Virus record (IMG/VR): IMGVR_UViG_3300004151_000011
Location: 1 to 53,467 of that record
Reading direction: 5' to 3' (one strand)
Length of the DNA stretch: 53,467 nt
Source of the DNA: a virus
Shown here: one piece after another, positions 1 through 53,467 of the stretch
Numbering within the stretch: position 1 is the first letter of the stretch
How the letters are laid out: each line of letters opens with the position of its first letter
Position numbers and translations under genes: made by a program
The notes under the pieces: generated by a model
The model's input: the letters and a program-made list of their open reading frames with translations, nothing else
Database searches by the model: none
Told to the model about the DNA's origin: nothing

Positions 1-1
1 G

Positions 2-148
2 CCGCAGGATGTCCTTGACCAGCGGGCGGCGATCCGCAGCGCCGGAGACATCGCTGAGGCTGCCGTGCGCGCGGCTGCCGCTGCCGCGACCGACGACCAG
101 GATAAGGCCGCCTGTGATTCTATCGAGGCCGTTGTCACCGGAGGGTAG
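2..148 (+). CDS. C-terminal end of a tail or fibre protein, cut by the window edge
   Basis: An open frame enters from the left edge and stops at 148, six bases before the next start. The 48 visible residues are rich in Ala, Asp and Gln (AAAAATDDQDKAA), as in the ends of phage fibre or baseplate proteins. Of the three frames this one ends against the Shine-Dalgarno GGAGGG of the next gene and has GC-rich third positions, so I take it as coding. It is not in frame with the gene running off the right end of the window. Function cannot be assigned from the fragment. Confidence 0.55.
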   Translation, partial: PQDVLDQRAAIRSAGDIAEAAVRAAAAAATDDQDKAACDSIEAVVTGG

Positions 149-153
149 TCCTC

Positions 154-975
154 ATGCGCGTCAACGGCACGGCGATCAATGTGACGCTCATCAATGGCGT
201 CCCCGCTGGAGCCGGATTGTCTTTTGCCTTGGGTGGTGCGGCGGTTAACGCTCTCCCGATCAATGCTCGGGCCGGCATCATTGTCGCTCGTGAGGTCTCC
301 GCCGCAGTGTCTGGTGGCGGAAGCATCTCGGTGCAGATTTCAAAGGGGTCTAGCTCGGCCGTCTCAGTTCAGGGATCCGGCCTAGTTTCAGTCTCGACTG
401 AAAAGGGGGCTGCGGTTGCTGCCCTGGTGTCCGGTAGCGGCACCCTTTCAGTCGCGATCAGAAAAAGCGCGGAAGCCGCCGGCATCTCCATCAGAGGCAG
501 CGGTCTCGTTGCAGCCGAGGTGCAGAAGGTCAGTGGCATAGAGGTCGCAGTTTCAGGGCGGGGGACTGTTTTTTCAGAAACGAAAACAAATCGATATGTC
601 AGTGTCGGCTTAATTGGTTGCGGAAAATCAACTGCTCATATCGAGAAAATCTATGCGTTTTCTGCCGAAGTATCTGGCAGTGGAGAAGCAAAAGCTGAAA
701 TTAAAAAGAAATCTGTCTTTCAGGCTGTTCTTTTTTCTGGATGTGGATCGGTAGAAGCGCCAGTCTCGTCTGGCAGGATTTTATCAATTTCCATCAGTGG
801 ATCAGGGCTGGTCGAGTGCTCCGTCGTCAATTCGAGCAACCCTGTGATCGGAACGATTGCTCTTGCGGCAACACGATCGGCTGACGTTCGGCTCGTTGCG
901 AGAAGAGTGACCTCGGTCTCGGTGGGCGCCGTGCGGAAATCGACTGTCAATTTGGCTGGAGGTCTTGCCGCATGA
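154..975 (+). CDS. Repetitive beta-rich protein, probably baseplate or fibre associated
   Basis: A 273-residue protein not recognised as a known family. About eight consecutive repeats of roughly 21 residues fill most of its length, each centred on a V-S-G-S/G-G-x-(V/L/A) core followed by an acidic or basic strand and a lysine (SGSGLVSVSTEKG, SGSGTLSVAIRKS, RGSGLVAAEVQKV). Such regular alternating strands suggest a beta-solenoid or beta-prism, common in phage adhesins. It starts at ATG 154 after GGAGGG and ends in an ATGA overlap with the next gene, so both belong to the tail operon. The 3' half is AT-richer than its neighbours. A receptor-binding or decoration role is inference from position and repeats. 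Confidence 0.75.
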   Translation: MRVNGTAINVTLINGVPAGAGLSFALGGAAVNALPINARAGIIVAREVSAAVSGGGSISVQISKGSSSAVSVQGSGLVSVSTEKGAAVAALVSGSGTLSVAIRKSAEAAGISIRGSGLVAAEVQKVSGIEVAVSGRGTVFSETKTNRYVSVGLIGCGKSTAHIEKIYAFSAEVSGSGEAKAEIKKKSVFQAVLFSGCGSVEAPVSSGRILSISISGSGLVECSVVNSSNPVIGTIALAATRSADVRLVARRVTSVSVGAVRKSTVNLAGGLAA

Positions 976-1307
976 CCGACTTTGACGTGGTGCAGGGCGA
1001 TTCAAAGCGTCTGGTCTTCGCCCTCAAAGACCAGGACGGATCGGCCGTAAACCTCTCCGGCGTGACAAGTATCACTTGGCAAGCGGCACGAAGCGTCTCC
1101 GGTCCTCCGCTCATTTCAAAATCATTGGCGGATGGCATTGACATAACTTCGGCCCCTGGCGGGGTGTTTGTCATTACGCTCCAGCCCCAGGACACGGCAA
1201 GCCTCAAAGGTGATCACTACCATGAGGCGCAAGTCATTGACGCTTCTGGGGACGTGTCAACCGTCTATTCAGGGACATTCAGCATTGTCCGAGGCTTGAT
1301 CGCATGA
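972..1307 (+). CDS. Small beta-sandwich tail or baseplate protein (BppU-like N-terminal domain)
   Basis: A 111-residue protein opening with FDVVQGDSKRLVFALKDQDG, then LSGVTSITWQAARS and a final YSGTFSIVRG. This order (polymorphic strand, 'ltgati..w.a', 'G.y..e..v.d..G.v.t.y.G.f.iv') is characteristic of the small domain found in BppU-type baseplate proteins and in stand-alone phage genes of alphaproteobacteria. It overlaps the upstream stop by four bases (ATGA), so translation is probably coupled. It most likely joins tail-fibre components or sits at the baseplate. The family call is from the motif pattern only. Confidence 0.7.
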   Translation: MTDFDVVQGDSKRLVFALKDQDGSAVNLSGVTSITWQAARSVSGPPLISKSLADGIDITSAPGGVFVITLQPQDTASLKGDHYHEAQVIDASGDVSTVYSGTFSIVRGLIA

Positions 1308-1369
1308 CCGTCTGCCAATCCGCCGATGACTTTGCCGCCGCCCTAGACATAGGAGCACAAGATGCTTGA
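1304..1369 (+). CDS. Possible 21-residue coupled peptide
   Basis: A short frame starts in an ATGA overlap with the preceding stop and ends inside the start region of the next gene (MTVCQSADDFAAALDIGAQDA). The tight overlaps at both ends are like those of real neighbours, and the residue composition is protein-like. It could be a coupling peptide or the remnant of a trimmed gene. Only position supports it. Confidence 0.25.
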   Translation: MTVCQSADDFAAALDIGAQDA

Positions 1370-1688
1370 GGGTGATGACGAGCCGATCGGGGCTCCTGGC
1401 GCTTTGGGGGTAGCGCCCCATTGCGAAGCCAATCAAGTCCTGACTGCGAACACCGCCGAGCCGCCGGCAGTGGGTCATTTTGATGCAGCCCTTCTCGGGA
1501 GACGGGGATGCGATTTCGTTTTTGGCACTGACCCGGCAGCGGTCGCCACCGCTCTCCGCGCTCTGGCCGACCGGATCGAATCCGGCGTGGCCGTGCTGAT
1601 CAAGTTGCATACCGGGTCATTTCTCCGCCCCGACGATTTCTCCGAGCGGTCACTTCTGATTCGCTACGTCGAAAAAGTCACCTCCTAG
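1362..1688 (+). CDS. Hypothetical phage protein
   Basis: A 108-residue protein of unknown family. It starts at ATG 1362 with AGGAG eight bases upstream. The N-terminal half is Gly/Pro/Ala-rich and probably extended. The C-terminal part (VATALRALADRIESGVAVLIKLHTG) reads as a helix followed by strands and looks folded. It sits between the baseplate-like genes and the tail tube gene in one operon, so a tail-related or accessory role is likely but unproven. Confidence 0.6.
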   Translation: MLEGDDEPIGAPGALGVAPHCEANQVLTANTAEPPAVGHFDAALLGRRGCDFVFGTDPAAVATALRALADRIESGVAVLIKLHTGSFLRPDDFSERSLLIRYVEKVTS

Positions 1689-1701
1689 CCCCAGGATTCC
1701 C

Positions 1702-1920
1702 ATGTCCGACATCGATCCGACCGACGCCACCATGGCGCCGGATCTCACCCCTGCGCGCACCCAGACCAAAGCGGAGGCCGCGCTGGCCGACCTCGAAGCG
1801 TGGTGGCTGAAGCATATCGTGACCTCCCCTATCGCCCGGGCGCCCGCCCTTTTGCAGGACGTGACCCTCGCCAAAAGGGAGTTAGCCGCCTTCCTCAAGT
1901 TCGCTGACGCCGCTGATTAA
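1702..1920 (+). CDS. Hypothetical small helical protein
   Basis: A 72-residue protein with a Pro/Asp-rich first third and a helical remainder (KAEAALADLEAWWLKHI, LAKRELAAFLKFAD). No known family recognised. It starts 13 bases after the previous stop and is followed by a structured 116-base gap before the tail tube gene. Position in the tail operon suggests a virion or assembly role. Confidence 0.6.
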   Translation: MSDIDPTDATMAPDLTPARTQTKAEAALADLEAWWLKHIVTSPIARAPALLQDVTLAKRELAAFLKFADAAD

Positions 1921-1933
1921 CCGCCCCGATTAG

Positions 1934-2012
1934 GCCCTTGGGCAAGGCCGGCCGCGCCGTGAGGCGCCGCATCTCCAGACAGAGCCCCCCCAGCAGCGCC
2001 GTGAGGCGCCGC
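1934..2012 (+). repeat. Structured leader before the tail tube gene: two identical GTGA-loop hairpins and a 15-mer shared with the capsid leader
   Basis: Between the stop at 1920 and the start at 2037 lies a 17-base unit present twice (1954-1970 and 1996-2012). Each unit folds as GCGCC-GTGA-GGCGC, a stem capped by a GNRA-type tetraloop. Just before them, GCCCTTGGGCAAGGC (1934-1948) recurs exactly at 48080-48094, in front of the major capsid gene. Both downstream genes encode the most abundant virion proteins. RNA stabilisation, processing or protein binding is inferred. Confidence 0.6.
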
Positions 2013-2036
2013 CCCTCCCTCAGAAGGATTTCCTTC

Positions 2037-2804
2037 ATGCCCATGTACCAATTCGGCGCCGGCACCCTCTGGGGTGTCCGGACGGATATCAACTCGCCCA
2101 CCTATACCGCGACGCCTGTGAAGTTTGGCGCCTTGCAGGATGTGAGCCTGGAGTTTTCGGCCACCACCAAAGAACTTTTTGGTGGATCCCAGTTCCCCCT
2201 CGCGATCGCGCGAGGAACCTCAAAAATCACCGGAAAGGCCAAGACCGGCCTGCTCCATGGCCGCCTTATCGGGGAACTGTTTTTCGGCGCAAGTCTGGTT
2301 AACGGCCGCACCTCCGTCACCGCCAACGGCGTTGCCTATAACATTCCGGCCGCGTCGACTTATACCATCACTCCCGCCGTCACGATCGTCGACGACCTGG
2401 GCGTGACTTTTGGTGATACCGGGGCGTCTCTCCGCCGTGTCGTCTCCTCCCCCGTCGGCGGGCAGTACACTGTCAACGAGGCCACGGGGGTGTACACTTT
2501 CTTCTCCGGTGATGCCGGTAAGGATGTGCGCCTTTCCTACACCTATACGGCGACTTCTGGGCAGAGTTTCGTTGTAACGAACAAGCCCCTCGGCATTCAG
2601 CCTGTGTTCAAGGCTGTCCTTGAGACTTCGTACACGGCTCCGGATGGCATTAAGGCGGCGTCAGTCAAGCTCAATGCTTGCGTTTCGAGCAAGCTCACCG
2701 TCCCGACCAAGCAAGAAGACTTTCTTGTCAGCGAATTTGACTTTTCCGCTTTTGCTGATGCTTCCGGCGAGGTGGCAACCTTCAACTTCAGTGAGATGTC
2801 CTAA
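2037..2804 (+). CDS. Major tail tube protein
   Basis: A 255-residue protein starting MPMYQFGAGTLWGVRTD. The features fit a siphophage tail tube subunit: an N-terminal 'G.l.g' segment, a strand-rich core (LQDVSLEFSATTKELFGGSQFPLAIARG, where the phrase 'KEL.G....P...a.g..ki.gk' is usual), and a second beta domain (VVSSPVGGQYTVNEATGVYTF). I chose ATG 2037 because AGAAGGA precedes it; ATG 2043 is an alternative. A longer frame back to 1938 would translate the repeated hairpins as arginine-rich residues and is unlikely. It is followed directly by the tail chaperone, the standard order. Confidence 0.8.
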   Translation: MPMYQFGAGTLWGVRTDINSPTYTATPVKFGALQDVSLEFSATTKELFGGSQFPLAIARGTSKITGKAKTGLLHGRLIGELFFGASLVNGRTSVTANGVAYNIPAASTYTITPAVTIVDDLGVTFGDTGASLRRVVSSPVGGQYTVNEATGVYTFFSGDAGKDVRLSYTYTATSGQSFVVTNKPLGIQPVFKAVLETSYTAPDGIKAASVKLNACVSSKLTVPTKQEDFLVSEFDFSAFADASGEVATFNFSEMS

Positions 2805-3118
2805 TGGCTGATATCATCGAAACCACCACCATCATGTTGGGTGGCGAGGCGATCAAGATTAGCGCCCTGCCGTTCGGCAAGCTTCGGCACGTACTGAGCG
2901 CCTGGAAAGGCCTTTTGAGCGGCGACCTGATGGATCCCGATTGCTTCAGTACGGCCATGGGGATCATCGCGGTCGCGATCAATCGGCCGATCGAGGAAGT
3001 TGAACAGATTCCGACTACCGCGCCCGAGATCTGGAAAGCGATTGGCGGGATCGCCAAGGTTTCGGGTCTGGTCACGAAAGAAACCGCCACGCCGGAGGAT
3101 ACCCCGGCGGGGGAGTAG
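2804..3118 (+). CDS. Tail assembly chaperone (gpG-like)
   Basis: A 104-residue protein starting in a TAATG overlap with the tail tube stop. It lies between tail tube and tape measure genes, where lambda gpG equivalents lie. The sequence (MLGGEAIKISALPFGKLRHVLSAW... IEEVEQIPTTAPEIWKAIGGIAKVSG) matches the pattern of alphaproteobacterial phage tail assembly chaperones, which coat the tape measure during tail assembly and are absent from the virion. Its last codons run over five consecutive G (3109-3113), and a second frame continues past its stop (see the 3112-3357 entry), so part of the translation is probably diverted by frameshifting. Confidence 0.75.
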   Translation: MADIIETTTIMLGGEAIKISALPFGKLRHVLSAWKGLLSGDLMDPDCFSTAMGIIAVAINRPIEEVEQIPTTAPEIWKAIGGIAKVSGLVTKETATPEDTPAGE

Positions 3119-3357
3119 ATTGGGAGGGGATCTATGCTCACGTCATCATGGCGACGGGCTGGACCTGGGAAGATGTGGACAGGCTGACCCTCCCCCGCTA
3201 TGAGGCGCTTCTGAAGTATTGGAAGCGCTTCCCCCCAATCCACATCATGATCGCTGGATATTTTGGACTCGGTAAAGACGAGCCTGAGCCGGTTTCTGAC
3301 GCGGCAAGCTTTGCCGATTTTTTCACGGCAATGACGGGGGAGATGCCGCCGTTGTAA
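3112..3357 (+). CDS. Frameshifted C-terminal domain of the tail assembly chaperone (gpGT-like extension)
   Basis: The -1 frame is open through the end of the upstream gene and continues to 3357. Slippage of the GGG codon at 3110-3112 back one base on the G run gives a fusion continuing GVDWEGIYAHVIMATGWTWEDVDRLTLPRYEALLKYWKRFPPIH. The phrase 'GWTWe.vd.ltl.r..al..yW...Pp.h' is usual for the short protein after gpG in such phages. A start at ATG 3148 would lose the coding-like start of this frame and has a poor Shine-Dalgarno. The extension should bridge the chaperone to the tail tube, as in lambda gpGT. Confidence 0.65.
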   Translation, partial: GVDWEGIYAHVIMATGWTWEDVDRLTLPRYEALLKYWKRFPPIHIMIAGYFGLGKDEPEPVSDAASFADFFTAMTGEMPPL

Positions 3358-3360
3358 TTA

Positions 3361-3394
3361 GGAGCCGTCTTCTTTATGAGGAGGCTCCTTTTTT
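3361..3394 (+). terminator. Intrinsic terminator whose 3' arm carries the next Shine-Dalgarno
   Basis: GGAGCC (3361-3366) pairs with GGCTCC (3383-3388), and TCTTC inside it pairs with GAGGA, giving about 11 base pairs followed by six T. AGGAGG at 3379-3384, the Shine-Dalgarno of the next gene, lies inside the 3' arm, so folding would also hide it. Confidence 0.7.
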
Positions 3395-3998
3395 GGGTTC
3401 CACCATGGCATCTGACTTCTCACCGCAAATAGCGAATATTAACAAATTACTTTTGGAAAAAATCCGCGTTTCGCAGGTTGAAATGGCGCGGAAATTAGTA
3501 TCGCTTGTCGTGAGGAAAAGCAATCCATCCGTAATTGAGACAATTGTTGATGGTGTTCATGGAAGATCAATTGAAGATGTTCAGCCATTCGGAGTAATAG
3601 AAGTCCATTTCGGCTATGATATTGCCGAGATAATATCTGCCGCTATTGAAATTCTTAGCGCAGTAAGCCCAATAAAGACTGGGGCTTATCAGAGATCTCA
3701 TCAGGTATACATTAATGGATCGATGGTTTCAGATATTGCAGAGCTTGGATCAGAAAAAAATATAGTGATTGCCAGTACTCTTCCATACTCAAATAAAATA
3801 GAGCATGGGCAGTCACCTCAGGCGCCAGACGGTGTTTATTCACATGCCGCAGAAACGCTAGCGCGCCGTTTTGGTAATAAATATCACATCGAAGCTGGGT
3901 GGGCTGGTTTTGGAGGGGGCGCCGTTATGGGCGGCTCGGCCGGAAACAAGTCGGCGGTCCGCTATCCCGCCCTCATCATCGATCGGATTGCACCATGA
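3393..3998 (+). CDS. Minor tail / tail completion-like protein, AT-rich
   Basis: A 201-residue protein between the chaperone and the tape measure. It probably starts at TTG 3393, eight bases after AGGAGG; ATG 3405 is possible but lies farther from the Shine-Dalgarno. Segments such as LSAVSPIKTGAYQRSHQVYING and ASTLPYSNKIEHGQSPQAPDGVYSHAAETLARRF follow the pattern of HK97 gp10-like proteins ('spvdtG.lr.s', 'yA..vE.G...ap.g.l..a'), which complete the tail end. The gene has far lower GC than its neighbours, which suggests recent exchange. Confidence 0.6.
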   Translation: MGSTMASDFSPQIANINKLLLEKIRVSQVEMARKLVSLVVRKSNPSVIETIVDGVHGRSIEDVQPFGVIEVHFGYDIAEIISAAIEILSAVSPIKTGAYQRSHQVYINGSMVSDIAELGSEKNIVIASTLPYSNKIEHGQSPQAPDGVYSHAAETLARRFGNKYHIEAGWAGFGGGAVMGGSAGNKSAVRYPALIIDRIAP

Positions 3999-6900
3999 GT
4001 GACGACGTTGTTGAACTCCGCGTTGACGCCTCCGCAGGTGTGCGGGCTTACCAGGAAATGGTGGACGCCGCCGCCAGAGCATCAGAAGCGCAGGCGCGAT
4101 TCGCTTCGACCATGTCCCTGTCGTCCGACAAAATGGGTGGAGCTGCCGCTCAAGCATCCGCTTTTGCTGACGCTGCGCGAAAGGCATCGACGGAGCTGGA
4201 GCGTGTCGGCTTCACTCAGAGTGGAGCAGCGGCGGCAAGAATGTCCGACGCGCTTGGCCTTGCGTCGTCTGGTATCGGTCAGATGTCAGGTGGATCGCTG
4301 GCTGCATCTGAGGCGCTGGCATTCCATGCCGCTCAAATGCAACGCGCGACCGAGGCCGCTCGCACTGCAACTGATGCCCACAGTAGGCTGTCTGCTGCCA
4401 CCACTGTGGCTACCACGCATATTGCTGGAGCAGCCAGCGCGCTGGACCTCATCAGCAAGGCGGCTGGGGCGGCATCGACTGGGCTTGATGCGGTGGGGCT
4501 TGTGCCTGCCGGTATAGCAGCATCCGAGGCCTCAGCAAAAATCTCCACTGTCGTTGGCGTCATGAACACCGCGTCGGCCGCCGCCGGCTATCTCTCCGAG
4601 CTGGTTTCGAAATTTTCCAGCGAGACGGTAAGCGCCGCTGATGCAAATCAGTCATTGGCCAAGGTCTCAGTGCAGGCCGTTGACGCGGAAGGCAACCTCC
4701 TTGTCGAGACAAAAGATCTTGTTGGTGCGACAGAAAGCTTAGCAAATGCAGCGACGCGGGCTAGCGATACCCAAGATTCATTGACCGGGTATTACATCAC
4801 CGCCGCTGCTGCTCTTGCTACATTAACGACAGCGACATATCTAGCTTATAAGGCGATTGAATATATCGCCGAAAAAATCTCCGAGGCCATTGCCGCAGAG
4901 CAGGCATGGGAAGGAGAAATTTCTGGTTCGACGGCGCTACTCGCCGCACTTTCCGACGCCAGCCTTGCGGCGGCCGATGCGCATCGCCTCCTCACCCTGG
5001 AAATGGGATCCGGGGCTGATGTAATGGCAAAAGCCGGAGGAATTGCACGAGATTATGGCATCTCCCAGGAAGCCGCCGCATCTGCCCTGCGCCATGTCAA
5101 CGATATCCTTGATGATACCAACGACGGGGGGGCAAAAGGCCGAGAGATTTTTAAGGATCTAGGTATTACGGCTGATAACGCGGCAGAAGCTCTCGACAAG
5201 TTTGCTCAAAGGATGGCAGGCATCAAAGACAGCTCTGCCAAAATGCACACAATTCGCGAGGTTCTGGGAGAGAATGCTCAGCAGTTTCTGGACGGGATCG
5301 CCACTGGAGCAGGGAGTATTTCGCACGCCTTTACTGAACTTGATAGAATCCAGAAGGCCAACGCGAACGCAATCGCTGACAGCAATGCGAGAATAAGAGA
5401 ACTGGACCGCGCATATATTGCCGATCAAGAATCTAAAAAGGCGGCGACAAAAGAGTTTGAGGAAAGGCAGGTTGCGGCCCTTTTGCACATATCCCTCGCA
5501 GCAAAAGAATTTGCGCACGAGTATTCATCTGCTATGGCGTCTGTCGAAAGCGGTGGCGAAACGATATCCAGTGCTTGGGATAAAACCGTTCGCCTGATGG
5601 AGCGCATCCCCGGCCTTATGGCCGCAGCGGCACGGTCCGTCCAAGACTATGCCCAGGTGGCAGCGCACGCCGCCGTCCCCCGCTTGGTCAATCCGCCGGC
5701 TATCCCCGATAAGGTGGATAGTCGTCCTGATGATCCGTCAGTGCATAAGCGCGAAGTCTCAGCGACCGATGCATCGACGAGCAAAGCCGTTGAGGCAGCC
5801 CGGGCTGCACTGGAGGCGCTGAAGCTCCAGGAGGAAAACTGGTTGACCTGGAGCCGGCAGAAGGAGATCGAATATTGGGCGCAGAAGCGCCAGACCATGC
5901 TGTCCGAAATGCCGAAAACCCTCTCTGCCGAGGAGGCGGCGCAAACGGCAGGCGTCAAGCAAATCGACGCCATCATGCAAGGTCTCAGACGGGATGAGGC
6001 CAAGGCGCGCGCGACGGCCGAAGAGACGGCCCGGAAAGAGCGGGAAACGGCCTCGAACGCCGAGGCTGACCGCGCCCTGAAAGCAACCGTGCTGCGTCTG
6101 CGCGCTGAAGAGCAGGAGGTTGCCAAAAATGGCGAGGCCCACGTTGCCAAGCAGCGGGAAATTGCCGAGGCAGTCAGGGCGGCAAAGGGGGATGATTCCG
6201 TCGAATACCTTGCCGAGCTTGTCAAGCTTCAACAGGCCGAGCGCGAGGCCGGGCAGCAAGTGGCTCGAATCAAAATGGCCTCGGCGGAGACATCATCCAA
6301 AATCGCTTTGGCTGGGCTTGAAGCTGAGCGCGAAATTCTCGCCCAGCGTCGAGCTATGGGCGAAATTTCTGCCGTTGAAGAAGCGGATCTGGCTATTGAG
6401 ATTGAGGACAAAAAGAGGGCTGTAAAACTTGCAGCCGCCCAACAGCGGCTTGTAGATTTGAAAATTCACGATTCGATGAATCTTGAAGAAATCAAAAAGG
6501 CAGAATCATCCGTCACGCAGTTGATGGCCGAGCAACAGACACAGAGAACAAGAGATCTTAAGTCTGCATTGCTTGAGAGGCAAAGGGCATCAAAGGCTAC
6601 ATCAAGCATTGAATCAGATGGCCTTGCTAATCAAGCCAGCTACGGCGTGTCAATACAAGAGGAAAATCTTTCCTTCGGAAAATCAATGGGGACTGTCGAC
6701 GGTAGGGAAGAAATCGCGTCGCTGCGGCAGATCGCCGAGCAGAAATATCAAATTGAACGAGACTTGCTCGATAAGAAACTTCAACTCGCCGGCCAGGATG
6801 AGGCAGCTCGGGCAACGGTCGCCAATCAATTGGTCGACCTCGAACAGCGGCGAGCTCTGCGGACACTCCAGATCGACCACCAGGAAGTCATCGGCCGTCA

Positions 6901-7870
6901 GGCGACGATGAAATCTCTGACGGCTCCCTTCGGCCAAGCGATCGATCAGATGACGCAAGGTTTTATCCAGGGGACGCTGACCCAAAAACAGCTCGTGCGG
7001 CAGGCCGCACAGTCGATCGCCGCCAGTTACGCTAGCATGGGCGTCAAGATGATTGCGAACTGGCTGCACACCCATGTTGTTATGGCGGCGGCAGAAAACC
7101 TGTTTGCTGGAACGGCTGTTGGGCGATGGATGGGGTTTGAGGCAACAAAAACAGCGGTAACCAGCACGGCAACAGCAACACGAACTGGAATTGTTGGCAC
7201 CGGGGAAGCTACCCAAACCGGGATTAAAGCCACCAACACGGCGCAGCAGGCCACTATTGTAACAACTGGTGCCGCAACGGAAACCGGGGCGGTTATTACG
7301 GGCGAGGCGTCAAAAAATGGTGCCATTGCGGCGGGTGGCCTTACGGGCCTTGCTATTAAGGCCGCCACATCGATCAAATCGATCATGATGGATGCATGGA
7401 CCGCGATGGCTGGTGCTTATGCGGCTATTGCGGCGATTCCTTACGTCGGCCCAGTGCTGGCTCCAATCGCCGCCGCCGGAGCATTTGCTGCTGTTGCTGG
7501 TATCGCATACAGCATTACCTCGGCCGAAGGTGGCTGGGGGGAAGTTCCTTGTGACGGGGCCAGAACCGTCCTCCACAAACAGGAAATGGTTCTTCCGGCT
7601 AAATACGCGGCACCCCTTCGCGACCTGCTGACCAATCCGTCCTCCGCTGGTGTTGCAGATCGCCAGCCGCCGCTGGCAACATCCCGGAGCGCCTCTGCCC
7701 CAGGAAGCAGTGGCGGCGGGGTTCACCTTCATTTTCACGGCGGCGTAAATGACGGCGAGGGGATCAAGCGCCTGATCGCCAGCCATGGCCCCACCTTGGC
7801 AGCCACCCTGCATAGGCAGGCCAGAAATGGCAACCCATCTATCCGCCCGGGCAAAGGTGTTTTGCGCTGA
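3995..7870 (+). CDS. Tail tape measure protein
   Basis: A 1291-residue protein and the longest gene here, as expected for the protein that sets tail length. ATG 3995 overlaps the previous stop (ATGA). Long Ala/Glu/Lys-rich coiled coils fill residues about 600-1000, and hydrophobic stretches lie near 270-300 and 1130-1210 (AYAAIAAIPYVGPVLAPIAAAGAFAAVAG), which fit membrane insertion at DNA ejection. The C-terminus has the common tape measure phrase AEGGWGEVPCDGARTVLHKQEMVLP. A Thr/Ala/Gly-rich degenerate repeat precedes the last hydrophobic block. It is assembled with the chaperones encoded upstream. Confidence 0.9.
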   Translation: MSDDVVELRVDASAGVRAYQEMVDAAARASEAQARFASTMSLSSDKMGGAAAQASAFADAARKASTELERVGFTQSGAAAARMSDALGLASSGIGQMSGGSLAASEALAFHAAQMQRATEAARTATDAHSRLSAATTVATTHIAGAASALDLISKAAGAASTGLDAVGLVPAGIAASEASAKISTVVGVMNTASAAAGYLSELVSKFSSETVSAADANQSLAKVSVQAVDAEGNLLVETKDLVGATESLANAATRASDTQDSLTGYYITAAAALATLTTATYLAYKAIEYIAEKISEAIAAEQAWEGEISGSTALLAALSDASLAAADAHRLLTLEMGSGADVMAKAGGIARDYGISQEAAASALRHVNDILDDTNDGGAKGREIFKDLGITADNAAEALDKFAQRMAGIKDSSAKMHTIREVLGENAQQFLDGIATGAGSISHAFTELDRIQKANANAIADSNARIRELDRAYIADQESKKAATKEFEERQVAALLHISLAAKEFAHEYSSAMASVESGGETISSAWDKTVRLMERIPGLMAAAARSVQDYAQVAAHAAVPRLVNPPAIPDKVDSRPDDPSVHKREVSATDASTSKAVEAARAALEALKLQEENWLTWSRQKEIEYWAQKRQTMLSEMPKTLSAEEAAQTAGVKQIDAIMQGLRRDEAKARATAEETARKERETASNAEADRALKATVLRLRAEEQEVAKNGEAHVAKQREIAEAVRAAKGDDSVEYLAELVKLQQAEREAGQQVARIKMASAETSSKIALAGLEAEREILAQRRAMGEISAVEEADLAIEIEDKKRAVKLAAAQQRLVDLKIHDSMNLEEIKKAESSVTQLMAEQQTQRTRDLKSALLERQRASKATSSIESDGLANQASYGVSIQEENLSFGKSMGTVDGREEIASLRQIAEQKYQIERDLLDKKLQLAGQDEAARATVANQLVDLEQRRALRTLQIDHQEVIGRQATMKSLTAPFGQAIDQMTQGFIQGTLTQKQLVRQAAQSIAASYASMGVKMIANWLHTHVVMAAAENLFAGTAVGRWMGFEATKTAVTSTATATRTGIVGTGEATQTGIKATNTAQQATIVTTGAATETGAVITGEASKNGAIAAGGLTGLAIKAATSIKSIMMDAWTAMAGAYAAIAAIPYVGPVLAPIAAAGAFAAVAGIAYSITSAEGGWGEVPCDGARTVLHKQEMVLPAKYAAPLRDLLTNPSSAGVADRQPPLATSRSASAPGSSGGGVHLHFHGGVNDGEGIKRLIASHGPTLAATLHRQARNGNPSIRPGKGVLR

Positions 7871-7929
7871 TATTGCCGAACTCGCTTGGCTGCGACAGGA
7901 TGGTTCTGTTGCAACCAAGGGGTGATTCC

Positions 7930-8880
7930 ATGGCAGATGTGCGGGAAAATATCCGAGAATGGGTCGTTCGCGTGTTCTCGCGGGCGGTTAATGGGGTGTC
8001 GAACGAGGATGACCGGCGCGAGATCATTGACTGGCTTGCCAGGTCACGCGACATTCTGGCAAGCGATGGGACAAAACGGGAGAAATTTTCAGCCTTATAT
8101 GGCCTGATGGATGCACGCAAGACAGCCCGTGTCTTTGCTCACAGCATCGCTGAGACGATCAAAAATTATAAGAACGCCGATTTGCCGCTTTCGGTAAAAA
8201 TTGCCATTCCCATAACATTGTTTGCAGCCCCATTTGTCGGAGGACAAGGGGCTGGCGTGGCAGCGATCGGGAGCGCGATCGGCCTTCCTGTTCTGCTGCT
8301 TATTTTCTTAGGATCGGCAGGCATCACGGCTGTTCTAGAGAGTTTTACAACAAATAAAGATTCATCTCCATTAATAATGGCGGTCCTTGAGGTGATCGCG
8401 GAGGACGAGATCGCACGGCGCACTAGTGCGGCTTTGAAAGCGGCGATGCGTGATGAGCCGATTGAGTCGAAGCGGTACAAGATGCCATCGGACGATTCCC
8501 GGTTGCTCCAAAAGCTCTTGGATATGGATCCTTTTGAGTTTGAGCGGCACGTTGTCAGTTTTTTCAGTGACGCCGGCATGGTCGCTTGGGTAACGCGAAA
8601 GTCGAACGACTTTGGGGTTGACGGGTTCGCCCGGCACGCTGACGGTTTGTTTGTGATTCAGTGCAAGCGATATGCGCTCGACAATCCCGTGTCAGCCCCG
8701 CAGGTGCGCGAATTCAAAGGCGTTATCGAGGAAAGCGGCGCCGCGCGTGGTTATTTTGTGACGACGTCTCGCTTCACCGCCGATGCGGTAGATTCAGCCA
8801 GTAAATCTGATCGGCTGCTGCTAATCGATGGGCATGATCTGATCGGATGGCATTCGAGGCCACCATTTCAGACCCTGTGA
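7930..8880 (+). CDS. Membrane-anchored Mrr-like restriction endonuclease (moron)
   Basis: A 316-residue protein. Residues about 85-135 form two hydrophobic segments (VKIAIPITLFAAPFVGG, AIGLPVLLLIFLGSAGI). Residues about 190-310 match the Mrr-type PD-(D/E)XK nuclease fold: DPFEFERHV at the start of the domain, FGVDGF with catalytic D231, and QCK at 244-246 in place of the usual QxK, then a Gly-Tyr-Phe-Val-Thr-Thr strand. Mrr family enzymes cleave DNA, often modified DNA; a membrane anchor would place the nuclease at the site of DNA entry. It lies between tape measure and distal tail genes, where it has no structural role, and is followed by a terminator. Superinfection defence is inference. 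ATG 7930 was chosen; an upstream TTG at 7873 is possible. Confidence 0.8.
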   Translation: MADVRENIREWVVRVFSRAVNGVSNEDDRREIIDWLARSRDILASDGTKREKFSALYGLMDARKTARVFAHSIAETIKNYKNADLPLSVKIAIPITLFAAPFVGGQGAGVAAIGSAIGLPVLLLIFLGSAGITAVLESFTTNKDSSPLIMAVLEVIAEDEIARRTSAALKAAMRDEPIESKRYKMPSDDSRLLQKLLDMDPFEFERHVVSFFSDAGMVAWVTRKSNDFGVDGFARHADGLFVIQCKRYALDNPVSAPQVREFKGVIEESGAARGYFVTTSRFTADAVDSASKSDRLLLIDGHDLIGWHSRPPFQTL

Positions 8881-8884
8881 AGGC

Positions 8885-9001
8885 ATGAACTGGATTGATC
8901 TGATCAAAGATCATCAGCAACAGGCTTACGGCAAGGAATATCAGTTACGTCCTCGGGCGTGTGGTTCAGACGCTGCCGGCCTGCTAACCACCACCCCCTG
9001 A
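8885..9001 (+). CDS. Possible 38-residue protein after the Mrr-like gene
   Basis: ATG 8885 follows the nuclease stop by four bases, with GAAGG upstream. The product (MNWIDLIKDHQQQAYGKEY at its start) is polar and unlike any family I know. Its end runs into the terminator repeat at 8985-9041. It may be the second gene of the accessory cassette or a C-terminal remnant. Confidence 0.35.
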   Translation: MNWIDLIKDHQQQAYGKEYQLRPRACGSDAAGLLTTTP

Positions 9002-9041
9002 CCCATCGGGGCCGCTCTCGAAAGAGGCGGCCCTTTTCTTT
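8985..9041 (+). terminator. Terminator cassette, copy 1
   Basis: A strong hairpin with a CGAA loop (9008-9033) is followed by TTTTCTTTT. About 57 bases including the upstream TAACCACCAC and CTGACCCA segments recur almost unchanged at 21411-21464. It closes the nuclease cassette and sits directly before the Shine-Dalgarno (GGAG) of the next tail gene. Confidence 0.75.
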
Positions 9042-9053
9042 TGGAGCCGAGCC

Positions 9054-9647
9054 ATGGCCGAACTGGTTTATCCCGAGCTGCCCGGCCTGACCTACGGCAA
9101 CAAAAAGACTCCGATCTTCTCCACCACGGTGGCCACCGGCGCCTCGGGCCGGGAGCAGCGGGTCCAGCGATGGGCCTACCCCCGGTGGCGGTTCGAGATG
9201 GTCTACGAGTTCCTGCGCGATTCGAGCGCCTATGACGAGCTGCGGCCACTGGTTGGGTTTTTTCTGGCAGCCGCTGGCCAGGGCAATAGTTGGCTCTATC
9301 GCGATCCCAGCGACGACACCGCCACCGGTCAATTGATCGGGGCGGGTGACGGCGAGACTCGATCATTCCAGATGGTCCGCACGATTGGGGGGTGGACCGA
9401 GCCGGTCCGGGCGATCAACGTCTTGTCGTCCGTAAAAATAGACGGAACTTCAACTTCAGCATTCGTCGTTGATAAATCAACTGGCTTACTGACGTTCAGC
9501 AGCGCCCCTCCCGTTGGTGCTCAGATTTCATCCACGTTCACGTTCTATTTTCGCTGTCGCTTTTTGTCTGATGAAACTGAGTTCTCGCAGATGATGTCTT
9601 GCTTCTGGGAAAATGGCCAAGTCCAATTCGAAAGCGTCAAGGAATAG
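9054..9647 (+). CDS. Distal tail protein, DUF2460 family (GTA ORF12-like)
   Basis: A 197-residue protein of the TIGR02217/DUF2460 family. The signature parts are all present: an N-terminal segment on the varying tail ring, RVQRWAYPRWRFEMVYEFLR, then PLVGFFLAAAGQGNSWLYRDPSDDTA and a late FYFRCRFLSDETEFSQM. In GTAs and related siphophages this protein forms the distal tail ring joining the tube to the hub. It is the first of four genes in the canonical GTA order (12-13-14-15). GGAG lies ahead of ATG 9054 right after the terminator. Confidence 0.88.
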   Translation: MAELVYPELPGLTYGNKKTPIFSTTVATGASGREQRVQRWAYPRWRFEMVYEFLRDSSAYDELRPLVGFFLAAAGQGNSWLYRDPSDDTATGQLIGAGDGETRSFQMVRTIGGWTEPVRAINVLSSVKIDGTSTSAFVVDKSTGLLTFSSAPPVGAQISSTFTFYFRCRFLSDETEFSQMMSCFWENGQVQFESVKE

Positions 9648-9650
9648 GTC

Positions 9651-10865
9651 ATGAAGTCTTGCTCTGACGCCCTTGCCATACACCTGAACACAGCAACGAC
9701 GCTTCGCTTTGTCGATTGCTGGCGGATCGAGACCGGCGACGGGACGGTGCTGACTTGGTCAGGCGGTGATATCCCTGTGTCCTATGAGGGAGTGGCTTAC
9801 ACCCTGGGGCCGATCATCAGCGGCGGGAAAATGCGCCTCGTCCGGGGGCTGGAGGTCGACACCCAGGACATCACCGTATCTCCCGGAGCCACCCTGTTCC
9901 GGGGGCTGCCCCTGCTACAGGCCCTGGAGCGGGGCTTTTTCGACTGTGCTGCAATTCGCAAGATCCGGTTCTTCTTCGAAAGTTGGGGCGACCCGGCCCC
10001 CATTGGCAGCATCCTGACGTTCAGCGGCCAGATTACCGACGTCAAGCCCGGGACGGTAACAGCAACGCTGACAGCGCAAACAGATATTTACCTTCTCCAA
10101 GTCCAGATGCCGAAGCGCGTTTATTCACCGTCATGCACCCATGTCTTCGGTGACGCCGGATGTGGTGTCGATCGCGGAAAGTACGCGATGACAACTTATG
10201 TGACAGGAGCCTCGACGGCGAGAGTCCTTATCCTGGGCCAAAACACCCCAAACGAACCCGGTTATTATGAACAAGGAACCGTGCGTTTCCTGACTGGTGT
10301 CAACGCCGGCATACTCGCGACGGTAAAACGGGATGATGGCCGCAGGATCTGGCTAACCGGTCCACTGCCAGTGGCCCCCGCCGATCAAGACCAAGTTGAA
10401 ATAACGCCGGGTTGCGATAGAACTCTATCGCTCGGTGATATTCTTAGCAAAAAATTTCAAGTCCCTGAAGAATTGACATATCGTCTTGTCCCGGAAGCCG
10501 GTCGAGAAATTGTTGAGATTAAAAGCTGTGTCAGGGATCAGTACAATTCATATGAACAAGCCCTTGATAGCAATGGGAAACCCATATTCTATTATGATGA
10601 ATATTCAAGCGGCTTCGCTTACACATGGGTATCACACCCAGCCATCGCCCTGACACGAGTTAATCAAAACCCTGACGTTAACCAATATTCAATAAGCAGC
10701 GATCTCTTGACGCTGACGTTCCCGCCTGAATTGGTCGGTAAGCAAATCACGGTCAATTATTCGAGCGACAAGGCTGGGAAGCAAAGAACCTGCGCGTCGC
10801 GTTACAACAACGCTTCGCACTTTGCAGGCTTCCCCTTTGTCCCGAAATCCGAGTTGGCCGTCTAA
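9651..10865 (+). CDS. Baseplate hub protein, DUF2163 family (GTA ORF13-like), with an inserted domain
   Basis: A 404-residue protein of the DUF2163/TIGR02218 family. Family landmarks include the early LRFVDCWRIETGDGTVLTWSGGD, SPSCTHVFGDAGCGVDRGKY with C162 and C171, PGCDRT with C255, and a final TCASRYNNASHFAGFPFVP with C381. In homologues I know, the third and fourth cysteines are only a few residues apart and the four bind an iron-sulphur cluster. Here about 115 residues with AT-rich coding separate them (roughly 260-376), which is also why the protein exceeds the usual length of about 290. The insertion looks like a small beta domain placed on a hub loop. Confidence 0.88.
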   Translation: MKSCSDALAIHLNTATTLRFVDCWRIETGDGTVLTWSGGDIPVSYEGVAYTLGPIISGGKMRLVRGLEVDTQDITVSPGATLFRGLPLLQALERGFFDCAAIRKIRFFFESWGDPAPIGSILTFSGQITDVKPGTVTATLTAQTDIYLLQVQMPKRVYSPSCTHVFGDAGCGVDRGKYAMTTYVTGASTARVLILGQNTPNEPGYYEQGTVRFLTGVNAGILATVKRDDGRRIWLTGPLPVAPADQDQVEITPGCDRTLSLGDILSKKFQVPEELTYRLVPEAGREIVEIKSCVRDQYNSYEQALDSNGKPIFYYDEYSSGFAYTWVSHPAIALTRVNQNPDVNQYSISSDLLTLTFPPELVGKQITVNYSSDKAGKQRTCASRYNNASHFAGFPFVPKSELAV

Positions 10866-10879
10866 CAAAGGATCTCGCC

Positions 10880-11338
10880 ATGTCAAAGGCAAGCCGCGCC
10901 GCTGTTGTGGCGGAGGCCCGGCTCTGGCTGGGCACGCCTTACCACCATCGTGGGACGATTCGTGGTGTCGGGGTCGATTGCGCGATGTTCCCTCAGGGGG
11001 TCTATACCGCTTGCGGACTGATGGCGCCGGCGGATTTCGGGGAGTACCCGGCCGCGTGGCACGTCCATCACGATGAGCAACGGTATCTCGACATCGTCTT
11101 GGCAGTCGCGCACGAGATCCCGGGCGATCCCCGGCCGGGCGATTTTGTCCTGTGGAAATTTGCTCGCTGCTACGCCCACGGAGGAATCGTCACGTGCTGG
11201 CCGCGCTTCATCCACGCCCATATCCGGCACGGCGTGGTCGAGGATGATGCCAGCCAAAACATGGAAATCGCGTTCATGAAAAATGGAGCGCCTCGCCCGA
11301 TCAGATATTTCAGCCTGTGGGAGGCCTGCTCGGCATGA
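10880..11338 (+). CDS. NlpC/P60-family tail tip peptidase (GTA ORF14-like)
   Basis: A 152-residue protein of the phage NlpC/P60 peptidase family (TIGR02219). The catalytic cysteine is C34 in GVGVDCAMF, preceded by the usual LGTPYHHRG; the catalytic histidine is H100 in CYAHGGIV, with a polar His further on. These enzymes cut peptide crosslinks in peptidoglycan and sit at the tail tip, opening the wall during DNA entry. It stands between the DUF2163 hub gene and the large hub gene and overlaps the latter by four bases (ATGA). Confidence 0.88.
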   Translation: MSKASRAAVVAEARLWLGTPYHHRGTIRGVGVDCAMFPQGVYTACGLMAPADFGEYPAAWHVHHDEQRYLDIVLAVAHEIPGDPRPGDFVLWKFARCYAHGGIVTCWPRFIHAHIRHGVVEDDASQNMEIAFMKNGAPRPIRYFSLWEACSA

Positions 11339-14307
11339 GTATGTTCGGGGGCGCCCAGACGCAGTCAAAGCAATCGCCGGCAGTTACTTCGCTGAAGGTC
11401 AACACGTCTTGCTATGGCAGAGCAATTCCTTGGGTCAGGGGAACAAACCGCCTTACCGGAAACTTGATCTGGTACGGGGATTTTGCCAGTGAGGCTCATC
11501 AGTCTGCGTCAAGCGGCAAGGGGGGGGCCGATGGCGGTGGATCGGTTTCCTATACCTATTCCACCAAAATACAGTTGGCCCTGTGTGAAGGCCCCATTTT
11601 AGGGATTGGTCAGGTATGGAAAAATAAGAAAAAAACAAATATGGCGGGGATTGATAAATCCTATCTTTTTGTTGGGAATAATAATCAACAACCATGGAAT
11701 GTTTTAAGCAGCATTCACCCTGAAAAGGCGCTTAGTTATTCTGGGGTCGCAATCGCCGCATTTGGGCCTCTTGATCTCGGCAATGATTCTACGCTTCCAA
11801 ACCTCGCTTTTGAGGTGCAGGGGCAGGGCGCATCCAGCGCCAGCCCGGATGCTGATGCTGGGAAAGTCGTTCAGGATTTTCTGACCGACGTAGGTTGGGA
11901 CATGAATCTGTACCAGGATCTGGGACTGTCTGACTATGCCGCTGCGGCTGAATTGCGGATCAGTCCGGTGCTGGAAGAGCAAGCCGCCGCCGCCGACACG
12001 CTCAAGGCGTGGCTGCAAACCCTCAATTGCGATGCTGTTTTTTCGGACGGGCGGCTGAAGATCGCACCCTACGCCGACGCCACAGTGAGCAGCAGTGCCG
12101 GCGGCACCTATACCCCCGATCTGACCCCCGCTTACGATCTCACCGACGACGATTTCATCGTTTCAGGCCCGGACGAAGAGCCGATCATTTGCGAGCGGAA
12201 ATATGCTGGAGAGATTTACAACGAAGTAACGATTGAATACCTTAATAGAGGTAGAGAATACAATATAACGACTTACACCGCCAGAGACCAAGCCCATATC
12301 GACAAATTCGGATTAAAAAGCGCGTCTTCTATCCAGGCGCACTGGATTACAACAACAGAAATTGCAAAGAAAGTCGCACAACTTATCTTATGGCGCGGTC
12401 TTTTTGTCAGGAATGTTTACAAATTCAAGTTGGGTTGGCGCTATTGCCGGCTTGAGCCACACATCGATTTCGTGACGCTGACCACCAAAGTGGGCGGGCT
12501 CCGGTTGGCTCGTAAGCTGGTGCGAATCGTCAGCATCGAAGAGGACGACGACGGGATTCTGTCGGTCGAGGCGGAGGAGGTCCCTGGGGCGCTGGCCGAG
12601 GAGGCTGTTTATCCGCACCAGGATCTCAGTGGAGAGGATGTCGATTTCAACTTTCCGCCCGGACCGGTCACCGGATCGGTGATCTGGGAGCCACCGGCTA
12701 CCCTAGCCCGCAACGGCCTTCAGGTTTGGGTCGGCGCCTGCGGCGGCAGCAACTGGGGCGGCGCAGAAGTTTGGGTCAGCACTGACGGCGAGGAGTATGC
12801 CCGCTGGGGCGTGATCTCGTCGAGCGCCCGGATCGGCACCCTGTCCTCTCTGCTGCCAAAACAAGCCGACCCGGATCTCTCCAACGTCATCCGGGTGATA
12901 ATGCGTGATGACCGGGCGACGCTGACCAGTGTTTCAAAATCGGATGCCGACGCCCTGGCCACGCTGGCTGTGATCGGCGGATCTGAATTGGTCGCCTACA
13001 AATCCGCCGCCCTGTCAGGGATTCGCGCTTATAACTTGACCTATCTCCGGCGGGGCCAATACGGGACATCAGCCGCCCAGCATCGGGCCGGGGCTTCGTT
13101 TATGAGGCTCGATCAGGCCGTTCTGAAGCTCGATATTTCCCCCGATCAGGCCGGCCAGACCCTGCTGATCAAGCTCCGCTCGTTCAATGTGCAAGGCGGC
13201 GGCCTGGAAGACCTGTCGGAAATCAACCCGATTACGTTCCACCTGACCGGCGCCGCACTGCTGGCTCCGTTGCCCAACGTCACAAATCTCACGACGATTG
13301 TTTCTGAGGGCTGGACTCATCTGCGCTGGAACAGCGTGACCGACTGGCGCTCTCCGATTTATGAGGTCCGCCAGGGCGACACATTCGAGACGGCAAGAAT
13401 CATCGGCCGGCCCGCCACGCCTGACTGGCGGATCGCTGACGATGGCACCTATTGGGTGACCGCCCGCTACGTCACGCCAGGTGACATTGTCGTCTATTCA
13501 GCCGCACCGGTGGCCGTTGTCGTTGAGGAGGCCCGGCTGCCGGGGAATGTGGTGGCGACCCAGGACCAGGCCGCAAATGGCTGGCAGGGCACGTTTGAGG
13601 GCGGCTTGGCCCTGCTCGATATCGGCGTGGCGACGGTCGGGCTTGATGATGTCCTGGGGATTAATGACGCCATCAGCCTGTCATCAATCATATGGCAGGG
13701 GACAAAGCCTGGAACGTACACCATCCCTGAATCGGATATCGTCAATATTGGCAGGTCGGCGGCCTGTGCGATCCGGGTGAGGACTGATGCGAAGGGCGTC
13801 CCCGTTTTTTCTGACCTGTTTGATAACGGGGATATTCTTGGAAACGCTGATGTCACCGACGCCTATTATGGGCCTCGGATCAACAGCCTGATCGAAATTC
13901 GGATCGCCCCGGCCGGCGCAAGCCCTGTTTGGTCGGACTGGCAGACGTATCGGCCAGGATCCTACGTCGGTCAGTATTTCCAAGCGCGCATCACCCTTTC
14001 CGCCTGGGACGATCAGACCGTCGCGCTGATGACCTCGTTTGTCATGATCGTCGATATGCCGGATCGCACCGCCTCGGCTGCGGCGATGACCGTGCCGGCC
14101 GAGGGGCGGGCGGTCACCTACCCGCACCGGTTTGTCGGCGGCCCCGATGGTGCTTCCACCCCCGCCGTCCAGATCACCGTCCGGGGCGCTCAGGCTGGGG
14201 ACGTCATCTCGATCACGGACGAATCCCTGACCGGCTTCACCGTCCAAATCTTCAATGGCGGCGTCGGCGTTGCCCGATCCGTCCATTACACCGCCGTGGG
14301 GTACTGA
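11335..14307 (+). CDS. Large tail tip hub / host specificity protein (GTA ORF15-like)
   Basis: A 990-residue protein. The first 450 residues match the conserved core of GTA ORF15 and gpJ-like hub proteins (VSYTYSTKIQLALCEGPILGIGQVW, then a Phage-tail_3 type region). Residues from about 600 on carry fibronectin-like strands (WEPPATLARNGLQVWVG, WTHLRWNSVTDWRSPIYEVRQG), variable between phages and usually involved in host contact. The segment near 11580-11730 is AT-rich, a sign of mosaic exchange. The start at ATG 11335 overlaps the peptidase stop; a GTG at 11317 is possible. It is followed in a TGATG overlap by the fibre gene. Confidence 0.85.
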   Translation: MSMFGGAQTQSKQSPAVTSLKVNTSCYGRAIPWVRGTNRLTGNLIWYGDFASEAHQSASSGKGGADGGGSVSYTYSTKIQLALCEGPILGIGQVWKNKKKTNMAGIDKSYLFVGNNNQQPWNVLSSIHPEKALSYSGVAIAAFGPLDLGNDSTLPNLAFEVQGQGASSASPDADAGKVVQDFLTDVGWDMNLYQDLGLSDYAAAAELRISPVLEEQAAAADTLKAWLQTLNCDAVFSDGRLKIAPYADATVSSSAGGTYTPDLTPAYDLTDDDFIVSGPDEEPIICERKYAGEIYNEVTIEYLNRGREYNITTYTARDQAHIDKFGLKSASSIQAHWITTTEIAKKVAQLILWRGLFVRNVYKFKLGWRYCRLEPHIDFVTLTTKVGGLRLARKLVRIVSIEEDDDGILSVEAEEVPGALAEEAVYPHQDLSGEDVDFNFPPGPVTGSVIWEPPATLARNGLQVWVGACGGSNWGGAEVWVSTDGEEYARWGVISSSARIGTLSSLLPKQADPDLSNVIRVIMRDDRATLTSVSKSDADALATLAVIGGSELVAYKSAALSGIRAYNLTYLRRGQYGTSAAQHRAGASFMRLDQAVLKLDISPDQAGQTLLIKLRSFNVQGGGLEDLSEINPITFHLTGAALLAPLPNVTNLTTIVSEGWTHLRWNSVTDWRSPIYEVRQGDTFETARIIGRPATPDWRIADDGTYWVTARYVTPGDIVVYSAAPVAVVVEEARLPGNVVATQDQAANGWQGTFEGGLALLDIGVATVGLDDVLGINDAISLSSIIWQGTKPGTYTIPESDIVNIGRSAACAIRVRTDAKGVPVFSDLFDNGDILGNADVTDAYYGPRINSLIEIRIAPAGASPVWSDWQTYRPGSYVGQYFQARITLSAWDDQTVALMTSFVMIVDMPDRTASAAAMTVPAEGRAVTYPHRFVGGPDGASTPAVQITVRGAQAGDVISITDESLTGFTVQIFNGGVGVARSVHYTAVGY

Positions 14308-15503
14308 TGTCTCAGAATGCAATCGTCATTCCGACGAGCGGGCCGCTTTCCGGCGCCTCCCTTGTCGCCAAAACCAACGCCGCTCTTGATTCGCTGGCGA
14401 CCAACTTTATCGGAGCTTCAGCCCCTTCCCTGGCCAAGGCCGGCCAATTCTGGATCGGCAACGCCACAACTTTATGGCCCGTCCAAATTTACGATGGAAC
14501 GGACTGGATTGCGCTCGGTTCGATTGACACCGCAACCAACAGCTTTATCCACTCGGTCGCGAACGGCACACTGACCGCTCCGGGGCTTTATTTCGCCTCC
14601 GATCCCACCACCGGGGTTTATCGGCCCGGCGCGGGTGTTGTTGGCCTGATCGGCGCGGGCGCCCTGGCTGCGTCGTTCGGCACCAGCTATGGCATCATCA
14701 CCGGTAATCTTTCGGTTGGCACCGGGGTTAATGCCACCTTGGCATCGGCCAAGGGCATTCACGTCGGCGGGGGCGGCAGTGCCGAACTGCACCTGACGAC
14801 AACCGGGACCGGCTCCACCAGTGCTGACGGCCTGTCGCTGGTGATGGGGAGCGACGGAAATGTCTCCTTGTCCCTCAAAGAATCTTCCGGGTCGTTCAAT
14901 CTCTCTGCCCCCGGTGCCGTCAACGTCACAGCCTATGGCCTGACTCTCGGGTACCCCGGGGGGGAGGCGCCAACCGCAAGCGATATGTATTTTATCAACA
15001 TCCTGAAAAACCAGGATGCGGCGACCGATGTCGTCCTTGCAAATAAGTCAACGGCGGCCAGCGAAAATGTCCACGCTCGCTACATGGCGATCAATGGAAG
15101 TAACGGTGTCTATTTCGGTATCACCGGGTCAGCTTATACGGCAACCGGACTTCTGACGGCGAACGTACCATACCTTTTCACGTCTGGTGCGCCCGGGCTC
15201 AATATCGGCGCCAGTTCATCCGTTGGCGTGATCCGCTTTTTTGCCGGTGGCTCCGCGACAACCAACGAAATGATGCGCCTATCGCCCTCGTCGCTGTCGG
15301 TTTACGGCGGCCTCGTCGTCGGATCAGCCGCCCTGGCCACCACCGCCACTGCCGGTTTTCTCTGGATTCCGTCGTGCGCTGGGACGCCGACAGGGGCACC
15401 GACGGCGCCTTACACCAATGCCGCCGCGATCGTCGCAGACACCACTGCCAACAAACTGTGGGTACGCCTTGGCTCGACATGGCGAAGCGTCGCCCTCGCT
15501 TAA
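14307..15503 (+). CDS. Tail fibre-like protein
   Basis: A 398-residue Gly/Ala/Ser/Thr-rich protein. The N-terminus (SGASLVAKTNAALDSLATNFIGASAPSLAKAGQFWIG.. W.vqiYDGTDWI) has the 'G..wi.....k..dGt.w..lg' pattern of fibre anchoring domains. The middle is repetitive and strand-rich with GLYFASDPTTGVYRPGAG, as in fibres carrying 'DPDTGly' knots. The end (NAAAIVADTTANKLWVRLGSTWRSVALA) has a second 'w..lg..W' motif. Position after the hub, coupled by TGATG, fits a receptor-binding fibre. Confidence 0.75.
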   Translation: MSQNAIVIPTSGPLSGASLVAKTNAALDSLATNFIGASAPSLAKAGQFWIGNATTLWPVQIYDGTDWIALGSIDTATNSFIHSVANGTLTAPGLYFASDPTTGVYRPGAGVVGLIGAGALAASFGTSYGIITGNLSVGTGVNATLASAKGIHVGGGGSAELHLTTTGTGSTSADGLSLVMGSDGNVSLSLKESSGSFNLSAPGAVNVTAYGLTLGYPGGEAPTASDMYFINILKNQDAATDVVLANKSTAASENVHARYMAINGSNGVYFGITGSAYTATGLLTANVPYLFTSGAPGLNIGASSSVGVIRFFAGGSATTNEMMRLSPSSLSVYGGLVVGSAALATTATAGFLWIPSCAGTPTGAPTAPYTNAAAIVADTTANKLWVRLGSTWRSVALA

Positions 15504-15512
15504 GGGGAAAAA

Positions 15513-15779
15513 ATGGGACTGCAAAAAAGCGTTGATACGAGCTTTGGTGTTCCTGCGACATACTGGAGGATCAAAGCAAAAACCGAAGTATTTGGCGACA
15601 CCGTCTCCTTGACGATCGCCGGATACCCGTCCAAATCAATCCGCGACGACAATCCTGAACCGATTGTGACCCGTGAAGTCTATTTGTCCGGTGAGTCCTA
15701 TCTTCAGGACGCGCCGAGATCAGACCTTTACCTTGCGCTCAAGGCTCTGCCCGATTGGGCTGGCGCGATTGACGCTTAA
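15513..15779 (+). CDS. Small protein after the tail fibre gene
   Basis: An 88-residue protein starting at ATG 15513 with AAGGGGAA upstream. The sequence VSLTIAGYPSKSIRDDNPEPIVTREVYLSG is strand-rich. Similar short proteins stand in pairs after fibres in other alphaproteobacterial phages, with no function known to me. The following gene (15796) has a strong Shine-Dalgarno and probably works with it. Confidence 0.65.
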   Translation: MGLQKSVDTSFGVPATYWRIKAKTEVFGDTVSLTIAGYPSKSIRDDNPEPIVTREVYLSGESYLQDAPRSDLYLALKALPDWAGAIDA

Positions 15780-15795
15780 TCGGAGGAGAACCACT

Positions 15796-16119
15796 TTGAA
15801 ACAATTCAAGTTTCCGCTGCTTGTGACCGGGCCGCACGGCGAATTCGGCTATGCTGATGTCCTCAAGGCCCTCCTCCAAAATCCCGTGCCCGGCGCCGCG
15901 ATCGGCCTCGATGAGATGCGGGCCTCTCTCCGCGTCCTGGATGCGATCGACACGGCGGTAGCGGCCGGCGCGCCCTATGTCCTGGTCGATCAGGCGGGGG
16001 CGACGCTGATCAAGGACAAGATCCGACAGGCTCAGTGGCAGCGCGTCTCCCGCGAGGCACTCGATTTCTCGGACGCCATGCTGGCGGCTGAAGAGGTCGA
16101 GACTGATATCGCGGCCTGA
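15796..16119 (+). CDS. Hypothetical tail-module protein, TTG start
   Basis: A 107-residue protein. TTG 15796 is chosen because GGAGGAG lies eight bases upstream; the frame is open further back, but there only through the preceding gene. LLVTGPHGEFGYADVLKALLQNPVPGAAIGLDEMRASLRVLDAIDTAV followed by ALDFSDAMLAAEEV reads as a mixed alpha/beta fold. The gene ends just before the terminator at 16139. No family assigned. Confidence 0.65.
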   Translation: MKQFKFPLLVTGPHGEFGYADVLKALLQNPVPGAAIGLDEMRASLRVLDAIDTAVAAGAPYVLVDQAGATLIKDKIRQAQWQRVSREALDFSDAMLAAEEVETDIAA

Positions 16120-16138
16120 TTGCCGGCGTTCTCTGGGC

Positions 16139-16170
16139 AAGCCGCCCTACTTCAGGGCGGCTTTTCTTTT
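16139..16170 (+). terminator. Intrinsic terminator at the end of the tail genes
   Basis: AAGCCGCCCT pairs with AGGGCGGCTT across a five-base loop (ten base pairs), followed by TTCTTTT. The Shine-Dalgarno of the lysis gene starts only six bases later, so read-through or antitermination is needed for lysis. Confidence 0.8.
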
Positions 16171-16185
16171 GCGAAAGGAGCCGCC

Positions 16186-16605
16186 ATGCAAGACGCCGTG
16201 GCTGCCGTTTTGCCTGCAACGCCCGATGCCGCTGCCAATGCTGGGGCGGTTATCGGAGATGTCGTGACCAGGGGGGCGGAGGGAAACCTCTACGCCCTGG
16301 TCATTGTGGTGATCATTGCCGGCGCCGGCCTGCTGGGTCTGTGGATCTGGCGCAACCCCAGCCAACCGGACAGGGGAGATGATGCCGGTGATGACTGCCA
16401 TGGCACCGGCCCCGATGGGTGCCCGGCGGTCAAACTATTGGCTGCCAAAGTGGACTCCTTGTCCGACCAGCTCGAAGCCGACCGCACGGAACGACGCGAT
16501 CATCGCCAAGAAATGAGGGACGCAATTTTGCGGATTCATTCCCGGATTGATCAGATTCTCTTTGGCGGCCGGAGCGGAGCCGTATTTCGATCCTCTGTGG
16601 AGTGA
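16186..16605 (+). CDS. Single-span membrane protein of the lysis module (holin or spanin candidate)
   Basis: A 139-residue protein with one clear membrane segment (LYALVIVVIIAGAGLLGLWIW, residues about 36-56), a short acidic Cys-containing linker (DDAGDDCHGTGPDGCPAVK), then a coiled coil (LLAAKVDSLSDQLEADRTERRDHRQEM). It starts after AAGGAG and overlaps the lysozyme gene by four bases. Domain order suits an inner-membrane spanin or an accessory holin; the sequence alone does not decide. Confidence 0.65.
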   Translation: MQDAVAAVLPATPDAAANAGAVIGDVVTRGAEGNLYALVIVVIIAGAGLLGLWIWRNPSQPDRGDDAGDDCHGTGPDGCPAVKLLAAKVDSLSDQLEADRTERRDHRQEMRDAILRIHSRIDQILFGGRSGAVFRSSVE

Positions 16606-17036
16606 TGGACTTGCTCGACCTCAACCAACTTTACAACACCCTCCAGTGCGATGAGGGTCTCCGCCTGGAGGCATATCGCTGCACGGCCGGCGTCCTGACC
16701 ATCGGATACGGCCACACTGCCGGGGTCTGCGAGGGGCAGACCTGCACCGCCGCACAGGCCGGCGAGTGGCTGCGCCAGGATGTCGCCGACGTCTTGCGCG
16801 ACCTGGATCGCTCCTTGCCTTGGTGGCGGCAGATGGCCGAGCCCCGACAGCGGGGGCTGGCCAACATGTGCTTTCAGCTCGGGATCGGCAGGCTGTCCGG
16901 TTTTCGCCGGATGCTGGCGGCGCTGGAGCGGGGCGAGTACGCCACTGCTGCGGCCGAGGCGCTCAATTCGAAGTGGGCGCGCGAGGATTGCCCCGCCCGG
17001 GCGCATCGGGTCGCGGCGCTGATCCGGGAGGGATAA
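16602..17036 (+). CDS. Endolysin, glycoside hydrolase family 24 lysozyme
   Basis: A 144-residue T4/P21-type lysozyme that cleaves the glycan strands of peptidoglycan. The catalytic pattern E-x8-C-x5-T is met by E18, C27 and T33, with GYGHT following directly. Later conserved parts are QRGLANMCFQLGIGRLSGFRRML (the 'lv.faFN.G...f..StllrklN' equivalent) and a final Arg-rich helix. No signal peptide is visible, so export would rely on a holin, probably one of its two neighbours. Confidence 0.9.
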   Translation: MMDLLDLNQLYNTLQCDEGLRLEAYRCTAGVLTIGYGHTAGVCEGQTCTAAQAGEWLRQDVADVLRDLDRSLPWWRQMAEPRQRGLANMCFQLGIGRLSGFRRMLAALERGEYATAAAEALNSKWAREDCPARAHRVAALIREG

Positions 17037-17039
17037 CCG

Positions 17040-17264
17040 ATGCCATCGCCGTCCTATCTCGCCGCCCGCCTGCCGGAACGATCGTCACAGCATGCTTGTG
17101 CCGTGGCGATCACCGCCGTCGCCACCGTCGCCAGCAACCCGGCGGCGTGGCGCGCCGGTTGCCTGGAATTGTGGCTCACCTTGATCTGGCCGTTGGCCGG
17201 GGCGGCGATCGCCTTCCTGTTCCCGGAAAGCCAAGCGGGGAAGGACGGGGCAGGGCCAGTCTGA
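17040..17264 (+). CDS. Small hydrophobic protein, holin candidate
   Basis: A 74-residue protein starting four bases after the lysozyme stop. Two apolar stretches (AVAITAVATVASNPAAW and LELWLTLIWPLAGAAIAFLF) and a charged, Gly-rich tail give the size and outline of a two-span holin. No holin family is recognised by sequence. Its place immediately after the lysozyme supports the role. Confidence 0.55.
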   Translation: MPSPSYLAARLPERSSQHACAVAITAVATVASNPAAWRAGCLELWLTLIWPLAGAAIAFLFPESQAGKDGAGPV

Positions 17265-17653
17265 GTAGACTTTCCCGCCGGCGGCCGGCGTCGATCAGGC
17301 AAGCGGAGGGAGATCCTGTTCTCCGTACCTTCGACGCAGTTCTCCGAACCTTGGGGCAACCGGGTTCTCCGAACCTTGCCCTGGCGGACCGATGCCGGCA
17401 GGCGGCGAAACAATTACTGCGGAAGGATCTTGCCAGATCCACCATAGGTCGGGCAGGCCTGCTCGATGATCACCATTTTCTCGTCATCGTCAGCCATGGC
17501 GGCAGTCTTGACGACCTTTCCCCCACCTCAGGTTGGGCATGTTGCCCGATTTCTGCGGCTGGGGCCACCTGTGCCAACAGACCTTTGATAGGCCGATTGA
17601 CCAGGGCGCACCTCCGGAGGAAAATCCTCCTCTTGGTTGAAGGGGAGGATGGG
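17265..17653. other. 389-base gap with triple direct repeat
   Basis: No convincing gene. Frames on both strands have poor composition (Arg/Ser-rich shadows). The gap holds three 14-base repeats (see 17318-17377) and, near its end, the dyad GGAGGA-AAA-TCCTCC (17614-17628) just before the lipoprotein's Shine-Dalgarno. It looks like a regulatory gap separating late genes from an accessory gene. Confidence 0.5.
17318..17377. repeat. Three direct copies of GTTCTCCGAACCTT
   Basis: Copies at 17318-17331 (one base different), 17339-17352 and 17364-17377, starts 21 and 25 bases apart, on roughly the same face of the helix. They may be binding sites for a regulator of the downstream lipoprotein gene. 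I saw no other copies. Confidence 0.55.
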
Positions 17654-18493
17654 GTGCGGACTCGGATTGCTGTGGCGATCTTGGCTATGGGGTTGGCGGG
17701 GTGCGTAACATCCGCCCCCGTTGTGCGCGACATAGCTTCTTCCGCAGGTGAGCCGGCAGGTTACTATCCAGGCCGGTCTGATGACGTCCCATATTATAAT
17801 ATAAATAACTATAAAAAATGGCTTTATATCAACACATCTTCTATCGAAGAAATACTGTTTCACATAAAAAACATAAATTCCGGTAACGAAATCCAGGGGT
17901 GTATTGGGAGGAACTTATACACTTGTGTTGCTTCTTTGTCACAAAAGTTATCCATAACAGACAATTATCGTGAAAATGTTTTACATAGTTCAGGCTTAAC
18001 GGACATAAACGGTAAGCCGATTTTTGATAAAAACAGCATGATTTACGCTTATTTTCCACATGAACGGAGCCAGTTTCCTTTTTTTGAAAGGGTAACGATA
18101 TTTATCTCATTCGATGAATCAATGACTGTAACAAATTTGAGCTTTATACCTAAAAAAGACCCAATGTCTGCAAAAACGCTTAATGATTACAATCTAACCG
18201 GATTATATGAAATAATCTCATCTATAGGCGAAAAGTCTTGCGTGCCATCGGACGCGATTTCTTTTTACCGCTACGTTGATAATGTATTAAAAAAATCAGC
18301 AAAGCCATACAAAACAGGCCCAAAATGCTCGATGATGAACGGGTGCAGTGAATCATCAGGATTGATTATCGAGCGAATAGATTACTGCGGGTTAAAAATG
18401 GATATTGACTCATCATATGGCATTTCTACTGGCGCCATTAGCCAGCACAACATTTCAGGAAGAGTCGGTGGGGGCTATATATCATTTTATTAA
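17654..18493 (+). CDS. AT-rich predicted lipoprotein
   Basis: A 279-residue protein beginning at GTG 17654, with GGGGAGGA ahead. The short signal (basic RTR, apolar IAVAILAMG, lipobox LAGC with C17) predicts a lipoprotein. The mature part is Asn/Ser/Tyr-rich with several Cys and no recognised domain. From about 17790 base composition drops sharply below that of neighbours, so the gene is recently acquired. Lysogenic conversion, surface exclusion or an outer-membrane lysis role are possible. Confidence 0.7.
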   Translation: MRTRIAVAILAMGLAGCVTSAPVVRDIASSAGEPAGYYPGRSDDVPYYNINNYKKWLYINTSSIEEILFHIKNINSGNEIQGCIGRNLYTCVASLSQKLSITDNYRENVLHSSGLTDINGKPIFDKNSMIYAYFPHERSQFPFFERVTIFISFDESMTVTNLSFIPKKDPMSAKTLNDYNLTGLYEIISSIGEKSCVPSDAISFYRYVDNVLKKSAKPYKTGPKCSMMNGCSESSGLIIERIDYCGLKMDIDSSYGISTGAISQHNISGRVGGGYISFY

Positions 18494-18597
18494 ATTAATA
18501 TTTTTAAGAGCATGACTTGTCGGCTCATTGTTCAATTCCATCATATTTGGTGCGACCGAACATCGCGCCAATTCACATACGCGCCATCGCCCCGTCC

Positions 18598-19035
18598 TCA
18601 CCCCTCCGGCCAGAACTCCGGGCTCATCGCCTGTTCAAACGACCAGGGGCAGGTGGACGGGAAGGTCCGTTCGGGGAGACCAGTTTCCAGGCACGCCTCG
18701 CCGATCGCCCGGCGGTAGGCCCGAGTCATCGCCTCGGGGATCTGCGGTTTGAGGCTCGGGTTGTCATCGAGCAAATCGGAAATATCAAGGCGCTGGTTGA
18801 AGATCGTCGTGCGCCATGACGCGCCCTGAAAGAGGGGCTGATACTGCCACTTCAGGAGGTGCATGAACAGCACGGTCAGGCGGTTGACCAGTTCGCGCTT
18901 CTCGGCCTTGCCCATGCTCTCGATCTCTTCGGCAATGTTCTCGATGTCGGCGGCGTCGAGCTTCCCGGCCCGCAGCAGCGCGGCCTGCTCGTTCGCCCAG
19001 GCGTAGAAGTCGGTGTCGTAGAGGGTGGGGGTCAT
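18598..19035 (-). CDS. DUF29 family protein
   Basis: A 145-residue member of DUF29, small helical proteins abundant in cyanobacteria and alphaproteobacteria, of unknown function. The signature runs through YDTDFYAWANEQAALLRAGKLDAADIENIAEEIESMGKAEKRELVNRLTVLFMHLLKWQYQP and the late LETGL..TFP..CPW.FEQ. Family copies are often dispersed on mobile DNA. Here it is the last gene of a leftward operon XRE - DUF1640 - DUF29. Confidence 0.88.
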   Translation of the reverse strand: MTPTLYDTDFYAWANEQAALLRAGKLDAADIENIAEEIESMGKAEKRELVNRLTVLFMHLLKWQYQPLFQGASWRTTIFNQRLDISDLLDDNPSLKPQIPEAMTRAYRRAIGEACLETGLPERTFPSTCPWSFEQAMSPEFWPEG

Positions 19036-19044
19036 GATGCCTCC

Positions 19045-19359
19045 CTACTTCAGCAACTTGGCGAGGCCGAACATCGCAACAAGCACGGCAACGGTATTGA
19101 GGGTTGCCGCCCCAATGACAACCGCAATGACCGATTTCAGCAGATCGGCTTTTGCCTCTGAGACCGTGGTTTCGATTTTCGCGCCCAGTTCGGTTTTGAT
19201 GGTGGCGCTTTCCCGCGCCAAATCGTCTTTGCTGGCAAGTTCGCGGCTTGTCGCGGCGATGAAAGCTTCTGCCGTCGCCCTGGCCTGCTGGTGTGTGAAT
19301 CCGCCGGCTTCCAGGGTTTCAACGAATTTTAGCGTGTCGAACTGAATCACCTCGCTCAT
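19045..19359 (-). CDS. DUF1640-type coiled-coil membrane protein
   Basis: A 104-residue protein with FDTLKFVETLEAGGFTHQQARATAEAF (the CCDC90/DUF1640 start), a heptad-rich middle with Lys/Glu, and one C-terminal membrane span (VIAVVIGAATLNTVAVLVAMF). Function unknown; the family resembles the mitochondrial MCUR1 coiled-coil proteins. It starts in a four-base overlap with the stop of the XRE gene upstream, so they are co-translated. Confidence 0.85.
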   Translation of the reverse strand: MSEVIQFDTLKFVETLEAGGFTHQQARATAEAFIAATSRELASKDDLARESATIKTELGAKIETTVSEAKADLLKSVIAVVIGAATLNTVAVLVAMFGLAKLLK

Positions 19360-19586
19360 GACGCCTCCTTCCGGGCCAGTTCGACCCCGTTGGCGGTGAA
19401 CACCACGCCGGCCGCCTCAAGCGCGCGTTGGATCGCGACGAGAGTTCTGGCCGTAGAGTTCGGAACGTCGTCAACGGCCTCCAAACGCTGAACCGTGTTA
19501 AGGCCGATTTCTGCACGTTCTGCCAGTTCTCTGGCCGACCAGCGCGCCAAGGCGCGGCCAGCCCGAATTTGCGCTCCGGTCAACAT
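19356..19586 (-). CDS. XRE-family transcriptional regulator
   Basis: A 76-residue helix-turn-helix protein (GAQIRAGRALARWSARELAERAEIGLNTVQRLEAV), a compact form common in alphaproteobacteria ('ItgaqcRaARaLl.wsq.eLA..agvs..tv...E'). The start at 19586 excludes a longer frame that would read through the promoter region. It heads the operon with DUF1640 and DUF29 and is divergent from the antirepressor gene; the dyad at 19635-19659 between them is its likely operator. Confidence 0.85.
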   Translation of the reverse strand: MLTGAQIRAGRALARWSARELAERAEIGLNTVQRLEAVDDVPNSTARTLVAIQRALEAAGVVFTANGVELARKEAS

Positions 19587-19623
19587 GGGGCGTATCCCAC
19601 CAAAGATAATGCAATTTGATTGA

Positions 19624-19659
19624 TTGACAGATGTTTCATGGGGTAATTTACACCATGAA
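19624..19659 (+). promoter_or_regulatory. Promoter with overlapping 25-base operator dyad
   Basis: A consensus -35 TTGACA (19624-19629) and a -10 TTTACA (19647-19652) are 17 bases apart, pointing to the antirepressor gene. Over spacer and -10 lies a near-perfect dyad: TTCATGG (19635-19641) with CCATGAA (19653-19659), and GTAA (19643-19646) with TTAC (19648-19651). A protein bound here, most likely the divergent XRE product, would block RNA polymerase. Confidence 0.7.
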
Positions 19660-19799
19660 GGCAGATGTCTCAAGGCGTCTGCGCGTGGCAGCAGGGCGGT
19701 CGCCAAACCTTTGCCCTGCTGCCGGTCTTCGCGCCATCCGAAGAAGACCGAACATCCTCAACGGGGGGCTTGTCACCACCGGCTTTAACGGAGCCAGCA

Positions 19800-20684
19800 A
19801 TGACCAAACACTCTGATATCACAGTCCCTCCCGAATTTCAGGAAGTCGCTTCGATCTGCGCCGCCACCGATGTCGTCATCGGCGGTCATACCGTGATCGG
19901 CGTCGAAGATGCCCGCGCCCTTCATGCCGGCCTTAGTGTTGGGCGGCGCTACACCACTTGGATTGAGGGGCGCATCACCAAGTACGGCTTCCGGGAAGGC
20001 GTCGATTACGAGGTTTCTCCCGGATCTGGGAAAAACCCGGAAGGCGGTCGTCCCGAGAGCGTCTACCGTCTGACCCTGGGCATGGCGAAGGAACTGGCGA
20101 TGGTCGAGAACAACGACCAGGGCCGGTTGATCCGCCGCTATTACATCTGGGCGGAAGAGCGGGCCATGACCGCCGATGCCGAACTGACCCGCCGGATGGA
20201 CGGCATGGTGAAGATGGTCGCCCACAAGGTGACGGGGATCGAGCGGATGGCGTCTTTGATGGCCGAAGCGATGACCCGGCAGGACGGGCGGACGGAGCAG
20301 CTTGAAACCGCCGTGATCGAGCTTGCCCAGCGGGTCAACCACCTGATGCTGTCGGCCGATCCGCGCGTTGCCGCCCTGGAATATGTCAGCGTGCGCGAAC
20401 TGCTCGACGAGGCCGGGGCGCTCCAGAAGGGCAGGAACAGCCTTAACCGCAAGATCGGCCGCGCGCTGCGAGACCGGGCATTGCTGCGCCAGCCGCCGCT
20501 TGCCGTCCTCAAATGCCCGCATTCGGGCGTGTGGCTGTTCCCGCGCGACTTCGCCGCCGCCTTCATGGCCGAGAAGGGCAACACCCTAGTGGCCGACCAC
20601 AACGACCGCGCCGTCGGCCAGGGCGTCATCAAATTCCCCCGCCGCAAGTCGGCGCGTCACCAGGGCGGGGAGGCGCGGTCATGA
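19800..20684 (+). CDS. AntA/AntB-type antirepressor
   Basis: A 294-residue protein. Residues about 30-110 match the AntA/AntB antirepressor domain: VEDARALHAGLSVGRRYTTWIEGRITKYGFREGVDYEV then a stretch ending in YRLTLGMAKELAMVENNDQGRLIRRYYIWAEE. The C-terminal third (EYVSVRELLDEAGALQKGRNSLNRKIGRALRDRALLRQPP) is a separate DNA-binding-like domain. Such proteins counter phage repressors and favour lytic growth. Start ATG 19800 is 148 bases from the controlled -10, leaving a long leader. It overlaps the next gene by four bases. Confidence 0.85.
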   Translation: MTKHSDITVPPEFQEVASICAATDVVIGGHTVIGVEDARALHAGLSVGRRYTTWIEGRITKYGFREGVDYEVSPGSGKNPEGGRPESVYRLTLGMAKELAMVENNDQGRLIRRYYIWAEERAMTADAELTRRMDGMVKMVAHKVTGIERMASLMAEAMTRQDGRTEQLETAVIELAQRVNHLMLSADPRVAALEYVSVRELLDEAGALQKGRNSLNRKIGRALRDRALLRQPPLAVLKCPHSGVWLFPRDFAAAFMAEKGNTLVADHNDRAVGQGVIKFPRRKSARHQGGEARS

Positions 20685-21406
20685 ACGCCATCGCCCCCAT
20701 CACCACCGCCGACCTCGACGCCTCGTTCGACGACGAACCGCGCATCCTTGATTTGCGGGTTGCCGAGCGCCTGGGATATTCCCGGACCCGCGACATCCGC
20801 CAACTTGTCGAGCGGAATCAAGGGGAACTGGAGACATACGGCTCACTCGCGGCGCGGCACCGCAAGTCACGCGGCCAGGAATTCACCGAGTATCGCCTCA
20901 ACGAACCCCAGATCATCCTGATCTGCATGTTCAGCAAAACGCCCGACGCCGCCGCCGTGCGCCGCGAGGTGATCGAGGTCTATCTCGCCTACCGCCGGGG
21001 CAAGCTGACGCCGGCCAACGATGACACCCTCGACGAGATCGCCGACCGCGCGGCCGCCCAGGTGATCGGCCGGCACCTCCGCGAGCGGAACAGCGCGCCG
21101 CTGTCCCTCCGCGAGAAGCGCCTGCTGGTGGCCGAGTGCCGGAAGGTCAATGGCCCCCGTGCGGCGCAGGCGATGTGGAAGGAACTCGGCCTGCCCGGAG
21201 CCGGCCCCGATCAGCTTGCCCTGCTGGCTCCGACCTTCACCGAGCCGCCGTTCTGCACCGGCTGCGCTGCCCGGCGCCTGTGGGAAAAGCCGCATCCGAC
21301 CTATGCCGAAAACGGCCTCGACCCGGCCGAATACCATCCGCTCGCCGATGGCCCGATCACCGGAAACGAACTCGCGACCCTGGTGATTCTCAGGGGACGC
21401 CGCTGA
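20681..21406 (+). CDS. Antirepressor-like regulatory protein
   Basis: A 241-residue protein with the N-terminal pattern of phage antirepressor/Rha-like regulators: LDLRVAERLGYSRTRDIRQLVERNQGELE, then LNEPQIILICMFSKTPDAAAVRREVIEVYLAYRRG. The C-terminal half has RKVNGPRAAQAMWKELGLP, a second helical domain, and a CTGCAARR pair of cysteines. It is coupled to the AntA/AntB gene and should act in the same decision. The cassette ends at the terminator repeat 21411-21464. Confidence 0.78.
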   Translation: MNAIAPITTADLDASFDDEPRILDLRVAERLGYSRTRDIRQLVERNQGELETYGSLAARHRKSRGQEFTEYRLNEPQIILICMFSKTPDAAAVRREVIEVYLAYRRGKLTPANDDTLDEIADRAAAQVIGRHLRERNSAPLSLREKRLLVAECRKVNGPRAAQAMWKELGLPGAGPDQLALLAPTFTEPPFCTGCAARRLWEKPHPTYAENGLDPAEYHPLADGPITGNELATLVILRGRR

Positions 21407-21410
21407 CCTA

Positions 21411-21464
21411 ACCACCACTTGACCCAACCGGGGCCGCTCTCGAAAGAGGCGGCCCTTTTCTTTT
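21411..21464 (+). terminator. Terminator cassette, copy 2
   Basis: Nearly identical to 8985-9041, including the conserved TAACCACCAC lead-in, the CGAA-loop hairpin and TTTTCTTTT. It ends transcription of the antirepressor pair and touches the stop codon of brnA coming from the right. Confidence 0.75.
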
Positions 21465-21724
21465 CAGAGCCCTACCGCCTTCCGCAGAGTCTCATTCACC
21501 CGCGACTGCCAACCGGGACCACTGGCGCGGAGATGATCGAGAAGGTCGGCATCAAGGCGGATATTCACGGATCGCTTGGGGTTCTCCGACTTGGGGCGGC
21601 CTCCCTTGCGAATGAGCTTTTGGCCCTCATACAAGTCCGCGCCGGCAAACCAGTCGGCCGTCAATTCCGGGGCGTCATCAGGGTCAACCCAAGCAGCTTC
21701 GGCATTGGTTTTCTTCGTCGGCAT
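21464..21724 (-). CDS. brnA: BrnA-type antitoxin
   Basis: An 86-residue ribbon-helix-helix antitoxin of the BrnA family: DDAPELTADWFAGADLYEGQKLIRKGGRPKSENPKRSVNIRLDADLLDHLRASGPGWQSRVNETLRKAV. The first part is the BrnT-binding region, the last the DNA-binding RHH domain. It overlaps the 3' end of brnT by about 40 bases, as is common for this pair. The family antitoxin represses its own promoter; a perfect 14-base inverted repeat stands upstream of brnT. Confidence 0.9.
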   Translation of the reverse strand: MPTKKTNAEAAWVDPDDAPELTADWFAGADLYEGQKLIRKGGRPKSENPKRSVNIRLDADLLDHLRASGPGWQSRVNETLRKAVGL

Positions 21725-21959
21725 GGCCGTACCTCATTGAAATAATGCGCCGCTCACCATCGCGCGGCGTCCACACCAGGACAACGAAACGACCGTCGAT
21801 CCATCCCGCAGTGATGAAGCGGGGTTCGCCGTAATCCTTTCGAGCGTTGGCTCGGGTGAAATGGCGGCCCCTGAACACCGCTTCCGCATCAGCAAAATCA
21901 AGCCCTCGTTCGAGAAGGGTCTTGGTGCGTTTGGTTTCGTCCCACGTGTCCATGATCAT
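21684..21959 (-). CDS. brnT: BrnT-type ribonuclease toxin
   Basis: About 91 residues of the BrnT (RelE-fold) toxin family: WDETKRTKTLLERGLDFADAEAVFRGRHFTRANARKDYGEPRFITAGWIDGRFVVLVWTPRDGERRIISMRYGHADE. BrnT is an mRNA-degrading toxin that halts growth when its antitoxin decays. Starts at 21959 (MIMDTW) or 21953; a longer frame would read through the operator and is discounted. The pair could stabilise the element against loss and complements the ParA module. Confidence 0.9.
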   Translation of the reverse strand: MIMDTWDETKRTKTLLERGLDFADAEAVFRGRHFTRANARKDYGEPRFITAGWIDGRFVVLVWTPRDGERRIISMRYGHADEENQCRSCLG

Positions 21960-21963
21960 TATC

Positions 21964-22004
21964 GTATCTACAAAAACAGACCAGAACAAGGTTTTTGTAG
22001 ATAC
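21964..22004. promoter_or_regulatory. brnTA operator-promoter
   Basis: GTATCTACAAAAAC (21964-21977) and GTTTTTGTAGATAC (21991-22004) form a perfect 14-base inverted repeat around 13 bases. On the minus strand TTGTTC within the loop and TACGAT 17 bases on could be -35 and -10, placing the transcript start near brnT. The arms are probably BrnA sites. Confidence 0.7.
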
Positions 22005-22100
22005 ATTATTGGTTCCCACCAGGGCGTCCTTCGGGACACCCTTTTTGCTTGAGCGGCCACCGATCAGGCTTTTTCCCAACCTGCTGAAGGGCTAGATTCG

Positions 22101-23333
22101 ATGCTGATGGGCATTCGAAAATCCTCATACACGCCCAAGAGCGGCAAGCCGGGCTGGGTGTGCGATTACCGGGACGCGGCCGGGAAACGGCACCAGGAAT
22201 CGTTTCCGACCCGGGCGGCGGCGCAGGCGCGTTATGTTGAGGTCCAGGAGCAGATCCGGGCCGGGACGCATGTGGCGAGCAGCGACTCGCCGACGGTGGC
22301 GCGGGCGGCTGAACTGTTCTTGACGGCGATCGAGCAGGACGGCGCGGCCCCCTCGACGCTGGCCGGGCACAGGCTGGCCTACAACAACCAGATCGCCCCG
22401 CTGCTGGCTGGCCGTCGGCTGTCGGCCATTACCCCGGCAACGGTGCAGGCGTTTCTCGATGATCTGTCTGCGGCCGGGCGGAGCGATGACACGGTGAGCC
22501 GGGCCAAAAAGACGCTGGGCGCGATCATCGATGAGGCGATCAGGACGGGCCGGGCGGCACACAATCCGGTTCGGGCGCTCCGGGCGCGGCGACGAATCCG
22601 GCGGCGGGACATTGAGGCGCGATCCTCGACCCGGGCGGTCTGCCCCGAGCGGGAGGACGTGCGGGCGCTGATTGAGGGCGCTGACGCCAGCAAGGCTTGG
22701 CCGACTGGCGGCGGCCCGGTGCGGGCGGCTCCCTGGCTCCAGCCCTGGCTGGCCTGCATTGCGCTGGCCGGACTTCGGCCGGGGGAAGCCCGAGGCCTGA
22801 CCTGGGGTGCGGTCAATCTGGAGGCCGGCTGGATCGAGGTGCGGACGGCGGCAGACGCTTGGGGTAACCTTGGCCCGGTCAAAACGGCGGCCGCGCTGCG
22901 GCGAGTGCCGATCGGTGATATCCTGCTCGGAATGCTGCGGGATTGGCGTGGGGTGTGTCCAGCCAATGCGGCGGGTCTAGTCTTTGCCTCCAGCGGGAGC
23001 CGGGTCAAACCGGGCCGCGTGCCAGTCTTGTCGCTGACTAACATTATCCGCAATCAGTTCGACCCGCTCCAGCGCCGGCTCAGGCTGGTGGGTGAGGACG
23101 GGGAGCCCCGGTATACGCCGCACAAGTTGCGGCATTTCGCCGTCAGCCTGTGGATCGACGAGGGCGCCGATGTCAAGCAGATCAGTCAATGGGTCGGGCA
23201 TGAGTCAGCGGCGTTTACCCTCGATGTCTATGGCCACCTGTTCCAAGCGCGGGCACTGGACCGGACCACGGCGTCGGCGGGTGAGCGGTCGGTGTTTGGG
23301 CTGATTGGGGCGCGGCAGGAAGCGGTGCGTTAG
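22101..23333 (+). CDS. int: Tyrosine recombinase (phage integrase)
   Basis: A 410-residue integrase. The N-terminal part (SGKPGWVCDYRDAAGKRHQESFPTRAAAQARYVEV) is an arm-binding domain, followed by a SAM-like core-binding domain. Catalytic residues are visible: R226 in ALAGLRPGEARG, a lysine in GPVKTAAALRRVPI, H341-x2-R344 in HKLRHF, H367 in WVGHES and nucleophile Y377 in LDVYGH. It joins attP and attB for lysogeny. ATG 22101 or 22107. The gene lies beside the plasmid module, so integration and plasmid maintenance genes are adjacent. I could not identify attP. Confidence 0.93.
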   Translation: MLMGIRKSSYTPKSGKPGWVCDYRDAAGKRHQESFPTRAAAQARYVEVQEQIRAGTHVASSDSPTVARAAELFLTAIEQDGAAPSTLAGHRLAYNNQIAPLLAGRRLSAITPATVQAFLDDLSAAGRSDDTVSRAKKTLGAIIDEAIRTGRAAHNPVRALRARRRIRRRDIEARSSTRAVCPEREDVRALIEGADASKAWPTGGGPVRAAPWLQPWLACIALAGLRPGEARGLTWGAVNLEAGWIEVRTAADAWGNLGPVKTAAALRRVPIGDILLGMLRDWRGVCPANAAGLVFASSGSRVKPGRVPVLSLTNIIRNQFDPLQRRLRLVGEDGEPRYTPHKLRHFAVSLWIDEGADVKQISQWVGHESAAFTLDVYGHLFQARALDRTTASAGERSVFGLIGARQEAVR

Positions 23334-23776
23334 AAAGCGGCAAGACTGAACGCCTTACCGAGCAAATTTTTCTTTTTTTACAATGGTATGGCTGCTTGAT
23401 ATCACCCGTCTTTGAAGCAGGTGGTATGGCTTATACGGCACGCTTTCCCATTGTCGAGTTTCGCGTTTGAGTTCCTTTTGGGCATTGGCCACGTTGCCCG
23501 GGCCATTTTTTGAAAATGGTGTAGCTTCATATTTATGAGTGTTTTTGGTTTCCATCCACTTTTTGGACTCCAGAAGGGCTCACGAAGATCCGGGCGGCAT
23601 TGCCGGGGCTGAGACTTGGCGGGATGAAGCACGATTCGAGGCGGATTTTCGCGGAAATTTGGCGGATCGCTGGCTGAAATAGCCGTCGCCCGGCGGTAGC
23701 GGGGCGATCAGGGCGTGAAGCATCGTCCCGCGCCTCGATCGGGGCGGGAGGTGGCGGCGCGGGACGGCGGTGGGAT
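23334..23776. other. 443-base gap between integrase and rep gene
   Basis: No gene is convincing. The first 240 bases are AT-richer than the surroundings and contain a dyad CCATTTT/AAAATGG (23503-23519). The gap is downstream of the convergent int and rep genes, so it could hold attP or part of the plasmid origin; no direct repeat long enough to name was seen. Confidence 0.4.
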
Positions 23777-24505
23777 TCACCCGTCCGGTGGGCGATGGAT
23801 TGCTCGGCCGAGCCGGGCCAGGGTGGCGGCGAGGGGATCATCCGGGTCTGACTCTAAGGCCTCAAGAATTGCAGCCATGCCGGCCCGCTCCTTGATGGCG
23901 GCGACAGCCATGTCGTGGCCGCCGCCGGCCGGCGGCGGGGCGAGCCCGAGGTCAATCCGGTCGAGAGGCGGTTGGCCCGGCGCCGGCTCGATCCCACTCC
24001 ACTCGGCCGGCGCATTGATCACATAGGCGTTGCTTTCCTGCTCCAGCGCAAACCGGCCGTCCTGGCCTGTTGTCGCACGGCAGCGGCGCTCCCATGCCAG
24101 GATACCCAGGTCGCGAAGCTGGGTCAGGGCCACGGCTACCGCCGACCGACAATAGCCGGCGGCATGAGCGATTGCTTCATAGCTCGGATCCAGCCGGCCG
24201 GTTTTCCAGCTCAGGAATCGGAACAGCAGCGCCCGCAGCACTGCCAGTGCCGCCCGCCCCCGTCCGGGCAGAGCTTGCCGGGCTGGCCACCGCTCGGCCT
24301 GCTCAAACCAACGCAGCGCATCGGTCTTGGCCAGCGGACGCCATCGGACCGGCATCCGGCCTGAGCCACGCCAGCACCGCCAGGGCGCGCGCTCGATCGC
24401 CGTCTCCGGCCGAGGGCCGGCATAGGCCGGGGGTGGCGGTAGGCTTTGCAGTTCTGCCAGCAGCGCAGCGCCAAGCGGGGATAAGGGGGGGATTTTGCGA
24501 GTCAC
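23777..24505 (-). CDS. Plasmid-type replication initiator (helix-turn-helix protein)
   Basis: A 242-residue protein from GTG 24505. The core (LPGRGRAALAVLRALLFRFLSWKTGRLDPSYEAIAHAAGYCRSAVAVALTQLRDLGILAWERRC) has the winged-helix pattern of replication initiators on small plasmids of Acetobacteraceae and Rhodospirillales; DGRFALEQESNAYVI follows as in that family. The C-terminal part (LPDPDDPLAATLARLG-type) is variable. It lies downstream of the ParA and RHH genes in one direction, with a candidate antisense RNA over its leader and a GCCTC-AAAA-GAGGC hairpin before its start. Initiator function is by resemblance only. Confidence 0.7.
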   Translation of the reverse strand: MTRKIPPLSPLGAALLAELQSLPPPPAYAGPRPETAIERAPWRCWRGSGRMPVRWRPLAKTDALRWFEQAERWPARQALPGRGRAALAVLRALLFRFLSWKTGRLDPSYEAIAHAAGYCRSAVAVALTQLRDLGILAWERRCRATTGQDGRFALEQESNAYVINAPAEWSGIEPAPGQPPLDRIDLGLAPPPAGGGHDMAVAAIKERAGMAAILEALESDPDDPLAATLARLGRAIHRPPDG

Positions 24506-24528
24506 ACTTCGGGCCTCAAAAGAGGCAC

Positions 24529-24643
24529 TTGACCCGCAGCCCACACCCCGGACATAATCCGGGCGTTGATGGTGTGTCGGCGGGTTAAGCGCCGTCTATC
24601 CAATCTGAGGCCCCGGCGTTGGTAGCGCCGGGGCTTCGCTTTT
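24529..24643 (+). ncRNA. Candidate antisense (counter-transcribed) RNA over the rep leader
   Basis: On the strand opposite rep, TTGACC (24529-24534) and CATAAT (24553-24558), 18 bases apart, form a promoter. About 45 bases after the expected start near 24565 comes a 9-11 base-pair GC-rich hairpin (24608-24636, loop TTGGTAG) followed by CGCTTTTC, an intrinsic terminator. The predicted RNA of about 75 bases is complementary to the mRNA upstream of rep, the usual arrangement of plasmid copy-number control RNAs. Confidence 0.5.
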
Positions 24644-24685
24644 CAGCCTACTCGATCGCTCGCACGAAGCAAGGCGAATCCAGAC

Positions 24686-24928
24686 TCACGCCTCCTCGGC
24701 CAATTTCTCCGTCAGCACCATCCGCACCCAGGCTGCCCGGCTCAGCCCCATGCGCGAGGCACGGGCATCGATTTTCTTCAACAACACCCCGTCAAATCGG
24801 AGAATGACCGGCTCTTTTTTGGCCTTTTCGGGGGCCTGTGGAGGGGGGGTTGCCCCCATAATAAACTCTGTGGCGGCGGCTTCCGTGTCCCTGGCCGGTG
24901 CCCTTGGTGGCTTCGGTGTGATAGCCAT
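24686..24928 (-). CDS. Ribbon-helix-helix partition/copy control protein
   Basis: An 80-residue protein with a Pro/Ala-rich flexible N-terminus and a C-terminal ribbon-helix-helix (EPVILRFDGVLLKKIDARASRMGLSRAAWVRMVLTEKL). It follows parA in the same direction, the standard position for the small centromere-binding partner of short ParA proteins (ParG-type, class Ib). The flexible N-terminus would stimulate ParA ATPase, as in ParG. Its likely targets are the 11-base-phased arrays on either side of parA. Confidence 0.72.
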   Translation of the reverse strand: MAITPKPPRAPARDTEAAATEFIMGATPPPQAPEKAKKEPVILRFDGVLLKKIDARASRMGLSRAAWVRMVLTEKLAEEA

Positions 24929-24930
24929 TC

Positions 24931-24990
24931 GATGTCGCTCCGATGTCGCTATGATATCGCTTCGATACCTTTTCGATGCCGATTAGATAT
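24931..24990. repeat. Six 11-base-phased GATRTC repeats between parA and the RHH gene
   Basis: GAT-containing units start at 24931, 24942, 24953, 24964, 24975 and 24986, exactly 11 bases apart. The first three are GATGTCGCT, GATGTCGCT and GATATCGCT; the others are degenerate. One unit per helical turn fits an array of a cooperatively binding RHH protein. It overlaps the end of parA and the RHH start. Confidence 0.75.
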
Positions 24991-25627
24991 TGGTATAAAG
25001 CCGATCCGCCAAGAGCTTCAGTTCGTTGCAGGCCTTGCCGTCTGGCCGGGGCATTTCCAGCACGGACAGGCCAAGGGACGCGGCGTTCGGGAACGCCTTG
25101 CGCCGGCCGATCATCACACTGATCAGCTCGACCTCGGTGTTGTCCGCCATCGCGGCGGCGGCTTCCCTGTTGTCATCCCCCATCGGATCGGCGCAGGACA
25201 CGATGGCAAGCGCCCGTAGGGCCGAATTCACCAGTCGCGCCTCCGTCACAAGGCCGGTGATTTTTTCCATCGCCCAGACATCAAATGATCTCGGCTGGAA
25301 TGGGATCAGCGCCACATTGGCCACGGTCAGCGCAGCGCGAAGGGCGGTCGTGTCGCGCCCGCCAACATCGATCACTACCTCGCCAAATTTGGAAGCCATT
25401 GCCATGACCTGGCTTCGCACGGCCGCCCCGGAAAGCTGGATCGCCGCGTACCCCGTTGACCCCCGGTGCTGCTCACGCTGTGCGGTGAAGTCGGTTGCGG
25501 TTGCCTGGTCGTCGGCGTCGACCAGCAGCACATCTCGCCGGCCCCGGGTGGCGCGCTCGATCGCGATATTGACGGCGAGGGTTGTTTTGCCGACCCCGCC
25601 TTTCGTGTTTGCAACAGCTAGAATCAT
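24983..25627 (-). CDS. parA: ParA-type partition ATPase
   Basis: A 214-residue ParA/MinD-fold ATPase, of the short class without an N-terminal DNA-binding domain. The deviant Walker A motif is KGGVGKTT (residues 9-16), LLVDADDQATATDF is the switch/Walker A' region, and VVIDVGGRDT is Walker B. ParA moves plasmid copies to daughter cells by a nucleotide-dependent gradient on the nucleoid. It is in an operon with the RHH protein and the rep gene, with phased repeats upstream and downstream. Presence in a phage genome indicates an extrachromosomal prophage state. Confidence 0.9.
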   Translation of the reverse strand: MILAVANTKGGVGKTTLAVNIAIERATRGRRDVLLVDADDQATATDFTAQREQHRGSTGYAAIQLSGAAVRSQVMAMASKFGEVVIDVGGRDTTALRAALTVANVALIPFQPRSFDVWAMEKITGLVTEARLVNSALRALAIVSCADPMGDDNREAAAAMADNTEVELISVMIGRRKAFPNAASLGLSVLEMPRPDGKACNELKLLADRLYTNI

Positions 25628-25638
25628 TTGTGCCTGCT

Positions 25639-25709
25639 ATATCGATACGATATCACAGCGATATCGATCCAATATCTTTATGACATCGATACGCTATTAT
25701 TTCAATATC
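25639..25709. repeat. Seven 11-base-phased ATATC repeats upstream of parA (candidate centromere)
   Basis: ATATC-type units start at 25639, 25650, 25661, 25672, 25683 (ACATC), 25694 (degenerate) and 25705, always 11 bases apart. The array starts 12 bases upstream of the parA start and must cover its promoter, so binding would both mark the DNA for partition and control parA. This is the usual place for the centromere of class Ib partition systems. Confidence 0.78.
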
Positions 25710-25794
25710 GGTCTGTCGTTCGAGTTCGGCCAGGATCGTGCGGATGGCTGAGCCTGCGTCTTCCAGCACCCCAGGCCAGCGGTTCGGCAGCAAA

Positions 25795-25862
25795 CATAAT
25801 TTATAATAAAATATCATATTAATATTATTATTAAGGAGTGATATTATTATCATAAAGTCCCC
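25795..25862. promoter_or_regulatory. Very AT-rich segment upstream of the KfrA-like gene
   Basis: Some 68 bases of almost pure A/T stand out in GC-rich surroundings. They hold TGATA-TTAT-TATCA (a dyad), several TATAAT-like hexamers and AAGGAG. It could be the promoter of the downstream gene, an origin unwinding element next to the phased array, or both. Confidence 0.5.
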
Positions 25863-25879
25863 TAATCGGAAATCCCGCA

Positions 25880-26914
25880 ATGGCCATCGTCACCGCTGAA
25901 TCCGTCGCTGCTGCCGCCGAAGCTATCGCTGCCCGAGGCGACCGGCCGACCGTCAGCCGCGTCCGCGCGGAACTCGGGGGTGGCAGCCCGAACGACATCC
26001 TGCCGTTGTTGGCGACCTGGAAGGACGCGCGCCGCGCGGCGCCGGAGCAGCCCCAGCCGGAACCGGAGCAGCCGCGGGCGGCCGAGGTGGCCGACCTCGA
26101 AGCGTTGCCCGGCATCACGCAGGCCCTCGACGGGCTGACCTCCGTCATCCTCGGCACCGTCAACGCGCTGATCGAGCGCGAGCGCACTGCCGCCGCGTCC
26201 GCCCAGCAGGCGATCCAAGCGGCCGCCGACCAAAAAGTCGCCCTGGCTCGTCAGACAGCCGATCAGCAAATCGCCGACACGATCACCGCCGCGCAGGCCG
26301 ATATTGCCGACGCGCGCGAGGATGAGGCCGAGATGGCACAGCAACTTGACGGGCGCGAGGCCGAGCTTGAGGTCGTTCGCGGCGAGCTTGGTCGGGCGCT
26401 CGCCGCCGTCGACGCAGCGCAGGCGCGGGGCGATCGGGTCACTGAGGAGCGCGACGCGGCCGTCGCCGCACTGGCGGCCGCGTCCGAGCACGCCGCGAAA
26501 GCCGAGGCGCGCGTCGCCGACCTTGAGGCCGCAATGGCCGAGACGAAGGTCGCCGCCAAGGCCGAGGTCGACCGACTGGCGGCGGCGGTAGAGCAAATTC
26601 ACGCGGAGGCGGCAGCGCAACGGCAAGCCCACGAGAGCGAGATCGCCGAGGTGCGGGCCGCTACCGACAAAGCGGTTGCCGAGGTGCGAGCCGAGGCCGA
26701 CGCCGGACGGCAGGCTCACGACGCCGAGGTCGCCCGGATCCGTGCCGACGCAGATAAGGCGATCGCGTCGGCACGGGCGGATGTCGGGCGGGCAGAGCGG
26801 CGCGCCGAAAAGGCTGAGGTGCTGGCGGCAGAGGCAACGGGGAATCTTATGCGCGCCCTTGAGACTCGCCTCGAGTCCCTCGAAGCCAAGTTCCAGACGC
26901 CTGCCGGGTCATGA
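25880..26914 (+). CDS. KfrA-like DNA-binding coiled-coil protein
   Basis: A 344-residue protein. The N-terminal domain (VTAESVAAAAEAIAARGDRPTVSRVRAELGGGSPNDILPLLATWKDARR) is the KfrA_N DNA-binding domain of plasmid KfrA proteins. The rest from about residue 90 is an Ala/Glu/Arg-rich uninterrupted coiled coil. KfrA proteins are autoregulators that form filaments and aid plasmid stability. It is divergent from parA across the phased array, which makes a complete plasmid maintenance locus. It meets the leftward operon with stops overlapping by six bases. Confidence 0.85.
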   Translation: MAIVTAESVAAAAEAIAARGDRPTVSRVRAELGGGSPNDILPLLATWKDARRAAPEQPQPEPEQPRAAEVADLEALPGITQALDGLTSVILGTVNALIERERTAAASAQQAIQAAADQKVALARQTADQQIADTITAAQADIADAREDEAEMAQQLDGREAELEVVRGELGRALAAVDAAQARGDRVTEERDAAVAALAAASEHAAKAEARVADLEAAMAETKVAAKAEVDRLAAAVEQIHAEAAAQRQAHESEIAEVRAATDKAVAEVRAEADAGRQAHDAEVARIRADADKAIASARADVGRAERRAEKAEVLAAEATGNLMRALETRLESLEAKFQTPAGS

Positions 26915-27307
26915 CGTTACCTCGCGGGGCTGATGGCAGGGGCGCGGGTCAACCCCGCAACATTGAAAATCAACGCATGTCTCGCACGACGGGTTTGACT
27001 CAGGCCGGCCGGACAGCAAGTCGAGAATGTCGTCGCATACCCCCCGACCGATCGCTGATGTGCTGCGACGTACAGCCTCCACCACCGCCGCCGCCCGCCG
27101 GGCCCCCTCCGCTTGACCCTCGGCGCGGGCGGCCCGAAGCGCGGCGATTAATCCAAGGACGGTGGCCGGGTTGGCAGAGGCGATGAAGTCTCGGGCCGTT
27201 TTCGTCCACGATGTAGAGCATCCGGGAAATGCGGTATCGTCGGGCTCCTGCGGCTCTTTTTCAATCGCCGCCCGCGCCAGTCGCTCCAGTTCGTCGAGGT
27301 CAATCAT
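26909..27307 (-). CDS. Hypothetical early protein with Cys-rich tail
   Basis: A 132-residue protein starting MIDLDELERLARAAIEKEP, with FIASANPATVLGLIAALRAAR in the middle, the pattern of the Ead/Ea22-like phage proteins ('fi...~p~~v~~Li~al~~~~'). The end has CETCVDFQCCGVDPRPCHQ, a possible metal-binding tail. It is the last gene of the leftward early operon. No function is known to me. Confidence 0.65.
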   Translation of the reverse strand: MIDLDELERLARAAIEKEPQEPDDTAFPGCSTSWTKTARDFIASANPATVLGLIAALRAARAEGQAEGARRAAAVVEAVRRSTSAIGRGVCDDILDLLSGRPESNPSCETCVDFQCCGVDPRPCHQPREVTS

Positions 27308-27494
27308 GGCGCACCTCCCCGTCGAGGGCGCGGAGAGCCGCCCGTAAATCACCGTCCGCTTGCGGGTGTTTTCCGATCGAGCGCGCCGACTCCACCACCA
27401 CGGCACTTACCTGGGTGGACGGGTCTTTACTCCAGATCTGCGCCACAGCGTGAGCCGTGGCCAGGAACCGCGCGTCTTTGCTGGTCGATCTCAT
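27300..27494 (-). pseudogene. Truncated deoxycytidylate deaminase-like fragment
   Basis: The 64-residue product starts RSTSKDARFLATAHAVAQIWSKDPSTQVSAVVVE, closely following the N-terminus of dCMP/cytidine deaminases ('flalA...A.rSkDpstqVGAviv'). The zinc-binding H-x-E and P-C-x2-C motifs that should follow are absent in all frames here, and the frame ends after unrelated residues. It overlaps genes on both sides, consistent with a remnant of a nucleotide metabolism gene eroded by deletion. A short protein with a new use cannot be excluded. Confidence 0.55.
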
Positions 27495-27735
27495 TTTTTT
27501 GTCCGCACAATTGGCAAACGTAAGTAATTTCTTCTTTGTAAATTCCTGGGTGCTCAACCCTTATTGTAAAACCTGAGAATAAATCGCGCTCTTGCGTAAC
27601 GTACGGCATCATTGAGGTGATTTTTTTCCAGTCATGTTTGCAATGTCTCCTCAAGCTGTTCAATTCAGCAATTTTTGCCTTAAACGCGGCTTCGGCTTCT
27701 TTGACTTCCGCTTCAATTTCTTGCCACGAGCGCAT
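27427..27735 (-). CDS. Small coiled-coil protein with zinc-ribbon-like cysteines
   Basis: About 102 residues from ATG 27735 (GTG 27738 also possible). The start is a coiled coil (SWQEIEAEVKEAEAAFKAKIAELNSLRRHCKHDWKK), the end has CQLCGQ, so C/H pairs at both ends could bind zinc. The coding is AT-rich compared with neighbours. It is coupled to the upstream gene by overlapping stop and start and overlaps the deaminase fragment downstream. Confidence 0.55.
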   Translation of the reverse strand: MRSWQEIEAEVKEAEAAFKAKIAELNSLRRHCKHDWKKITSMMPYVTQERDLFSGFTIRVEHPGIYKEEITYVCQLCGQKNEIDQQRRAVPGHGSRCGADLE

Positions 27736-28472
27736 CACCGGCTCTCCCCGTCGAGTGCCACAAGGGCGTTGACTGTCGCGTTAATCGCGTCGCACGCGTC
27801 ATCTGGCAGTGTGAGGCCGCCATCAACTGCGTTCTGGATCGCCGCAATCAAGGTATCGGCCGCCCCGACGCACTCCAGCAGCGCCGCCGCGCGGGCGGGG
27901 AGGTTGGTGAGGGCACGGCCAAGATGGTCGATTGCGTCAGCCTCAACCAGATAGGCGCGCTCGTCTCCGATGGTCAAACCATGCATTTCGTCGCGACCGC
28001 ACGAGCGGATATCGGGGCACGTTGCCTTCTTAGCCGCCGCCACCAGCGCCGCCAGCCGAGCAGCGAGGTCGTTCTGCTTGGTCAGATCGGCTTTCAGCCG
28101 CTTGACCTCGGCCTGAGCCGTTGCCAGATCGACGCCGCGAGACTTGTAGAGATCAAATAACATGGCGGCGCCATGCCCGTCCGCCGGCCGGATCGCGGCA
28201 TTTTCAACCGTCAGCCGCTCAATTTCGGCCCGCGCCGCGTCGCGCTCATACTGGAGATCCCGCTTTTCCCGCTGCTCCAAATCGATCAGCGCCAGCAGCG
28301 CCTCGGGATCACACCCGGCGGCGCGGTCGGACGCGACGATGGCGTCAACAAGGTCTTCAGCCATCAGCACCTTGCCTGTCATTCCTATGATGACTTTTTC
28401 CAGCCTTTCCCGCCGCTGGGCGGCGGTTTCGATCGAGGGCGCCGGAGCGCCCTCTTTGGGGGTGGTGGTCAT
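27735..28472 (-). CDS. Hypothetical coiled-coil early protein
   Basis: A 245-residue protein. It starts in a TAATG overlap with the ATPase gene upstream. Residues about 65-150 form a coiled coil (EQREKRDLQYERDAARAEIERLTVENAAI). The C-terminal part (IDHLGRALTNLPARAAALLECVGAADTLIAAIQNAVDG) is helical. It matches no family I recognise; the architecture is that of accessory proteins in phage recombination operons. Confidence 0.65.
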   Translation of the reverse strand: MTTTPKEGAPAPSIETAAQRRERLEKVIIGMTGKVLMAEDLVDAIVASDRAAGCDPEALLALIDLEQREKRDLQYERDAARAEIERLTVENAAIRPADGHGAAMLFDLYKSRGVDLATAQAEVKRLKADLTKQNDLAARLAALVAAAKKATCPDIRSCGRDEMHGLTIGDERAYLVEADAIDHLGRALTNLPARAAALLECVGAADTLIAAIQNAVDGGLTLPDDACDAINATVNALVALDGESR

Positions 28473-29626
28473 TATTGGGCAGCCTCCTCGCTGGCACCGG
28501 TCGCCCGGGCAATGGCCTCTTCGTGTGCTGGCCAGCCAAGCTCGTTGCAGACCTCGTGCGAGAGCGATTCCCACACCGCTTCGACCTCGGCCGGGGTGGT
28601 GGCCGCGTCGAGGGCGGCACGGGCGGCGGTGTGGGGGTCGGACCCTACCGGCTGCATTCCGGCAGCCCCAAACGGGTTGTCCAGAGATTCGGTGTCGCCA
28701 TCCCGCTCTTGCTGCTGGCGAAGGCGTTCAAGCCGTTCGCGCTCATCGTCGGCGGCCTTGGCGATCGACCCGAGATTCTCGGACGATGCCCGGAGGAAGG
28801 CGTGGGCGTCTTTCGCCTGGGCTTTCCACCACGCCGTCAGCGCGGCCCGGCCTTTCCTGGCCTCTTCCTCCGCCTTGACCCGCAGAGCCTGTTGCTCGGG
28901 GGTGATAACTTCACCCCCGGCCACCCAAGTCGCCAGCTTGCGCCCAGCATCCTCGTTGATGAGTTCCAGCCCATCAACGATCGGTTTGAGGGCGTCCGGC
29001 ACCTTCCCCTTCGGGTACTCGTGCAGGAAATGCCCCCGACCGACCATCTGGAGCACCAGGGTCAGCTCGAACCGCCACGACTTGTCGAACTGCTCGACCC
29101 ATTCATCCTGGCGCACCCATTCCTTCCGGCCGTTAACTTCAACCTCTTTCATCGGCTGCTTGGCGCGGGTGCAGAAAATCAGGTGGCAGCGACTGGTGAG
29201 CAGCCGGCGCTTGACTTTTTCGAGCCGAGCCTTGGGGTCTTTCCACTTTGCCACTCCCCTACCGCCGTTGCTGTCGGCGATATCCAGGACGCCACCATCG
29301 CCGCCCCAGAGGTGCGAAAGGCTGTCGAACGCGGCGACGGTGAAGCCGGCCTTTTCGACCTCATCCAAGGCGGCGATGTACCTCTCCGGGCTGAAGGGCG
29401 GGGTCAGTTCGGCATAGACGTAGCCGCCGGCGATGGCGTCGCAATAGAGCCGTCCGCGCCCAGCCTCGGCGTCGATCAGCACCCGCTTGGACGGGTCCGG
29501 TTCCATGCCGGCCATCAGCTTCAGGGCGGACAGGGTTTTGCCGGATTCGCTGCCGCCATAAAACTGGATCAGCAGGCGGGCGCCGGCTCTGGTGGCGGGC
29601 TGGAAATTAAGAATACCCATGGTCAT
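28472..29626 (-). CDS. Phage RecA-like AAA ATPase (AAA_24/Sak4-like)
   Basis: A 384-residue protein. The P-loop is GGSESGKT (residues 24-31), followed by VLIDAEAGRGRLYCDAIAGG and AAFDSLSHLWGG as Walker B, as in AAA_24 and Sak4-type phage ATPases related to the RecA core. The C-terminal 130 residues are charged and helical. Sak4-type proteins anneal or exchange strands in phage recombination. It is adjacent to a RecE-like nuclease gene (four-base overlap), together a recombination pair. Confidence 0.78.
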   Translation of the reverse strand: MTMGILNFQPATRAGARLLIQFYGGSESGKTLSALKLMAGMEPDPSKRVLIDAEAGRGRLYCDAIAGGYVYAELTPPFSPERYIAALDEVEKAGFTVAAFDSLSHLWGGDGGVLDIADSNGGRGVAKWKDPKARLEKVKRRLLTSRCHLIFCTRAKQPMKEVEVNGRKEWVRQDEWVEQFDKSWRFELTLVLQMVGRGHFLHEYPKGKVPDALKPIVDGLELINEDAGRKLATWVAGGEVITPEQQALRVKAEEEARKGRAALTAWWKAQAKDAHAFLRASSENLGSIAKAADDERERLERLRQQQERDGDTESLDNPFGAAGMQPVGSDPHTAARAALDAATTPAEVEAVWESLSHEVCNELGWPAHEEAIARATGASEEAAQ

Positions 29627-30603
29627 GCTCCGGGGATAAAGGCGTTCTCGACGGTGCGGCGGATCGCTGCCGGCGCGGCGCGCTCGGTAATCAATTGGCC
29701 GCGATCGAGGATGCGTTGGTGGGCGTAATGCGGGATGCCAACCCGGAAGGCGGCGTCCTGATCAAGGCTGTCGCGGCGGCGGTATCCGGGCCACGCCGCG
29801 CGGTGCGTGCCGCGCTCAAGGCAGCGGGCGAACAGGTCGAGGGCTTCGCGGTTTTCCTGGCGGCCAGCTTCGAGGGCGAAACTGTCCAGTTCGATAACGC
29901 TGACCAGATAAGGGGGTGCTTTTTCCTGGACGACAAACCAATAGTGCTTTGGCTCATTGCCCGTCGCTAGTTGCCACCCGTCGAGATACCACGCGGCACG
30001 GCGATAATAACGGAGGTTGTCTGCCGCCCGGCCAAAGTTGAGTGGGTTGGCGTCGATCGCGGTCTTGTAATCGATCAGATAGGACTGATCGTCCGGCACC
30101 CGGTCGGCCCGCAGGCGGCACCAAACATCGGTAACGGGGTCGCGCCAGAAAGCCGACACTTCCGAGCGACCCGGCAACTCGAGTGCCGCTCGGGCAAAGC
30201 TGTTGGCGAACAGAGAGTCTCGCATATCAAGGATCTGCTGGTGTTGATCGGGCAGCAGGGGAATCTGACCGGCGACAATCGCCTCATCTCTGGCCGCTTT
30301 GGCAGCCTTGGTCCTGTAGTCGTCAGCTTCGATTACGCAGACCGTCGATTCGAACAGACCCGGCTCCAGAAAAACGATATGAGCGGCTTTGCCAATGCTG
30401 AACGCAGTAGTTTCGGTGGCCTCCCACGCCGGGTTGAGCCGGCGATTTCCCCACCACCAGCGGGCCGGGCACTCGTCAAGCATGGTATCGACGCCCCCGG
30501 CCGACAGACTCGGCGCCGGGCACGGGTCGGCGTGGTAGACCTCGGCTGGCATGTCGTGGACGATGCCGGGGGTGGTGATGATCGGAGCAGACATCTCGTT
30601 CAT
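29623..30603 (-). CDS. RecE/YqaJ-like PD-(D/E)XK exonuclease
   Basis: A 326-residue nuclease with the PDDEXK order of RecE-type phage exonucleases: GKAAH with H75, E148, D167 in RLRADRVP, and the core D178-Y179-K180 in LIDYKTA, followed by the conserved FGRAADNLRYYRRAAWYLDGW motif with its Gln/Tyr. It would resect double-stranded ends to single strands for the adjoining ATPase. It is well conserved in its catalytic residues, so it is probably active. Confidence 0.88.
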   Translation of the reverse strand: MNEMSAPIITTPGIVHDMPAEVYHADPCPAPSLSAGGVDTMLDECPARWWWGNRRLNPAWEATETTAFSIGKAAHIVFLEPGLFESTVCVIEADDYRTKAAKAARDEAIVAGQIPLLPDQHQQILDMRDSLFANSFARAALELPGRSEVSAFWRDPVTDVWCRLRADRVPDDQSYLIDYKTAIDANPLNFGRAADNLRYYRRAAWYLDGWQLATGNEPKHYWFVVQEKAPPYLVSVIELDSFALEAGRQENREALDLFARCLERGTHRAAWPGYRRRDSLDQDAAFRVGIPHYAHQRILDRGQLITERAAPAAIRRTVENAFIPGA

Positions 30604-30604
30604 A

Positions 30605-30697
30605 TCAGCGGCTCCATCTCAGGATGTTGCGGATCAGGCGCACCCGGCGGCGGCGCAGGCGCCACGGCAGGCTGCGGCGGATGTGGTGGGGGATCAT
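30605..30697 (-). CDS. Tiny very basic protein
   Basis: Thirty residues (MIPHHIRRSLPWRLRRRR at its start), eleven or more of them arginine. The start overlaps the upstream stop (ATGA) and the stop lies two bases from the nuclease gene start, exactly filling the space. It may bind nucleic acid or act only in translational coupling. Confidence 0.5.
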   Translation of the reverse strand: MIPHHIRRSLPWRLRRRRVRLIRNILRWSR

Positions 30698-30915
30698 GAG
30701 CAAGCCCTCGTCACGATGTCGGCCGGGTCGAGCCCAAGGTCTTCCGGCATGGCGTCGCCTTCGACCCATCCCCGGCGGATCAATTCGGCGCAAAGGTCGG
30801 CGGCTGTGATCGAGCCCCCGTTCTCATCGACGATCGCCTTCACCCTGGTCGCCGCTCTCTCGATCCGGTCTTTCTTGGTGAGGACGATCCCGGGCGGGAA
30901 ATAAAGGCTGGTCAT
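30694..30915 (-). CDS. Hypothetical small early protein
   Basis: A 73-residue protein (LTKKDRIERAATRVKAIVDENGGSITAADLCAELIRRGW) resembling a single three-helix or winged-helix unit. Start and stop overlap the neighbours by four bases each. No family assigned. Confidence 0.6.
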   Translation of the reverse strand: MTSLYFPPGIVLTKKDRIERAATRVKAIVDENGGSITAADLCAELIRRGWVEGDAMPEDLGLDPADIVTRACS

Positions 30916-31340
30916 TGGCGGGGCTCCTGCTGCTTGGCCCAATCCCGGACCGTGGCGGGCGTGGCTGCGGCTGCGGCGCGCCAGATCAGACGCAGCTTCT
31001 CGATATCGGCCTGGGCTGCCATGTGGCATTCGGGCTCGGGTAGGCCGGTGACGGCGGCTAGCCAGGGGTAAACGCGACCACGGGCTCTCTTCTGGATGCG
31101 CTTGACGGTGCGGGCATAACCGTCGGTGCCGGGTCTCTCCTCAATGTCATAGAGGGACGGCGCGTTTTTCCATAACTGGTCAACCACCTCGTGGCAGTGG
31201 TTGCGCGCTCGGTGGATTTCGGCCGACACCAGCGGCTTCCCGTCCCAGGACCACAGGCCGCAGCAGGAATGCCGCAGGCCATAACGGGTTTTGGTCGCGG
31301 CGGCCGGCTTGCCGCAGGTCGGGCAGATCGGGGCGGTCAT
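30912..31340 (-). CDS. DUF3268 zinc-finger protein
   Basis: A 142-residue protein of the DUF3268 (zinc-finger-containing) family: CPTCGKPAAATKT, C-x2-C-like GLRHSCCGLWSWDGKPL, then AEIHRARNHCHEVVDQLWK and a late HMAAQADIEKLRLIWRAA. The family is frequent in phages of alphaproteobacteria, function unknown; the zinc module suggests nucleic acid or protein binding. Overlaps both neighbours by four bases. Confidence 0.82.
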   Translation of the reverse strand: MTAPICPTCGKPAAATKTRYGLRHSCCGLWSWDGKPLVSAEIHRARNHCHEVVDQLWKNAPSLYDIEERPGTDGYARTVKRIQKRARGRVYPWLAAVTGLPEPECHMAAQADIEKLRLIWRAAAAATPATVRDWAKQQEPRQ

Positions 31341-32032
31341 TGCGCCACCTCGATCTGATCAATGTTGCCCAGCACCACGCGGAAGGTGACGGCGGCGACC
31401 CACGGGTTGGCCATCCATGCGTCAAGGCCGTGGAGGCAGGTCCAGAAGCCGGCAAAGCCGCAGCGGTATGTGCCCTTATCGGACAGATAGAATGACCCCT
31501 CCCCATCGTAGACAAAGCGGGCGACCCCCTCCGCCCACGCGTCCTCCTCGCTGATGTCCTGGAGGCGCTCCACCCGCACCGCGTCGACCAGGAGGGTCAG
31601 GCGGCTCGCCCGGCGCGGCATGCGGATGGAGGGACGCCACGGCGCGTCACACCGGAGGCGCGATGATCCGTCCGGAGAATCAGCCCGAAAGCCAAAGGGA
31701 CCGCGATCCTTTGTCCCAAAATCGCACCACGTCTCCCGCACCCACAGCCGGTCTCCAGGGACGAACGGAACCTTGAACTCTGGCAAGCATGCCCGGTCGT
31801 CAACCTGCCACCAAAGCCAGCGATCGGTCATGCCGCGCGGATTGTTTGGCGCGGGCCGCTCCCCGCAATAGGAGTCGAGATAGGGACGCTCATGGCGCGG
31901 CTCGTTATTGGGGTGGCAGTTCATCTCCAGCATCGGCGGAACACCCTTCAGCACCCGCCGCACCTGCGTCTTCCTCCCGTTCATCACGGCTCGGACCTCG
32001 AAATCGCGGAAATTGATCGGGCGGTCAGTCAT
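31337..32032 (-). CDS. ASCH-domain-like phage protein
   Basis: A 231-residue protein. INFRDFEVRAVMNGRKTQVRRVLK at the start and FVPGDRLWVRETWCDFGT in the middle are the signature of a phage family with a PUA/ASCH-like fold ('pilF...mv.ail.G.KTqTRR.', 'ygk.GdrLwvrEtw'), and RLTLLVDAVRVERLQDISEEDAWAEGV and NPWVAAVTFRVV complete it. ASCH domains bind RNA. Some database entries call such proteins morphogenetic; I know of no proven role. Confidence 0.8.
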   Translation of the reverse strand: MTDRPINFRDFEVRAVMNGRKTQVRRVLKGVPPMLEMNCHPNNEPRHERPYLDSYCGERPAPNNPRGMTDRWLWWQVDDRACLPEFKVPFVPGDRLWVRETWCDFGTKDRGPFGFRADSPDGSSRLRCDAPWRPSIRMPRRASRLTLLVDAVRVERLQDISEEDAWAEGVARFVYDGEGSFYLSDKGTYRCGFAGFWTCLHGLDAWMANPWVAAVTFRVVLGNIDQIEVAQ

Positions 32033-32553
32033 GCCGCACCGTCCCGGCCTTCGGCCTGGGCAATCAGGGCGGAAACTTCAGCCTTGGTCGGAAGTTTCAG
32101 GGGCGGGCATTTGACGCACCGATATTGGTAGCGCCTCGTAAAATCACCGACAATAGAACGGTTCCACCCAAAGGGGCATAATTCAGGATCGCGCCCGTAA
32201 GTCTTGGTTAAAAGGTCAACCAGCGACCCAACCGTGGAACCCGCTTCTGGGTAAGCTTGCCACGGACCTGCTGAAACATCGTTATAAACAACCCTAACTT
32301 CCCAGCTGTGAGAAATCTCCTTTTGCTCTTCCCTCTCCCATTCCTTGCAAATCGGGATATCAAGGTCATGAATAAACCAGCACCATGCAACCTGATGGTT
32401 AGTCAAAAAGTCCGACATGCGAGCGGATAAGCGGCCTTTTAAGGTCGGAATGGCAATTCGTTTTTCCCACGCCTCCCGCAGCCATTCGCGCTTTTCGTCA
32501 ATGTTCAGAAGTGTCTCAAGCTCTGCCTCTGACCATTCGGATCTGTCAACCAT
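32029..32553 (-). CDS. Hypothetical early protein, partly AT-rich
   Basis: A 174-residue protein starting VDRSEWSEAELETLLNIDEKREWLREAW. It is rich in Trp and acidic residues and carries a late CVKCPP pair. The middle is lower in GC than the flanks. Coupled by four-base overlap to the gene below; it overlaps the end of the damaged XF1762-like gene above. No family assigned. Confidence 0.65.
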   Translation of the reverse strand: MVDRSEWSEAELETLLNIDEKREWLREAWEKRIAIPTLKGRLSARMSDFLTNHQVAWCWFIHDLDIPICKEWEREEQKEISHSWEVRVVYNDVSAGPWQAYPEAGSTVGSLVDLLTKTYGRDPELCPFGWNRSIVGDFTRRYQYRCVKCPPLKLPTKAEVSALIAQAEGRDGAA

Positions 32554-33053
32554 GTCGCACCTCCTCGGCGCTGACCTCGCCCGGCCCGACGCGCAGGCGC
32601 CGGCCGGAGGGGTATTGCTCGAACAGCAACTTGGGCTCGGTCGGGTGGGTATCGACGCGCGGCCGACCTAGGCGGGACCAAGACCCGCCGCCACGCTCGC
32701 CAATCAAGCGCCACCCGGCGGCGCGGAGGCTGGCCCCGGTCTCGCTGGCGAGCGATGTACGTCCCGATCCGGTGGTAGCCAAGGGCGAACGCAGCTCGAG
32801 CTGCGGCGCCATAGAGGGCCGAGCAGGCGTTACGGGTGCCGTCCGTGCAGAGCCGCGTCACCTCCAGCGTCAGGCCATCATCGCGATGACGGGACGTTGG
32901 GCGCCCGACGATCGCCACACCAACAATGACGCCCTCCAGCGCCGCGCCCAGGCTGAATTTGTGCCCGATCACAGGGCGATGGTGGCGGTGATACTGCTCG
33001 GTGAAGGCGTTGGCCTCGGCCAAGTCGAGAGGAACAATGGCAAGCCGGCTCAT
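32546..33053 (-). pseudogene. XF1762-like N-acetyltransferase-fold protein, broken by a one-base frameshift
   Basis: Frame one starts at ATG 33053: SRLAIVPLDLAEANAFTEQYHRHHRPVIGHKFSLG, VGVAIVGRPTSRH.DDG.TLEVTRLCTDGTRNACSALYGAAARAAFALGYHRIGTY. The family's continuation (SLASETGASLRAAGWRLIGERGGGSWSRLGRPRVDTHPTEPK) is found in another frame, ending at 32546. Skipping one base near 32754-32758 joins them without gap. So a single-base insertion disrupts an otherwise intact gene; a sequencing error or recoding are the alternatives. The XF1762 family is common in phage early regions, function unknown. Confidence 0.75.
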
Positions 33054-33223
33054 GACGCTACCTCGATCTCTCTCGGCATCACCCGCAGCGTGTCGCCGGC
33101 GGGCAGCCGGACGCGATATCCGGCGGGGATCGACCCGTGTGCCCAGGTCGAGCGGCCAACGATGGTGGCCGGGCCGGCATAGTCCGGCGCGGTCACGGTG
33201 ACGGGGGAGCCAAGGGCCGGCAT
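33050..33223 (-). CDS. Hypothetical small beta protein
   Basis: A 57-residue protein (GSPVTVTAPDYAGPATIVGRSTWAHGSIPAGYRVRLPAGDTLRV) that reads as an SH3-like small barrel. It overlaps the XF1762-like gene start (ATGA) and follows the next gene closely. No family assigned. Confidence 0.6.
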   Translation of the reverse strand: MPALGSPVTVTAPDYAGPATIVGRSTWAHGSIPAGYRVRLPAGDTLRVMPREIEVAS

Positions 33224-33555
33224 CACGCGGCCCTCCCCTTGGCGGCCCACGCATCAGCGCGGGCGCTATCGGCCATGGCCTGGCCGCGCTCATCAACCAG
33301 CCACGCGGCAATCTGCTGCCAAAGCAGATCAGACGGGGCCAACTCGCGGTAGACCGGCTTATGCGGCTTACCGTCCGTCCGGGGCGGAACATCGACGGGC
33401 ACGCCATACAGGTCGATGCGTTCGATCTGCGGGCCATCACCGGTCAGGTAAAAGCGGGCCGTGCCCTCGATCTCAATCTCATCGCCCAGCGCGAGGCCGG
33501 ATCTGACCAGGGTCATGGGATGGGTAAAATCGTATCCGTGCAGCATGATCATCAC
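33223..33555 (-). CDS. Hypothetical early protein
   Basis: About 110 residues. The first half is strand-rich (LALGDEIEIEGTARFYLTGDGPQIERIDLYGVPVD), the second helical (LAPSDLLWQQIAAWLVDERGQAMADSARADAW). Start at GTG 33555 overlapping the upstream stop, or ATG 33552 or 33546. No family assigned. Confidence 0.6.
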   Translation of the reverse strand: MMIMLHGYDFTHPMTLVRSGLALGDEIEIEGTARFYLTGDGPQIERIDLYGVPVDVPPRTDGKPHKPVYRELAPSDLLWQQIAAWLVDERGQAMADSARADAWAAKGRAA

Positions 33556-33761
33556 TCCGCAGCAAGGAGGGCGGGGGCAGTGGCTTCGTCATGGGCCAAG
33601 GTGGCGTTGATCTGGGAGACCAAGGCCCGGCCCTCGCCAGAGGTGATCTGGAGGACGGCGTGCCCGACAGTCACGGTCAGGCCTCCCGTGGGTTGGCCGG
33701 CAAGATTCACCGTGCGGCGGACATTGATCTCGCCAGCGGTGAGGATCGACACGTAAGCCAT
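33552..33761 (-). CDS. Hypothetical early protein
   Basis: A 69-residue protein (YVSILTAGEINVRRTVNLAGQPTGGLTVTVGHAVLQITSGEGRALVSQINATLA), mostly beta strands with a C-terminal helix. Coupled at both ends. No family assigned. Confidence 0.6.
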   Translation of the reverse strand: MAYVSILTAGEINVRRTVNLAGQPTGGLTVTVGHAVLQITSGEGRALVSQINATLAHDEATAPALLAAE

Positions 33762-33762
33762 A

Positions 33763-33843
33763 TCAAGCCCTCCCGGTGGGGATGGACGCGGCCGCCAGCG
33801 TGGCCAGCAGCACGACAAGGGTGGTGAGGATCGGGGCGGTCAT
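33763..33843 (-). CDS. 26-residue membrane peptide
   Basis: ATG 33843 after GAGGG encodes a single hydrophobic helix (PILTTLVVLLATLAAAS) with a short basic end, and its stop is one base before the next start (TGATATG). The exact fit between neighbours and the Shine-Dalgarno support it. Function unknown. Confidence 0.5.
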   Translation of the reverse strand: MTAPILTTLVVLLATLAAASIPTGRA

Positions 33844-33846
33844 TGA

Positions 33847-34269
33847 TCAGCCCTCCGCGCGGAAAGAGGCAAGCGCCGCTTGCGTGATGGCGGCGATCTG
33901 CTCATCGGCGCGCTTATTGGCGGCCTGAATTTCGGCAAGGGCGGCGTCGTTATCGTCAAACAGACGACGCGGGTAGACAACCTCGTCGTCCCGGATGACA
34001 GCAAAATCACACCGCAAATGATCGAGCAGCGAGAGATTTTCAGCGCTGTTATTGATGATATCGTGCGCGCGGGCTGCAAAAGCCGCGTTCGCCGCCAACG
34101 GCGTTCCCAGGAAACGCTTGGCGTTGTCGTGCCGCCGCTGTTCCTTGTGCCGGAAGATGATCTCAGTCGTCATGGCCGGTCCCTCCTCTATGGCCCCGCC
34201 GTCGGCCTCGACCGGCGTGCCCGTGCCGTCGTGCGGCGCGGTAATGGTGGCGGGGGATTCAGTGTTCAT
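33847..34269 (-). CDS. Hypothetical early protein
   Basis: A 140-residue protein. The N-terminal 30 residues are Thr/Gly/Pro-rich and may be an artefact of start choice, since MTTEIIFRHKEQRRH (start 34173) is a second candidate. The rest is helical (AANAAFAARAHDIINNSAENLSLLDHLR, ALAEIQAANKRADEQIAAITQAAL). No family assigned. Confidence 0.55.
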   Translation of the reverse strand: MNTESPATITAPHDGTGTPVEADGGAIEEGPAMTTEIIFRHKEQRRHDNAKRFLGTPLAANAAFAARAHDIINNSAENLSLLDHLRCDFAVIRDDEVVYPRRLFDDNDAALAEIQAANKRADEQIAAITQAALASFRAEG

Positions 34270-34280
34270 GATCGTGCCCC

Positions 34281-34748
34281 CTATTCCGCCGCCTGCCGGA
34301 CGCTGGCCTGCGCCTCGGCCGTAAGCCGAATCATGGAGGCGAAGGTCTTCCGGGTCTGGATATCGATCGCCATCAGATCGGCGGCGACCTGGGCCATCTC
34401 CGGCCAGGTCCGCGTCGCCCGCGCCACCGGATCAGAGGTCGCCATGGCGGTGCCGGTGATCACTGCGGACGGGCTCGACGCCGCCGCCGCGTCGGGCATG
34501 TCGTCGAAGAAGAACGAGATCGGCACATCGAGGACGCGGGCCAGATCGAACAGCCGCGAGGCGCTGATGCGGTTGGTGCCGCGCTCGTATTTCTGGATCT
34601 GCTGGAAGGTCAGACCGATCGCCTCGCCCAGCTTCTCCTGGCTGATGCCGAGCAGCGTCCGGCGGAGGCGCATCCTGGCGCCGACATGCACGTCAACCGG
34701 GTTGGGGGCGCCATCTTCGAGACGGCCACGAGTGGAAATTTTTCGCAT
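34281..34748 (-). CDS. XRE-family regulator at the head of the leftward operon
   Basis: A 155-residue protein with an N-terminal helix-turn-helix (VGARMRLRRTLLGISQEKLGEAIGLTFQQIQKYERGTNRISASRLFDLARVLDVPISFFFDDM), a very common alphaproteobacterial type. The C-terminal half is helical (TFASMIRLTAEAQASVRQ). It has a GGGAGG Shine-Dalgarno. Its leader holds two perfect hairpins (arms 34762-34770/34779-34787 and CCGGCGC/GCGCCGG near 34793-34812). It is the first gene transcribed from the leftward promoter and so may act like lambda N-position regulators or as a second repressor. Confidence 0.85.
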   Translation of the reverse strand: MRKISTRGRLEDGAPNPVDVHVGARMRLRRTLLGISQEKLGEAIGLTFQQIQKYERGTNRISASRLFDLARVLDVPISFFFDDMPDAAAASSPSAVITGTAMATSDPVARATRTWPEMAQVAADLMAIDIQTRKTFASMIRLTAEAQASVRQAAE

Positions 34749-34836
34749 CTTCCCTCCCTTTGGCCGACGCCCGGGAAAGCGTCGGCCTGCGGTCCGGCGC
34801 GGGATTGCGCCGGGTCAGCGGGGGCTGATGAGGATC

Positions 34837-34892
34837 AATGTACCCATATTGGGGACAATTGGTCAAGCCAACAATGAACCCATATTGGGTAC
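34837..34892 (-). promoter_or_regulatory. Leftward early promoter with two operators (OL-like)
   Basis: On the minus strand TTGACC (34866-34861) and TACATT (34842-34837), 18 bases apart, form a promoter for the leftward operon. The dyad CCCATATTGGG occurs at 34843-34853 inside it and again at 34879-34889, centres 36 bases apart. The same dyad recurs at 35894-35904 and in variants at 35823-35833 and 35849-35859, so one repressor probably controls both regions. Confidence 0.78.
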
Positions 34893-35383
34893 TTGCTACT
34901 AAAGGGCGGGAGCAAAGGGGTGGTATCACCCCACCTCTTCACCCTGGAGATCGACCCCGTTTTGTAGCTAAGACCAAATTGGCAATAAATATTTTAATAA
35001 TTCTTACTAACTCATAAGCAATCACCGAGAAACAAAATACTTAAATCGCTTATCTATCGATAAATGAAATGCCATCTAAAAAATTAAAAAACAAAACGAG
35101 ACATCAATTTGTCATTTTTATTTCAACACACTGTCGGTAGGTACTTTTTTCCTTAAAGCAAGATTGTAGTGTGATTTTTTTTCCTCGTTCAATAGCCATA
35201 AATTGTATGGACAGTCACAGTATAAGGCATGCACCATGACCGACGGGCATGTCTCTAGGATAGGGGGCAGGTGTGAAGTGAAAGCTGGTCGAAGAATCCG
35301 GCGCGGCCCGATGACGAAGGCTCGGTATAAGTATACCGAGCTGAAGGGGTGTCTTAACACCGGGGACTAAGGAGATACTGCGG
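34893..35383. other. AT-rich non-coding region with structured leader
   Basis: Nearly 500 bases without a convincing gene. The part to about 35210 is very AT-rich. Towards the end, GCTCGGTATA and TATACCGAGC form a ten-base dyad separated by two bases (35320-35341), and GGTGT-CTTA-ACACC (35348-35361) forms a second hairpin, both directly before the Shine-Dalgarno AAGGAGA of the gene at 35384. They may be an operator, a regulatory leader or a small RNA. Confidence 0.45.
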
Positions 35384-35530
35384 ATGGCTCTCTCAAGGGA
35401 TGAATGTGACCTTGTGAAAGCAATTTCAGGGCTGGGAGAAGAAGAAATAAGGGTGCTGATTGATCTGGCCCGCACCCTTATCAAGCGGAGAGTTAAGAGT
35501 CCTGATGCCGACTGTTCACAAAAGCCCTAG
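35384..35530 (+). CDS. 48-residue protein convergent with the repressor gene
   Basis: ATG 35384, eight bases after AAGGAGA. The product (LSRDECDLVKAISGLGEEEIRVLIDLARTLIKRR) has an amphipathic helix-rich composition typical of small phage regulators. Its 3' end overlaps the 3' end of the CI-like gene on the other strand by 38 bases, so the two transcripts are partly antisense. No family assigned. Confidence 0.55.
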   Translation: MALSRDECDLVKAISGLGEEEIRVLIDLARTLIKRRVKSPDADCSQKP

Positions 35531-35810
35531 CTGTCTCAAGAAGGAGTCTCTTTTCGTCGGGCAAGAGAGTTTTGTACAACTGGAGCAATTCAGCCTGGCG
35601 TCCTTCGGGTGCCAGGCTATCTTCCATAAGCTCCCACGGCTCGCACATTAAAGCTGCGGACAGTTTTTTCTTCACATCATCAGACAACCCTCGCTCCCCA
35701 GATTCATATTTTTGAATTGTTGAGCGTCCTGAATTAATTTTTTGCGCAAGCTGCTCTTGGGAAAGATGCGCTTTTTGCCGCATTTGTTTTAGGCGATTAG
35801 GATATTTCAT
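35493..35810 (-). CDS. CI-like repressor (XRE family)
   Basis: A 105-residue helix-turn-helix protein: YPNRLKQMRQKAHLSQEQLAQKINSGRSTIQKYESGERGLSDDVKKKLSAALMCEPWELM. It lacks a LexA-like peptidase domain, so it would be inactivated by an antirepressor rather than by self-cleavage. A longer frame to 35870 would read through two operators with no useful Shine-Dalgarno, so 35810 is preferred. Divergent from the Cro-like gene across three operator sites, in the position of lambda cI. Confidence 0.85.
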   Translation of the reverse strand: MKYPNRLKQMRQKAHLSQEQLAQKINSGRSTIQKYESGERGLSDDVKKKLSAALMCEPWELMEDSLAPEGRQAELLQLYKTLLPDEKRLLLETARAFVNSRHQDS

Positions 35811-35820
35811 GCGCCAATCG

Positions 35821-35910
35821 TACCCTAATTGGGCATTATCATTAACACCCCAATACGGGATCAATTTCATCTCCTGATAGCTTGCGCAAAGAACCCATAT
35901 TGGGTACTAT
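35821..35910. promoter_or_regulatory. Central switch region with three operators (OR-like) and divergent promoters
   Basis: Variants of CCCATATTGGG lie at 35823-35833 (CCCTAATTGGG), 35849-35859 (CCCAATACGGG) and 35894-35904 (exact). Rightward: TTGCGC (35882-35887), 17 bases, TACTAT (35905-35910), with the exact operator filling the spacer. Leftward: TTGATC, 17 bases containing the middle operator, TGATAA, for the repressor gene. This is the lambda PR/PRM plan. Confidence 0.78.
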
Positions 35911-35916
35911 GCGTCC

Positions 35917-36147
35917 ATGACAAAGCTATCGACACTCTGCCGCGAACACGGCGTCACCCTAGGGTGGCTGGCAAAACACATTAAGCGTTCGCGCAACACA
36001 GTCAAAAAATACGGGCAGCCAGGGAGAAAGATCCCTGCCGAAGTGGTCCCGGACATTTGTCGGGCGTTCAAAGGGAGGGTCTCCCCCGACCAACTTCGCC
36101 CCGATGTTTTTGGGCCACTTAATTGCGCCTCTGGTGAGGCCGCCTAA
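35917..36147 (+). CDS. Cro-like regulator, probably leaderless
   Basis: A 76-residue protein with a helix-turn-helix (LCREHGVTLGWLAKHIKRSRNTVKKYGQPGRKIPAEVVPDICRAF). The -10 of its promoter ends at 35910, so transcription should begin at or next to the A of ATG 35917; no Shine-Dalgarno is present. It is the first gene of the rightward operon, as cro is in lambda. By analogy it would repress the CI-like gene. Confidence 0.75.
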   Translation: MTKLSTLCREHGVTLGWLAKHIKRSRNTVKKYGQPGRKIPAEVVPDICRAFKGRVSPDQLRPDVFGPLNCASGEAA

Positions 36148-36164
36148 TGCCCACCCCCACGAAT

Positions 36165-36215
36165 CACAGCAACCGCCGCTCACCGGGTACCAGCCCGGCG
36201 AGAGCGGTTGCTGTG
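36165..36215 (+). other. Long imperfect hairpin (about 20 base pairs)
   Basis: CACAGCAACCGC (36165-36176) pairs perfectly with GCGGTTGCTGTG (36204-36215); inside, CTC pairs with GAG and CCGGG with CCCGG around the loop TACCAG. It lies 18 bases after the Cro-like stop. A weak frame (36147-36419) crosses it but I do not accept that as a gene. It could be an RNA processing site, an attenuator or a small RNA. Confidence 0.6.
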
Positions 36216-36363
36216 GTCTGTGGATGGTCACTCTTTCTTGATCCGATCGCCTGCCAGGGCGACCTGATCAAAACCGTCTCTGCCCCTACGAGCGCGCCGC
36301 TTGTTTGCCTGGATGCGTTTCGGGGGCTGGGTCATTTCGTCACCTTAAGGAGTAATACCCTGC

Positions 36364-36852
36364 ATGCCCTCAAGGTATGCGGAGGAACGCACAATGTCTT
36401 GCCAATCGAAAGGCAATAAAATGCCAATCACCGCGCTTGACAGCGACGATTTTGACGATCGGCTGCGCGCTTACTGGTACAGCGCCCCGTTGAAGACGCT
36501 CGCTCAGCGCCACGGTTTGTCGATCAGCACGATTCGAAATTACCGCGCCGGCCTGGGTCTGGAGATCTTCTCCCGCATTGCCGGCGTGCTGGATGCGATT
36601 GCCCGATCCGCCGAGATCTCCCCCGACGACCACGCCGATCGTCTCGCCGAGATCCGGGCAATCAAAGACCGCCTCGCCAGGATCGAGGCCGAGCAGGAGG
36701 CACGACTAAATGAACCTCATTTTGCGCCTGACCGCGTGGGTGGTGGCGCTTATCGCACCCCGGATGCAGCGGAGACATCACCGCTGGGCGGACTGGCACA
36801 CGGCCCGGGCCGAACTGTGGCTCAGCCGCTGTCGGGTCAGGAAATCGCGTGA
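36364..36852 (+). CDS. Helix-turn-helix protein of the rightward early operon
   Basis: Up to 162 residues; starts at ATG 36364 (after AAGGAG) or ATG 36394 (after GGAGG). The core ALDSDDFDDRLRAYWYSAPLKTLAQRHGLSISTIRNYRAGLGLEIFSRIAGVLDAIARSA has a clear helix-turn-helix. A basic/acidic helix (RLAEIRAIKDRLARIEAEQEARL) follows. The last 45 residues share DNA with another frame of better codon composition (36710-36859), so its true end is uncertain. Confidence 0.65.
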   Translation: MPSRYAEERTMSCQSKGNKMPITALDSDDFDDRLRAYWYSAPLKTLAQRHGLSISTIRNYRAGLGLEIFSRIAGVLDAIARSAEISPDDHADRLAEIRAIKDRLARIEAEQEARLNEPHFAPDRVGGGAYRTPDAAETSPLGGLAHGPGRTVAQPLSGQEIA

Positions 36853-36859
36853 CGGCTGA
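36710..36859 (+). CDS. 49-residue membrane-associated small protein, overlapping
   Basis: ATG 36710 starts a frame with a hydrophobic N-terminus (NLILRLTAWVVALIAP) and an Arg/His/Trp-rich remainder. Its third codon positions are clearly GC-richer than those of the overlapping frame, and it sits at a TAAATG junction. Either this is the real gene here or both are used. Confidence 0.45.
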   Translation: MNLILRLTAWVVALIAPRMQRRHHRWADWHTARAELWLSRCRVRKSRDG

Positions 36860-36911
36860 TGCAACGAAAAGCCCCGCCGGACGAGGGCGGGGCAATGAAA
36901 GGGATCTGGAA

Positions 36912-37220
36912 ATGGCCAAAATCGGAGGCATTGCCACCGCCGGAAGGGCGCTCGCCAAGCTCGACAACGACGTCGGTGGTCGCATGACGCTTGCCGCCGC
37001 ATCCGGTGCAGCCCGGGCCATTCCGGGCCAGTTGGCGGCAGCGCGCAAATCCGCCGGCCTGACCCAAGACCAAGTTGCCGCCGCCCTTGGGGTGGCGCGC
37101 GAAACCGTCTCCCGCTGGGAGCGCGGCACCGTGTCCCCATCCCTGGCCGAGGCGGCCTGTTGGGCGGCGGCGGTCGGATACCGCATTGATGTGACAGGAC
37201 GTGTCACAGGGGGTGCGTGA
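36912..37220 (+). CDS. XRE-family regulator
   Basis: A 102-residue protein with the helix-turn-helix at its C-terminal half: IPGQLAAARKSAGLTQDQVAAALGVARETVSRWERGTVSPSLAEAACWAAAVGYRI. Start at ATG 36912 (after GGAT.TGGA) or GTG 36849. A strong GCCCCGCC/GGCGGGGC hairpin lies at 36871-36893, before the start. The stop overlaps the next start (GTGATG). Confidence 0.72.
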   Translation: MAKIGGIATAGRALAKLDNDVGGRMTLAAASGAARAIPGQLAAARKSAGLTQDQVAAALGVARETVSRWERGTVSPSLAEAACWAAAVGYRIDVTGRVTGGA

Positions 37221-37942
37221 TGCCCCGTCCCGCCCCCCTCTGGAAACTCCCCCGCGCCGAACAGGCCGCAGTCAAAAAGGCCCGGCGCGAGGTGCGGGCC
37301 GCACGAAAGGATCACGTCATGAACGATAACGACGCCAAGATTCTCGCCGACATGCAAGCCGCCATGGCCGAGGCCCGGGGCGAGGACGTCATCGAGGCGG
37401 GAAGCGCCGGGCTGCTGTCGGCCGGCTTCGAGCCTGCCGATATCCTCGCCGTGCTGGGCGAGATGCACACCCTCGCCGCCGACACCACGGGCTATCTCCT
37501 CGACGTGATCAAGCAGACCCCCAAGCCCTGGCAGCAGATGAGCTGCGGTGAACAGGAGGCGCTGATCGAAAACCTGACCGTCCGGTCTGGCGCGCTGGTG
37601 CGCGGTATCGTCCGTACGATCGCGGCCGGCGGGCGGCAGACGATCCTGGCCGAAGTCAAGAAGGTGACCTTTGGCGACAAGGGCGTTGAGGCCGTCATGA
37701 CCTGCTCACGCACCAGCGAACACCGTCACACCCTGGCCGACAGCCAGGGGCTTGAGGTGCTGATCGTGGTGGCCGATGCCGCCGAATGCTTTGAAGGCGA
37801 TCAGCCCCGGCCCGACGCGCCTGCCAGCAACCAGCCCGAACTGGATTTCGACGGTGCCGGGGTCGAGCCGGATCCGGATGACTGCCCCCTGTTTGACCGC
37901 ACCGCCAGCGGTCAGGACGTCCGCGCCGAAAGGCTTGGCTGA
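37220..37942 (+). CDS. Conserved phage early protein of unknown function
   Basis: A 240-residue protein, or 207 if it begins at ATG 37319, which has AAGGA seven bases upstream. The central part (ADTTGYLLDVIKQTPKPWQQMSCGEQEALIENLTVRSGALVRGIVRTIAAGGRQTILAEVKKVTFGDKGVEAVMTCSRT, LADSQGLEVLIVVADAAECFEG) has a pattern I associate with early genes of many Rhizobiales and Rhodospirillales phages. The C-terminus is acidic (EPDPDDCPLFD). Adjacent to the resolvase gene; a role in DNA processing is plausible. Confidence 0.7.
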   Translation: MPRPAPLWKLPRAEQAAVKKARREVRAARKDHVMNDNDAKILADMQAAMAEARGEDVIEAGSAGLLSAGFEPADILAVLGEMHTLAADTTGYLLDVIKQTPKPWQQMSCGEQEALIENLTVRSGALVRGIVRTIAAGGRQTILAEVKKVTFGDKGVEAVMTCSRTSEHRHTLADSQGLEVLIVVADAAECFEGDQPRPDAPASNQPELDFDGAGVEPDPDDCPLFDRTASGQDVRAERLG

Positions 37943-38412
37943 TGTTGCCGCAGGTGCTGGCCCTCGATATCGCCACCACGACCGGATGGGCACTTCGCCG
38001 GTCGAACGGGCGGATCGAGAGCGGCCGGTTGGTGCTGACCACGGGGAATCACCCTGGCCAGCGCCACGCCCAATTGCGGGCCTTTCTGACCGAGGTCAAA
38101 AACCGCGCCGGCGGATTGGAATGGGTCGTGTGGGAGGACGCATTCCGCCAGCCCGGCAAAGCTGCGGCGCTGTTCGGGCAGCTCGTCGGCGTGGTGCTGG
38201 CCTGGAGTCAGCACCATCAAATCGGCGTCATGTCGGTCGGGGTCAGCGCCATCAAGAAATTCGCCACCGGGAACGGCGCAGCCGACAAAGCGGCGATGAT
38301 CGCGGCGACCGACGTCCCGGTGATCGACGACAACGAAGCCGATGCCCGGCATCTGCTCCGGTTCGTGCTGGCGAGCAATCCGCACCTCCAAAATGGCGTG
38401 GTGGCAGCATGA
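37942..38412 (+). CDS. RuvC-like Holliday junction resolvase (RNase H fold)
   Basis: A 156-residue protein with the phage RuvC-like arrangement: D9 in VLALDIATTTGWA, E65-D66 in WVVWEDAF, K105-K106 in VSAIKKFATGNGAADKAAM, and D130/E132/D134 in VIDDNEADARHLLRF. Such enzymes resolve four-way junctions and branched DNA before packaging. Start ATG overlaps the previous stop (TGATG). Confidence 0.86.
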   Translation: MLPQVLALDIATTTGWALRRSNGRIESGRLVLTTGNHPGQRHAQLRAFLTEVKNRAGGLEWVVWEDAFRQPGKAAALFGQLVGVVLAWSQHHQIGVMSVGVSAIKKFATGNGAADKAAMIAATDVPVIDDNEADARHLLRFVLASNPHLQNGVVAA

Positions 38413-38534
38413 CCCCGCCCCGCAAGCCCCGCCCCCCCGCTGATCTGCTCCGCCTCGCTGAAGCGGCACAGGCGCCGCTGGGGTGGGCGCCCAAGCTGAA
38501 GCCCCAGCCCCAGACCAAAGGGGGTGAGGGATGA
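38409..38534 (+). CDS. 41-residue protein between resolvase and DUF1376 gene
   Basis: ATG 38409 overlaps the resolvase stop and its TGA overlaps the next ATG. The product is Pro/Lys-rich (PPRKPRPPADLLRLAEAAQ). Double coupling argues that it is translated. Function unknown. Confidence 0.55.
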   Translation: MTPPRKPRPPADLLRLAEAAQAPLGWAPKLKPQPQTKGGEG

Positions 38535-39610
38535 CTGATTCCCTCCCTGCCCCCCTCGTTCCCGCCGATTGCGATCTGCGGGATTTTCCGCACATGCAGC
38601 TCGACGTGCAGCGCCTGCGCGATTCCGATTTTGCCGCCCTGGTCGATCCCGAAGCGGCCTGGGCCGGCGTGCTGCTGTGGTGCGCGGCGTGGCATCAAGT
38701 CCCCGCGGGGTCGCTGCCCGACGATGATCGAATCCTGTCCAATCTCGCTGGCTATGGCCGGGTAGTTCGAGTCTGGAAGCGGCACCGGGCGGGTGCACTG
38801 CACGGCTGGATCAAATGCAGCGATGGCCGGCTGTATCACCCAGTGATCGCCGAGAAAGCCCGCGAAGCGTGGCGCTCGAAACAGGCCCGACATCATGAGC
38901 GCCTCTGCGATCGAATCCGCAAAGAGAATGGCCGGCGCAAAGCTAAGGGCTTGACTGATCTCGAAATTCCGACCTTTGACGCCTGGATGGTCGCAGGAAA
39001 ACCGGCCGAATGGCCCCCCTCAGTTCCAGCGGAAAGCCCCGAAATTCCACCGGAACAACTCACATCTTCCGATGGAACCGCCGAAAGGTCTGGAGATGTT
39101 CCGGCGGAACACACCCCTGTTTCCGGCGGAACTGGAAATTGTTCCGGCGGAATTCCGGCGGAAAACGCTCTTAAGGGAGAGGGAGAGGGAGAAAGAGAAG
39201 AAAAAGAGGATTCCCCCCTGTGTGCCCCCCCCTTCGAAACCGAGCCCACCGACCTGACCGCGCCGGCTGCGCCGACGCCTGACCAAGGATCGCTCCATGC
39301 CATTGCCCGAAACAGCAGAACCCGTGGAACGCGGCTTCCGGCCGATTGGTGGCCTGATGCCGAAGATTGCACCTTCGCCCGAAACCTTAAGCTCGACCCG
39401 GCCACCGTCGCCGATCGGTTCCGGGATCACTGGCACGCCCAATCCGGACAGAAGGGGGTCAAGCTCGACTGGTCAGCGACCTGGCGCAACTGGTGCCGCT
39501 CAGACCACGGGCGCCACATTGGCCGACCTGGCCCCGGCTCAGGTGGACGCCACACTGGAAGCCTTGTTGCCACCGTCTGCGAACTCGTGGCTGAAGCCCG
39601 TGGTCGCTGA
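38531..39610 (+). CDS. DUF1376-type replication protein (origin-binding candidate)
   Basis: A 359-residue protein. The N-terminal 120 residues are DUF1376 (FPHMQLDVQRLRDSDFAALVDPEAAWAGVLLWCAAWHQVPAGSLPDDDRILSNLAGY... HGWIKCSDGRLYHPVIAEKAREAW), a winged-helix domain of phage replisome organisers. The C-terminal domain (RLPADWWPDAEDCTFARNLKLDPATVADRFRDHWHAQSGQKGVKLDWSATWRNWCR) is usual in this family. Between them, residues about 165-227 are low-complexity and are encoded by seven palindromic repeats and a purine tract, the apparent origin, as in lambda O. Confidence 0.86.
   Translation: MTDSLPAPLVPADCDLRDFPHMQLDVQRLRDSDFAALVDPEAAWAGVLLWCAAWHQVPAGSLPDDDRILSNLAGYGRVVRVWKRHRAGALHGWIKCSDGRLYHPVIAEKAREAWRSKQARHHERLCDRIRKENGRRKAKGLTDLEIPTFDAWMVAGKPAEWPPSVPAESPEIPPEQLTSSDGTAERSGDVPAEHTPVSGGTGNCSGGIPAENALKGEGEGEREEKEDSPLCAPPFETEPTDLTAPAAPTPDQGSLHAIARNSRTRGTRLPADWWPDAEDCTFARNLKLDPATVADRFRDHWHAQSGQKGVKLDWSATWRNWCRSDHGRHIGRPGPGSGGRHTGSLVATVCELVAEARGR
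39024..39210 (+). other. Candidate lytic origin: seven iterons and a purine tract inside the DUF1376 gene
   Basis: Eleven-base palindromic units TTCC-N3-GGAA start at 39024, 39045, 39067, 39099, 39121, 39142 and 39153; the last four share TTCCGGCGGAA. The spacings 21, 22, 32, 22, 21 and 11 are whole helical turns, so all lie on one face. Then 38 bases of purines only (39173-39210) follow, a likely site of strand opening. The protein product is expected to bind them. Confidence 0.8.
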
Positions 39611-40025
39611 CCGGACCACGGCCGATTTCGGGTGGGATCAGGAATTTGTCGGCTATCGCGTCGCTCCTGGTGTGCAGGTGCCAGCCTCGGAAATTGACGC
39701 CCTTGACCGAGCGATCGACCTGCACCGCCAAGCCTGCGCCCCGGCGCCACAGGACCGGATCACCACCGCGCTTGCCGAACTGCGGGTGCTGACCAAGGCG
39801 CGGGCCGAAGACTCGCTCGACCTGAAATTTCTGATCCGGGTTTATGCCGACCGCCTTGGCGAGTGGCCGGCGGACGTGGTGGCCCATGTGCTGCGGACCC
39901 AGGCCAGTGTCAGTCGCTGGTGGCCCGCCTGGGAAGAGCTGCAAGTTCGGTTGGAGACCTATGCCCGGAAGCGACGGACCCGGCTTAAGGCGCTCGAAGA
40001 TGCTCGACGGTCGATCCGCGGTTGA
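39519..40025 (+). CDS. Hypothetical replication-region protein
   Basis: About 168 residues from TTG 39519; GTG 39543 and a distant ATG 39297 are alternatives. The core (DRITTALAELRVLTKARAEDSLDLKFLIRVYADRLGEWPADVVAHVLRTQASVSRWWPAWEELQVRLETYARKRRTRLKALE) is helical and has the look of the gene after DUF1376 in related phages, where a helicase loader is expected. It overlaps the DUF1376 3' end in another frame. No proven function. Confidence 0.65.
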   Translation: MADLAPAQVDATLEALLPPSANSWLKPVVADRTTADFGWDQEFVGYRVAPGVQVPASEIDALDRAIDLHRQACAPAPQDRITTALAELRVLTKARAEDSLDLKFLIRVYADRLGEWPADVVAHVLRTQASVSRWWPAWEELQVRLETYARKRRTRLKALEDARRSIRG

Positions 40026-40215
40026 CCCCGCCACCCTCATCATCCCCGGCGCCGTCTGGCAGCCGGGAGCCTGGACGGCGGCCCGCTGCGAGATGTGGCG
40101 GCAGGCGGACCCGGCAACCCGGGCCAGGATCGAGCGGTGGGTGATGGCCGAGCATGACCGGGGGCGGTGCCACCAAACGCAACTGCCCCCGCAATCGAGT
40201 TTTTGCGGGGGCTAG
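40000..40215 (+). CDS. Hypothetical small protein ending the replication operon
   Basis: A 71-residue protein (VDPATLIIPGAVWQPGAWTAARCEMWRQADPATRARIERWVMAEHDRG). It overlaps the preceding gene by 26 bases. Its last codons lie in a CCCCCGCAA/TTGCGGGGG hairpin (about 40190-40212) that may end transcription, though no T run follows. No family assigned. Confidence 0.55.
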   Translation: MLDGRSAVDPATLIIPGAVWQPGAWTAARCEMWRQADPATRARIERWVMAEHDRGRCHQTQLPPQSSFCGG

Positions 40216-40397
40216 GCTGGCGAAACGATGTTTTTGGCTATGGTGGGGTATGTGAAACGAAATGCGCTTCCAGGTGGCCTTAGAGCGCGATTGCGTGGTG
40301 GTGAGGAAAATGGGGGCGGGCGATCATCTCATAGCCCCCCCCGGCACGCCATCCCAGTCATGCCGGGGGACGGGTGGAAGCGAGAGGGGGCTTTCGA

Positions 40398-40754
40398 TCA
40401 TCCCCAGTCGAGCCGGCGCTTTCGGGCGATCTTGATTCCATGTCTCCTTGCGGCGTGGCGCGCCCCGCTGACGGATGCGCCAAGCCGCAAAGCGATCTCT
40501 TCGACGTTTAAACCGGATTTTGCTAATATTTCAATTTTTTCAGGGTTTATTTCCACCGGGGCCTTGCGGCTAGGCGGGGCCAGCCTGTGCCGTCGGATGT
40601 GGCTGCTGACGCAGCGCACGCCGATGCCCGCCGCCTCGGCGATCTGCTTGATGGTTTGCCCTGTGGTGAGCATCTGAACTACCTCGGCGTTGGTCAGCGC
40701 GCCACAGTGGCCGGCCGGCGCGCGCGGGGCGCACTCCTTGCGTCTGAGTGCCAT
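40398..40754 (-). CDS. Tandem helix-turn-helix protein
   Basis: A 118-residue basic protein with two helix-turn-helix-like units: LTNAEVVQMLTTGQTIKQIAEAAGIGVRCVSSHIRRHRL and EKIEILAKSGLNVEEIALRLGASVSGARHAARRHGIKI. Such paired units occur in resolvase-type DNA-binding domains and small regulators. Start at ATG 40754 after GAGG. It is oriented against both neighbours, with a CCCCCGGCA/TGCCGGGGG dyad beyond its stop (40344-40375 region). Confidence 0.65.
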   Translation of the reverse strand: MALRRKECAPRAPAGHCGALTNAEVVQMLTTGQTIKQIAEAAGIGVRCVSSHIRRHRLAPPSRKAPVEINPEKIEILAKSGLNVEEIALRLGASVSGARHAARRHGIKIARKRRLDWG

Positions 40755-40960
40755 GCTCGCCGCCTCGGCCGACACGCCGGCGCGCTCGGCGATTTTTTTG
40801 ATCAGCTTTTTTAGCGATCAATTTTTTGAAAAATCCCGCTAAAGAATACGACTTCCAAACATTGGAAAAACATATTATAAATAAAAGTTAATAAAAAAAT
40901 CGTTTACCATCCTTTGCGACTTACTTAAAAGTAAAGAGTCAATAATAAAAGGCGATCAGC

Positions 40961-41371
40961 ATGACGGATACCCCCCAGATCACTGCCGAAGTTTCGCGCG
41001 TCGTTTCGGCATTCGTTTCGAACAATTCCATTTCATCTACCGAACTGCCCTCGCTCATCCGGTCTGTGCATGATGCCCTCGCAGGCCTCGGTCAGTCGGT
41101 CACCACCATCCCCGAGGCGCAACCGGCAGTGTCGGTCAAAAAATCGGTGACCCCGGACGCGATCGTCTGCCTTGAGTGCGGCGAAAAGCTGAAGATGCTC
41201 AAGCGGCACTTGCGGACCGACCACGGCCTGACCCCGGATGAGTATCGCGCCAAGTGGAGGCTGCCGGCCGATTACCCGATGGTTGCACCCAATTATGCTA
41301 CCCATCGGTCTCGGATCGCGAGATCCGCCGGCTTGGGGCACTGGCGGCGGGGCCAGCAGGCGGCCGAGTGA
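40961..41371 (+). CDS. MucR/Ros-family zinc-finger regulator
   Basis: A 136-residue protein of the MucR/Ros family. The zinc finger has C70-x2-C73-x9-H83-x4-H88 in CLECGEKLKMLKRHLRTDHGL, followed by the conserved TPDEYRAKWRLPADYPMVAPNYATHRSRIARSAGLG. Host MucR/Ros proteins bind AT-rich DNA and control cell-cycle, surface and virulence genes. A phage copy could silence phage genes or reprogramme the host. A 200-base AT-rich upstream region with a GACT-TACTT/AGTAA-AGTC-like hairpin suits MucR autoregulation. Confidence 0.9.
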   Translation: MTDTPQITAEVSRVVSAFVSNNSISSTELPSLIRSVHDALAGLGQSVTTIPEAQPAVSVKKSVTPDAIVCLECGEKLKMLKRHLRTDHGLTPDEYRAKWRLPADYPMVAPNYATHRSRIARSAGLGHWRRGQQAAE

Positions 41372-41436
41372 CAGGGTGCGAAAGCGCCTCGGTGCCGGGT
41401 GGTGATGCAACGTTATAACATTGCGTGAGGTGAGAA

Positions 41437-42003
41437 ATGGCGCGGCGGCGCGGTAGATCAAGGAAACCGGGTCCACGACACCCCAACGGGGAGTTGGTCG
41501 AGGGGCGGTGGAAGCCGGATGAACTGCTCCGGCATCGCGCCGAATCGGTCGGGGGGAAACAAGCCAAACGCGAAGAAGCCGGATCGGCTGCCGGACGACT
41601 GTTCCTGGCCGGCAAGATCGGGCAAGTTGAGTACGACGCCACCATCAAGCTGATCGAAGCCTGGGACCGCTGGCGTCGCCTTGCTGCCATCCCTGACCGG
41701 CACCCGCCGGCCGCCAGCTATGGCGAGGTCATCAAAGCCGGCCCGCGCCCGGATTGTTCGGCCGCCGCCTGGGAGTGGGCCAAATCTCGGTATATCGGCG
41801 CCGTCAACGCTGTCGGCCCTGGCCTGAGATGGGCGGCGGTCGAGAGCGTGGTGATCGATGATGCCGCCCCGCCCAGACTGTTCGAAGCGTCGGCCTTGGG
41901 TGACAAGATCAGGGCGGCCCTGTTTGATGGACTGGCGCGACTGGCCCAATATTTCAATGCGACGGTGCAGCCGCCCATTGCGGACGGGCGGCGGATCGCG
42001 TAA
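41437..42003 (+). CDS. Hypothetical protein upstream of the packaging region
   Basis: A 188-residue protein with a basic N-terminus (ARRRGRSRKPGPRHPNGELVEGRWKPDELLRHRAESVGGKQA) and a helical remainder (YDATIKLIEAWDRWRRLAAIPDRHPP, CSAAAWEWAKSRYIGAVNAVGPGLRWAAVESVVI). It starts after GAGGTGAG. Its place between regulators and the terminase region suits a late regulator; no family is recognised. It is followed by a terminator. Confidence 0.62.
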   Translation: MARRRGRSRKPGPRHPNGELVEGRWKPDELLRHRAESVGGKQAKREEAGSAAGRLFLAGKIGQVEYDATIKLIEAWDRWRRLAAIPDRHPPAASYGEVIKAGPRPDCSAAAWEWAKSRYIGAVNAVGPGLRWAAVESVVIDDAAPPRLFEASALGDKIRAALFDGLARLAQYFNATVQPPIADGRRIA

Positions 42004-42025
42004 TCTCCCGAAATACATCGTTGGT

Positions 42026-42062
42026 AAGTGCGCCCGGAGCGATCCGAGGCGCACTTTCTGTT
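42026..42062 (+). terminator. Intrinsic terminator
   Basis: AAGTGCGCC (42026-42034) pairs with GGCGCACTT (42048-42056); inside, CGGA and TCCG pair around GCGA. The 13 base pairs are followed by TCTGTTTC. It separates the rightward gene from the XRE gene on the other strand. Confidence 0.75.
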
Positions 42063-42278
42063 TCAGGGGGTGCCGTCACCCCACGCCTTGATGCGGTGGT
42101 ACAGCGCGGCGCAAGCCAGGGCGACAGAGTGCGGTATTTCGACCGCACGGCCATCATCCCGCCGCCGGCCCGCCTCGTATAGCTCAATCGTGGTCTTGCT
42201 AAGTCCGAGAGCTTCCCCTGCCTTGATCTGGGACAGGCCCATCGCCGATCGCCATTCCTTGAACTGTTCGGGTTTCAT
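42063..42278 (-). CDS. XRE-family regulator
   Basis: A 71-residue helix-turn-helix protein (KPEQFKEWRSAMGLSQIKAGEALGLSKTTIELYEAGRRRDDGRAVEIPHSVALACAALYHRIKAWG), of the compact alphaproteobacterial type. It lies downstream of a 22-residue peptide gene on the same strand; both would be read from the promoter at 42480-42508, whose spacer holds the dyad GCGTACA-T-TGTACGC, the probable target of this protein. Confidence 0.8.
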   Translation of the reverse strand: MKPEQFKEWRSAMGLSQIKAGEALGLSKTTIELYEAGRRRDDGRAVEIPHSVALACAALYHRIKAWGDGTP

Positions 42279-42295
42279 CGCCTACAATCTCCATC

Positions 42296-42441
42296 AGGAG
42301 GTGACGCGGGTCCTTATCTCCTGCGGTGGAGCCGGTTTCCCGGCCCCACCTTTTGGTTTACCAGGCTGCGTGCGTGTCGGCCAAGATCAGCAGCGCAACC
42401 AGGATTGCCAGTTTCAGGAGCTTCATTCCGCGTCACCTCCT
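42296..42441. repeat. Perfect 14-base inverted repeat enclosing the peptide gene
   Basis: AGGAGGTGACGCGG (42296-42309) is the exact reverse complement of 42428-42441. In the leftward transcript the upstream arm is the Shine-Dalgarno of the peptide gene, and the downstream arm is its full complement 118 bases later. Between them GGTGGxGCCGG pairs with CCGGCxCCACC around GAAA. The mRNA can fold to hide the Shine-Dalgarno. Confidence 0.75.
42358..42426 (-). CDS. 22-residue hydrophobic peptide with perfect Shine-Dalgarno
   Basis: ATG 42426 encodes MKLLKLAILVALLILAD plus five residues: two lysines, then an uninterrupted apolar helix. AAAGGAGGTGA upstream is a full anti-16S match, far stronger than most starts in this window. 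The length and make-up fit a membrane-active type I toxin, a leader peptide or an entericidin/holin-like accessory peptide. The complement of the Shine-Dalgarno in the same mRNA suggests tight translational control. Confidence 0.6.
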   Translation of the reverse strand: MKLLKLAILVALLILADTHAAW

Positions 42442-42479
42442 TTCGTTTTGTCATTGGGATCATCCCCGCTGACAAAATA

Positions 42480-42524
42480 AATTTAGCGTACATTGTACGC
42501 TATATCAATGAAAAACAGCGTACA
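42480..42524 (-). promoter_or_regulatory. Leftward promoter with operator dyad in the spacer
   Basis: On the minus strand TTGATA (42508-42503) and TAAATT (42485-42480) are 17 bases apart. The spacer is almost filled by the perfect dyad GCGTACA-T-TGTACGC (42486-42500), and a further GCGTACA half-site lies at 42518-42524, 32 bases from the first. Probably bound by the XRE protein encoded at 42063-42278. Confidence 0.7.
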
Positions 42525-42573
42525 TTTTTTGGAATTCCTGGCCCCAGCAGGGCCAGCGGGCGGGCGCAATTCA

Positions 42574-42651
42574 CGGTGTGTAGCTCAGCCAGGCCAGAGC
42601 ATCGCGTTTGGGACGCGAGGGCCGGCGGTTCGAATCCGTCCACACCGACCA
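42574..42651 (+). tRNA. tRNA-Pro(TGG)
   Basis: A complete 78-base cloverleaf with encoded CCA. Acceptor CGGTGTG pairs with CACACCG, anticodon stem TCGCG/CGCGA, loop TTTGGGA with anticodon TGG, T arm GGCGG-TTCGAAT-CCGTC. It reads CCA proline codons, which are used little by a GC-rich host but more by the AT-rich phage genes. Confidence 0.93.
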
Positions 42652-42652
42652 T

Positions 42653-42727
42653 GGGGCCTTAGCTCAGTTGGGAGAGCATCGCGCTTGCATCGCGAAGGTC
42701 GGGGGTTCGAGCCCCCAGGCTCCACCA
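42653..42727 (+). tRNA. tRNA-Ala(TGC), one base short in the T arm
   Basis: Acceptor GGGGCCT/AGGCTCC with CCA encoded, standard D arm, anticodon stem TCGCG/CGCGA and loop CTTGCAT with anticodon TGC. The T arm is GGGGG-TTCGAG-CCCCC, with six instead of seven loop bases, making the gene 75 instead of 76 bases. It begins two bases after the tRNA-Pro gene. Confidence 0.88.
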
Positions 42728-42785
42728 AGATCTGGTGCCACGCAAGGCGTGCGGTAATCAGGTTGTCGAGAACCAGACGGGGTGA

Positions 42786-42858
42786 TTGGGCGTAGCTCAG
42801 TTGGGAGAGCACCTTCCGGGCCGGAAGGAGGTCGGCGGTTCAAGTCCGTCCGCCCACG
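42786..42858 (+). tRNA. tRNA-like sequence, anticodon position GGC (Ala?), lacking U33 and CCA
   Basis: The D arm (GCTC-AGTTGGGA-GAGC) and T arm (GGCGG-TTCAAGT-CCGTC) are canonical and the acceptor TTGGGCG/CGCCCAC has one mismatch at the first pair. The anticodon stem CCTTC/GAAGG closes a loop CGGGCCG, so position 33 is G where nearly all tRNAs have U. CCA is not encoded. It is either a decaying tRNA or a tRNA-like RNA with another use. Confidence 0.55.
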
Positions 42859-42961
42859 CGATCTGGGTGCCGCAAGGCATGATGTAAAACGAGGCGTCGA
42901 GACCACGCCTATCGACAACCCGGCGGGGCGATCCCGCCACCAGACCCAAGACACCGACCAC

Positions 42962-43037
42962 GCCGCCTTAGCTCATCAGGTAGAGCGCCGGCCTTGTAAA
43001 CCGGAGGCGCGGGGATCGTGACCCCGAGGCGGCTCCA
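42962..43037 (+). tRNA. tRNA-Thr(TGT)
   Basis: A 76-base cloverleaf with encoded CCA. Acceptor GCCGCCT/AGGCGGC, D stem GCTC/GAGC, anticodon loop CTTGTAA with TGT, T stem CGGGG/CCCCG. The T loop reads ATCGTGA instead of the usual TTCGAnT, and the last anticodon-stem pair is C-A, so it is divergent from cellular tRNAs. Confidence 0.85.
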
Positions 43038-43053
43038 GATTTGAGATAGCGAT

Positions 43054-43380
43054 ATGGCCAAGCTCCGCACTCTCGGCCCGACTACTGCGCCAATTCGGAT
43101 GGCTTCCGCTCATCCATTGCCCAAACAAGCCGAAGCGTTCTACCAGTCTGATGCGTGGCGAAAGCTGCGGGCCGATTTGATCCGTCAGCGGGGCCGACGG
43201 TGCGAGACCTGCGGCAAGACGCATGAGCTTGACGGCACCCCCGTCAAGCTGATTGGCGACCATGTCATTGAGCGTAAAGACGGTGGGGCTGACCTTGACC
43301 CACGCAATGTCCGTCTCGTCTGCCAGGCCTGCCACAACGTCAAGACAGCCAAGGCCCGGGCCGAAAGGCTCAGGGGGTAG
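43054..43380 (+). CDS. HNH endonuclease
   Basis: A 108-residue HNH nuclease. RCETCGKTHE supplies the first zinc Cys pair, LIGDHVIERKDGGADLDPRNVRLVCQACHNVKTA holds the H, N, Cys pair and final His. It stands directly before the small terminase gene; in HK97-like phages HNH proteins at this position work with the terminase in DNA cutting for packaging. Confidence 0.9.
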   Translation: MAKLRTLGPTTAPIRMASAHPLPKQAEAFYQSDAWRKLRADLIRQRGRRCETCGKTHELDGTPVKLIGDHVIERKDGGADLDPRNVRLVCQACHNVKTAKARAERLRG

Positions 43381-43501
43381 GGGGTTTATCAATAGTAGCC
43401 CGGGTGGGCGCTTCGACCGGTTGGGGCTCATCCGTAGAATTTTTCCGTCGGTATGATTTTTCCCACCCCGAAATCAAATAATCAAATTGGAGGCTAACCC
43501 C

Positions 43502-43843
43502 ATGGCGCGCGGAGGTTTTCGCCCGGGCGCTGGCCGTCCGAAAGGCACCAAGGCAACAAAGGAAATCAAAGCCATGGCGGCGGTTCTTGACGCCGCCCCG
43601 GCCGGATCGCCCGTCTTCAAGACGGCGAAGGAATTCGCCATGTGGGTGATCAACAACGATGGTGTCGATCTCGACAGCCGCTTGAGGGCCATGCAGGCCG
43701 TTTTGCCCTTCACCGACTCCCGCATTGCCGATGCCGTGCCCGGCAAGAAAGAGCAGAGGGCCGAAGCGGCGAAGGAAGCGGCCCGGGGTAAGTTCGCCGC
43801 CCCCGCCCCGCCGAAGCTGGCGATCGACAACACGAAGAGGTAG
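43502..43843 (+). CDS. Terminase small subunit-like protein
   Basis: A 113-residue protein starting ARGGFRPGAGRPKGTKA, a basic phrase frequent at the N-terminus of phage small terminases, followed by helices (KEFAMWVINNDGVDLDSRLRAMQAVLPF). ATG 43502 with TTGGAGG upstream. It precedes the large terminase by three bases. It would recognise phage DNA and recruit the large subunit; the family call rests mostly on position. Confidence 0.7.
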   Translation: MARGGFRPGAGRPKGTKATKEIKAMAAVLDAAPAGSPVFKTAKEFAMWVINNDGVDLDSRLRAMQAVLPFTDSRIADAVPGKKEQRAEAAKEAARGKFAAPAPPKLAIDNTKR

Positions 43844-43846
43844 CCC

Positions 43847-45559
43847 ATGGATTGGGAGACTGCCTGCCCGGATTGGGAGCGCCGGATCGTCGCGGGCGAA
43901 TCTTTGATCCCCTGCCCGCCGCTGTTCCCGGACGAAGCGGCCTCGGCCCTGGCGCAGTTCCGCGAGCTTCGCATCGTCGATGCTCCCTGTAGTCCAACGA
44001 TGGGCGAGGCGTGCCGCCCCTGGGTGTTTGATTTCGTCGGCGCAGTGTTCGGTGCCTACGATCACAACGGCGCGGCCGGAGAGCCGGGTCGGCGGTTGAT
44101 CCGTGAATTCCTGCTGCTCATCAGCAAGAAGAACTCGAAATCGACGATTGCCGCCGGAATCATGCTGACGGCGCTGATCCGCAATTGGCGCGAGTCTGGT
44201 GAATTTCTGATCCTGGCGCCGACGATCGAGGTGGCGAACAACTCGTTCTTTCCGGCCCGTGACATGGTGCGAAAGAACGAGGAACTTTCCGACCTGTGCC
44301 AGGTGCAGGACCACCTCCGGACGATCACGCATCGCGGTACTGGCGCGACGCTGAAGGTGGTGGCCGCTGACAGCCAGACGGTCGGCGGCAAGAAAGCAGT
44401 CGGCGTCTTGGTTGATGAGCTGTGGCTGCTTGGAAAGCAGCCGCACGCGGAGGATATGCTGCGTGAGGCGACCGGCGGACTTGCCTCGCGCCCCGAAGGG
44501 TTCGTGATCTACCTCACGACCCAAAGCAACGACCCGCCGGCCGGCGTGATGCGCCAGAAGCTGCAATATGCGCGCGGCATCCGAGATGGCAGGATCAAGA
44601 ACAAGCGGTTCCTGCCGGTCCTGTATGAGTTCCCGCAAGCGATGCTTGACGCGGGCGGGCACCGAGACCCGCAAAATTTCCACATCACGAACCCCAACCT
44701 CGGGGCGTCGGTCGATCGGGAGTTCTTGAAGGACGAGTTCTCCAAGGCCGAGGAGAACGGCGAGGATAGCGTCCGGGGCTTCCTGGCCAAGCATCTCAAT
44801 GTCGAGATCGGCTTGGCGCTGCGCTCCGACCGCTGGACCGGCGCCAACGACTGGGAAGCGGCGGCCGAGGCCGGCCTGAGCCTCGATGCGATCCTTGAGC
44901 GGTCCGAGGTGGTATCGATCGGGATCGACGGCGGTGGCGCTGACGATCTGCTCGGCCTCGCGGTGATCGGCCGCGAGCAGGGAACCCGCCGCTGGCTGCA
45001 TTGGGGCCACGCCTGGGCGCACCCGAAGGCGTTGGAGCGTCGCAAGGCCAACGTCGCCGAATACCGTGATTTCGAGCAGGACGGCGACCTGACGATCATC
45101 CGGGAATATCCCGAGGATCTGGACGGCGCGATGGAGATTGTCCGCCGGGTGCTGGACACCGGGCTGCTCGATTGCGTCGGGCTCGACACGATCGGTTTGG
45201 CCGGCATTGTCGATGCCCTGGCGGAAATCCAGGTCACGCAGGACGGCCAGCAGGTCGCCGGCATCTCGCAGGGCTATGTCCTGACCGGGGCGATCAAGGG
45301 CGTTGAGCGCAAGCTGATCGATGGCACATTCCGCCATTGCGGCCAGCGCCTGATGGCTTGGTGCGTCAGCAATGCCCGGATCGAGCCGACGAAGAACGCC
45401 TTTCTTGTGACCAAGCAGGCGTCGGGCTACTCGAAGATCGACCCGCTGATGGCGATGTTCGACGCGGCGAAGTTGATGGAACGCAATCCGGCGCCGAAGG
45501 GTGGCCCCTCCATCTACAACGACGCCACCGCCCGCCCCGACGGCCTGCTGATTTTCTGA
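43847..45559 (+). CDS. Terminase large subunit
   Basis: A 570-residue protein of the HK97-type (Terminase_1) family. The ATPase P-loop variant is SKKNSKST (residues 93-100), Walker B is VGVLVDELWLLG, followed by the coupling GFVIYLTTQSNDPPAGVM. The nuclease part has IGIDGGGADDLLGLAVIG and CVGLDTIGLAGIVDAL as metal-binding aspartates. It pumps DNA into proheads and cuts it at the ends of packaging. A long frame exists on the opposite strand over the whole gene but is a by-product of GC-rich codons. Confidence 0.93.
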   Translation: MDWETACPDWERRIVAGESLIPCPPLFPDEAASALAQFRELRIVDAPCSPTMGEACRPWVFDFVGAVFGAYDHNGAAGEPGRRLIREFLLLISKKNSKSTIAAGIMLTALIRNWRESGEFLILAPTIEVANNSFFPARDMVRKNEELSDLCQVQDHLRTITHRGTGATLKVVAADSQTVGGKKAVGVLVDELWLLGKQPHAEDMLREATGGLASRPEGFVIYLTTQSNDPPAGVMRQKLQYARGIRDGRIKNKRFLPVLYEFPQAMLDAGGHRDPQNFHITNPNLGASVDREFLKDEFSKAEENGEDSVRGFLAKHLNVEIGLALRSDRWTGANDWEAAAEAGLSLDAILERSEVVSIGIDGGGADDLLGLAVIGREQGTRRWLHWGHAWAHPKALERRKANVAEYRDFEQDGDLTIIREYPEDLDGAMEIVRRVLDTGLLDCVGLDTIGLAGIVDALAEIQVTQDGQQVAGISQGYVLTGAIKGVERKLIDGTFRHCGQRLMAWCVSNARIEPTKNAFLVTKQASGYSKIDPLMAMFDAAKLMERNPAPKGGPSIYNDATARPDGLLIF

Positions 45560-45570
45560 TCGGACCCACC

Positions 45571-45771
45571 ATGCTCGACCGCATCCTCTTCCGCGCCGGA
45601 CAGGCTGTGGCGCTGGTGGCGCGCGCCATGCCCGCGCTGCTGCACAATGGCACGCTGATCGGCGGGGCCGGTCTGGTCGCCTGGGGCGCGGCGCAGATCT
45701 ACGAGCCGGCCGGCTGCATCGTAGCAGGCGTGCTACTGATCGCCGCCGCCATCGCCGACAGGGGGCCGTGA
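45571..45771 (+). CDS. Small two-span membrane protein between terminase and portal
   Basis: A 66-residue protein with two apolar stretches (ALLHNGTLIGGAGLVAWGAAQI and AGCIVAGVLLIAAAIA). Short membrane proteins at this place are usual in HK97-type phages of alphaproteobacteria, without known function. The stop overlaps the portal start (TGATG). Confidence 0.68.
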   Translation: MLDRILFRAGQAVALVARAMPALLHNGTLIGGAGLVAWGAAQIYEPAGCIVAGVLLIAAAIADRGP

Positions 45772-47072
45772 TGAGCCTGTTCAAGAGCTTCTCGCCGCCT
45801 ACCGTCAAAGCCTCGGCCGGGGTCGTGAGCCAGGGTGGCATTCCGCCGCTCGGCTCGATTCCCAGTGCGTCGGGGATGCAGATTTCGCAGTCCACGGCAA
45901 TGACGGTCTCGGCCGTCCACGCCTGCGTGATGATCCGGTCCGAGGATGTAGCCCGCTGCCGCCCTCGACTGCTCAAGATCAATGGCGACGGGACGAAAAC
46001 GGAGGTCAAGCCCGGAGAACACCCGGTGGCGTCCCTGCTCGTGCGCCCGAATCGCATCCAGACGTGGCTGGAGTTTGCCCAGCAGATGGAGGCGGCCGTC
46101 GCGCTGCGGGGTAACGCTTATGCGGCAATTCTGCGTGACCGGCGCGGCAACCCGGTCGAACTGATCCCGATCAACCCCGACGCCGTCATGGTGATGGAAG
46201 CAACGGACGGGTCGATCTTCTACAACGTCAACCGCCTAGGCCTGTTCCAGCTTTCCGTTCTAAGTGGCTTCCCAGCGGCGATTCCGGCGGAAGATATCCT
46301 CCACCTGCGCGGCCTGACCTTCAACATGCTGGTTGCCGCTTCGACGATCGGACTCGCCCGCGACGCCATCGGCCTCGACATGGCGCTGAACCAGCAATGC
46401 AGCCGCTGGGTTGGCAACGGAGCACGTCCGTCGGTCGTACTGAAAAGCAAGAGCAAGTTGACGCAGGAGGCTGGGCAGCGACTCAAGGCGTCCTGGCAGG
46501 CGTTTGTCTCCGGCGTCCAGAATGTCGGGACCACGGCAGTGCTGGAGGACGGAATTGAAATGGAGGCGTTGTCCCTGTCTGGAGTTGATCTCCAGATCAT
46601 CGAGCAGTTGAAGCTTTCTGTCGCCCAGGTCGCCCGATTTTTCCGCATGCCGCTTTCGAAGTTGGCAGCGGCCGACACCGTCAAGGGCATGGCCTATGCC
46701 CAGGCGCAACAGGAATACGTCTCTGACGCGGTCATGCCGGCGCTGGAGCGGTGGGAATCGAAGCTGGCCCGGACGTTTGATCTCGATCTTGATGGATACG
46801 AAGCCGATCTCGACGAAAACTGCCTGCTCAGGGCCGACGTTCAGACCCGGTTCAACAACGCGCGGATCGGACTGCTGTCCGGATTCTTGTCGCCGAATGA
46901 GGTCCGTGCGTCCGAGGGAATGGCCGCGCTCGAAGGGGGCGGGGAAGTGTTCCGCCCGCTCAACATGGCCGCGCTCGGGTCCGACGCCACCGGCACCGCG
47001 CCGGATGGAGCCGGTCGGCCGTCGAGCGGCGAATTGCCGGCCGACGCGACCGACGGCGCCGAGCCGAGCTGA
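45771..47072 (+). CDS. Portal protein, HK97 family
   Basis: A 433-residue HK97-type portal. Landmarks: TAMTVSAVHACVMIRSEDVARCRPRLLK, HPVASLLVRPNRIQTWLEFAQQMEAAVALRGNAYAAILRDRRGNPVELIPINPDAVMV, DILHLRGLTF and LKLSVAQVARFFRMPLSKLA. Twelve copies form the ring through which DNA enters. A Gly/Pro/Asp-rich tail ends the protein. ATG 45771 chosen over the adjoining GTG. Confidence 0.93.
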   Translation: MSLFKSFSPPTVKASAGVVSQGGIPPLGSIPSASGMQISQSTAMTVSAVHACVMIRSEDVARCRPRLLKINGDGTKTEVKPGEHPVASLLVRPNRIQTWLEFAQQMEAAVALRGNAYAAILRDRRGNPVELIPINPDAVMVMEATDGSIFYNVNRLGLFQLSVLSGFPAAIPAEDILHLRGLTFNMLVAASTIGLARDAIGLDMALNQQCSRWVGNGARPSVVLKSKSKLTQEAGQRLKASWQAFVSGVQNVGTTAVLEDGIEMEALSLSGVDLQIIEQLKLSVAQVARFFRMPLSKLAAADTVKGMAYAQAQQEYVSDAVMPALERWESKLARTFDLDLDGYEADLDENCLLRADVQTRFNNARIGLLSGFLSPNEVRASEGMAALEGGGEVFRPLNMAALGSDATGTAPDGAGRPSSGELPADATDGAEPS

Positions 47073-47094
47073 GCCGAGAAAGGAAGGAATAGGG

Positions 47095-48042
47095 ATGACG
47101 ACCATCCACAAGGCGTTTGGGGCTCAGGCCGAGGAACTTGGCCCGCGTGAGGTCCGCGTTCAGTGCTCCAGCGCCTCCGTTGATCGCGACGGCGAAGTTA
47201 TTGTCCAGGGCGGGATCTCCTACCCGGCAAGCGTGCCGGTGCTTTGGGCACACGACCAAAAGACCCCCGCTCTCGGTCGGGCCTACCCCGAAATCATCAA
47301 TGGCAATCTCTTCGCCCGGGTGGTGTTCGAGCCCGAGGGCATCGACGATCTGGCCGACAAGATTTGCGCCAAGGTCAAGGCCGGCACGATCAGCACCGTC
47401 TCGATTGGTTTCGACCCGATCGACTTCGAGCCGATGGCCGCGGCGCAGCCGCGCGGGCCGCAGCAGTTCAAGCGTGTCGAACTCCTTGAGCTGTCGTTTT
47501 GCAACGTCCCCGCAAACCAGGACGCGACCGTCGTCCAACGCATGCTGGAAGAGAAGTCGATGCCCAAGGCCAAGGCCGCCGCGCCACTCAAGGTGAAGGG
47601 CCTCTACACCGTCGCCAACCTCGCCTATCTGCTGGCCGACCTTGGCTACATCGAGGAATCGGCCGAGTGGGAAGCCGAATACGAGGGCGACGACAGCCCG
47701 GTTCCGGCGATGCTGGCTGATGCGATGCGCCAGCTTGGCGAGACCCTGATCGCCATGACCGCTGAAGAGGTGGGTGAACTGCTGGCGGAAGAAGCCGGTG
47801 AGGATAAGGCCTGCGCCGTCGCCAAGCTGAAATCGTTCCGCTCGATTATTAAGGCTGGCCGCGCGCTGTCGTCCGCCAATGAGGGTGACATCAAGGCCGC
47901 CGTCGAGCTGATCGGCGGCACATCCGACAAGCTGACCGGCGTTCTTGCCCAGGTCGAACAATCCGGCGATGCCAAGGCCCTGGAAATGGAGCATTTCCGC
48001 TGCAAAGTGGCGCTTGCGGGTCTGTCGCGATCCGCCGCCTAA
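47095..48042 (+). CDS. Prohead protease, HK97 family, with long C-terminal domain
   Basis: A 315-residue protein. Residues 1-155 are the protease: SSASVDRDGEVIVQGGI, H53 in LWAHD, STVSIGFDP with catalytic S103 and LELLELSFCNVPANQDA. The other 160 residues are helical and acidic (YIEESAEWEAEYEGDD, MTAEEVGELLAEEAGEDKACAVAKLKSFRSI) and resemble a scaffold. ATG 47560 opens this half with GGAAGAG upstream and might be an internal start. AAAGGAAGG precedes ATG 47095. Confidence 0.9.
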   Translation: MTTIHKAFGAQAEELGPREVRVQCSSASVDRDGEVIVQGGISYPASVPVLWAHDQKTPALGRAYPEIINGNLFARVVFEPEGIDDLADKICAKVKAGTISTVSIGFDPIDFEPMAAAQPRGPQQFKRVELLELSFCNVPANQDATVVQRMLEEKSMPKAKAAAPLKVKGLYTVANLAYLLADLGYIEESAEWEAEYEGDDSPVPAMLADAMRQLGETLIAMTAEEVGELLAEEAGEDKACAVAKLKSFRSIIKAGRALSSANEGDIKAAVELIGGTSDKLTGVLAQVEQSGDAKALEMEHFRCKVALAGLSRSAA

Positions 48043-48099
48043 CCAAAAACCCCGGCGCCAGCCGGGCCGCCCTCGCCAGCCCTTGGGCAAGGCATTGGA

Positions 48100-48127
48100 A
48101 CCCCGCAATCACGCGGGGTTTTTCTTT
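48100..48127 (+). terminator. Intrinsic terminator before the capsid gene
   Basis: AACCCCGC pairs with GCGGGGTT across six bases, followed by TTTCTTT. The capsid Shine-Dalgarno (GGAG) follows at once. The 15-mer shared with the tail tube leader is 6 bases upstream (48080-48094). Confidence 0.75.
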
Positions 48128-48139
48128 GGAGAAAATCAC

Positions 48140-49609
48140 ATGCCTGTCACCGTGAAGGACCTGCTCGCCAAGCGCGGCACGGTCGTTGACAAGATGACGG
48201 CCCTGGCTGGCGGCGATACCATGACCGCCGAACAGGTTGCCGAGTTCAGGGGCCGCGAGGCCGAAGTCAAGGCGCTCGATGAGCAGGTCGAGTGCATCAA
48301 GGCCGCGCAGGCCGCCGCCGCTGCGACCGCTCAGCCCGTCCCTGGCCAGGACGCCCCACTGGCTCCTGGCGCCAAAGCGGCGGCCAGTGTCGAAGCCAGT
48401 GCTTACGTCAGCGACGATGCTGCCCGCAAGCTGGCCGAGAAGCAGGGCTTCGGCACCGGATCGGCCCGCAGCATCGTCTTCGGCGGCGTGGTCAAATCAC
48501 TTGCCCTCGGCGGCAACCTTTACGGCGCGCGCGCGGCGGCGACCGACCTCTACGGCGAGAACCACCCTGTCACCAAGGCGCTGTTTACCGGCGTCGGCGC
48601 CAGCGGCGGCTTCATCGTTCCGCCGGACTATATGAACGAGATCATCGAACTGCTGCGCCCGAGCGCCGTGCTCCGCGCCGCCGGCCCGCGTACCATTCCG
48701 ATGCCGCGCGGCACGATGAACCTACCCGGCCAGGCGGCGGCGGCGTCCGCCAGCTACGGCAGCGAGACGCGGAAAATCGACGCCAGCCAGCAGGGCCTGA
48801 ACAACATCGTCGCCAGTTTCAAGAAGCTGACCGCGTTGGTCCCGGTGTCCAACGACATGATGCGCTACGCCGATCCGGCGGTGGACGCCTTCGTTCGCGA
48901 CGACCTGGTTAAGGTAGTCGGCCTGAAACAGGACGCGGCCGGGTTCTTTGGCGACGGCTCGCAGGATGCGCCGCGCGGCCTGCTGTCGTTCGCCAATGGC
49001 TGGGTCGGCAAGGGCGCCGGCACGCTGGGCAACTGGTCCACCAGCGCCAACAGCACGATGGCCGTCAACGGTTCCGACTCGACCAACACCACTGGCGGCA
49101 ACTTCATCACCTCGACCGCCAGTTACACCCTGGCCACCGTGGCGGCCGAACTCGGTGGCGCGGTCAACCGTCTCGACACTGCCAACGTCCCGGCGTCCAA
49201 GCGCGTGTGGTTCATGCATCCGCGCTCGCGGAACTTCCTCTACAACGTCCAGAATTCGCTGGGCGTCTACGTCTACCGCGACGAACTCAGCAAGGGCACG
49301 TTGTCCGGCTACCCCGTCTTCACCACCACCCAGATCGGCACGAACTACTGGGACGCCAGCGGGACCAACAAGGATCTGTCGTTTGTGTTCCTGGTCGAGA
49401 TGACCGAATACATGATCCTCGACTCGATGCAGCTCGAATTGGCGGTGTCGCGCGAGGGCAGCTACGTCGGCTCGGACGGCAATACCTACAGCGCGTTCCA
49501 GAACGACCAGACCCTGATCCGCGCCATCGCCGAGCACGACTTCCAGCTTCGCCACGACGCCGCCGCTGCGGTGATCCAGGGCGTGCGCTGGGCCCCGGCC
49601 ATCCTCTAA
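48140..49609 (+). CDS. Major capsid protein, HK97 fold
   Basis: A 489-residue HK97-type capsid protein. An N-terminal coiled-coil region (TVKDLLAKRGTVVDKMTALAGGDTMTAEQVAEFRGREAEVKALDEQVE) corresponds to the delta scaffold domain removed by the protease. The fold follows: GASGGFIVPPDYMNEIIELLRPSAVLRAAGPRTIPMPRGTMNLPGQ, LVPVSNDMMRYADPAVDAFVRDDL, GDGSQDAPRGLL, KRVWFMHPRSRNFLYNV and a final DFQLRHDAAAAVIQGVRWA. ATG 48140 after GGAG. Confidence 0.93.
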   Translation: MPVTVKDLLAKRGTVVDKMTALAGGDTMTAEQVAEFRGREAEVKALDEQVECIKAAQAAAAATAQPVPGQDAPLAPGAKAAASVEASAYVSDDAARKLAEKQGFGTGSARSIVFGGVVKSLALGGNLYGARAAATDLYGENHPVTKALFTGVGASGGFIVPPDYMNEIIELLRPSAVLRAAGPRTIPMPRGTMNLPGQAAAASASYGSETRKIDASQQGLNNIVASFKKLTALVPVSNDMMRYADPAVDAFVRDDLVKVVGLKQDAAGFFGDGSQDAPRGLLSFANGWVGKGAGTLGNWSTSANSTMAVNGSDSTNTTGGNFITSTASYTLATVAAELGGAVNRLDTANVPASKRVWFMHPRSRNFLYNVQNSLGVYVYRDELSKGTLSGYPVFTTTQIGTNYWDASGTNKDLSFVFLVEMTEYMILDSMQLELAVSREGSYVGSDGNTYSAFQNDQTLIRAIAEHDFQLRHDAAAAVIQGVRWAPAIL

Positions 49610-49666
49610 CCACAACCCCGGGGCCGGCGTATTGCAGGCCCCGTCAGCGCGAAAGGACTGGCCATC

Positions 49667-50140
49667 ATGGCCGACATCGTCACCCAGAAAAACATCGGGG
49701 CGCTGTTGCGTTCCGTTATCGCGTCCCCTTTTGTCTCCGCTACCGCTGGCGGGTCGGGCGATGCCACCGCCGTCACCGGAGCCACGGTGGATCGCCTCGA
49801 CCCGCTGACCGGGTCGCTCGCGCTGTCGGCTCGTTTTGCCGTTGCTTGGTCCACCGTTCTGACCGCCGCCAAGACGCTGTCGCTCGGCACGGTTGCCATT
49901 TACCAGTCCGCCGACGGCTTTACTTGGGACGCCACCGCCTATGCCACCTTCACCGATCCCAGCGTGGTGGCGACCGGCGCGGGAACCAAGACCGGCGTGA
50001 CCGCGTTCGACGTTGATCTGTCGAGCGCCAAACGCTATGTCCGCATTGCCTTCACGCCCGACCTGTCCAACACCGCGACCGATACCGCGTCGCTGGTGGC
50101 TGTTGCGACGCTCGCGGGTCACGACCGCTTGCCGGCCTGA
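49667..50140 (+). CDS. Hypothetical head protein (decoration or stabilisation)
   Basis: A 157-residue Ala/Thr/Val-rich protein. It looks like a beta-sandwich (GATVDRLDPLTGSLALSARFAVAWSTVLTAAKTLSLGTVAIYQSADGFTWDATAYA.. RYVRIAFTPDLSN). Located just after the capsid gene behind AAAGGA. A head decoration role is inferred from place and fold pattern. Confidence 0.65.
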   Translation: MADIVTQKNIGALLRSVIASPFVSATAGGSGDATAVTGATVDRLDPLTGSLALSARFAVAWSTVLTAAKTLSLGTVAIYQSADGFTWDATAYATFTDPSVVATGAGTKTGVTAFDVDLSSAKRYVRIAFTPDLSNTATDTASLVAVATLAGHDRLPA

Positions 50141-50147
50141 CTATGAT

Positions 50148-50178
50148 GGCCCGGCACGCATGGCCGGGCCTCTTTTTT
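50148..50178 (+). terminator. Intrinsic terminator
   Basis: GGCCCGGC (50148-50155) pairs with GCCGGGCC (50163-50170), then TCTTTTTT. The Shine-Dalgarno GGGGAG of the next gene follows directly. Confidence 0.78.
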
Positions 50179-50191
50179 GGGGAGCCCCGAC

Positions 50192-50383
50192 ATGCAGCTT
50201 GTGACCTTCATGACCGACATGCGGCCGTGGCGGGCGGGCGATCGCGTGCCCGTGCCCGACGATGTCGCCGCCACCCTTCTTGCGGCCGGAGAGGCGTCTG
50301 ATCCGTCACCCTGGCCGCCGGCCGAAGGGGTAGCCAGAACCGCAGCAACCAAGCCCGCCAAGGGCTATCGGACCAAGGGGTAA
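50192..50383 (+). CDS. Hypothetical small head-region protein
   Basis: A 63-residue protein (MRPWRAGDRVPVPDDVAATLLAAGEASDPSPW) with the pattern of short phage proteins having 'y..Ge...f....a..li..G.A...' after the capsid gene. These are unassigned but common; a link to head completion is likely. Confidence 0.65.
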   Translation: MQLVTFMTDMRPWRAGDRVPVPDDVAATLLAAGEASDPSPWPPAEGVARTAATKPAKGYRTKG

Positions 50384-50386
50384 ATC

Positions 50387-50650
50387 ATGGCCGATCTGTT
50401 CCAGGGCCAATTCCCGACGCTGGGCGACCGGCTGATTGGCGGGTTTGCCATCACCAAAAGCGACACGACGGTTTTCTCGCAGCCGACGCGCGCCGTGTTC
50501 GTGGGTGGCGCAGGGAACCTCGCTGTGACTTTTGCTGATGGGGCATCCGTCGTCCTGACCGGCGTCGTCGCCGGAACCCTCCTTCCGATCCGCGTGACGC
50601 AGGTGCTGGCGACCGGCACCACCGCCACCAACATCACCGGGCTATACTGA
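50387..50650 (+). CDS. Conserved small virion-region protein
   Basis: An 87-residue protein. PTRAVFVGGAGNLAVTFADGASVVLTGVVAGTLLPIRVTQVLATGTTATNITGLY follows a pattern very common in phages ('tralyvg..Gdv.v...dG..v.f..v.aG..lpirv..V.atgTtat.i..ly'). It is found next to head-tail genes and may be a small decoration protein. Three bases separate it from the previous gene. Confidence 0.75.
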   Translation: MADLFQGQFPTLGDRLIGGFAITKSDTTVFSQPTRAVFVGGAGNLAVTFADGASVVLTGVVAGTLLPIRVTQVLATGTTATNITGLY

Positions 50651-50651
50651 C

Positions 50652-51332
50652 GTGGGCATCGCCATTATAACCAAAATTTTAACTCCTCCGACATCGGCTT
50701 GCTTAACAACACTCGCGAGAGTAAAGGATGACTGGGGAATCAATGGGACGGCCGATAATTCTTTTTTATTACGATCCATTGATCGATGCTCTTTTACGAT
50801 AGCCAACTACTGCAACCGGGTGTTCGGCACCCAATCCTTGATGGATTCAATATTTCCATCCAGCGACCCATACCCTTATCAGGTCACGGGTGGGGTTGCC
50901 CAGCTCCAGCTTTCGGCGTGGCCTCTGGTTGCCATTGACAGCGTTGTGGAGAACAAAACGGTCCTGACCGACGGTGCCAGCTATTTATCAGTGCCGGAAC
51001 ACGGTCAGCTTGTGCGCCTGGGAGCTTCTGGGGTGCCCATTGTTTGGCAGGCCGTCCCCATCGTCGTGAAGTATAGTGCCGGCTACAACCTTCCCGATGC
51101 CGCGCCCGTGAGCGGCGCAGCCGACCTGCCGCCCCAGCTTGAGGACGCCTGCTCTCGCCTTGTCTGGGCGCGCTACTCCGAGCGCCGCCGCGACCCGTTT
51201 ATCAAGAGCGAGATAGTCGAGGGCGTCGGCCGCACCGACTACATCGTTGGCGACCCACGCGCCGACGGCGCGGCGTTCCCGCCCGACGTGATCGACCTGA
51301 TCGACAACTTCCGCGTCCCGGTGGCGACATGA
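50652..51332 (+). CDS. Head-tail connector (gp6-like adaptor)
   Basis: A 226-residue protein from GTG 50652. The order fits gp6-type adaptors: LTTLARVKDDWGINGTADNSFLLRSIDRCSFTIANYCNRVFG, the strand part LQLSAWPLVAIDSVVENKTVL, and PPQLEDACSRLVWARYSERRRDPFIKSEIVEGVG, where the latter helices contact the portal. The first 250 bases are AT-rich. It overlaps the next gene by four bases. Confidence 0.82.
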   Translation: MGIAIITKILTPPTSACLTTLARVKDDWGINGTADNSFLLRSIDRCSFTIANYCNRVFGTQSLMDSIFPSSDPYPYQVTGGVAQLQLSAWPLVAIDSVVENKTVLTDGASYLSVPEHGQLVRLGASGVPIVWQAVPIVVKYSAGYNLPDAAPVSGAADLPPQLEDACSRLVWARYSERRRDPFIKSEIVEGVGRTDYIVGDPRADGAAFPPDVIDLIDNFRVPVAT

Positions 51333-51889
51333 CCCCCGCCGGCTTCCATTCGGTGGTATCCCGCTCCGGCGCCCCGCTGTCCTGGCGCACCAAGACCGGC
51401 ACGGGTGTGACGCAATCGCCGCCGACCGTCACCGGGTCCGTCACCCTAGCCGCCGCCACTGCTGGCGCAACGGCGTTGGCCGTGCGCGCCGGCTATGCCA
51501 TCGGCCGTCTAATTGCGGGCGACAAGATCGCCATCGCCGGAACCGCCTATACCGTCACCAACCCCGTGTCGGCCACCAGCAACGTCTTCACCTCCGTCCC
51601 AATCACCCCGGCCCTTGCCGCTGACATTGCGGTCGGATCCGCCGTCACCCTGACCTTTGCCGCCGACACCAGCGTCACCGCCCGGGTCGCCGAATACACC
51701 GCCAAGGAACTGATCGGCGGCGTCCAGGCCGGCGACATGCGGGCGATTGTCGCGGCCCAGGGCTGCTCCGTTACCCCGGCCATCGGGCACGAGGCGATCA
51801 TCGACGGCGCGACCTATCGGGTACTGTCGATTAGCCGCAAGACCTGGGGGGCCGCGACGCTTGGGTGGGAATGTCAACTCAGAAAGTGA
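51329..51889 (+). CDS. Head-tail joining or neck protein
   Basis: A 186-residue beta-rich protein (VTLAAATAGATALAVRAGYAIGRLIAGDKIAIAGTAYTVTNPVSA) with a late VTARVAEYTAKELIGGVQAGDMRAIVAAQGCSVTPAIGHEAIIDGATYRVLSI, the pattern of neck/stopper proteins in alphaproteobacterial phages. Its position after the adaptor supports this. Confidence 0.72.
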   Translation: MTPAGFHSVVSRSGAPLSWRTKTGTGVTQSPPTVTGSVTLAAATAGATALAVRAGYAIGRLIAGDKIAIAGTAYTVTNPVSATSNVFTSVPITPALAADIAVGSAVTLTFAADTSVTARVAEYTAKELIGGVQAGDMRAIVAAQGCSVTPAIGHEAIIDGATYRVLSISRKTWGAATLGWECQLRK

Positions 51890-51999
51890 GTCGGCCATGG
51901 AGAAAGGAATCCTCATCCCCGTTACCTATGGGGCAACCAAATTCCGGGAGACTTGAAGGCGCTTTGGCGGCTTACCCCGGGTGGCTGGGAACGCCTGAA

Positions 52000-52455
52000 A
52001 TGATCGACGAATCCGCCATCCGCGCCGCGCTTGAAAGCCGCCTCGGCTCGGCCTTCGCGGGCCTGCCGGTGTCGCGCGTCGGCGAGGGCGAAGACCCCAC
52101 CGGGCCATTCATCAGAACTTATTTGACCCGCGAGAAGCGGTTCGAACTGTATTTCGGCATCCGCCGGGCACGGGGAATATTCGGCATCCTGGTTCATGTA
52201 CCGTTCAGCGACGGGATTGACGCAGCCGAAGCCATTGCCAGGCAGATTCCTCCGCTCTACCGCGCCGACGAGAGCCGCAACGGCACAATATTCACCGCCA
52301 CCGGCTATCCAGTCACGATCCGCGAGATTTCTTTGATGACAGCTTATCGCGGGGTGGATGGCGTCACTGCCAGTGAGTCGGCTGGGACACTACATTCATG
52401 GCAGATCGCCCCGGTTCAGATCGACTGGCGTGTCGATATTACCGCAACTTTTTGA
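52000..52455 (+). CDS. Tail terminator-like protein
   Basis: A 151-residue protein from ATG 52000 (IDESAIRAALESRLGSAFAGLPV.. then YLTREKRFELYFGIRRARGIFGILVHVPFSDGIDAAEAIARQIPPLYR). The layout (short helix, two strands carrying sample loops, DUF4128-like core) is that of gpU-type tail terminators in this phage group. The frame is open back to 51865 but without a good start. A 19-codon frame at 51897-51956 precedes it and may be a leader or remnant. Confidence 0.72.
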   Translation: MIDESAIRAALESRLGSAFAGLPVSRVGEGEDPTGPFIRTYLTREKRFELYFGIRRARGIFGILVHVPFSDGIDAAEAIARQIPPLYRADESRNGTIFTATGYPVTIREISLMTAYRGVDGVTASESAGTLHSWQIAPVQIDWRVDITATF

Positions 52456-52466
52456 GGCTGACATAA

Positions 52467-52550
52467 ACTGGCGTCGAGCGCCAGATTGTTAATGTCCGCC
52501 CGGAATATGCCGGCGATGTGATCGCCGTTTACGAGATTCAGGCGCGATAG
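52467..52550 (+). pseudogene. Open remnant of 27 codons without a start
   Basis: After the stop at 52455, a frame without start codon reads TGVERQIVNVRPEYAGDVIA and seven more residues, then TAG. Composition is protein-like, so it may be the end of a deleted gene. CTGGCG-TCGAG-CGCCAG (52468-52484) at its start can form a hairpin. Confidence 0.3.
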
Positions 52551-52588
52551 CCTTCCCCTCCCTTAGCGATGCAAGACTGGAAAAAACG

Positions 52589-52975
52589 ATGCCATTCTCC
52601 CCCGACGGTAAAGCCCTCATGCTGGCTGCGATGAAGGGCGACGCCCCGACCACGCCGATCACCCATGCTTCTCTGCACACTGCCGCACCGGGCAATACCG
52701 GCGCGAACGAAGTGTCTGGGGGCGGCTCGCCGGCCTATGCCCGCAAAGCAGTCTCTTTCAGCGCGCCGAATGGCGAGGATATGCTGATGAGCGGGACCGT
52801 GTCGTTTGATGTCCCTCCCGGCACATCAGTTTCGCACGTCGGGTTCTGGTCGGCCGCGACGGGGGGCGTATTCCTTGGGTTGGATCTCGTCCTTGCCGAG
52901 ACGTTTGCTGGACAGGGAACCTGCCTCGTCAAGGGCGCAAAGCTCAGCATCATTGACCCACCTGAGCCGTCCTAA
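52589..52975 (+). CDS. Conserved tail-fibre-type protein
   Basis: A 128-residue protein with the pattern MPFSPDGKALMLAAMKG.. ITHASLHTAAPGNTGANEVSGGGSPAYARKAVSFSAP, then GTVSFDVPPGTSVSHVGFWSA and GGVFLGLDL. Proteins of this shape are labelled tail fibre in alphaproteobacterial phages. The fold is probably a beta-sandwich. It follows the connector genes and precedes the gene cut by the window edge. Confidence 0.75.
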   Translation: MPFSPDGKALMLAAMKGDAPTTPITHASLHTAAPGNTGANEVSGGGSPAYARKAVSFSAPNGEDMLMSGTVSFDVPPGTSVSHVGFWSAATGGVFLGLDLVLAETFAGQGTCLVKGAKLSIIDPPEPS

Positions 52976-52989
52976 GCCAAGGGGGCGTC

Positions 52990-53467
52990 ATGACCCAGCT
53001 TTTCGCAAACAATGCGACCTCGGTCCTGGTGACGGGCATTTCCGCGTCCGACCCGGCGCTTACCGTTCTGACGGGGGCTGGCGCGTTGTTCCCGTCGCCG
53101 TCTGGTGGCGATTATGCCCTGCTGACGCTGACTCAGGCCGGATCCGAAACGTCGTGGGAGATCGTCAAACTGACGGCTCGCTCTGGAGATGTGCTGACGA
53201 TCACACGGGCTCAAGAGGGTACGACGGCGGCGACATGGGCGGCGGGCAGCAAGGTTGAACTGCGCCTGACCGCCGGGGCGCTCGCGACTTTTGCCAAAGG
53301 CACCGCCGACCAGACCGCCGCCACTCCGGCGCCCGGCGATTCCGTCCGAGGGTATTCTGCCAGCGGGGCGGCCGAGGCGAGATTCACCGCCGAAGAAATC
53401 GCAGCCCTGGCCAATGCCGGAAGCGGCTACATCACCGGCAGATATTATGTCCCTTATGGATTTCACA
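52990..53467 (+). CDS. N-terminal part of a tail fibre or baseplate protein, cut by the window edge
   Basis: At least 159 residues. The N-terminal part (FANNATSVLVTGISASDPALTVLTGAGALFPSPSGGDYALLTLTQAGSETSWEIVKLTARSGDVLTITRAQEGTTAATWAAGSKVELRLTAGAL) has a pattern common at the start of phage fibre proteins, with the 'E.v.vt.rsGd.ltv.RaqeGT.a..w..G..v..R.ta..l' phrase. GGGGG lies ahead of ATG 52990. The C-terminus is outside the window. Confidence 0.75.
   Translation, partial: MTQLFANNATSVLVTGISASDPALTVLTGAGALFPSPSGGDYALLTLTQAGSETSWEIVKLTARSGDVLTITRAQEGTTAATWAAGSKVELRLTAGALATFAKGTADQTAATPAPGDSVRGYSASGAAEARFTAEEIAALANAGSGYITGRYYVPYGFH

Follow-up and report, generated by a model that had tools for sequence, protein, structure and literature searches.

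We analyzed a 53-kb virus record from IMG/VR (53,467 nucleotides, here called the window) and found a gene for a predicted membrane-anchored nuclease within its tail genes. A preliminary description of this DNA had placed the gene between the tape measure and distal tail genes, and the matches of the flanking genes bear this out, with phrog_2854 upstream and a DUF2460 protein downstream. The features of the locus are as follows.

3899-7870, plus strand: tape measure protein gene, given as the longest open reading frame (the true start may be at about 3999); phrog_2854, 3.7e-18
7871-7922, plus strand: putative leader element of the cargo gene, with a TTGCCG-N17-CAGGAT promoter-like pair at 7873-7901, a GGCTGCGACAGG core, and TTGCAACCAAGGGG, which includes the Shine-Dalgarno sequence
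7930-8880, plus strand: gene for the predicted membrane-anchored Mrr-type nuclease, ATG start, 316 aa; PF04471, E = 1e-28; phrog_19856 (a PHROGs family of unknown function), E = 2.5e-58
7930-8181, plus strand: charged N-terminal region, residues 1 to 84; no family match, common to the L002 and L003 proteins
8182-8340, plus strand: two hydrophobic segments, residues ~85 to 103 and ~107 to 137, a predicted membrane anchor (Kyte-Doolittle)
8518-8850, plus strand: Mrr_cat PD-(D/E)XK domain, residues 197 to 307 (Pfam, residue invariance, confident fold, Foldseek)
8542-8544, 8620-8622, 8659-8661, and 8665-8667, plus strand: predicted active-site codons for E205, D231, Q244, and K246, respectively (residue invariance)
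9008-9042, plus strand: terminator-like hairpin with a T-rich tail, -22.6 kcal/mol, abutting the DUF2460 ribosome site
9054-9647, plus strand: DUF2460 tail-tip gene, the first past the cargo slot; phrog_2913, 1.9e-52 (the L002 orthologue matches PF09343)

Downstream of the nuclease, the PHROGs matches give the gene order DUF2460 (phrog_2913), DUF2163 (phrog_778), an NlpC/P60-type minor tail protein, and a large tail protein. The arrangement of tape measure, DUF2460, DUF2163, and NlpC/P60 genes is familiar in alphaproteobacterial siphophages and gene transfer agents. Two further genes of the window bear on the lifestyle of the phage.

22101-23333, plus strand: tyrosine integrase gene; phrog_1, 1.9e-57; PF00589
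35493-35870, minus strand: helix-turn-helix (HTH) repressor-like gene; phrog_3, 2.2e-11

Since the window contains both an integrase and an HTH repressor-like gene, the phage is temperate; we take it to be a siphophage of an alphaproteobacterium. The window also has a gene for a DUF29 protein (18598-19035, minus strand; PF01724, 2e-52) downstream of the tail genes, and a cluster of four tRNAs, Pro(tgg), Ala(tgc), Ala(ggc), and Thr(tgt), at 42574-43037.

The catalytic part of the nuclease is well defined. Its Pfam match to Mrr_cat scored 100.2 bits against a cut-off of 21, a GVDG motif starts at residue 229 and a QCK motif at residue 244, and none of E205, D231, Q244, and K246 varies across 14 aligned homologues. 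The initial claim of an Mrr-like PD-(D/E)XK domain with D231 and QCK at 244 to 246 was thus exact in its positions, and the predicted active site is intact. The AlphaFold model of the domain is confident, with pLDDT values above approximately 85 across most of residues 181 to 310, and the top Foldseek matches to it were MspJI and AspBHI, followed by the Hjc (Holliday-junction) resolvases; a sequence search of solved structures returned nothing relevant. In PADLOC, the type IV model mREase_IV matched the catalytic part of the protein (8.9e-15). When the full protein was searched against Pfam, only catalytic-domain families were found, with no modified-DNA recognition domain and with the N-terminal part unmatched.

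Mrr domains can serve as modification-dependent restriction enzymes without any injection step at the membrane. The protein could accordingly be read as a membrane-anchored, type IV-like restriction enzyme that cuts phages or plasmids only if their DNA has modified bases, the membrane being either incidental or a means of raising the local concentration. This account draws on the nearest solved folds, which are the modification-dependent MspJI and AspBHI, and on the mREase_IV match, and the window nuclease does share its catalytic domain and active-site residues with the Mrr and type IV endonucleases (PF04471; MspJI, AspBHI). In contrast to those enzymes, it has a hydrophobic hairpin and no matched DNA-recognition domain: the catalytic domain stands alone in Pfam, and the N-terminal third consists of a unique charged region and the hydrophobic segments. 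We therefore consider type IV-like restriction unlikely.

The preliminary description had also noted two membrane segments ahead of the nuclease domain. The second of these holds up, with a strong Kyte-Doolittle value of 2.4 for residues ~107 to 137, while the first (residues ~85 to 103) is less certain, with a moderate value of 1.8. Both segments are kept in all three full-length proteins (from the window, L002, and L003), which are also the only ones in which the N-terminal 84 residues were seen, and the membrane part of the AlphaFold model has low confidence. An inner-membrane anchor is likely, and two segments would leave both ends of the protein in the cytoplasm, as would fit a DNA nuclease. 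Several other Mrr proteins from viral contigs also have two hydrophobic segments ahead of Mrr_cat, whereas no hydrophobic segments precede the domain in the Mrr relatives aligned from Alphaproteobacteria genomes, which suggests that this design recurs in phage DNA. Such proteins are encoded in viral contigs L013 to L020 and L022, which are mostly GC-rich, and the copy in L013 sits amid DNA primase and helicase genes.

Comparison of the window with related contigs showed that the gap between the tape measure and DUF2460 genes varies in content. In L002, the closest relative, a nuclease 78% identical to that of the window occupies the same site, with a gene for a BamE-like lipoprotein ahead of it and an ATGA overlap between the two. 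Two other contigs have a filled slot without the nuclease, in which a BamE-like lipoprotein gene is followed by one for a second lipoprotein (phrog_16082) in L024 and by one for a third, unrelated lipoprotein (phrog_14789) in L028; these two contigs come from the same metagenome and are related, so that they are not fully independent, although their second cargo differs. The slot is empty in L050, where the tape measure stop codon overlaps the DUF2460 start codon (GCATGA), so the cargo of the window is inserted between genes that are adjacent in a relative. The suggestion that this site is normally closed to insertions does not survive these comparisons, and its assignment as a variable moron slot, with the nuclease as cargo, is well supported by them. 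Each of the four cargo types is predicted to be an envelope protein. A small gene for a CCDC90-like coiled-coil (DUF1640-type) protein at 19045-19359 of the window (minus strand) resembles a fragment at 10977-11153 of L002, which is also on the minus strand and lies in the cargo slot between the nuclease and DUF2460 genes; L024 has a remnant resembling this fragment in the equivalent gap.

The content of the slot bears on whether the protein might instead act as an abortive or toxic effector, in which case the nuclease of this membrane protein would kill the infected host rather than act on incoming DNA directly. Abortive systems include nuclease effectors with membrane segments, which counts for such a role, and the glycine/alanine-rich hydrophobic hairpin could conceivably sense membrane perturbation. 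However, the window slot holds a single gene with no sensor partner, and the co-cargo of its relatives consists of lipoproteins, typical of entry exclusion. We find an abortive role very doubtful.

The nuclease also differs from the adjacent tail genes in its rate of change. Between the window and L002, neighboring tail genes are 21 to 49% identical, and dN is 0.16 for the nuclease, with synonymous change saturated, compared to 0.65 for DUF2460, 0.77 for DUF2163, 0.50 for the P60-type gene, and 1.29 for the tape measure, the last value resting on a poor global alignment of 21% identity. Good conservation extends to the gene that immediately precedes the tape measure, at 3393-3998 (dN of 0.23). 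The nuclease is under purifying selection and is found beside very different tape measures, so that it is neither decaying nor a co-evolving part of the tail. A tail or virion component, in the form of a nuclease or membrane protein that aids this phage's own DNA entry, would suit a site between the tape measure and tail-tip genes, where membrane proteins could help injection. Yet the gene is absent from L024, L028, and L050, which have the same tail module, so it is dispensable for this tail type; it is conserved far above the tail genes, and the L003 copy lies behind a repressor (see below). We rejected this role as highly improbable.

Immediately upstream of the cargo we found a leader of approximately 50 bp, TTGCYCAACTCTWT-GGCTGYGRCAGGAT-N8-TGCAACCAAGGGG, that ends at the Shine-Dalgarno sequence of the cargo gene. 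Across four related contigs, it precedes six cargo genes, namely, the window nuclease, the BamE-like gene of L002, and both cargo genes of L024 and of L028. In the window the leader occurs once when up to 3 mismatches are allowed, compared to zero times in shuffled sequences, and a corrected pattern matched only L002, L024, and L028 in IMG/VR besides the window. We rejected the idea of a widespread element, because there was no convincing match in collections of phages and plasmids and no near-identical pattern in any of 385 genomes of the Rhodoblastus class. In five of the six copies, the leader has TTGC and CAGG(A/T)T at a 17-bp spacing, which is promoter-like; the full TTGCCG-N17-CAGGAT pair is our own reading, and its TTGCCG (-35) part is not kept in the L002 leader. 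A promoter scan found no sigma-70 consensus promoter at the leader. A sigma-54 reading was set aside because the GG/GC spacing does not fit. An RNA hairpin may be drawn in which 87% of cells pair, but covariation is not above that of shuffles; the folding energy of the leader is ordinary for the window, and Rfam gave no match to it. Our preferred reading is that the leader provides a promoter of its own and a ribosome site.

The 13-bp SAS/ESAS element of cluster K mycobacteriophages, GGGATAGGAGCCC, is found near gene starts in many copies per genome (PMC3203893). Like the leader, it is repeated immediately ahead of the start codons of some genes, and in certain cases it includes inverted repeats. 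The leader differs from it in sequence, in its restriction to one cargo slot with one or two copies per phage, and in its inclusion of the Shine-Dalgarno sequence. A limited literature search found no description of a cargo locus with a repeated leader.

At the other end of the slot, the nuclease gene had been described as closed by its own terminator, and the hairpin and T-rich tail at 9008-9042 agree with this, although a simple terminator scan did not list them. At the sequence level, each of the four filled sites (window, L002, L024, and L028) ends in a terminator-like hairpin, which continues into the ribosome site of the DUF2460 gene. The composite of terminator stem, TTTTCTTTTGGAGC, and start codon (9008-9050 in the window) recurs in 27 further viral contigs (L069 to L095) from otherwise different phages, as if terminator tail and Shine-Dalgarno sequence were fused into one module. 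The pattern of terminator plus ribosome site was rejected as a marker for the locus, since it matched 30 stretches and the new ones lack these tail genes, with one weak tape measure match among them.

The cargo families also occur elsewhere in phage genomes. Rhodoblastus acidophilus DSM 137 (L003, the same as L004) encodes a full-length relative of the nuclease, 48% identical, in a prophage region close to replication genes and 27 bp downstream of a phage repressor gene (phrog_4, 4.7e-12); this is the only nuclease relative found behind a repressor. The BamE-like lipoprotein gene immediately follows the repressor in coliphage PhiR26_1 and Pseudomonas phage YMC11/07/P54, and in Salmonella S107 it is a near neighbor of the repressor. 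In Pseudomonas U7, PP9W2, and D14C it belongs to the tail operon, where it precedes the tape measure, and in Alteromonas P24 it is found near the tape measure. In Pseudomonas U9, Fyn8, BR153a, and CF213a, the gene that immediately follows the repressor is that for the phrog_14789 lipoprotein. Two coliphages have the fourth cargo family within their delayed-early region. The position right behind a prophage repressor is thus shared by three of the four cargo families, two of which, the nuclease and BamE-like ones, are found near the tape measure as well. Genes behind the repressor are expressed in the lysogen in known phages, as with lambda rex.

The preliminary description had allowed for either late expression or a promoter of the gene's own. 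These positions, together with the cargo-specific leader, favor expression of the nuclease in the lysogen, and the case for a lysogen function of the cargo rests most heavily on the repressor-adjacent position, by association rather than as proof. Alternatively, the gene could act late, being expressed with the tail operon in the lytic cycle to break down the DNA of the host or of competitors, or to keep an infected cell from being infected again. Its position and orientation within the late operon are as expected for a late gene, and the promoter scan found no consensus promoter; against this stand a leader that is specific to the cargo and absent elsewhere in the window and the three cargo families directly behind repressors. 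Late action seems to us quite unlikely.

The best explanation of the locus, to which we give slightly better than even credence, is that it encodes a lysogen-expressed, inner-membrane Mrr nuclease moron that excludes superinfecting phages by cutting their DNA. In such a mechanism, a temperate siphophage would carry, in the slot between its tape measure and DUF2460 genes, a moron with its own leader and terminator, and the nuclease would be made mainly in the lysogen, from the prophage. The hydrophobic hairpin would tie the enzyme to the inner membrane and leave its catalytic Mrr domain facing the cytoplasm, where that domain would cut superinfecting phage DNA on its way out of the injection channel, and the resident chromosome would be spared through confinement of the enzyme to the membrane. 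We infer the lysogenic expression, the membrane location, the DNA cutting, the discrimination by location, and the exclusion itself, and a role against rival phages is the best available functional guess. Against this exclusion reading stand the lack of a sigma-70 consensus in the leader scan, the single nuclease relative behind a repressor, the moderate hydrophobicity of the first segment, the low confidence of the membrane part of the model, and the capacity of Mrr domains for modification-dependent restriction.

Three known systems resemble parts of the proposed mechanism. SNIPE (PD-lambda-1) is a membrane-bound nuclease that cuts phage DNA at injection and associates with tape measure proteins (PMC13190303). 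It shares with the window protein an N-terminal membrane anchor, represented in the window by the predicted hydrophobic segments at residues 85 to 137, a C-terminal nuclease, and the proposal that incoming DNA is told apart by its location where injection takes place. However, SNIPE combines GIY-YIG and DUF4041 domains, neither of which Pfam finds in the window protein; since the latter has an Mrr PD-(D/E)XK domain and lacks DUF4041, it is not a member of SNIPE, and, as a further difference, its gene is carried as cargo within the tail operon of a phage. HK97 gp15 is a predicted inner-membrane exclusion protein that is likewise encoded by a phage moron; it blocks DNA entry by long-tailed phages, and tape measure swaps escape it (PMC10883804). 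That account does not describe gp15 as a nuclease, whereas the window protein fuses a nuclease domain to its membrane part. Tab of Pseudomonas phage JBD26 is a defense moron that is expressed from the prophage and, like the window nuclease, is encoded within a late structural operon; in contrast, it is a non-nuclease of 83 residues that blocks tail assembly via the tape measure (PMC10884400).

A broader proposal, which we offer tentatively as a possibility, is that the SNIPE strategy has been realized here through an unrelated Mrr nuclease and a modular slot, in which exclusion genes are swapped beside the tape measure, each cargo with the same leader of ~50 bp. If this is true, a second, unrelated class of nuclease would act at the membrane and tell incoming from resident DNA by place, not by sequence, and a phage-carried injection-site nuclease would guard the phage's own lysogen. 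The leader, cargo, and terminator beside the tape measure make up a small, defined locus in which to look for superinfection-exclusion genes, and gene families that alternate between repressor-adjacent and tape measure slots would be likely exclusion genes, a rule that may be used in mining phage genomes.

Follow-up and report, generated by a model that had tools for sequence, protein, structure and literature searches.

Helically phased palindromes inside a phage DUF1376-type gene: the proposed initiator-binding part of a lambda-like replication origin

The DNA analysed here, referred to as the window, is the complete 53,467-nucleotide stretch of the viral record IMGVR_UViG_3300004151_000011 (IMG/VR). 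On its plus strand the open reading frame at 38531–39610 encodes a 359-residue protein that we annotate as a DUF1376-type replication initiator, based on matches to PF07120 and phrog_22470 and on 102 homologous loci. The PF07120 (DUF1376) match has an E value of 8.8e-7 and, at 29.7 bits, lies 0.4 bit below the Pfam cut-off of 30.1, which the Magia, D14L and YdaU homologues exceed. The match to phrog_22470, annotated 'replication protein', extends over residues 4–143 with an E value of 1.6e-40. A Pfam scan of the window protein to E 10 returned DUF1376 and Phage_186_Fil only, with no lambda-O family and no match to PF06970 (RepA_N), and a sequence search against solved structures gave no match. 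DUF1376 is described only as a domain of unknown function (PMC5795418), and no binding or replication experiment on the family was found in the literature searched.

An AlphaFold2 model of the full protein, built with 74 homologues, comprises a confident N-domain, a disordered linker (residues ~180–254) and a confident C-domain core. Modelled alone, the N-domain reaches a mean pLDDT of 93.6. It consists of the DUF1376 winged helix (residues ~18–104; 38582–38842, plus strand), which continues as a single helix of 35 residues (104–138; 38840–38944, plus strand) that is uninterrupted in both models and carries the motif HHERLCDRIRKENGRRK, from which the iteron class is predicted. The C-terminal domain (residues ~255–332; 39293–39526, plus strand) has a core pLDDT of ~70–96 and, judged from structural matches, a DnaT-like fold. 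For the N-domain the best-ranked matches are the staphylococcal plasmid RepA initiators 4pta, 4pql and 5kbj (Z 4–4.9), and all are weak: 4pql aligns with Z 4.9 and 4.4 Å over 84 residues, and 4pta is ranked first by Foldseek with a probability of 0.66 and E 0.37. The C-domain matches the ssDNA-binding domain of DnaT equally weakly (6aeq, Z 5.2, 3.2 Å over 67 of 72 residues; 4ou6, Z 5.1; Foldseek E 2.5–3). Nothing in the Foldseek search is significant for either domain (E >0.2), and Z scores stay at about 4–5. The two sets of matches are nevertheless coherent, and the models leave it possible that the N-domain is related in structure to RepA initiators and the C-domain to DnaT.

Seven exact TTCC-N3-GGAA palindromes are located inside this gene at 39024–39163. 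The units, listed without strand, are iteron 1 (TTCCAGCGGAA, 39024–39034), iteron 2 (TTCCACCGGAA, 39045–39055), iteron 3 (TTCCGATGGAA, 39067–39077) and four copies of TTCCGGCGGAA as iterons 4 (39099–39109), 5 (39121–39131), 6 (39142–39152) and 7 (39153–39163), the last directly abutting its neighbour. An earlier note, made from the sequence alone, had claimed seven such units with spacings of 21, 22, 32, 22, 21 and 11, and this held exactly. Its statement that every spacing is a whole number of turns holds at ~10.7 bp per turn and is only approximate at 10.5, while its description of the encoded segment as a low-complexity linker was confirmed, residues ~180–254 also being predicted disordered with pLDDT mostly <60. 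A 10.76-bp period describes the sites with a resultant of 0.99, a value equalled by none of 20,000 random placements of seven sites. Elsewhere in the 53 kb the exact site occurs twice (6670 and 46282). Against the 7 units observed, no more than 4 arose in any of 200,000 linkers redrawn with synonymous codons, and no more than 5 in any of 20,000 permutations of the gene's synonymous codons.

Counts for the TTCC site are based on 31 non-redundant genes, drawn from the 102 loci, that carry at least two TTCCN3GGAA units. These genes contain 124 sites in 34.7 kb, compared with 4 in 280 kb of flanking DNA, and 94 of the 95 gaps between sites measure 11, 21–23, 32–33 or 42–45, the remaining one being 54. 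The arrays comprise up to 10 sites, lie ~400–770 nt past the gene start and always accompany the gene. Between the window and locus L028, 54 of 56 half-site positions are identical as against 45 of 84 other array bases (p 9e-9); for L027 the corresponding values are 55 of 56 and 55 of 84. Half-sites are thus kept while spacers diverge, demonstrating selection on the DNA. Three homologues (L048, L057 and L069; gene nt ~432–486) additionally carry GGAATTCC arrays in 22–23 bp steps just 5' of their TTCCN3GGAA sites, that is, TTCC/GGAA half-sites in reversed order.

It could be argued that the repeats arose through selection on the protein, whose linker is repetitive, as the sites do lie within a low-complexity segment in which P-A-E recurs. 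However, translation of the window units uses two frames, one giving (V/I)P(A/P)E and the other SSDGT, VSGGT or CSGGI; the constraint therefore acts on the DNA and not on the protein. Class B homologues have units in all three frames and gaps of 23, a length not divisible by 3. The divergence of the spacers but not the half-sites and the exceeded synonymous nulls likewise speak against this explanation, which we regard as practically eliminated.

To survey the family independently of the TTCC motif, 86 homologous genes were scanned with an unbiased palindrome-array finder using synonymous-permutation nulls, with 140 neighbouring ORFs as control. A score of at least 8 was obtained for 50 of the 86 homologues and for none of the 140 neighbours. 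In the positive control, lambda gene O, the iterons were detected with a score of 7.9, reached by 0 of 300 permutations. The finder requires three near-perfect units, which is why it reports none for L065, L109, L199, L245 and L246, where weaker arrays are visible by eye. Most homologues without TTCC carry a different palindrome array at the equivalent coding position. Burkholderia-type homologues and phage Magia have TGTCCC-N2-GGGACA in 23-bp steps, Bradyrhizobium-type prophages (A/C)CGT-N-ACG(G/T), and a Synechococcus phage TCCCG-N-CGGGA; ATCG-N5-CGAT, CTGT-N-ACAG and AAGCA-N-TGCTT occur in further homologues. The ydaU gene of the E. coli Rac prophage contains three TGTT-N2-AACA units spaced by 33 and 23 bp and followed by an AT-rich stretch (L107:6012-6077; ~1421511-1421576 in E. 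coli K-12 NC_000913.3). Altogether about eight iteron types are found, at a conserved position within the gene. The palindromes might instead act as mRNA hairpins, since TTCC-N3-GGAA could give a 4-bp stem. The 0- or 2-nt loops of other classes (GGAATTCC, TGTCCC-N2-GGGACA) cannot form RNA hairpins as written, however, and helical DNA phasing would remain unexplained, so that this possibility is as good as excluded. The protein-repeat and RNA-hairpin readings were rejected on mixed frames and loop lengths.

The winged helix was considered as the element that sets the iteron class and was rejected: parsimony places 18 class changes on the winged-helix tree, most of whose branches are poorly resolved, and L032 and L052 have winged helices that are 84% identical and iterons of different classes. 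Class-diagnostic motifs are located instead in the residues directly after the winged helix, which are encoded immediately upstream of the iterons. They read R-x-R-K-x-N-K/G-x-R in class A, QR-x-K/R-TE-x-x-R-x-KKHNQRH in class B, RT-x-AATEAR in class C, GNAKRWG...IAPQS in class E, RT-x-AAR in class H, KAAANAR in class K and ASVQARRSRK in YdaU. Class labels were taken from the DNA ahead of any inspection of the helices; those of L020, L021, L025, L091, L199, L245, L246 and several class A members with few sites were assigned by eye. Nearest-neighbour prediction of the class from the helix was correct for 68 of 69 genes. When winged-helix relatives of ≥80% identity were excluded, the helix still gave 66 of 67 correct predictions, compared with 31 of 67 for the winged helix. 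In a new sample of 64 genes, 45 had a helix motif. Of these, 39 contained two or more sites belonging to the predicted class and the remaining 6 had too few exact sites; another class was seen in none. Helix and iterons thus co-vary. As the two are adjacent on the DNA, linkage contributes to this association and could inflate it; between distant backgrounds, however, class A helices are on average just 46% identical while the half-site stays the same, which fits functional matching. We infer that specificity helix and iterons are probably inherited as one cassette. Similar helices may also be matched to similar half-sites, R-x-(R/K)-K-x-N with TTCC/GTCC and R-T-x-A-A with (C/T)GT-N-AC(G/A), although this is tentative. 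Helices of class H, class C and YdaU (RARTEAARRAK, QARRSRK; L246, L107; compare window 38840-38944) may resemble eukaryotic bZIP basic regions, judging from their appearance only.

The homologue comparison bears on two further points of the earlier note. It had suggested aligning homologues to see whether the iterons co-vary with the DNA-binding domain. The outcome is favourable, as the arrays are kept in place, vary in sequence and co-vary with the protein; the proposal is refined in one respect, namely that the class tracks the helix C-terminal to the DUF1376 winged helix and not the winged helix itself. It had also held that homologues lacking the repeats would count against the idea; such homologues exist for the TTCC sequence only, and most of them have another array there. 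A possible objection is that the array is an origin read by some other phage or host protein. In support of this, the binder has no experimental identification, and genes for several HTH proteins lie immediately upstream of the window gene. Against it, the iteron class tracks one helix of the DUF1376 protein across many backgrounds and in the new sample, and about eight site types would not be expected for a host factor. We consider this alternative very improbable.

Downstream of the array lies an all-purine tract of 38 nt with GGGAGA repeats (39173–39210, plus strand). In many homologues the array is likewise followed by a (GGGA[C/G]A)n tract that is rich in purines, often AT-rich at its end and located, where measured, 22–102 nt from the start of the last iteron. 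The strict pattern (GGGA[CG]A)2+GGG, which does not detect a tract in every homologue, is present in 31 of 74 homologous genes compared with once in 628 kb elsewhere. Glycine codons within the homologues' tracts are GGA in 160 of 160 cases, as against 449 of 2,394 elsewhere in the same genes, and the tract repeat of L101 is a 7-mer and therefore passes through shifting frames. No strong AT-rich stretch was found in the window array region, where the best segment has 18 AT in 30. We propose, by inference, that the tract serves as an unwinding or single-strand-capture element. That the GGG repeats form a G-quadruplex was considered but not adopted, as many members, the window included, have only 2–3 GGG runs.

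In several relatives the neighbouring genes encode replication proteins. In Rac the DnaC-like loader gene ydaV adjoins ydaU (phrog_50, 1.7e-85), and the DUF1376-type gene is adjoined by DnaC/DnaI and DnaB genes in D14L, by a DnaB-like helicase gene in phi297 and by a primase/helicase gene in Ostro and L022. In the Synechococcus phage Ssp-JY42 the following gene (L111:4080-4496) is annotated as a DnaA C-terminal domain protein. The overlapping downstream ORF of the window (39564–40025, ~153 aa) has no Pfam or PHROG match and no recognisable helicase or loader; L027 and L028 have ORFs at a similar position. A set of Pseudomonas phage genes (L221–L240) shares only its last ~90–100 residues with the Ostro initiator and has a different N-terminal domain, a pattern that we infer is likely due to modular exchange of initiator domains.

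The closest parallel is lambda ori, which lies within gene O and consists of iterons followed by an adjacent purine/AT-rich segment (PMC6022878, PMC7466680). In lambda and its Stx-phage relatives 4–6 hyphenated-palindrome iterons are found mid initiator gene, about two turns apart (20, 24, 23 bp), and the window shares this arrangement, with an origin-like array inside the initiator gene and a purine-rich segment beside it. Lambda iterons bind O dimers, and plasmid iterons are generally helically phased (PMC5043065). Unlike lambda, the window family uses another initiator family, 11-bp instead of 18-bp iterons, arrays of greater length (up to 10), a tract richer in G and a class specificity linked to the helix after the winged helix. 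The earlier note had invoked the logic of lambda ori with a different protein family and different iterons. The difference was borne out (no lambda-O Pfam match; 11 versus 18 bp), and the shared logic is supported by the comparison, with binding by the protein and origin activity remaining inferred. Lambdoid phage origins are type-specific. A second parallel is provided by RepA_N plasmid initiators (pSK41, pTZ2162), whose winged-helix N-domain binds semi-palindromic iterons (PMC7145576); pSK41 exemplifies plasmids whose oriV, with its iterons, is located within the rep gene (PMC3155836). In the window family the N-domain is likewise modelled as a winged helix and the iterons lie in the own gene, yet the structural similarity is weak (Z 4–4.9), the Pfam families differ, and a DnaT-like C-domain is found in the window family, which occurs in phages of Proteobacteria and a cyanophage, whereas RepA_N systems belong to Firmicutes plasmids. 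Rac YdaU belongs to the Pfam family that the window protein matches just below the cut-off (PF07120; YdaU at 2.7e-26) and has palindromes in its linker, but with another iteron sequence and few units. DnaT resembles the window protein only in the fold of its ssDNA-binding domain (6aeq and 4ou6, weak), and to our knowledge has neither an iteron-binding winged helix of the window type nor a cognate origin.

Taken together, we consider it very likely (~0.85) that the (pro)phage's own lambda-ori-like origin is situated inside the DUF1376 initiator gene and that the array is its initiator-binding part, bound by the product of that gene. This reading rests on the winged-helix N-domain, the linker iterons, the purine tract, the DnaT-like C-domain and the helicase or loader neighbours in several relatives; protein binding, dimers, tract opening, helicase recruitment and origin activity are all inferred. 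In the mechanism we envisage, the DUF1376 protein would bind the helically phased palindromes, probably as one dimer per iteron, with DNA contacts made by the winged helix and chiefly by the long helix after it. Stacked in phase, these complexes would wrap the DNA, and the resulting stress would open the adjacent downstream (GGGA[C/G]A)n/AT tract, which is purine-rich; there the DnaT-like C-domain might hold single-stranded DNA and/or recruit a helicase loader or helicase.

The main competitor is an autoregulatory operator, in which binding of the protein inside the gene that encodes it would hold down transcription of the replication operon, with the origin elsewhere. Initiators often autoregulate, sequence alone cannot separate operator from origin, and no strong AT-rich patch lies beside the array. 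No useful signal came from GC skew across the window. Against an operator, up to ten sites lie deep in the coding sequence, ~400–770 nt past its start, and never occur apart from the gene; a purine tract is conserved on the same side of the array; the protein has a DnaT-like C-domain and its gene has replication-gene neighbours; and the lambda control has the same layout. We therefore judge the operator unlikely and retain the origin reading.

A bolder extension, towards which the evidence tips only slightly, is that DUF1376 proteins including E. coli YdaU are phage initiators, making up a large family not yet recognised as such, with the origin in the gene; they would read DNA via the helix leading out of the winged helix, with helix and iterons as a self-contained recombinable cassette and with Rac oriJ in ydaU. 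The origin of the Rac prophage is oriJ (PMC3945230), and the ydaU TGTT-N2-AACA array is a candidate position for it, inferred from its sequence. The origin reading offers a testable function for a widespread domain of unknown function, including that of YdaU, and would make origin locations predictable from the sequence itself for many phages and prophages, among them a candidate Rac origin in E. coli K-12. The family also supplies about eight naturally matched pairs of protein helix and DNA site, each encoded in one DNA stretch, for studying how a recognition helix and its site co-evolve. Where co-resident phages differ in iteron type, the difference would show which of them can share or disturb each other's origins.

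Two further features of the window were observed. A YdaS-like small HTH protein (35917–36147; PF15943, 7.9e-10) is encoded divergently from a repressor-like gene, an arrangement as in Rac (racR-ydaS), and four tRNA genes (Pro, Ala, Ala, Thr) at 42574–43037 lie near a MucR/Ros-type regulator gene (40961–41371).

Follow-up and report, generated by a model that had tools for sequence, protein, structure and literature searches.

The window analysed here is a stretch of 53,467 nucleotides, positions 1–53,467 of the virus record IMGVR_UViG_3300004151_000011, belonging to a temperate phage with integrase and anti-repressor genes. On its minus strand a 22-codon open reading frame (ORF) follows a Shine–Dalgarno (SD) sequence that has a perfect complement further along the same mRNA. 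This raises the question of whether the two arms pair in the RNA and so mask the start of translation, and what part the peptide, the pairing and the regulator gene beyond them might play in the phage.

Organization of the unit

The elements of the unit are itemized in full in Table 1. All the components that a preliminary description had read from the window sequence are found in their places: the peptide ORF, the SD arm and its perfect 14-nt complement separated by 118 nt, the GAAA-capped stem of 11 bp between them, a promoter with an overlapping operator dyad, and the gene of an XRE-family protein after the peptide gene. The promoter, dyad and XRE gene are kept in relatives, and this supports the view of a transcription unit that is self-contained. 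The feature is larger than was described, with about 26 homologous units in other phages and prophages and a conserved antisense promoter. There is one perfect 14-nt inverted repeat with a loop of 60–220 nt in the window, compared with 0.07 expected under a first-order Markov null, and the dyad AGCGTACATTGTACGCT is single in a pattern scan permitting three mismatches. At 21964–22004, shortly before the integrase gene (22101–23333), a short loop separates the arms of another perfect 14-nt inverted repeat, possibly a terminator or attachment site.

Table 1. Elements of the unit, with positions in the window and the basis of each assignment
Element	Position	Strand	Basis
Leader peptide ORF MKLLKLAILVALLILADTHAAW, 22 codons	42358..42426	-	Homologous in-frame ORF in 25/25 members analysed; selection z = 6.3
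P1 5′ arm, the Shine–Dalgarno sequence AGGAGGTGACGCGG	42428..42441	-	Pairing, opening cost, covariation
P1 3′ arm (masking arm) CCGCGTCACCTCCT, exact complement of AGGAGGTGACGCGG	42296..42309	-	Covaries with the 5′ arm across relatives
P2 5′ strand CTCCTG (inner helix)	42415..42420	-	Predicted folds
P2 3′ strand CAGGAG	42318..42323	-	Predicted folds
P4 hairpin, GAAA cap	42325..42350	-	Most relatives have a GNRA, UUCG or UACG loop
P0 5′-terminal hairpin, at the predicted transcript start	42446..42477	-	Fold; hairpin also present in relatives
Sense promoter TTGATA-17-TAAATT, sigma70-like	42480..42508	-	Many members also have a match near −54 relative to the ORF start
Operator dyad AGCGTACATTGTACGCT, within the promoter spacer	42485..42501	.	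GTAC-type dyads equally placed in many relatives
Second operator half-site TGTACGCT	42517..42524	.	Two dyads common in relatives
XRE-family regulator, 71 aa, proposed autorepressor	42063..42278	-	HTH_31, HTH_3; alignment
Antisense promoter TTGAAC-18-TACAAT, in XRE codons and spacer	42259..42288	+	Conserved match; start predicted near 42295 (P1 3′ arm)
G+C-rich hairpin beyond XRE; weak T tract, possibly a terminator	42028..42054	-	Read from sequence

Occurrence in other genomes

Units were sought with the XRE protein as the first query, followed by alignment-based searches and one DNA pattern. Nearly all of those found are in phage contigs or prophages, and one is on an Azospirillum plasmid record (a 1.9 Mb megaplasmid). 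A covariance model trained on 15 units returned a single unit from most records. Of two units reached through the XRE protein search, that of the phage L002 retains arms of 13 nt, and in that of L005 (MW202613) the arms are diverged in sequence yet complementary (AGGGGGTGTTGCG and CGCAACACCCCCT). A hairpin with mostly a GNRA or UNCG cap, operator dyads, the 5′ hairpin and the XRE gene are conserved across the units. In the region 3817–4273 of MW202613 the public annotation omits the XRE gene, and has opposite-strand ORFs in its place.

A 28-kb phage contig (L034; IMGVR_UViG_3300007067_000022) carries four diverged copies of the unit, at least one of them between baseplate genes. The site of the fourth copy was flagged by the RNA-only model at just 17.9 bits, and a peptide ORF and XRE gene were then read there; P4 is degenerate in this copy. 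A match to the RNA model in L043 was rejected as a unit on inspection, and L004 (Planctomycetaceae) and L003 were likewise found to be non-carriers. Scanning with a DNA pattern of the SD arm alone gave unrelated genes only, besides the record of L002. The leader is absent beside the XRE relatives on plasmids of Azospirillum oryzae, Devosia, Pectobacterium and Agrobacterium. A second XRE gene in the L098 contig (L035, 1580–1850) has another leader, comprising the ORF MQRLERLLKLLALILGIIKLVLDILRG and strong hairpins, and without P1 arms.

Folding of the RNA and masking of the Shine–Dalgarno sequence

The RNA of the window is predicted to fold with a stability exceeding that of dinucleotide shuffles by ∼8 s.d. 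(z = −8.1). Predicted folds place the structure on the sense strand, which folds better than its complement in 22/23 units and on which the P4 loops are GNRA, UUCG or UACG in most. In an alignment of 15 units 91.5% of the cells in P1 and P4 are paired, with changes on both sides at 10 base pairs. The double-change cells number 34, compared with 9.8 on shuffling (0/500 shuffles as high), and this signal collapses if the partner is shifted by a single column. The mean pairing energy of the arms within a unit is −28.1 kcal/mol, compared with −20.1 kcal/mol on pairing with the arms of other members. The exceptions are the A+T-rich L034 and L042, where P1 is imperfect and the own pairing no better than the cross-pairings. 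On this comparison of sequences the P1 pairing is real; the arms change jointly, and complementarity is kept across the relatives. It is this conservation, together with the compensatory changes in the relatives, that decisively confirms the original observation.

The SD sequence of the peptide is very strong in most members. Folding prediction gives a cost of opening it in the nascent RNA of 0.4–9.4 kcal/mol overall (about 0.4–6 kcal/mol in most), with high values of 8–9 kcal/mol in L065 and L098. In the finished RNA the predicted cost is 7–22 kcal/mol overall and 16–22 kcal/mol in most, falling to 7–14 kcal/mol in the A+T-rich L034, L036, L038, L042 and L076. The proposal that the SD is masked by a downstream arm of its own mRNA is thus strongly supported, by the covariation, by the specificity of the arms for their own partners and by the change in opening cost between the nascent and finished states.

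The leader ORF

The ORF comprises 21–32 codons and is found in all 25 units analysed, with the same start position after P1. The start codon is ATG, TTG or GTG; CTG would be required in L089 and L090. Coding was assessed from amino-acid similarity in six groups of equal-length ORFs, using column shuffles. The changed codons have a mean BLOSUM score of 0.99 compared with −0.34 expected (z = 6.3; 0/2000 shuffles), while the other frames give z = −4.0 and −1.5. Stop codons number 0/565 in the peptide frame, and 68/540 and 31/540 in the others. The pair formed by the window and L002 is weak when taken singly (z = 1.4), and the counts by codon position (146/131/160) carry no coding signal by this measure alone. 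From the alignments, the leader ORF is under selection at the level of protein, and putatively translated.

The peptides have 21–32 amino acids and a charge of +1 to +10. Most are basic, polar residues alternating with hydrophobic ones, as in MKIRLRLIIRFCGWHLHLRIKF. Those of the window and L002 are unlike most members, being hydrophobic and nearly uncharged (+1 and +2). The hydrophobic 22-residue peptide noted previously is the unusual form in a family whose members are mostly cationic with the alternating pattern.

The regulator gene and its operators

The XRE gene encodes a protein of ∼70 amino acids consisting only of a helix–turn–helix (HTH) domain (Pfam HTH_31, 3.8e-7), and across the members the P1 region ends about 8–22 nt before its start codon. 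The sense promoter overlies GTAC-type dyads, of which there are often two. The sequence of the dyad varies between units, and this fits autorepression by the XRE protein of each unit; we infer that the protein represses its own promoter through the dyads. A direct interaction between the peptide and the XRE protein may also occur, as in type II systems with an XRE antitoxin.

The position of the RNA, immediately preceding the XRE gene in every member, would suit a cis-regulatory leader in which translation of the short ORF acts as the sensor, the state of P1 sets the level of XRE and the peptide is inert. There is an XRE homologue in L087 with an operator and without the leader, and the leader could thus be an added layer of control. 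However, the peptide is conserved as a protein with no fixed stall motif at its C-terminus across the members, and the very strong SD is that of the peptide rather than that of XRE. Moreover the predicted cost of opening the XRE ribosome site in the folded state is just 0.4–5.4 kcal/mol, so that P1 should hardly gate XRE, and we regard such a sensor as unlikely.

A promoter opposing the unit

The best opposite-strand sigma70-like match of the whole region ends 8–10 nt ahead of the XRE start codon in 22/23 units, with a tie in L089 and second rank by 0.1 in L033. Its −35 box TTGAA is located in the codons around Q-F-K of XRE, and the codon of phenylalanine 6 is TTC in 23/23, whereas in the A+T-rich genes phenylalanine is elsewhere encoded by TTT. 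The promoter scores 10.2 on average, compared with 4.9 (sd 0.45) for spacer-shuffled sequences and 3.4 in leaderless homologues. An antisense promoter matching the consensus is thus supported by conservation, and an antisense RNA is predicted that would start at the P1 3′ arm and run back over the leader. Candidate terminators are P4 read in reverse or a hairpin upstream of the operators, the position varying between units; that in the window is the complement of P4 followed by TTTTGGTTT. Termination at P4 would give an antisense RNA of ∼60 nt in the window, L002, L034, L041 and others. The promoter was missed in the preliminary description, and makes the unit appear more similar to a type I system than was described.

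The unit is antiparallel to the flanking genes wherever the neighbours are identifiable, so that read-through from the phage would yield antisense and not sense RNA. Just past the unit in the window, on the other strand, are four tRNA genes (Pro TGG, Ala TGC, Ala GGC and Thr TGT; 42574–43037), matched by three at this place in L002. Elsewhere the window encodes a Mom-like DNA modification protein (32505–33440; PHROG 1384, 8.7e-27) and a Ros/MucR-type regulator (40961–41371; Pfam 6.7e-48).

The neighbouring genes bear upon another reading, that the promoter within XRE serves late genes or tRNA genes, with interference between the convergent transcripts timing the passage from early to late expression. 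The unit is located before HNH/terminase genes in the window, L002, L041, L065, L081, L084 and L089, and the promoter points at such genes in several phages. In L097 and L098 the unit follows a gene for a NusG-like antiterminator that faces XRE, and in the window and L002 the tRNA genes are directly downstream of the promoter. Yet the L034 contig has four units, of which the one examined is between tail genes, a terminator-like hairpin closes that side in several units, and neither the conserved peptide nor the masked SD is explained. A role in the timing of late expression is consequently improbable.

Comparison with known systems

The combination had been described as matching no known type of toxin–antitoxin system, and this holds within Rfam, Pfam, PHROGs and the literature searched. 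A literature search for a peptide, masking arm and repressor in combination found none, and with Rfam release 15 tRNAs alone reached the gathering threshold in the window and 13 relatives. On the best reading, the logic of the unit is closest to that of aapA/IsoA, and its layout to that of the prophage locus yonT/SR6/yoyJ.

In aapA/IsoA, a type I system of Helicobacter, the full-length mRNA sequesters the SD of the peptide by a long-distance interaction with an anti-SD lying downstream, and there is a cis antisense RNA; nucleolytic trimming removes the anti-SD from the 3′ end of the mRNA, and on the nascent mRNA the SD is masked by hairpins (PMC6733600). Compared by description only, the two have in common a long-distance masked SD and a cis antisense RNA (here predicted). 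The sequestration in the finished mRNA is seen here in the pairing, opening cost and covariation, and the short hydrophobic or amphipathic ORF of a type I system has its counterpart in a putatively translated ORF under protein selection. By contrast the promoter of the present unit is predicted to be operator-bound, and the masking arm is not a trimmed 3′ terminus, with the XRE gene lying beyond it in every member. Nor is a metastable SD hairpin predicted in the nascent RNA of most members, L065 and L098 having the highest opening costs. What sets the unit apart is a repressor (XRE) encoded in cis, together with the absence, in most members, of any strong mask on the nascent RNA.

The yonT/SR6/yoyJ locus of the Bacillus prophage SP-beta gives a polycistronic peptide mRNA, and the antisense RNA spans the 3′ end of the first ORF together with the 5′ end of the gene that follows; yonT encodes 58 amino acids, the downstream gene is a second toxin, and the abstract describes control via RNase III-promoted decay (PMC5848175). 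The likeness lies in the placing of an antisense RNA (here predicted) between two genes of one mRNA, the first of which encodes a peptide. It differs in that the downstream gene there is a toxin and the abstract makes no mention of a masking arm, while here the downstream gene is a repressor and a masking arm is present.

The hok/Sok system of plasmid R1 has mok/hok coupling and an end-to-end fbi pairing, makes another peptide and is not known to encode a repressor. The present unit shows no such coupling or end-to-end pairing, and encodes a proposed repressor. A 59-codon ORF (42314–42493, minus strand) overlaps the peptide ORF of the window in another frame; this frame is stop-rich across the members, so that no conserved mok-like ORF is seen. 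In hok/Sok long-range pairing renders the toxin mRNA untranslatable, with control by an antisense RNA (PMC6733600), and in these respects the present unit, with its predicted antisense RNA, is similar.

The Caulobacter sRNA CC2171 (Rfam RF01867) resembles the unit in that it contains both CGAAAGGAGGUGA and a hairpin of GNRA type (E = 0.007 over 201 bases; 21.4 bits compared with a gathering score of 75). Kinship was rejected because the match is below the gathering score and is not seen in five relatives searched equally sensitively, and because CC2171-like sequences of viral contigs lack an XRE gene; their SD hairpin is a local one. L152 and L154 are CC2171-like, with a different short ORF, an extended Shine–Dalgarno sequence GAAAGGAGGTGATCCAGTG and a local CACCTCGCTGGGATC complement.

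Discussion

The chances are about even that this is a self-contained phage module working like a type I toxin–antitoxin system with a built-in repressor; a toxin–antitoxin reading, with the peptide as putative toxin, is plausible. The operator-controlled promoter would direct the synthesis of one mRNA carrying a 5′ hairpin, the short peptide ORF with its very strong SD, and the XRE gene. Folding suggests that the SD would be mostly free while the leader is transcribed, and ribosomes would then make the peptide. Some 120 nt later the complementary arm would emerge, and P1 (the pairing seen in the covariation) would form together with P2 and P4, probably switching off peptide synthesis for the remaining lifetime of the mRNA. 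The XRE ribosome site right 3′ of P1 would still be usable, and the XRE protein would repress the promoter through the dyads, as their position and the differences in operators between members suggest. The promoter in the first codons of XRE would give an antisense RNA, presumably active, with its predicted 5′ end at the masking arm. The likeliest role of the peptide is that of a membrane-active effector serving in the lysogen or upon entry, with synthesis in brief bursts coupled to transcription.

A conserved and very stable fold might also be expected of a trans-acting structured RNA in which the ORF is incidental. This is highly improbable given the strong in-frame protein selection, a frame that is open in every member, and the retention of the SD and start codon despite the drift in arm sequence. 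Although 14-nt inverted repeats can occur randomly, at the 0.07 per window given above for this loop size, the fixed position relative to the ORF and XRE and the GNRA/UNCG hairpin in the relatives leave chance, or the terminal repeats of a mobile element, with a negligible probability, and compensatory change in about 26 relatives refutes it.

Returning to the module of peptide, masking arm and repressor, we tentatively suggest the possibility of a new class of phage control, in which the peptide comes only from nascent mRNA, its start site being locked once the mRNA is complete, the repressor that would end transcription comes from the same mRNA, and an opposing promoter is placed at the lock. 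Taken together the units form a new family of structured RNA, to which belong a family of peptides and a repressor encoded in cis; they are present in phage contigs and an Azospirillum megaplasmid and have been overlooked by annotation. The three layers of repressor, RNA lock and antisense RNA should be separable by simple mutations. If synthesis is indeed confined to nascent mRNA, the output of peptide would tally transcription events rather than mRNA molecules, and a single burst would follow the entry of phage DNA into a repressor-free cell. If the mechanism is correct, the phage could thereby allow a dangerous peptide to be made only while its gene is being transcribed.
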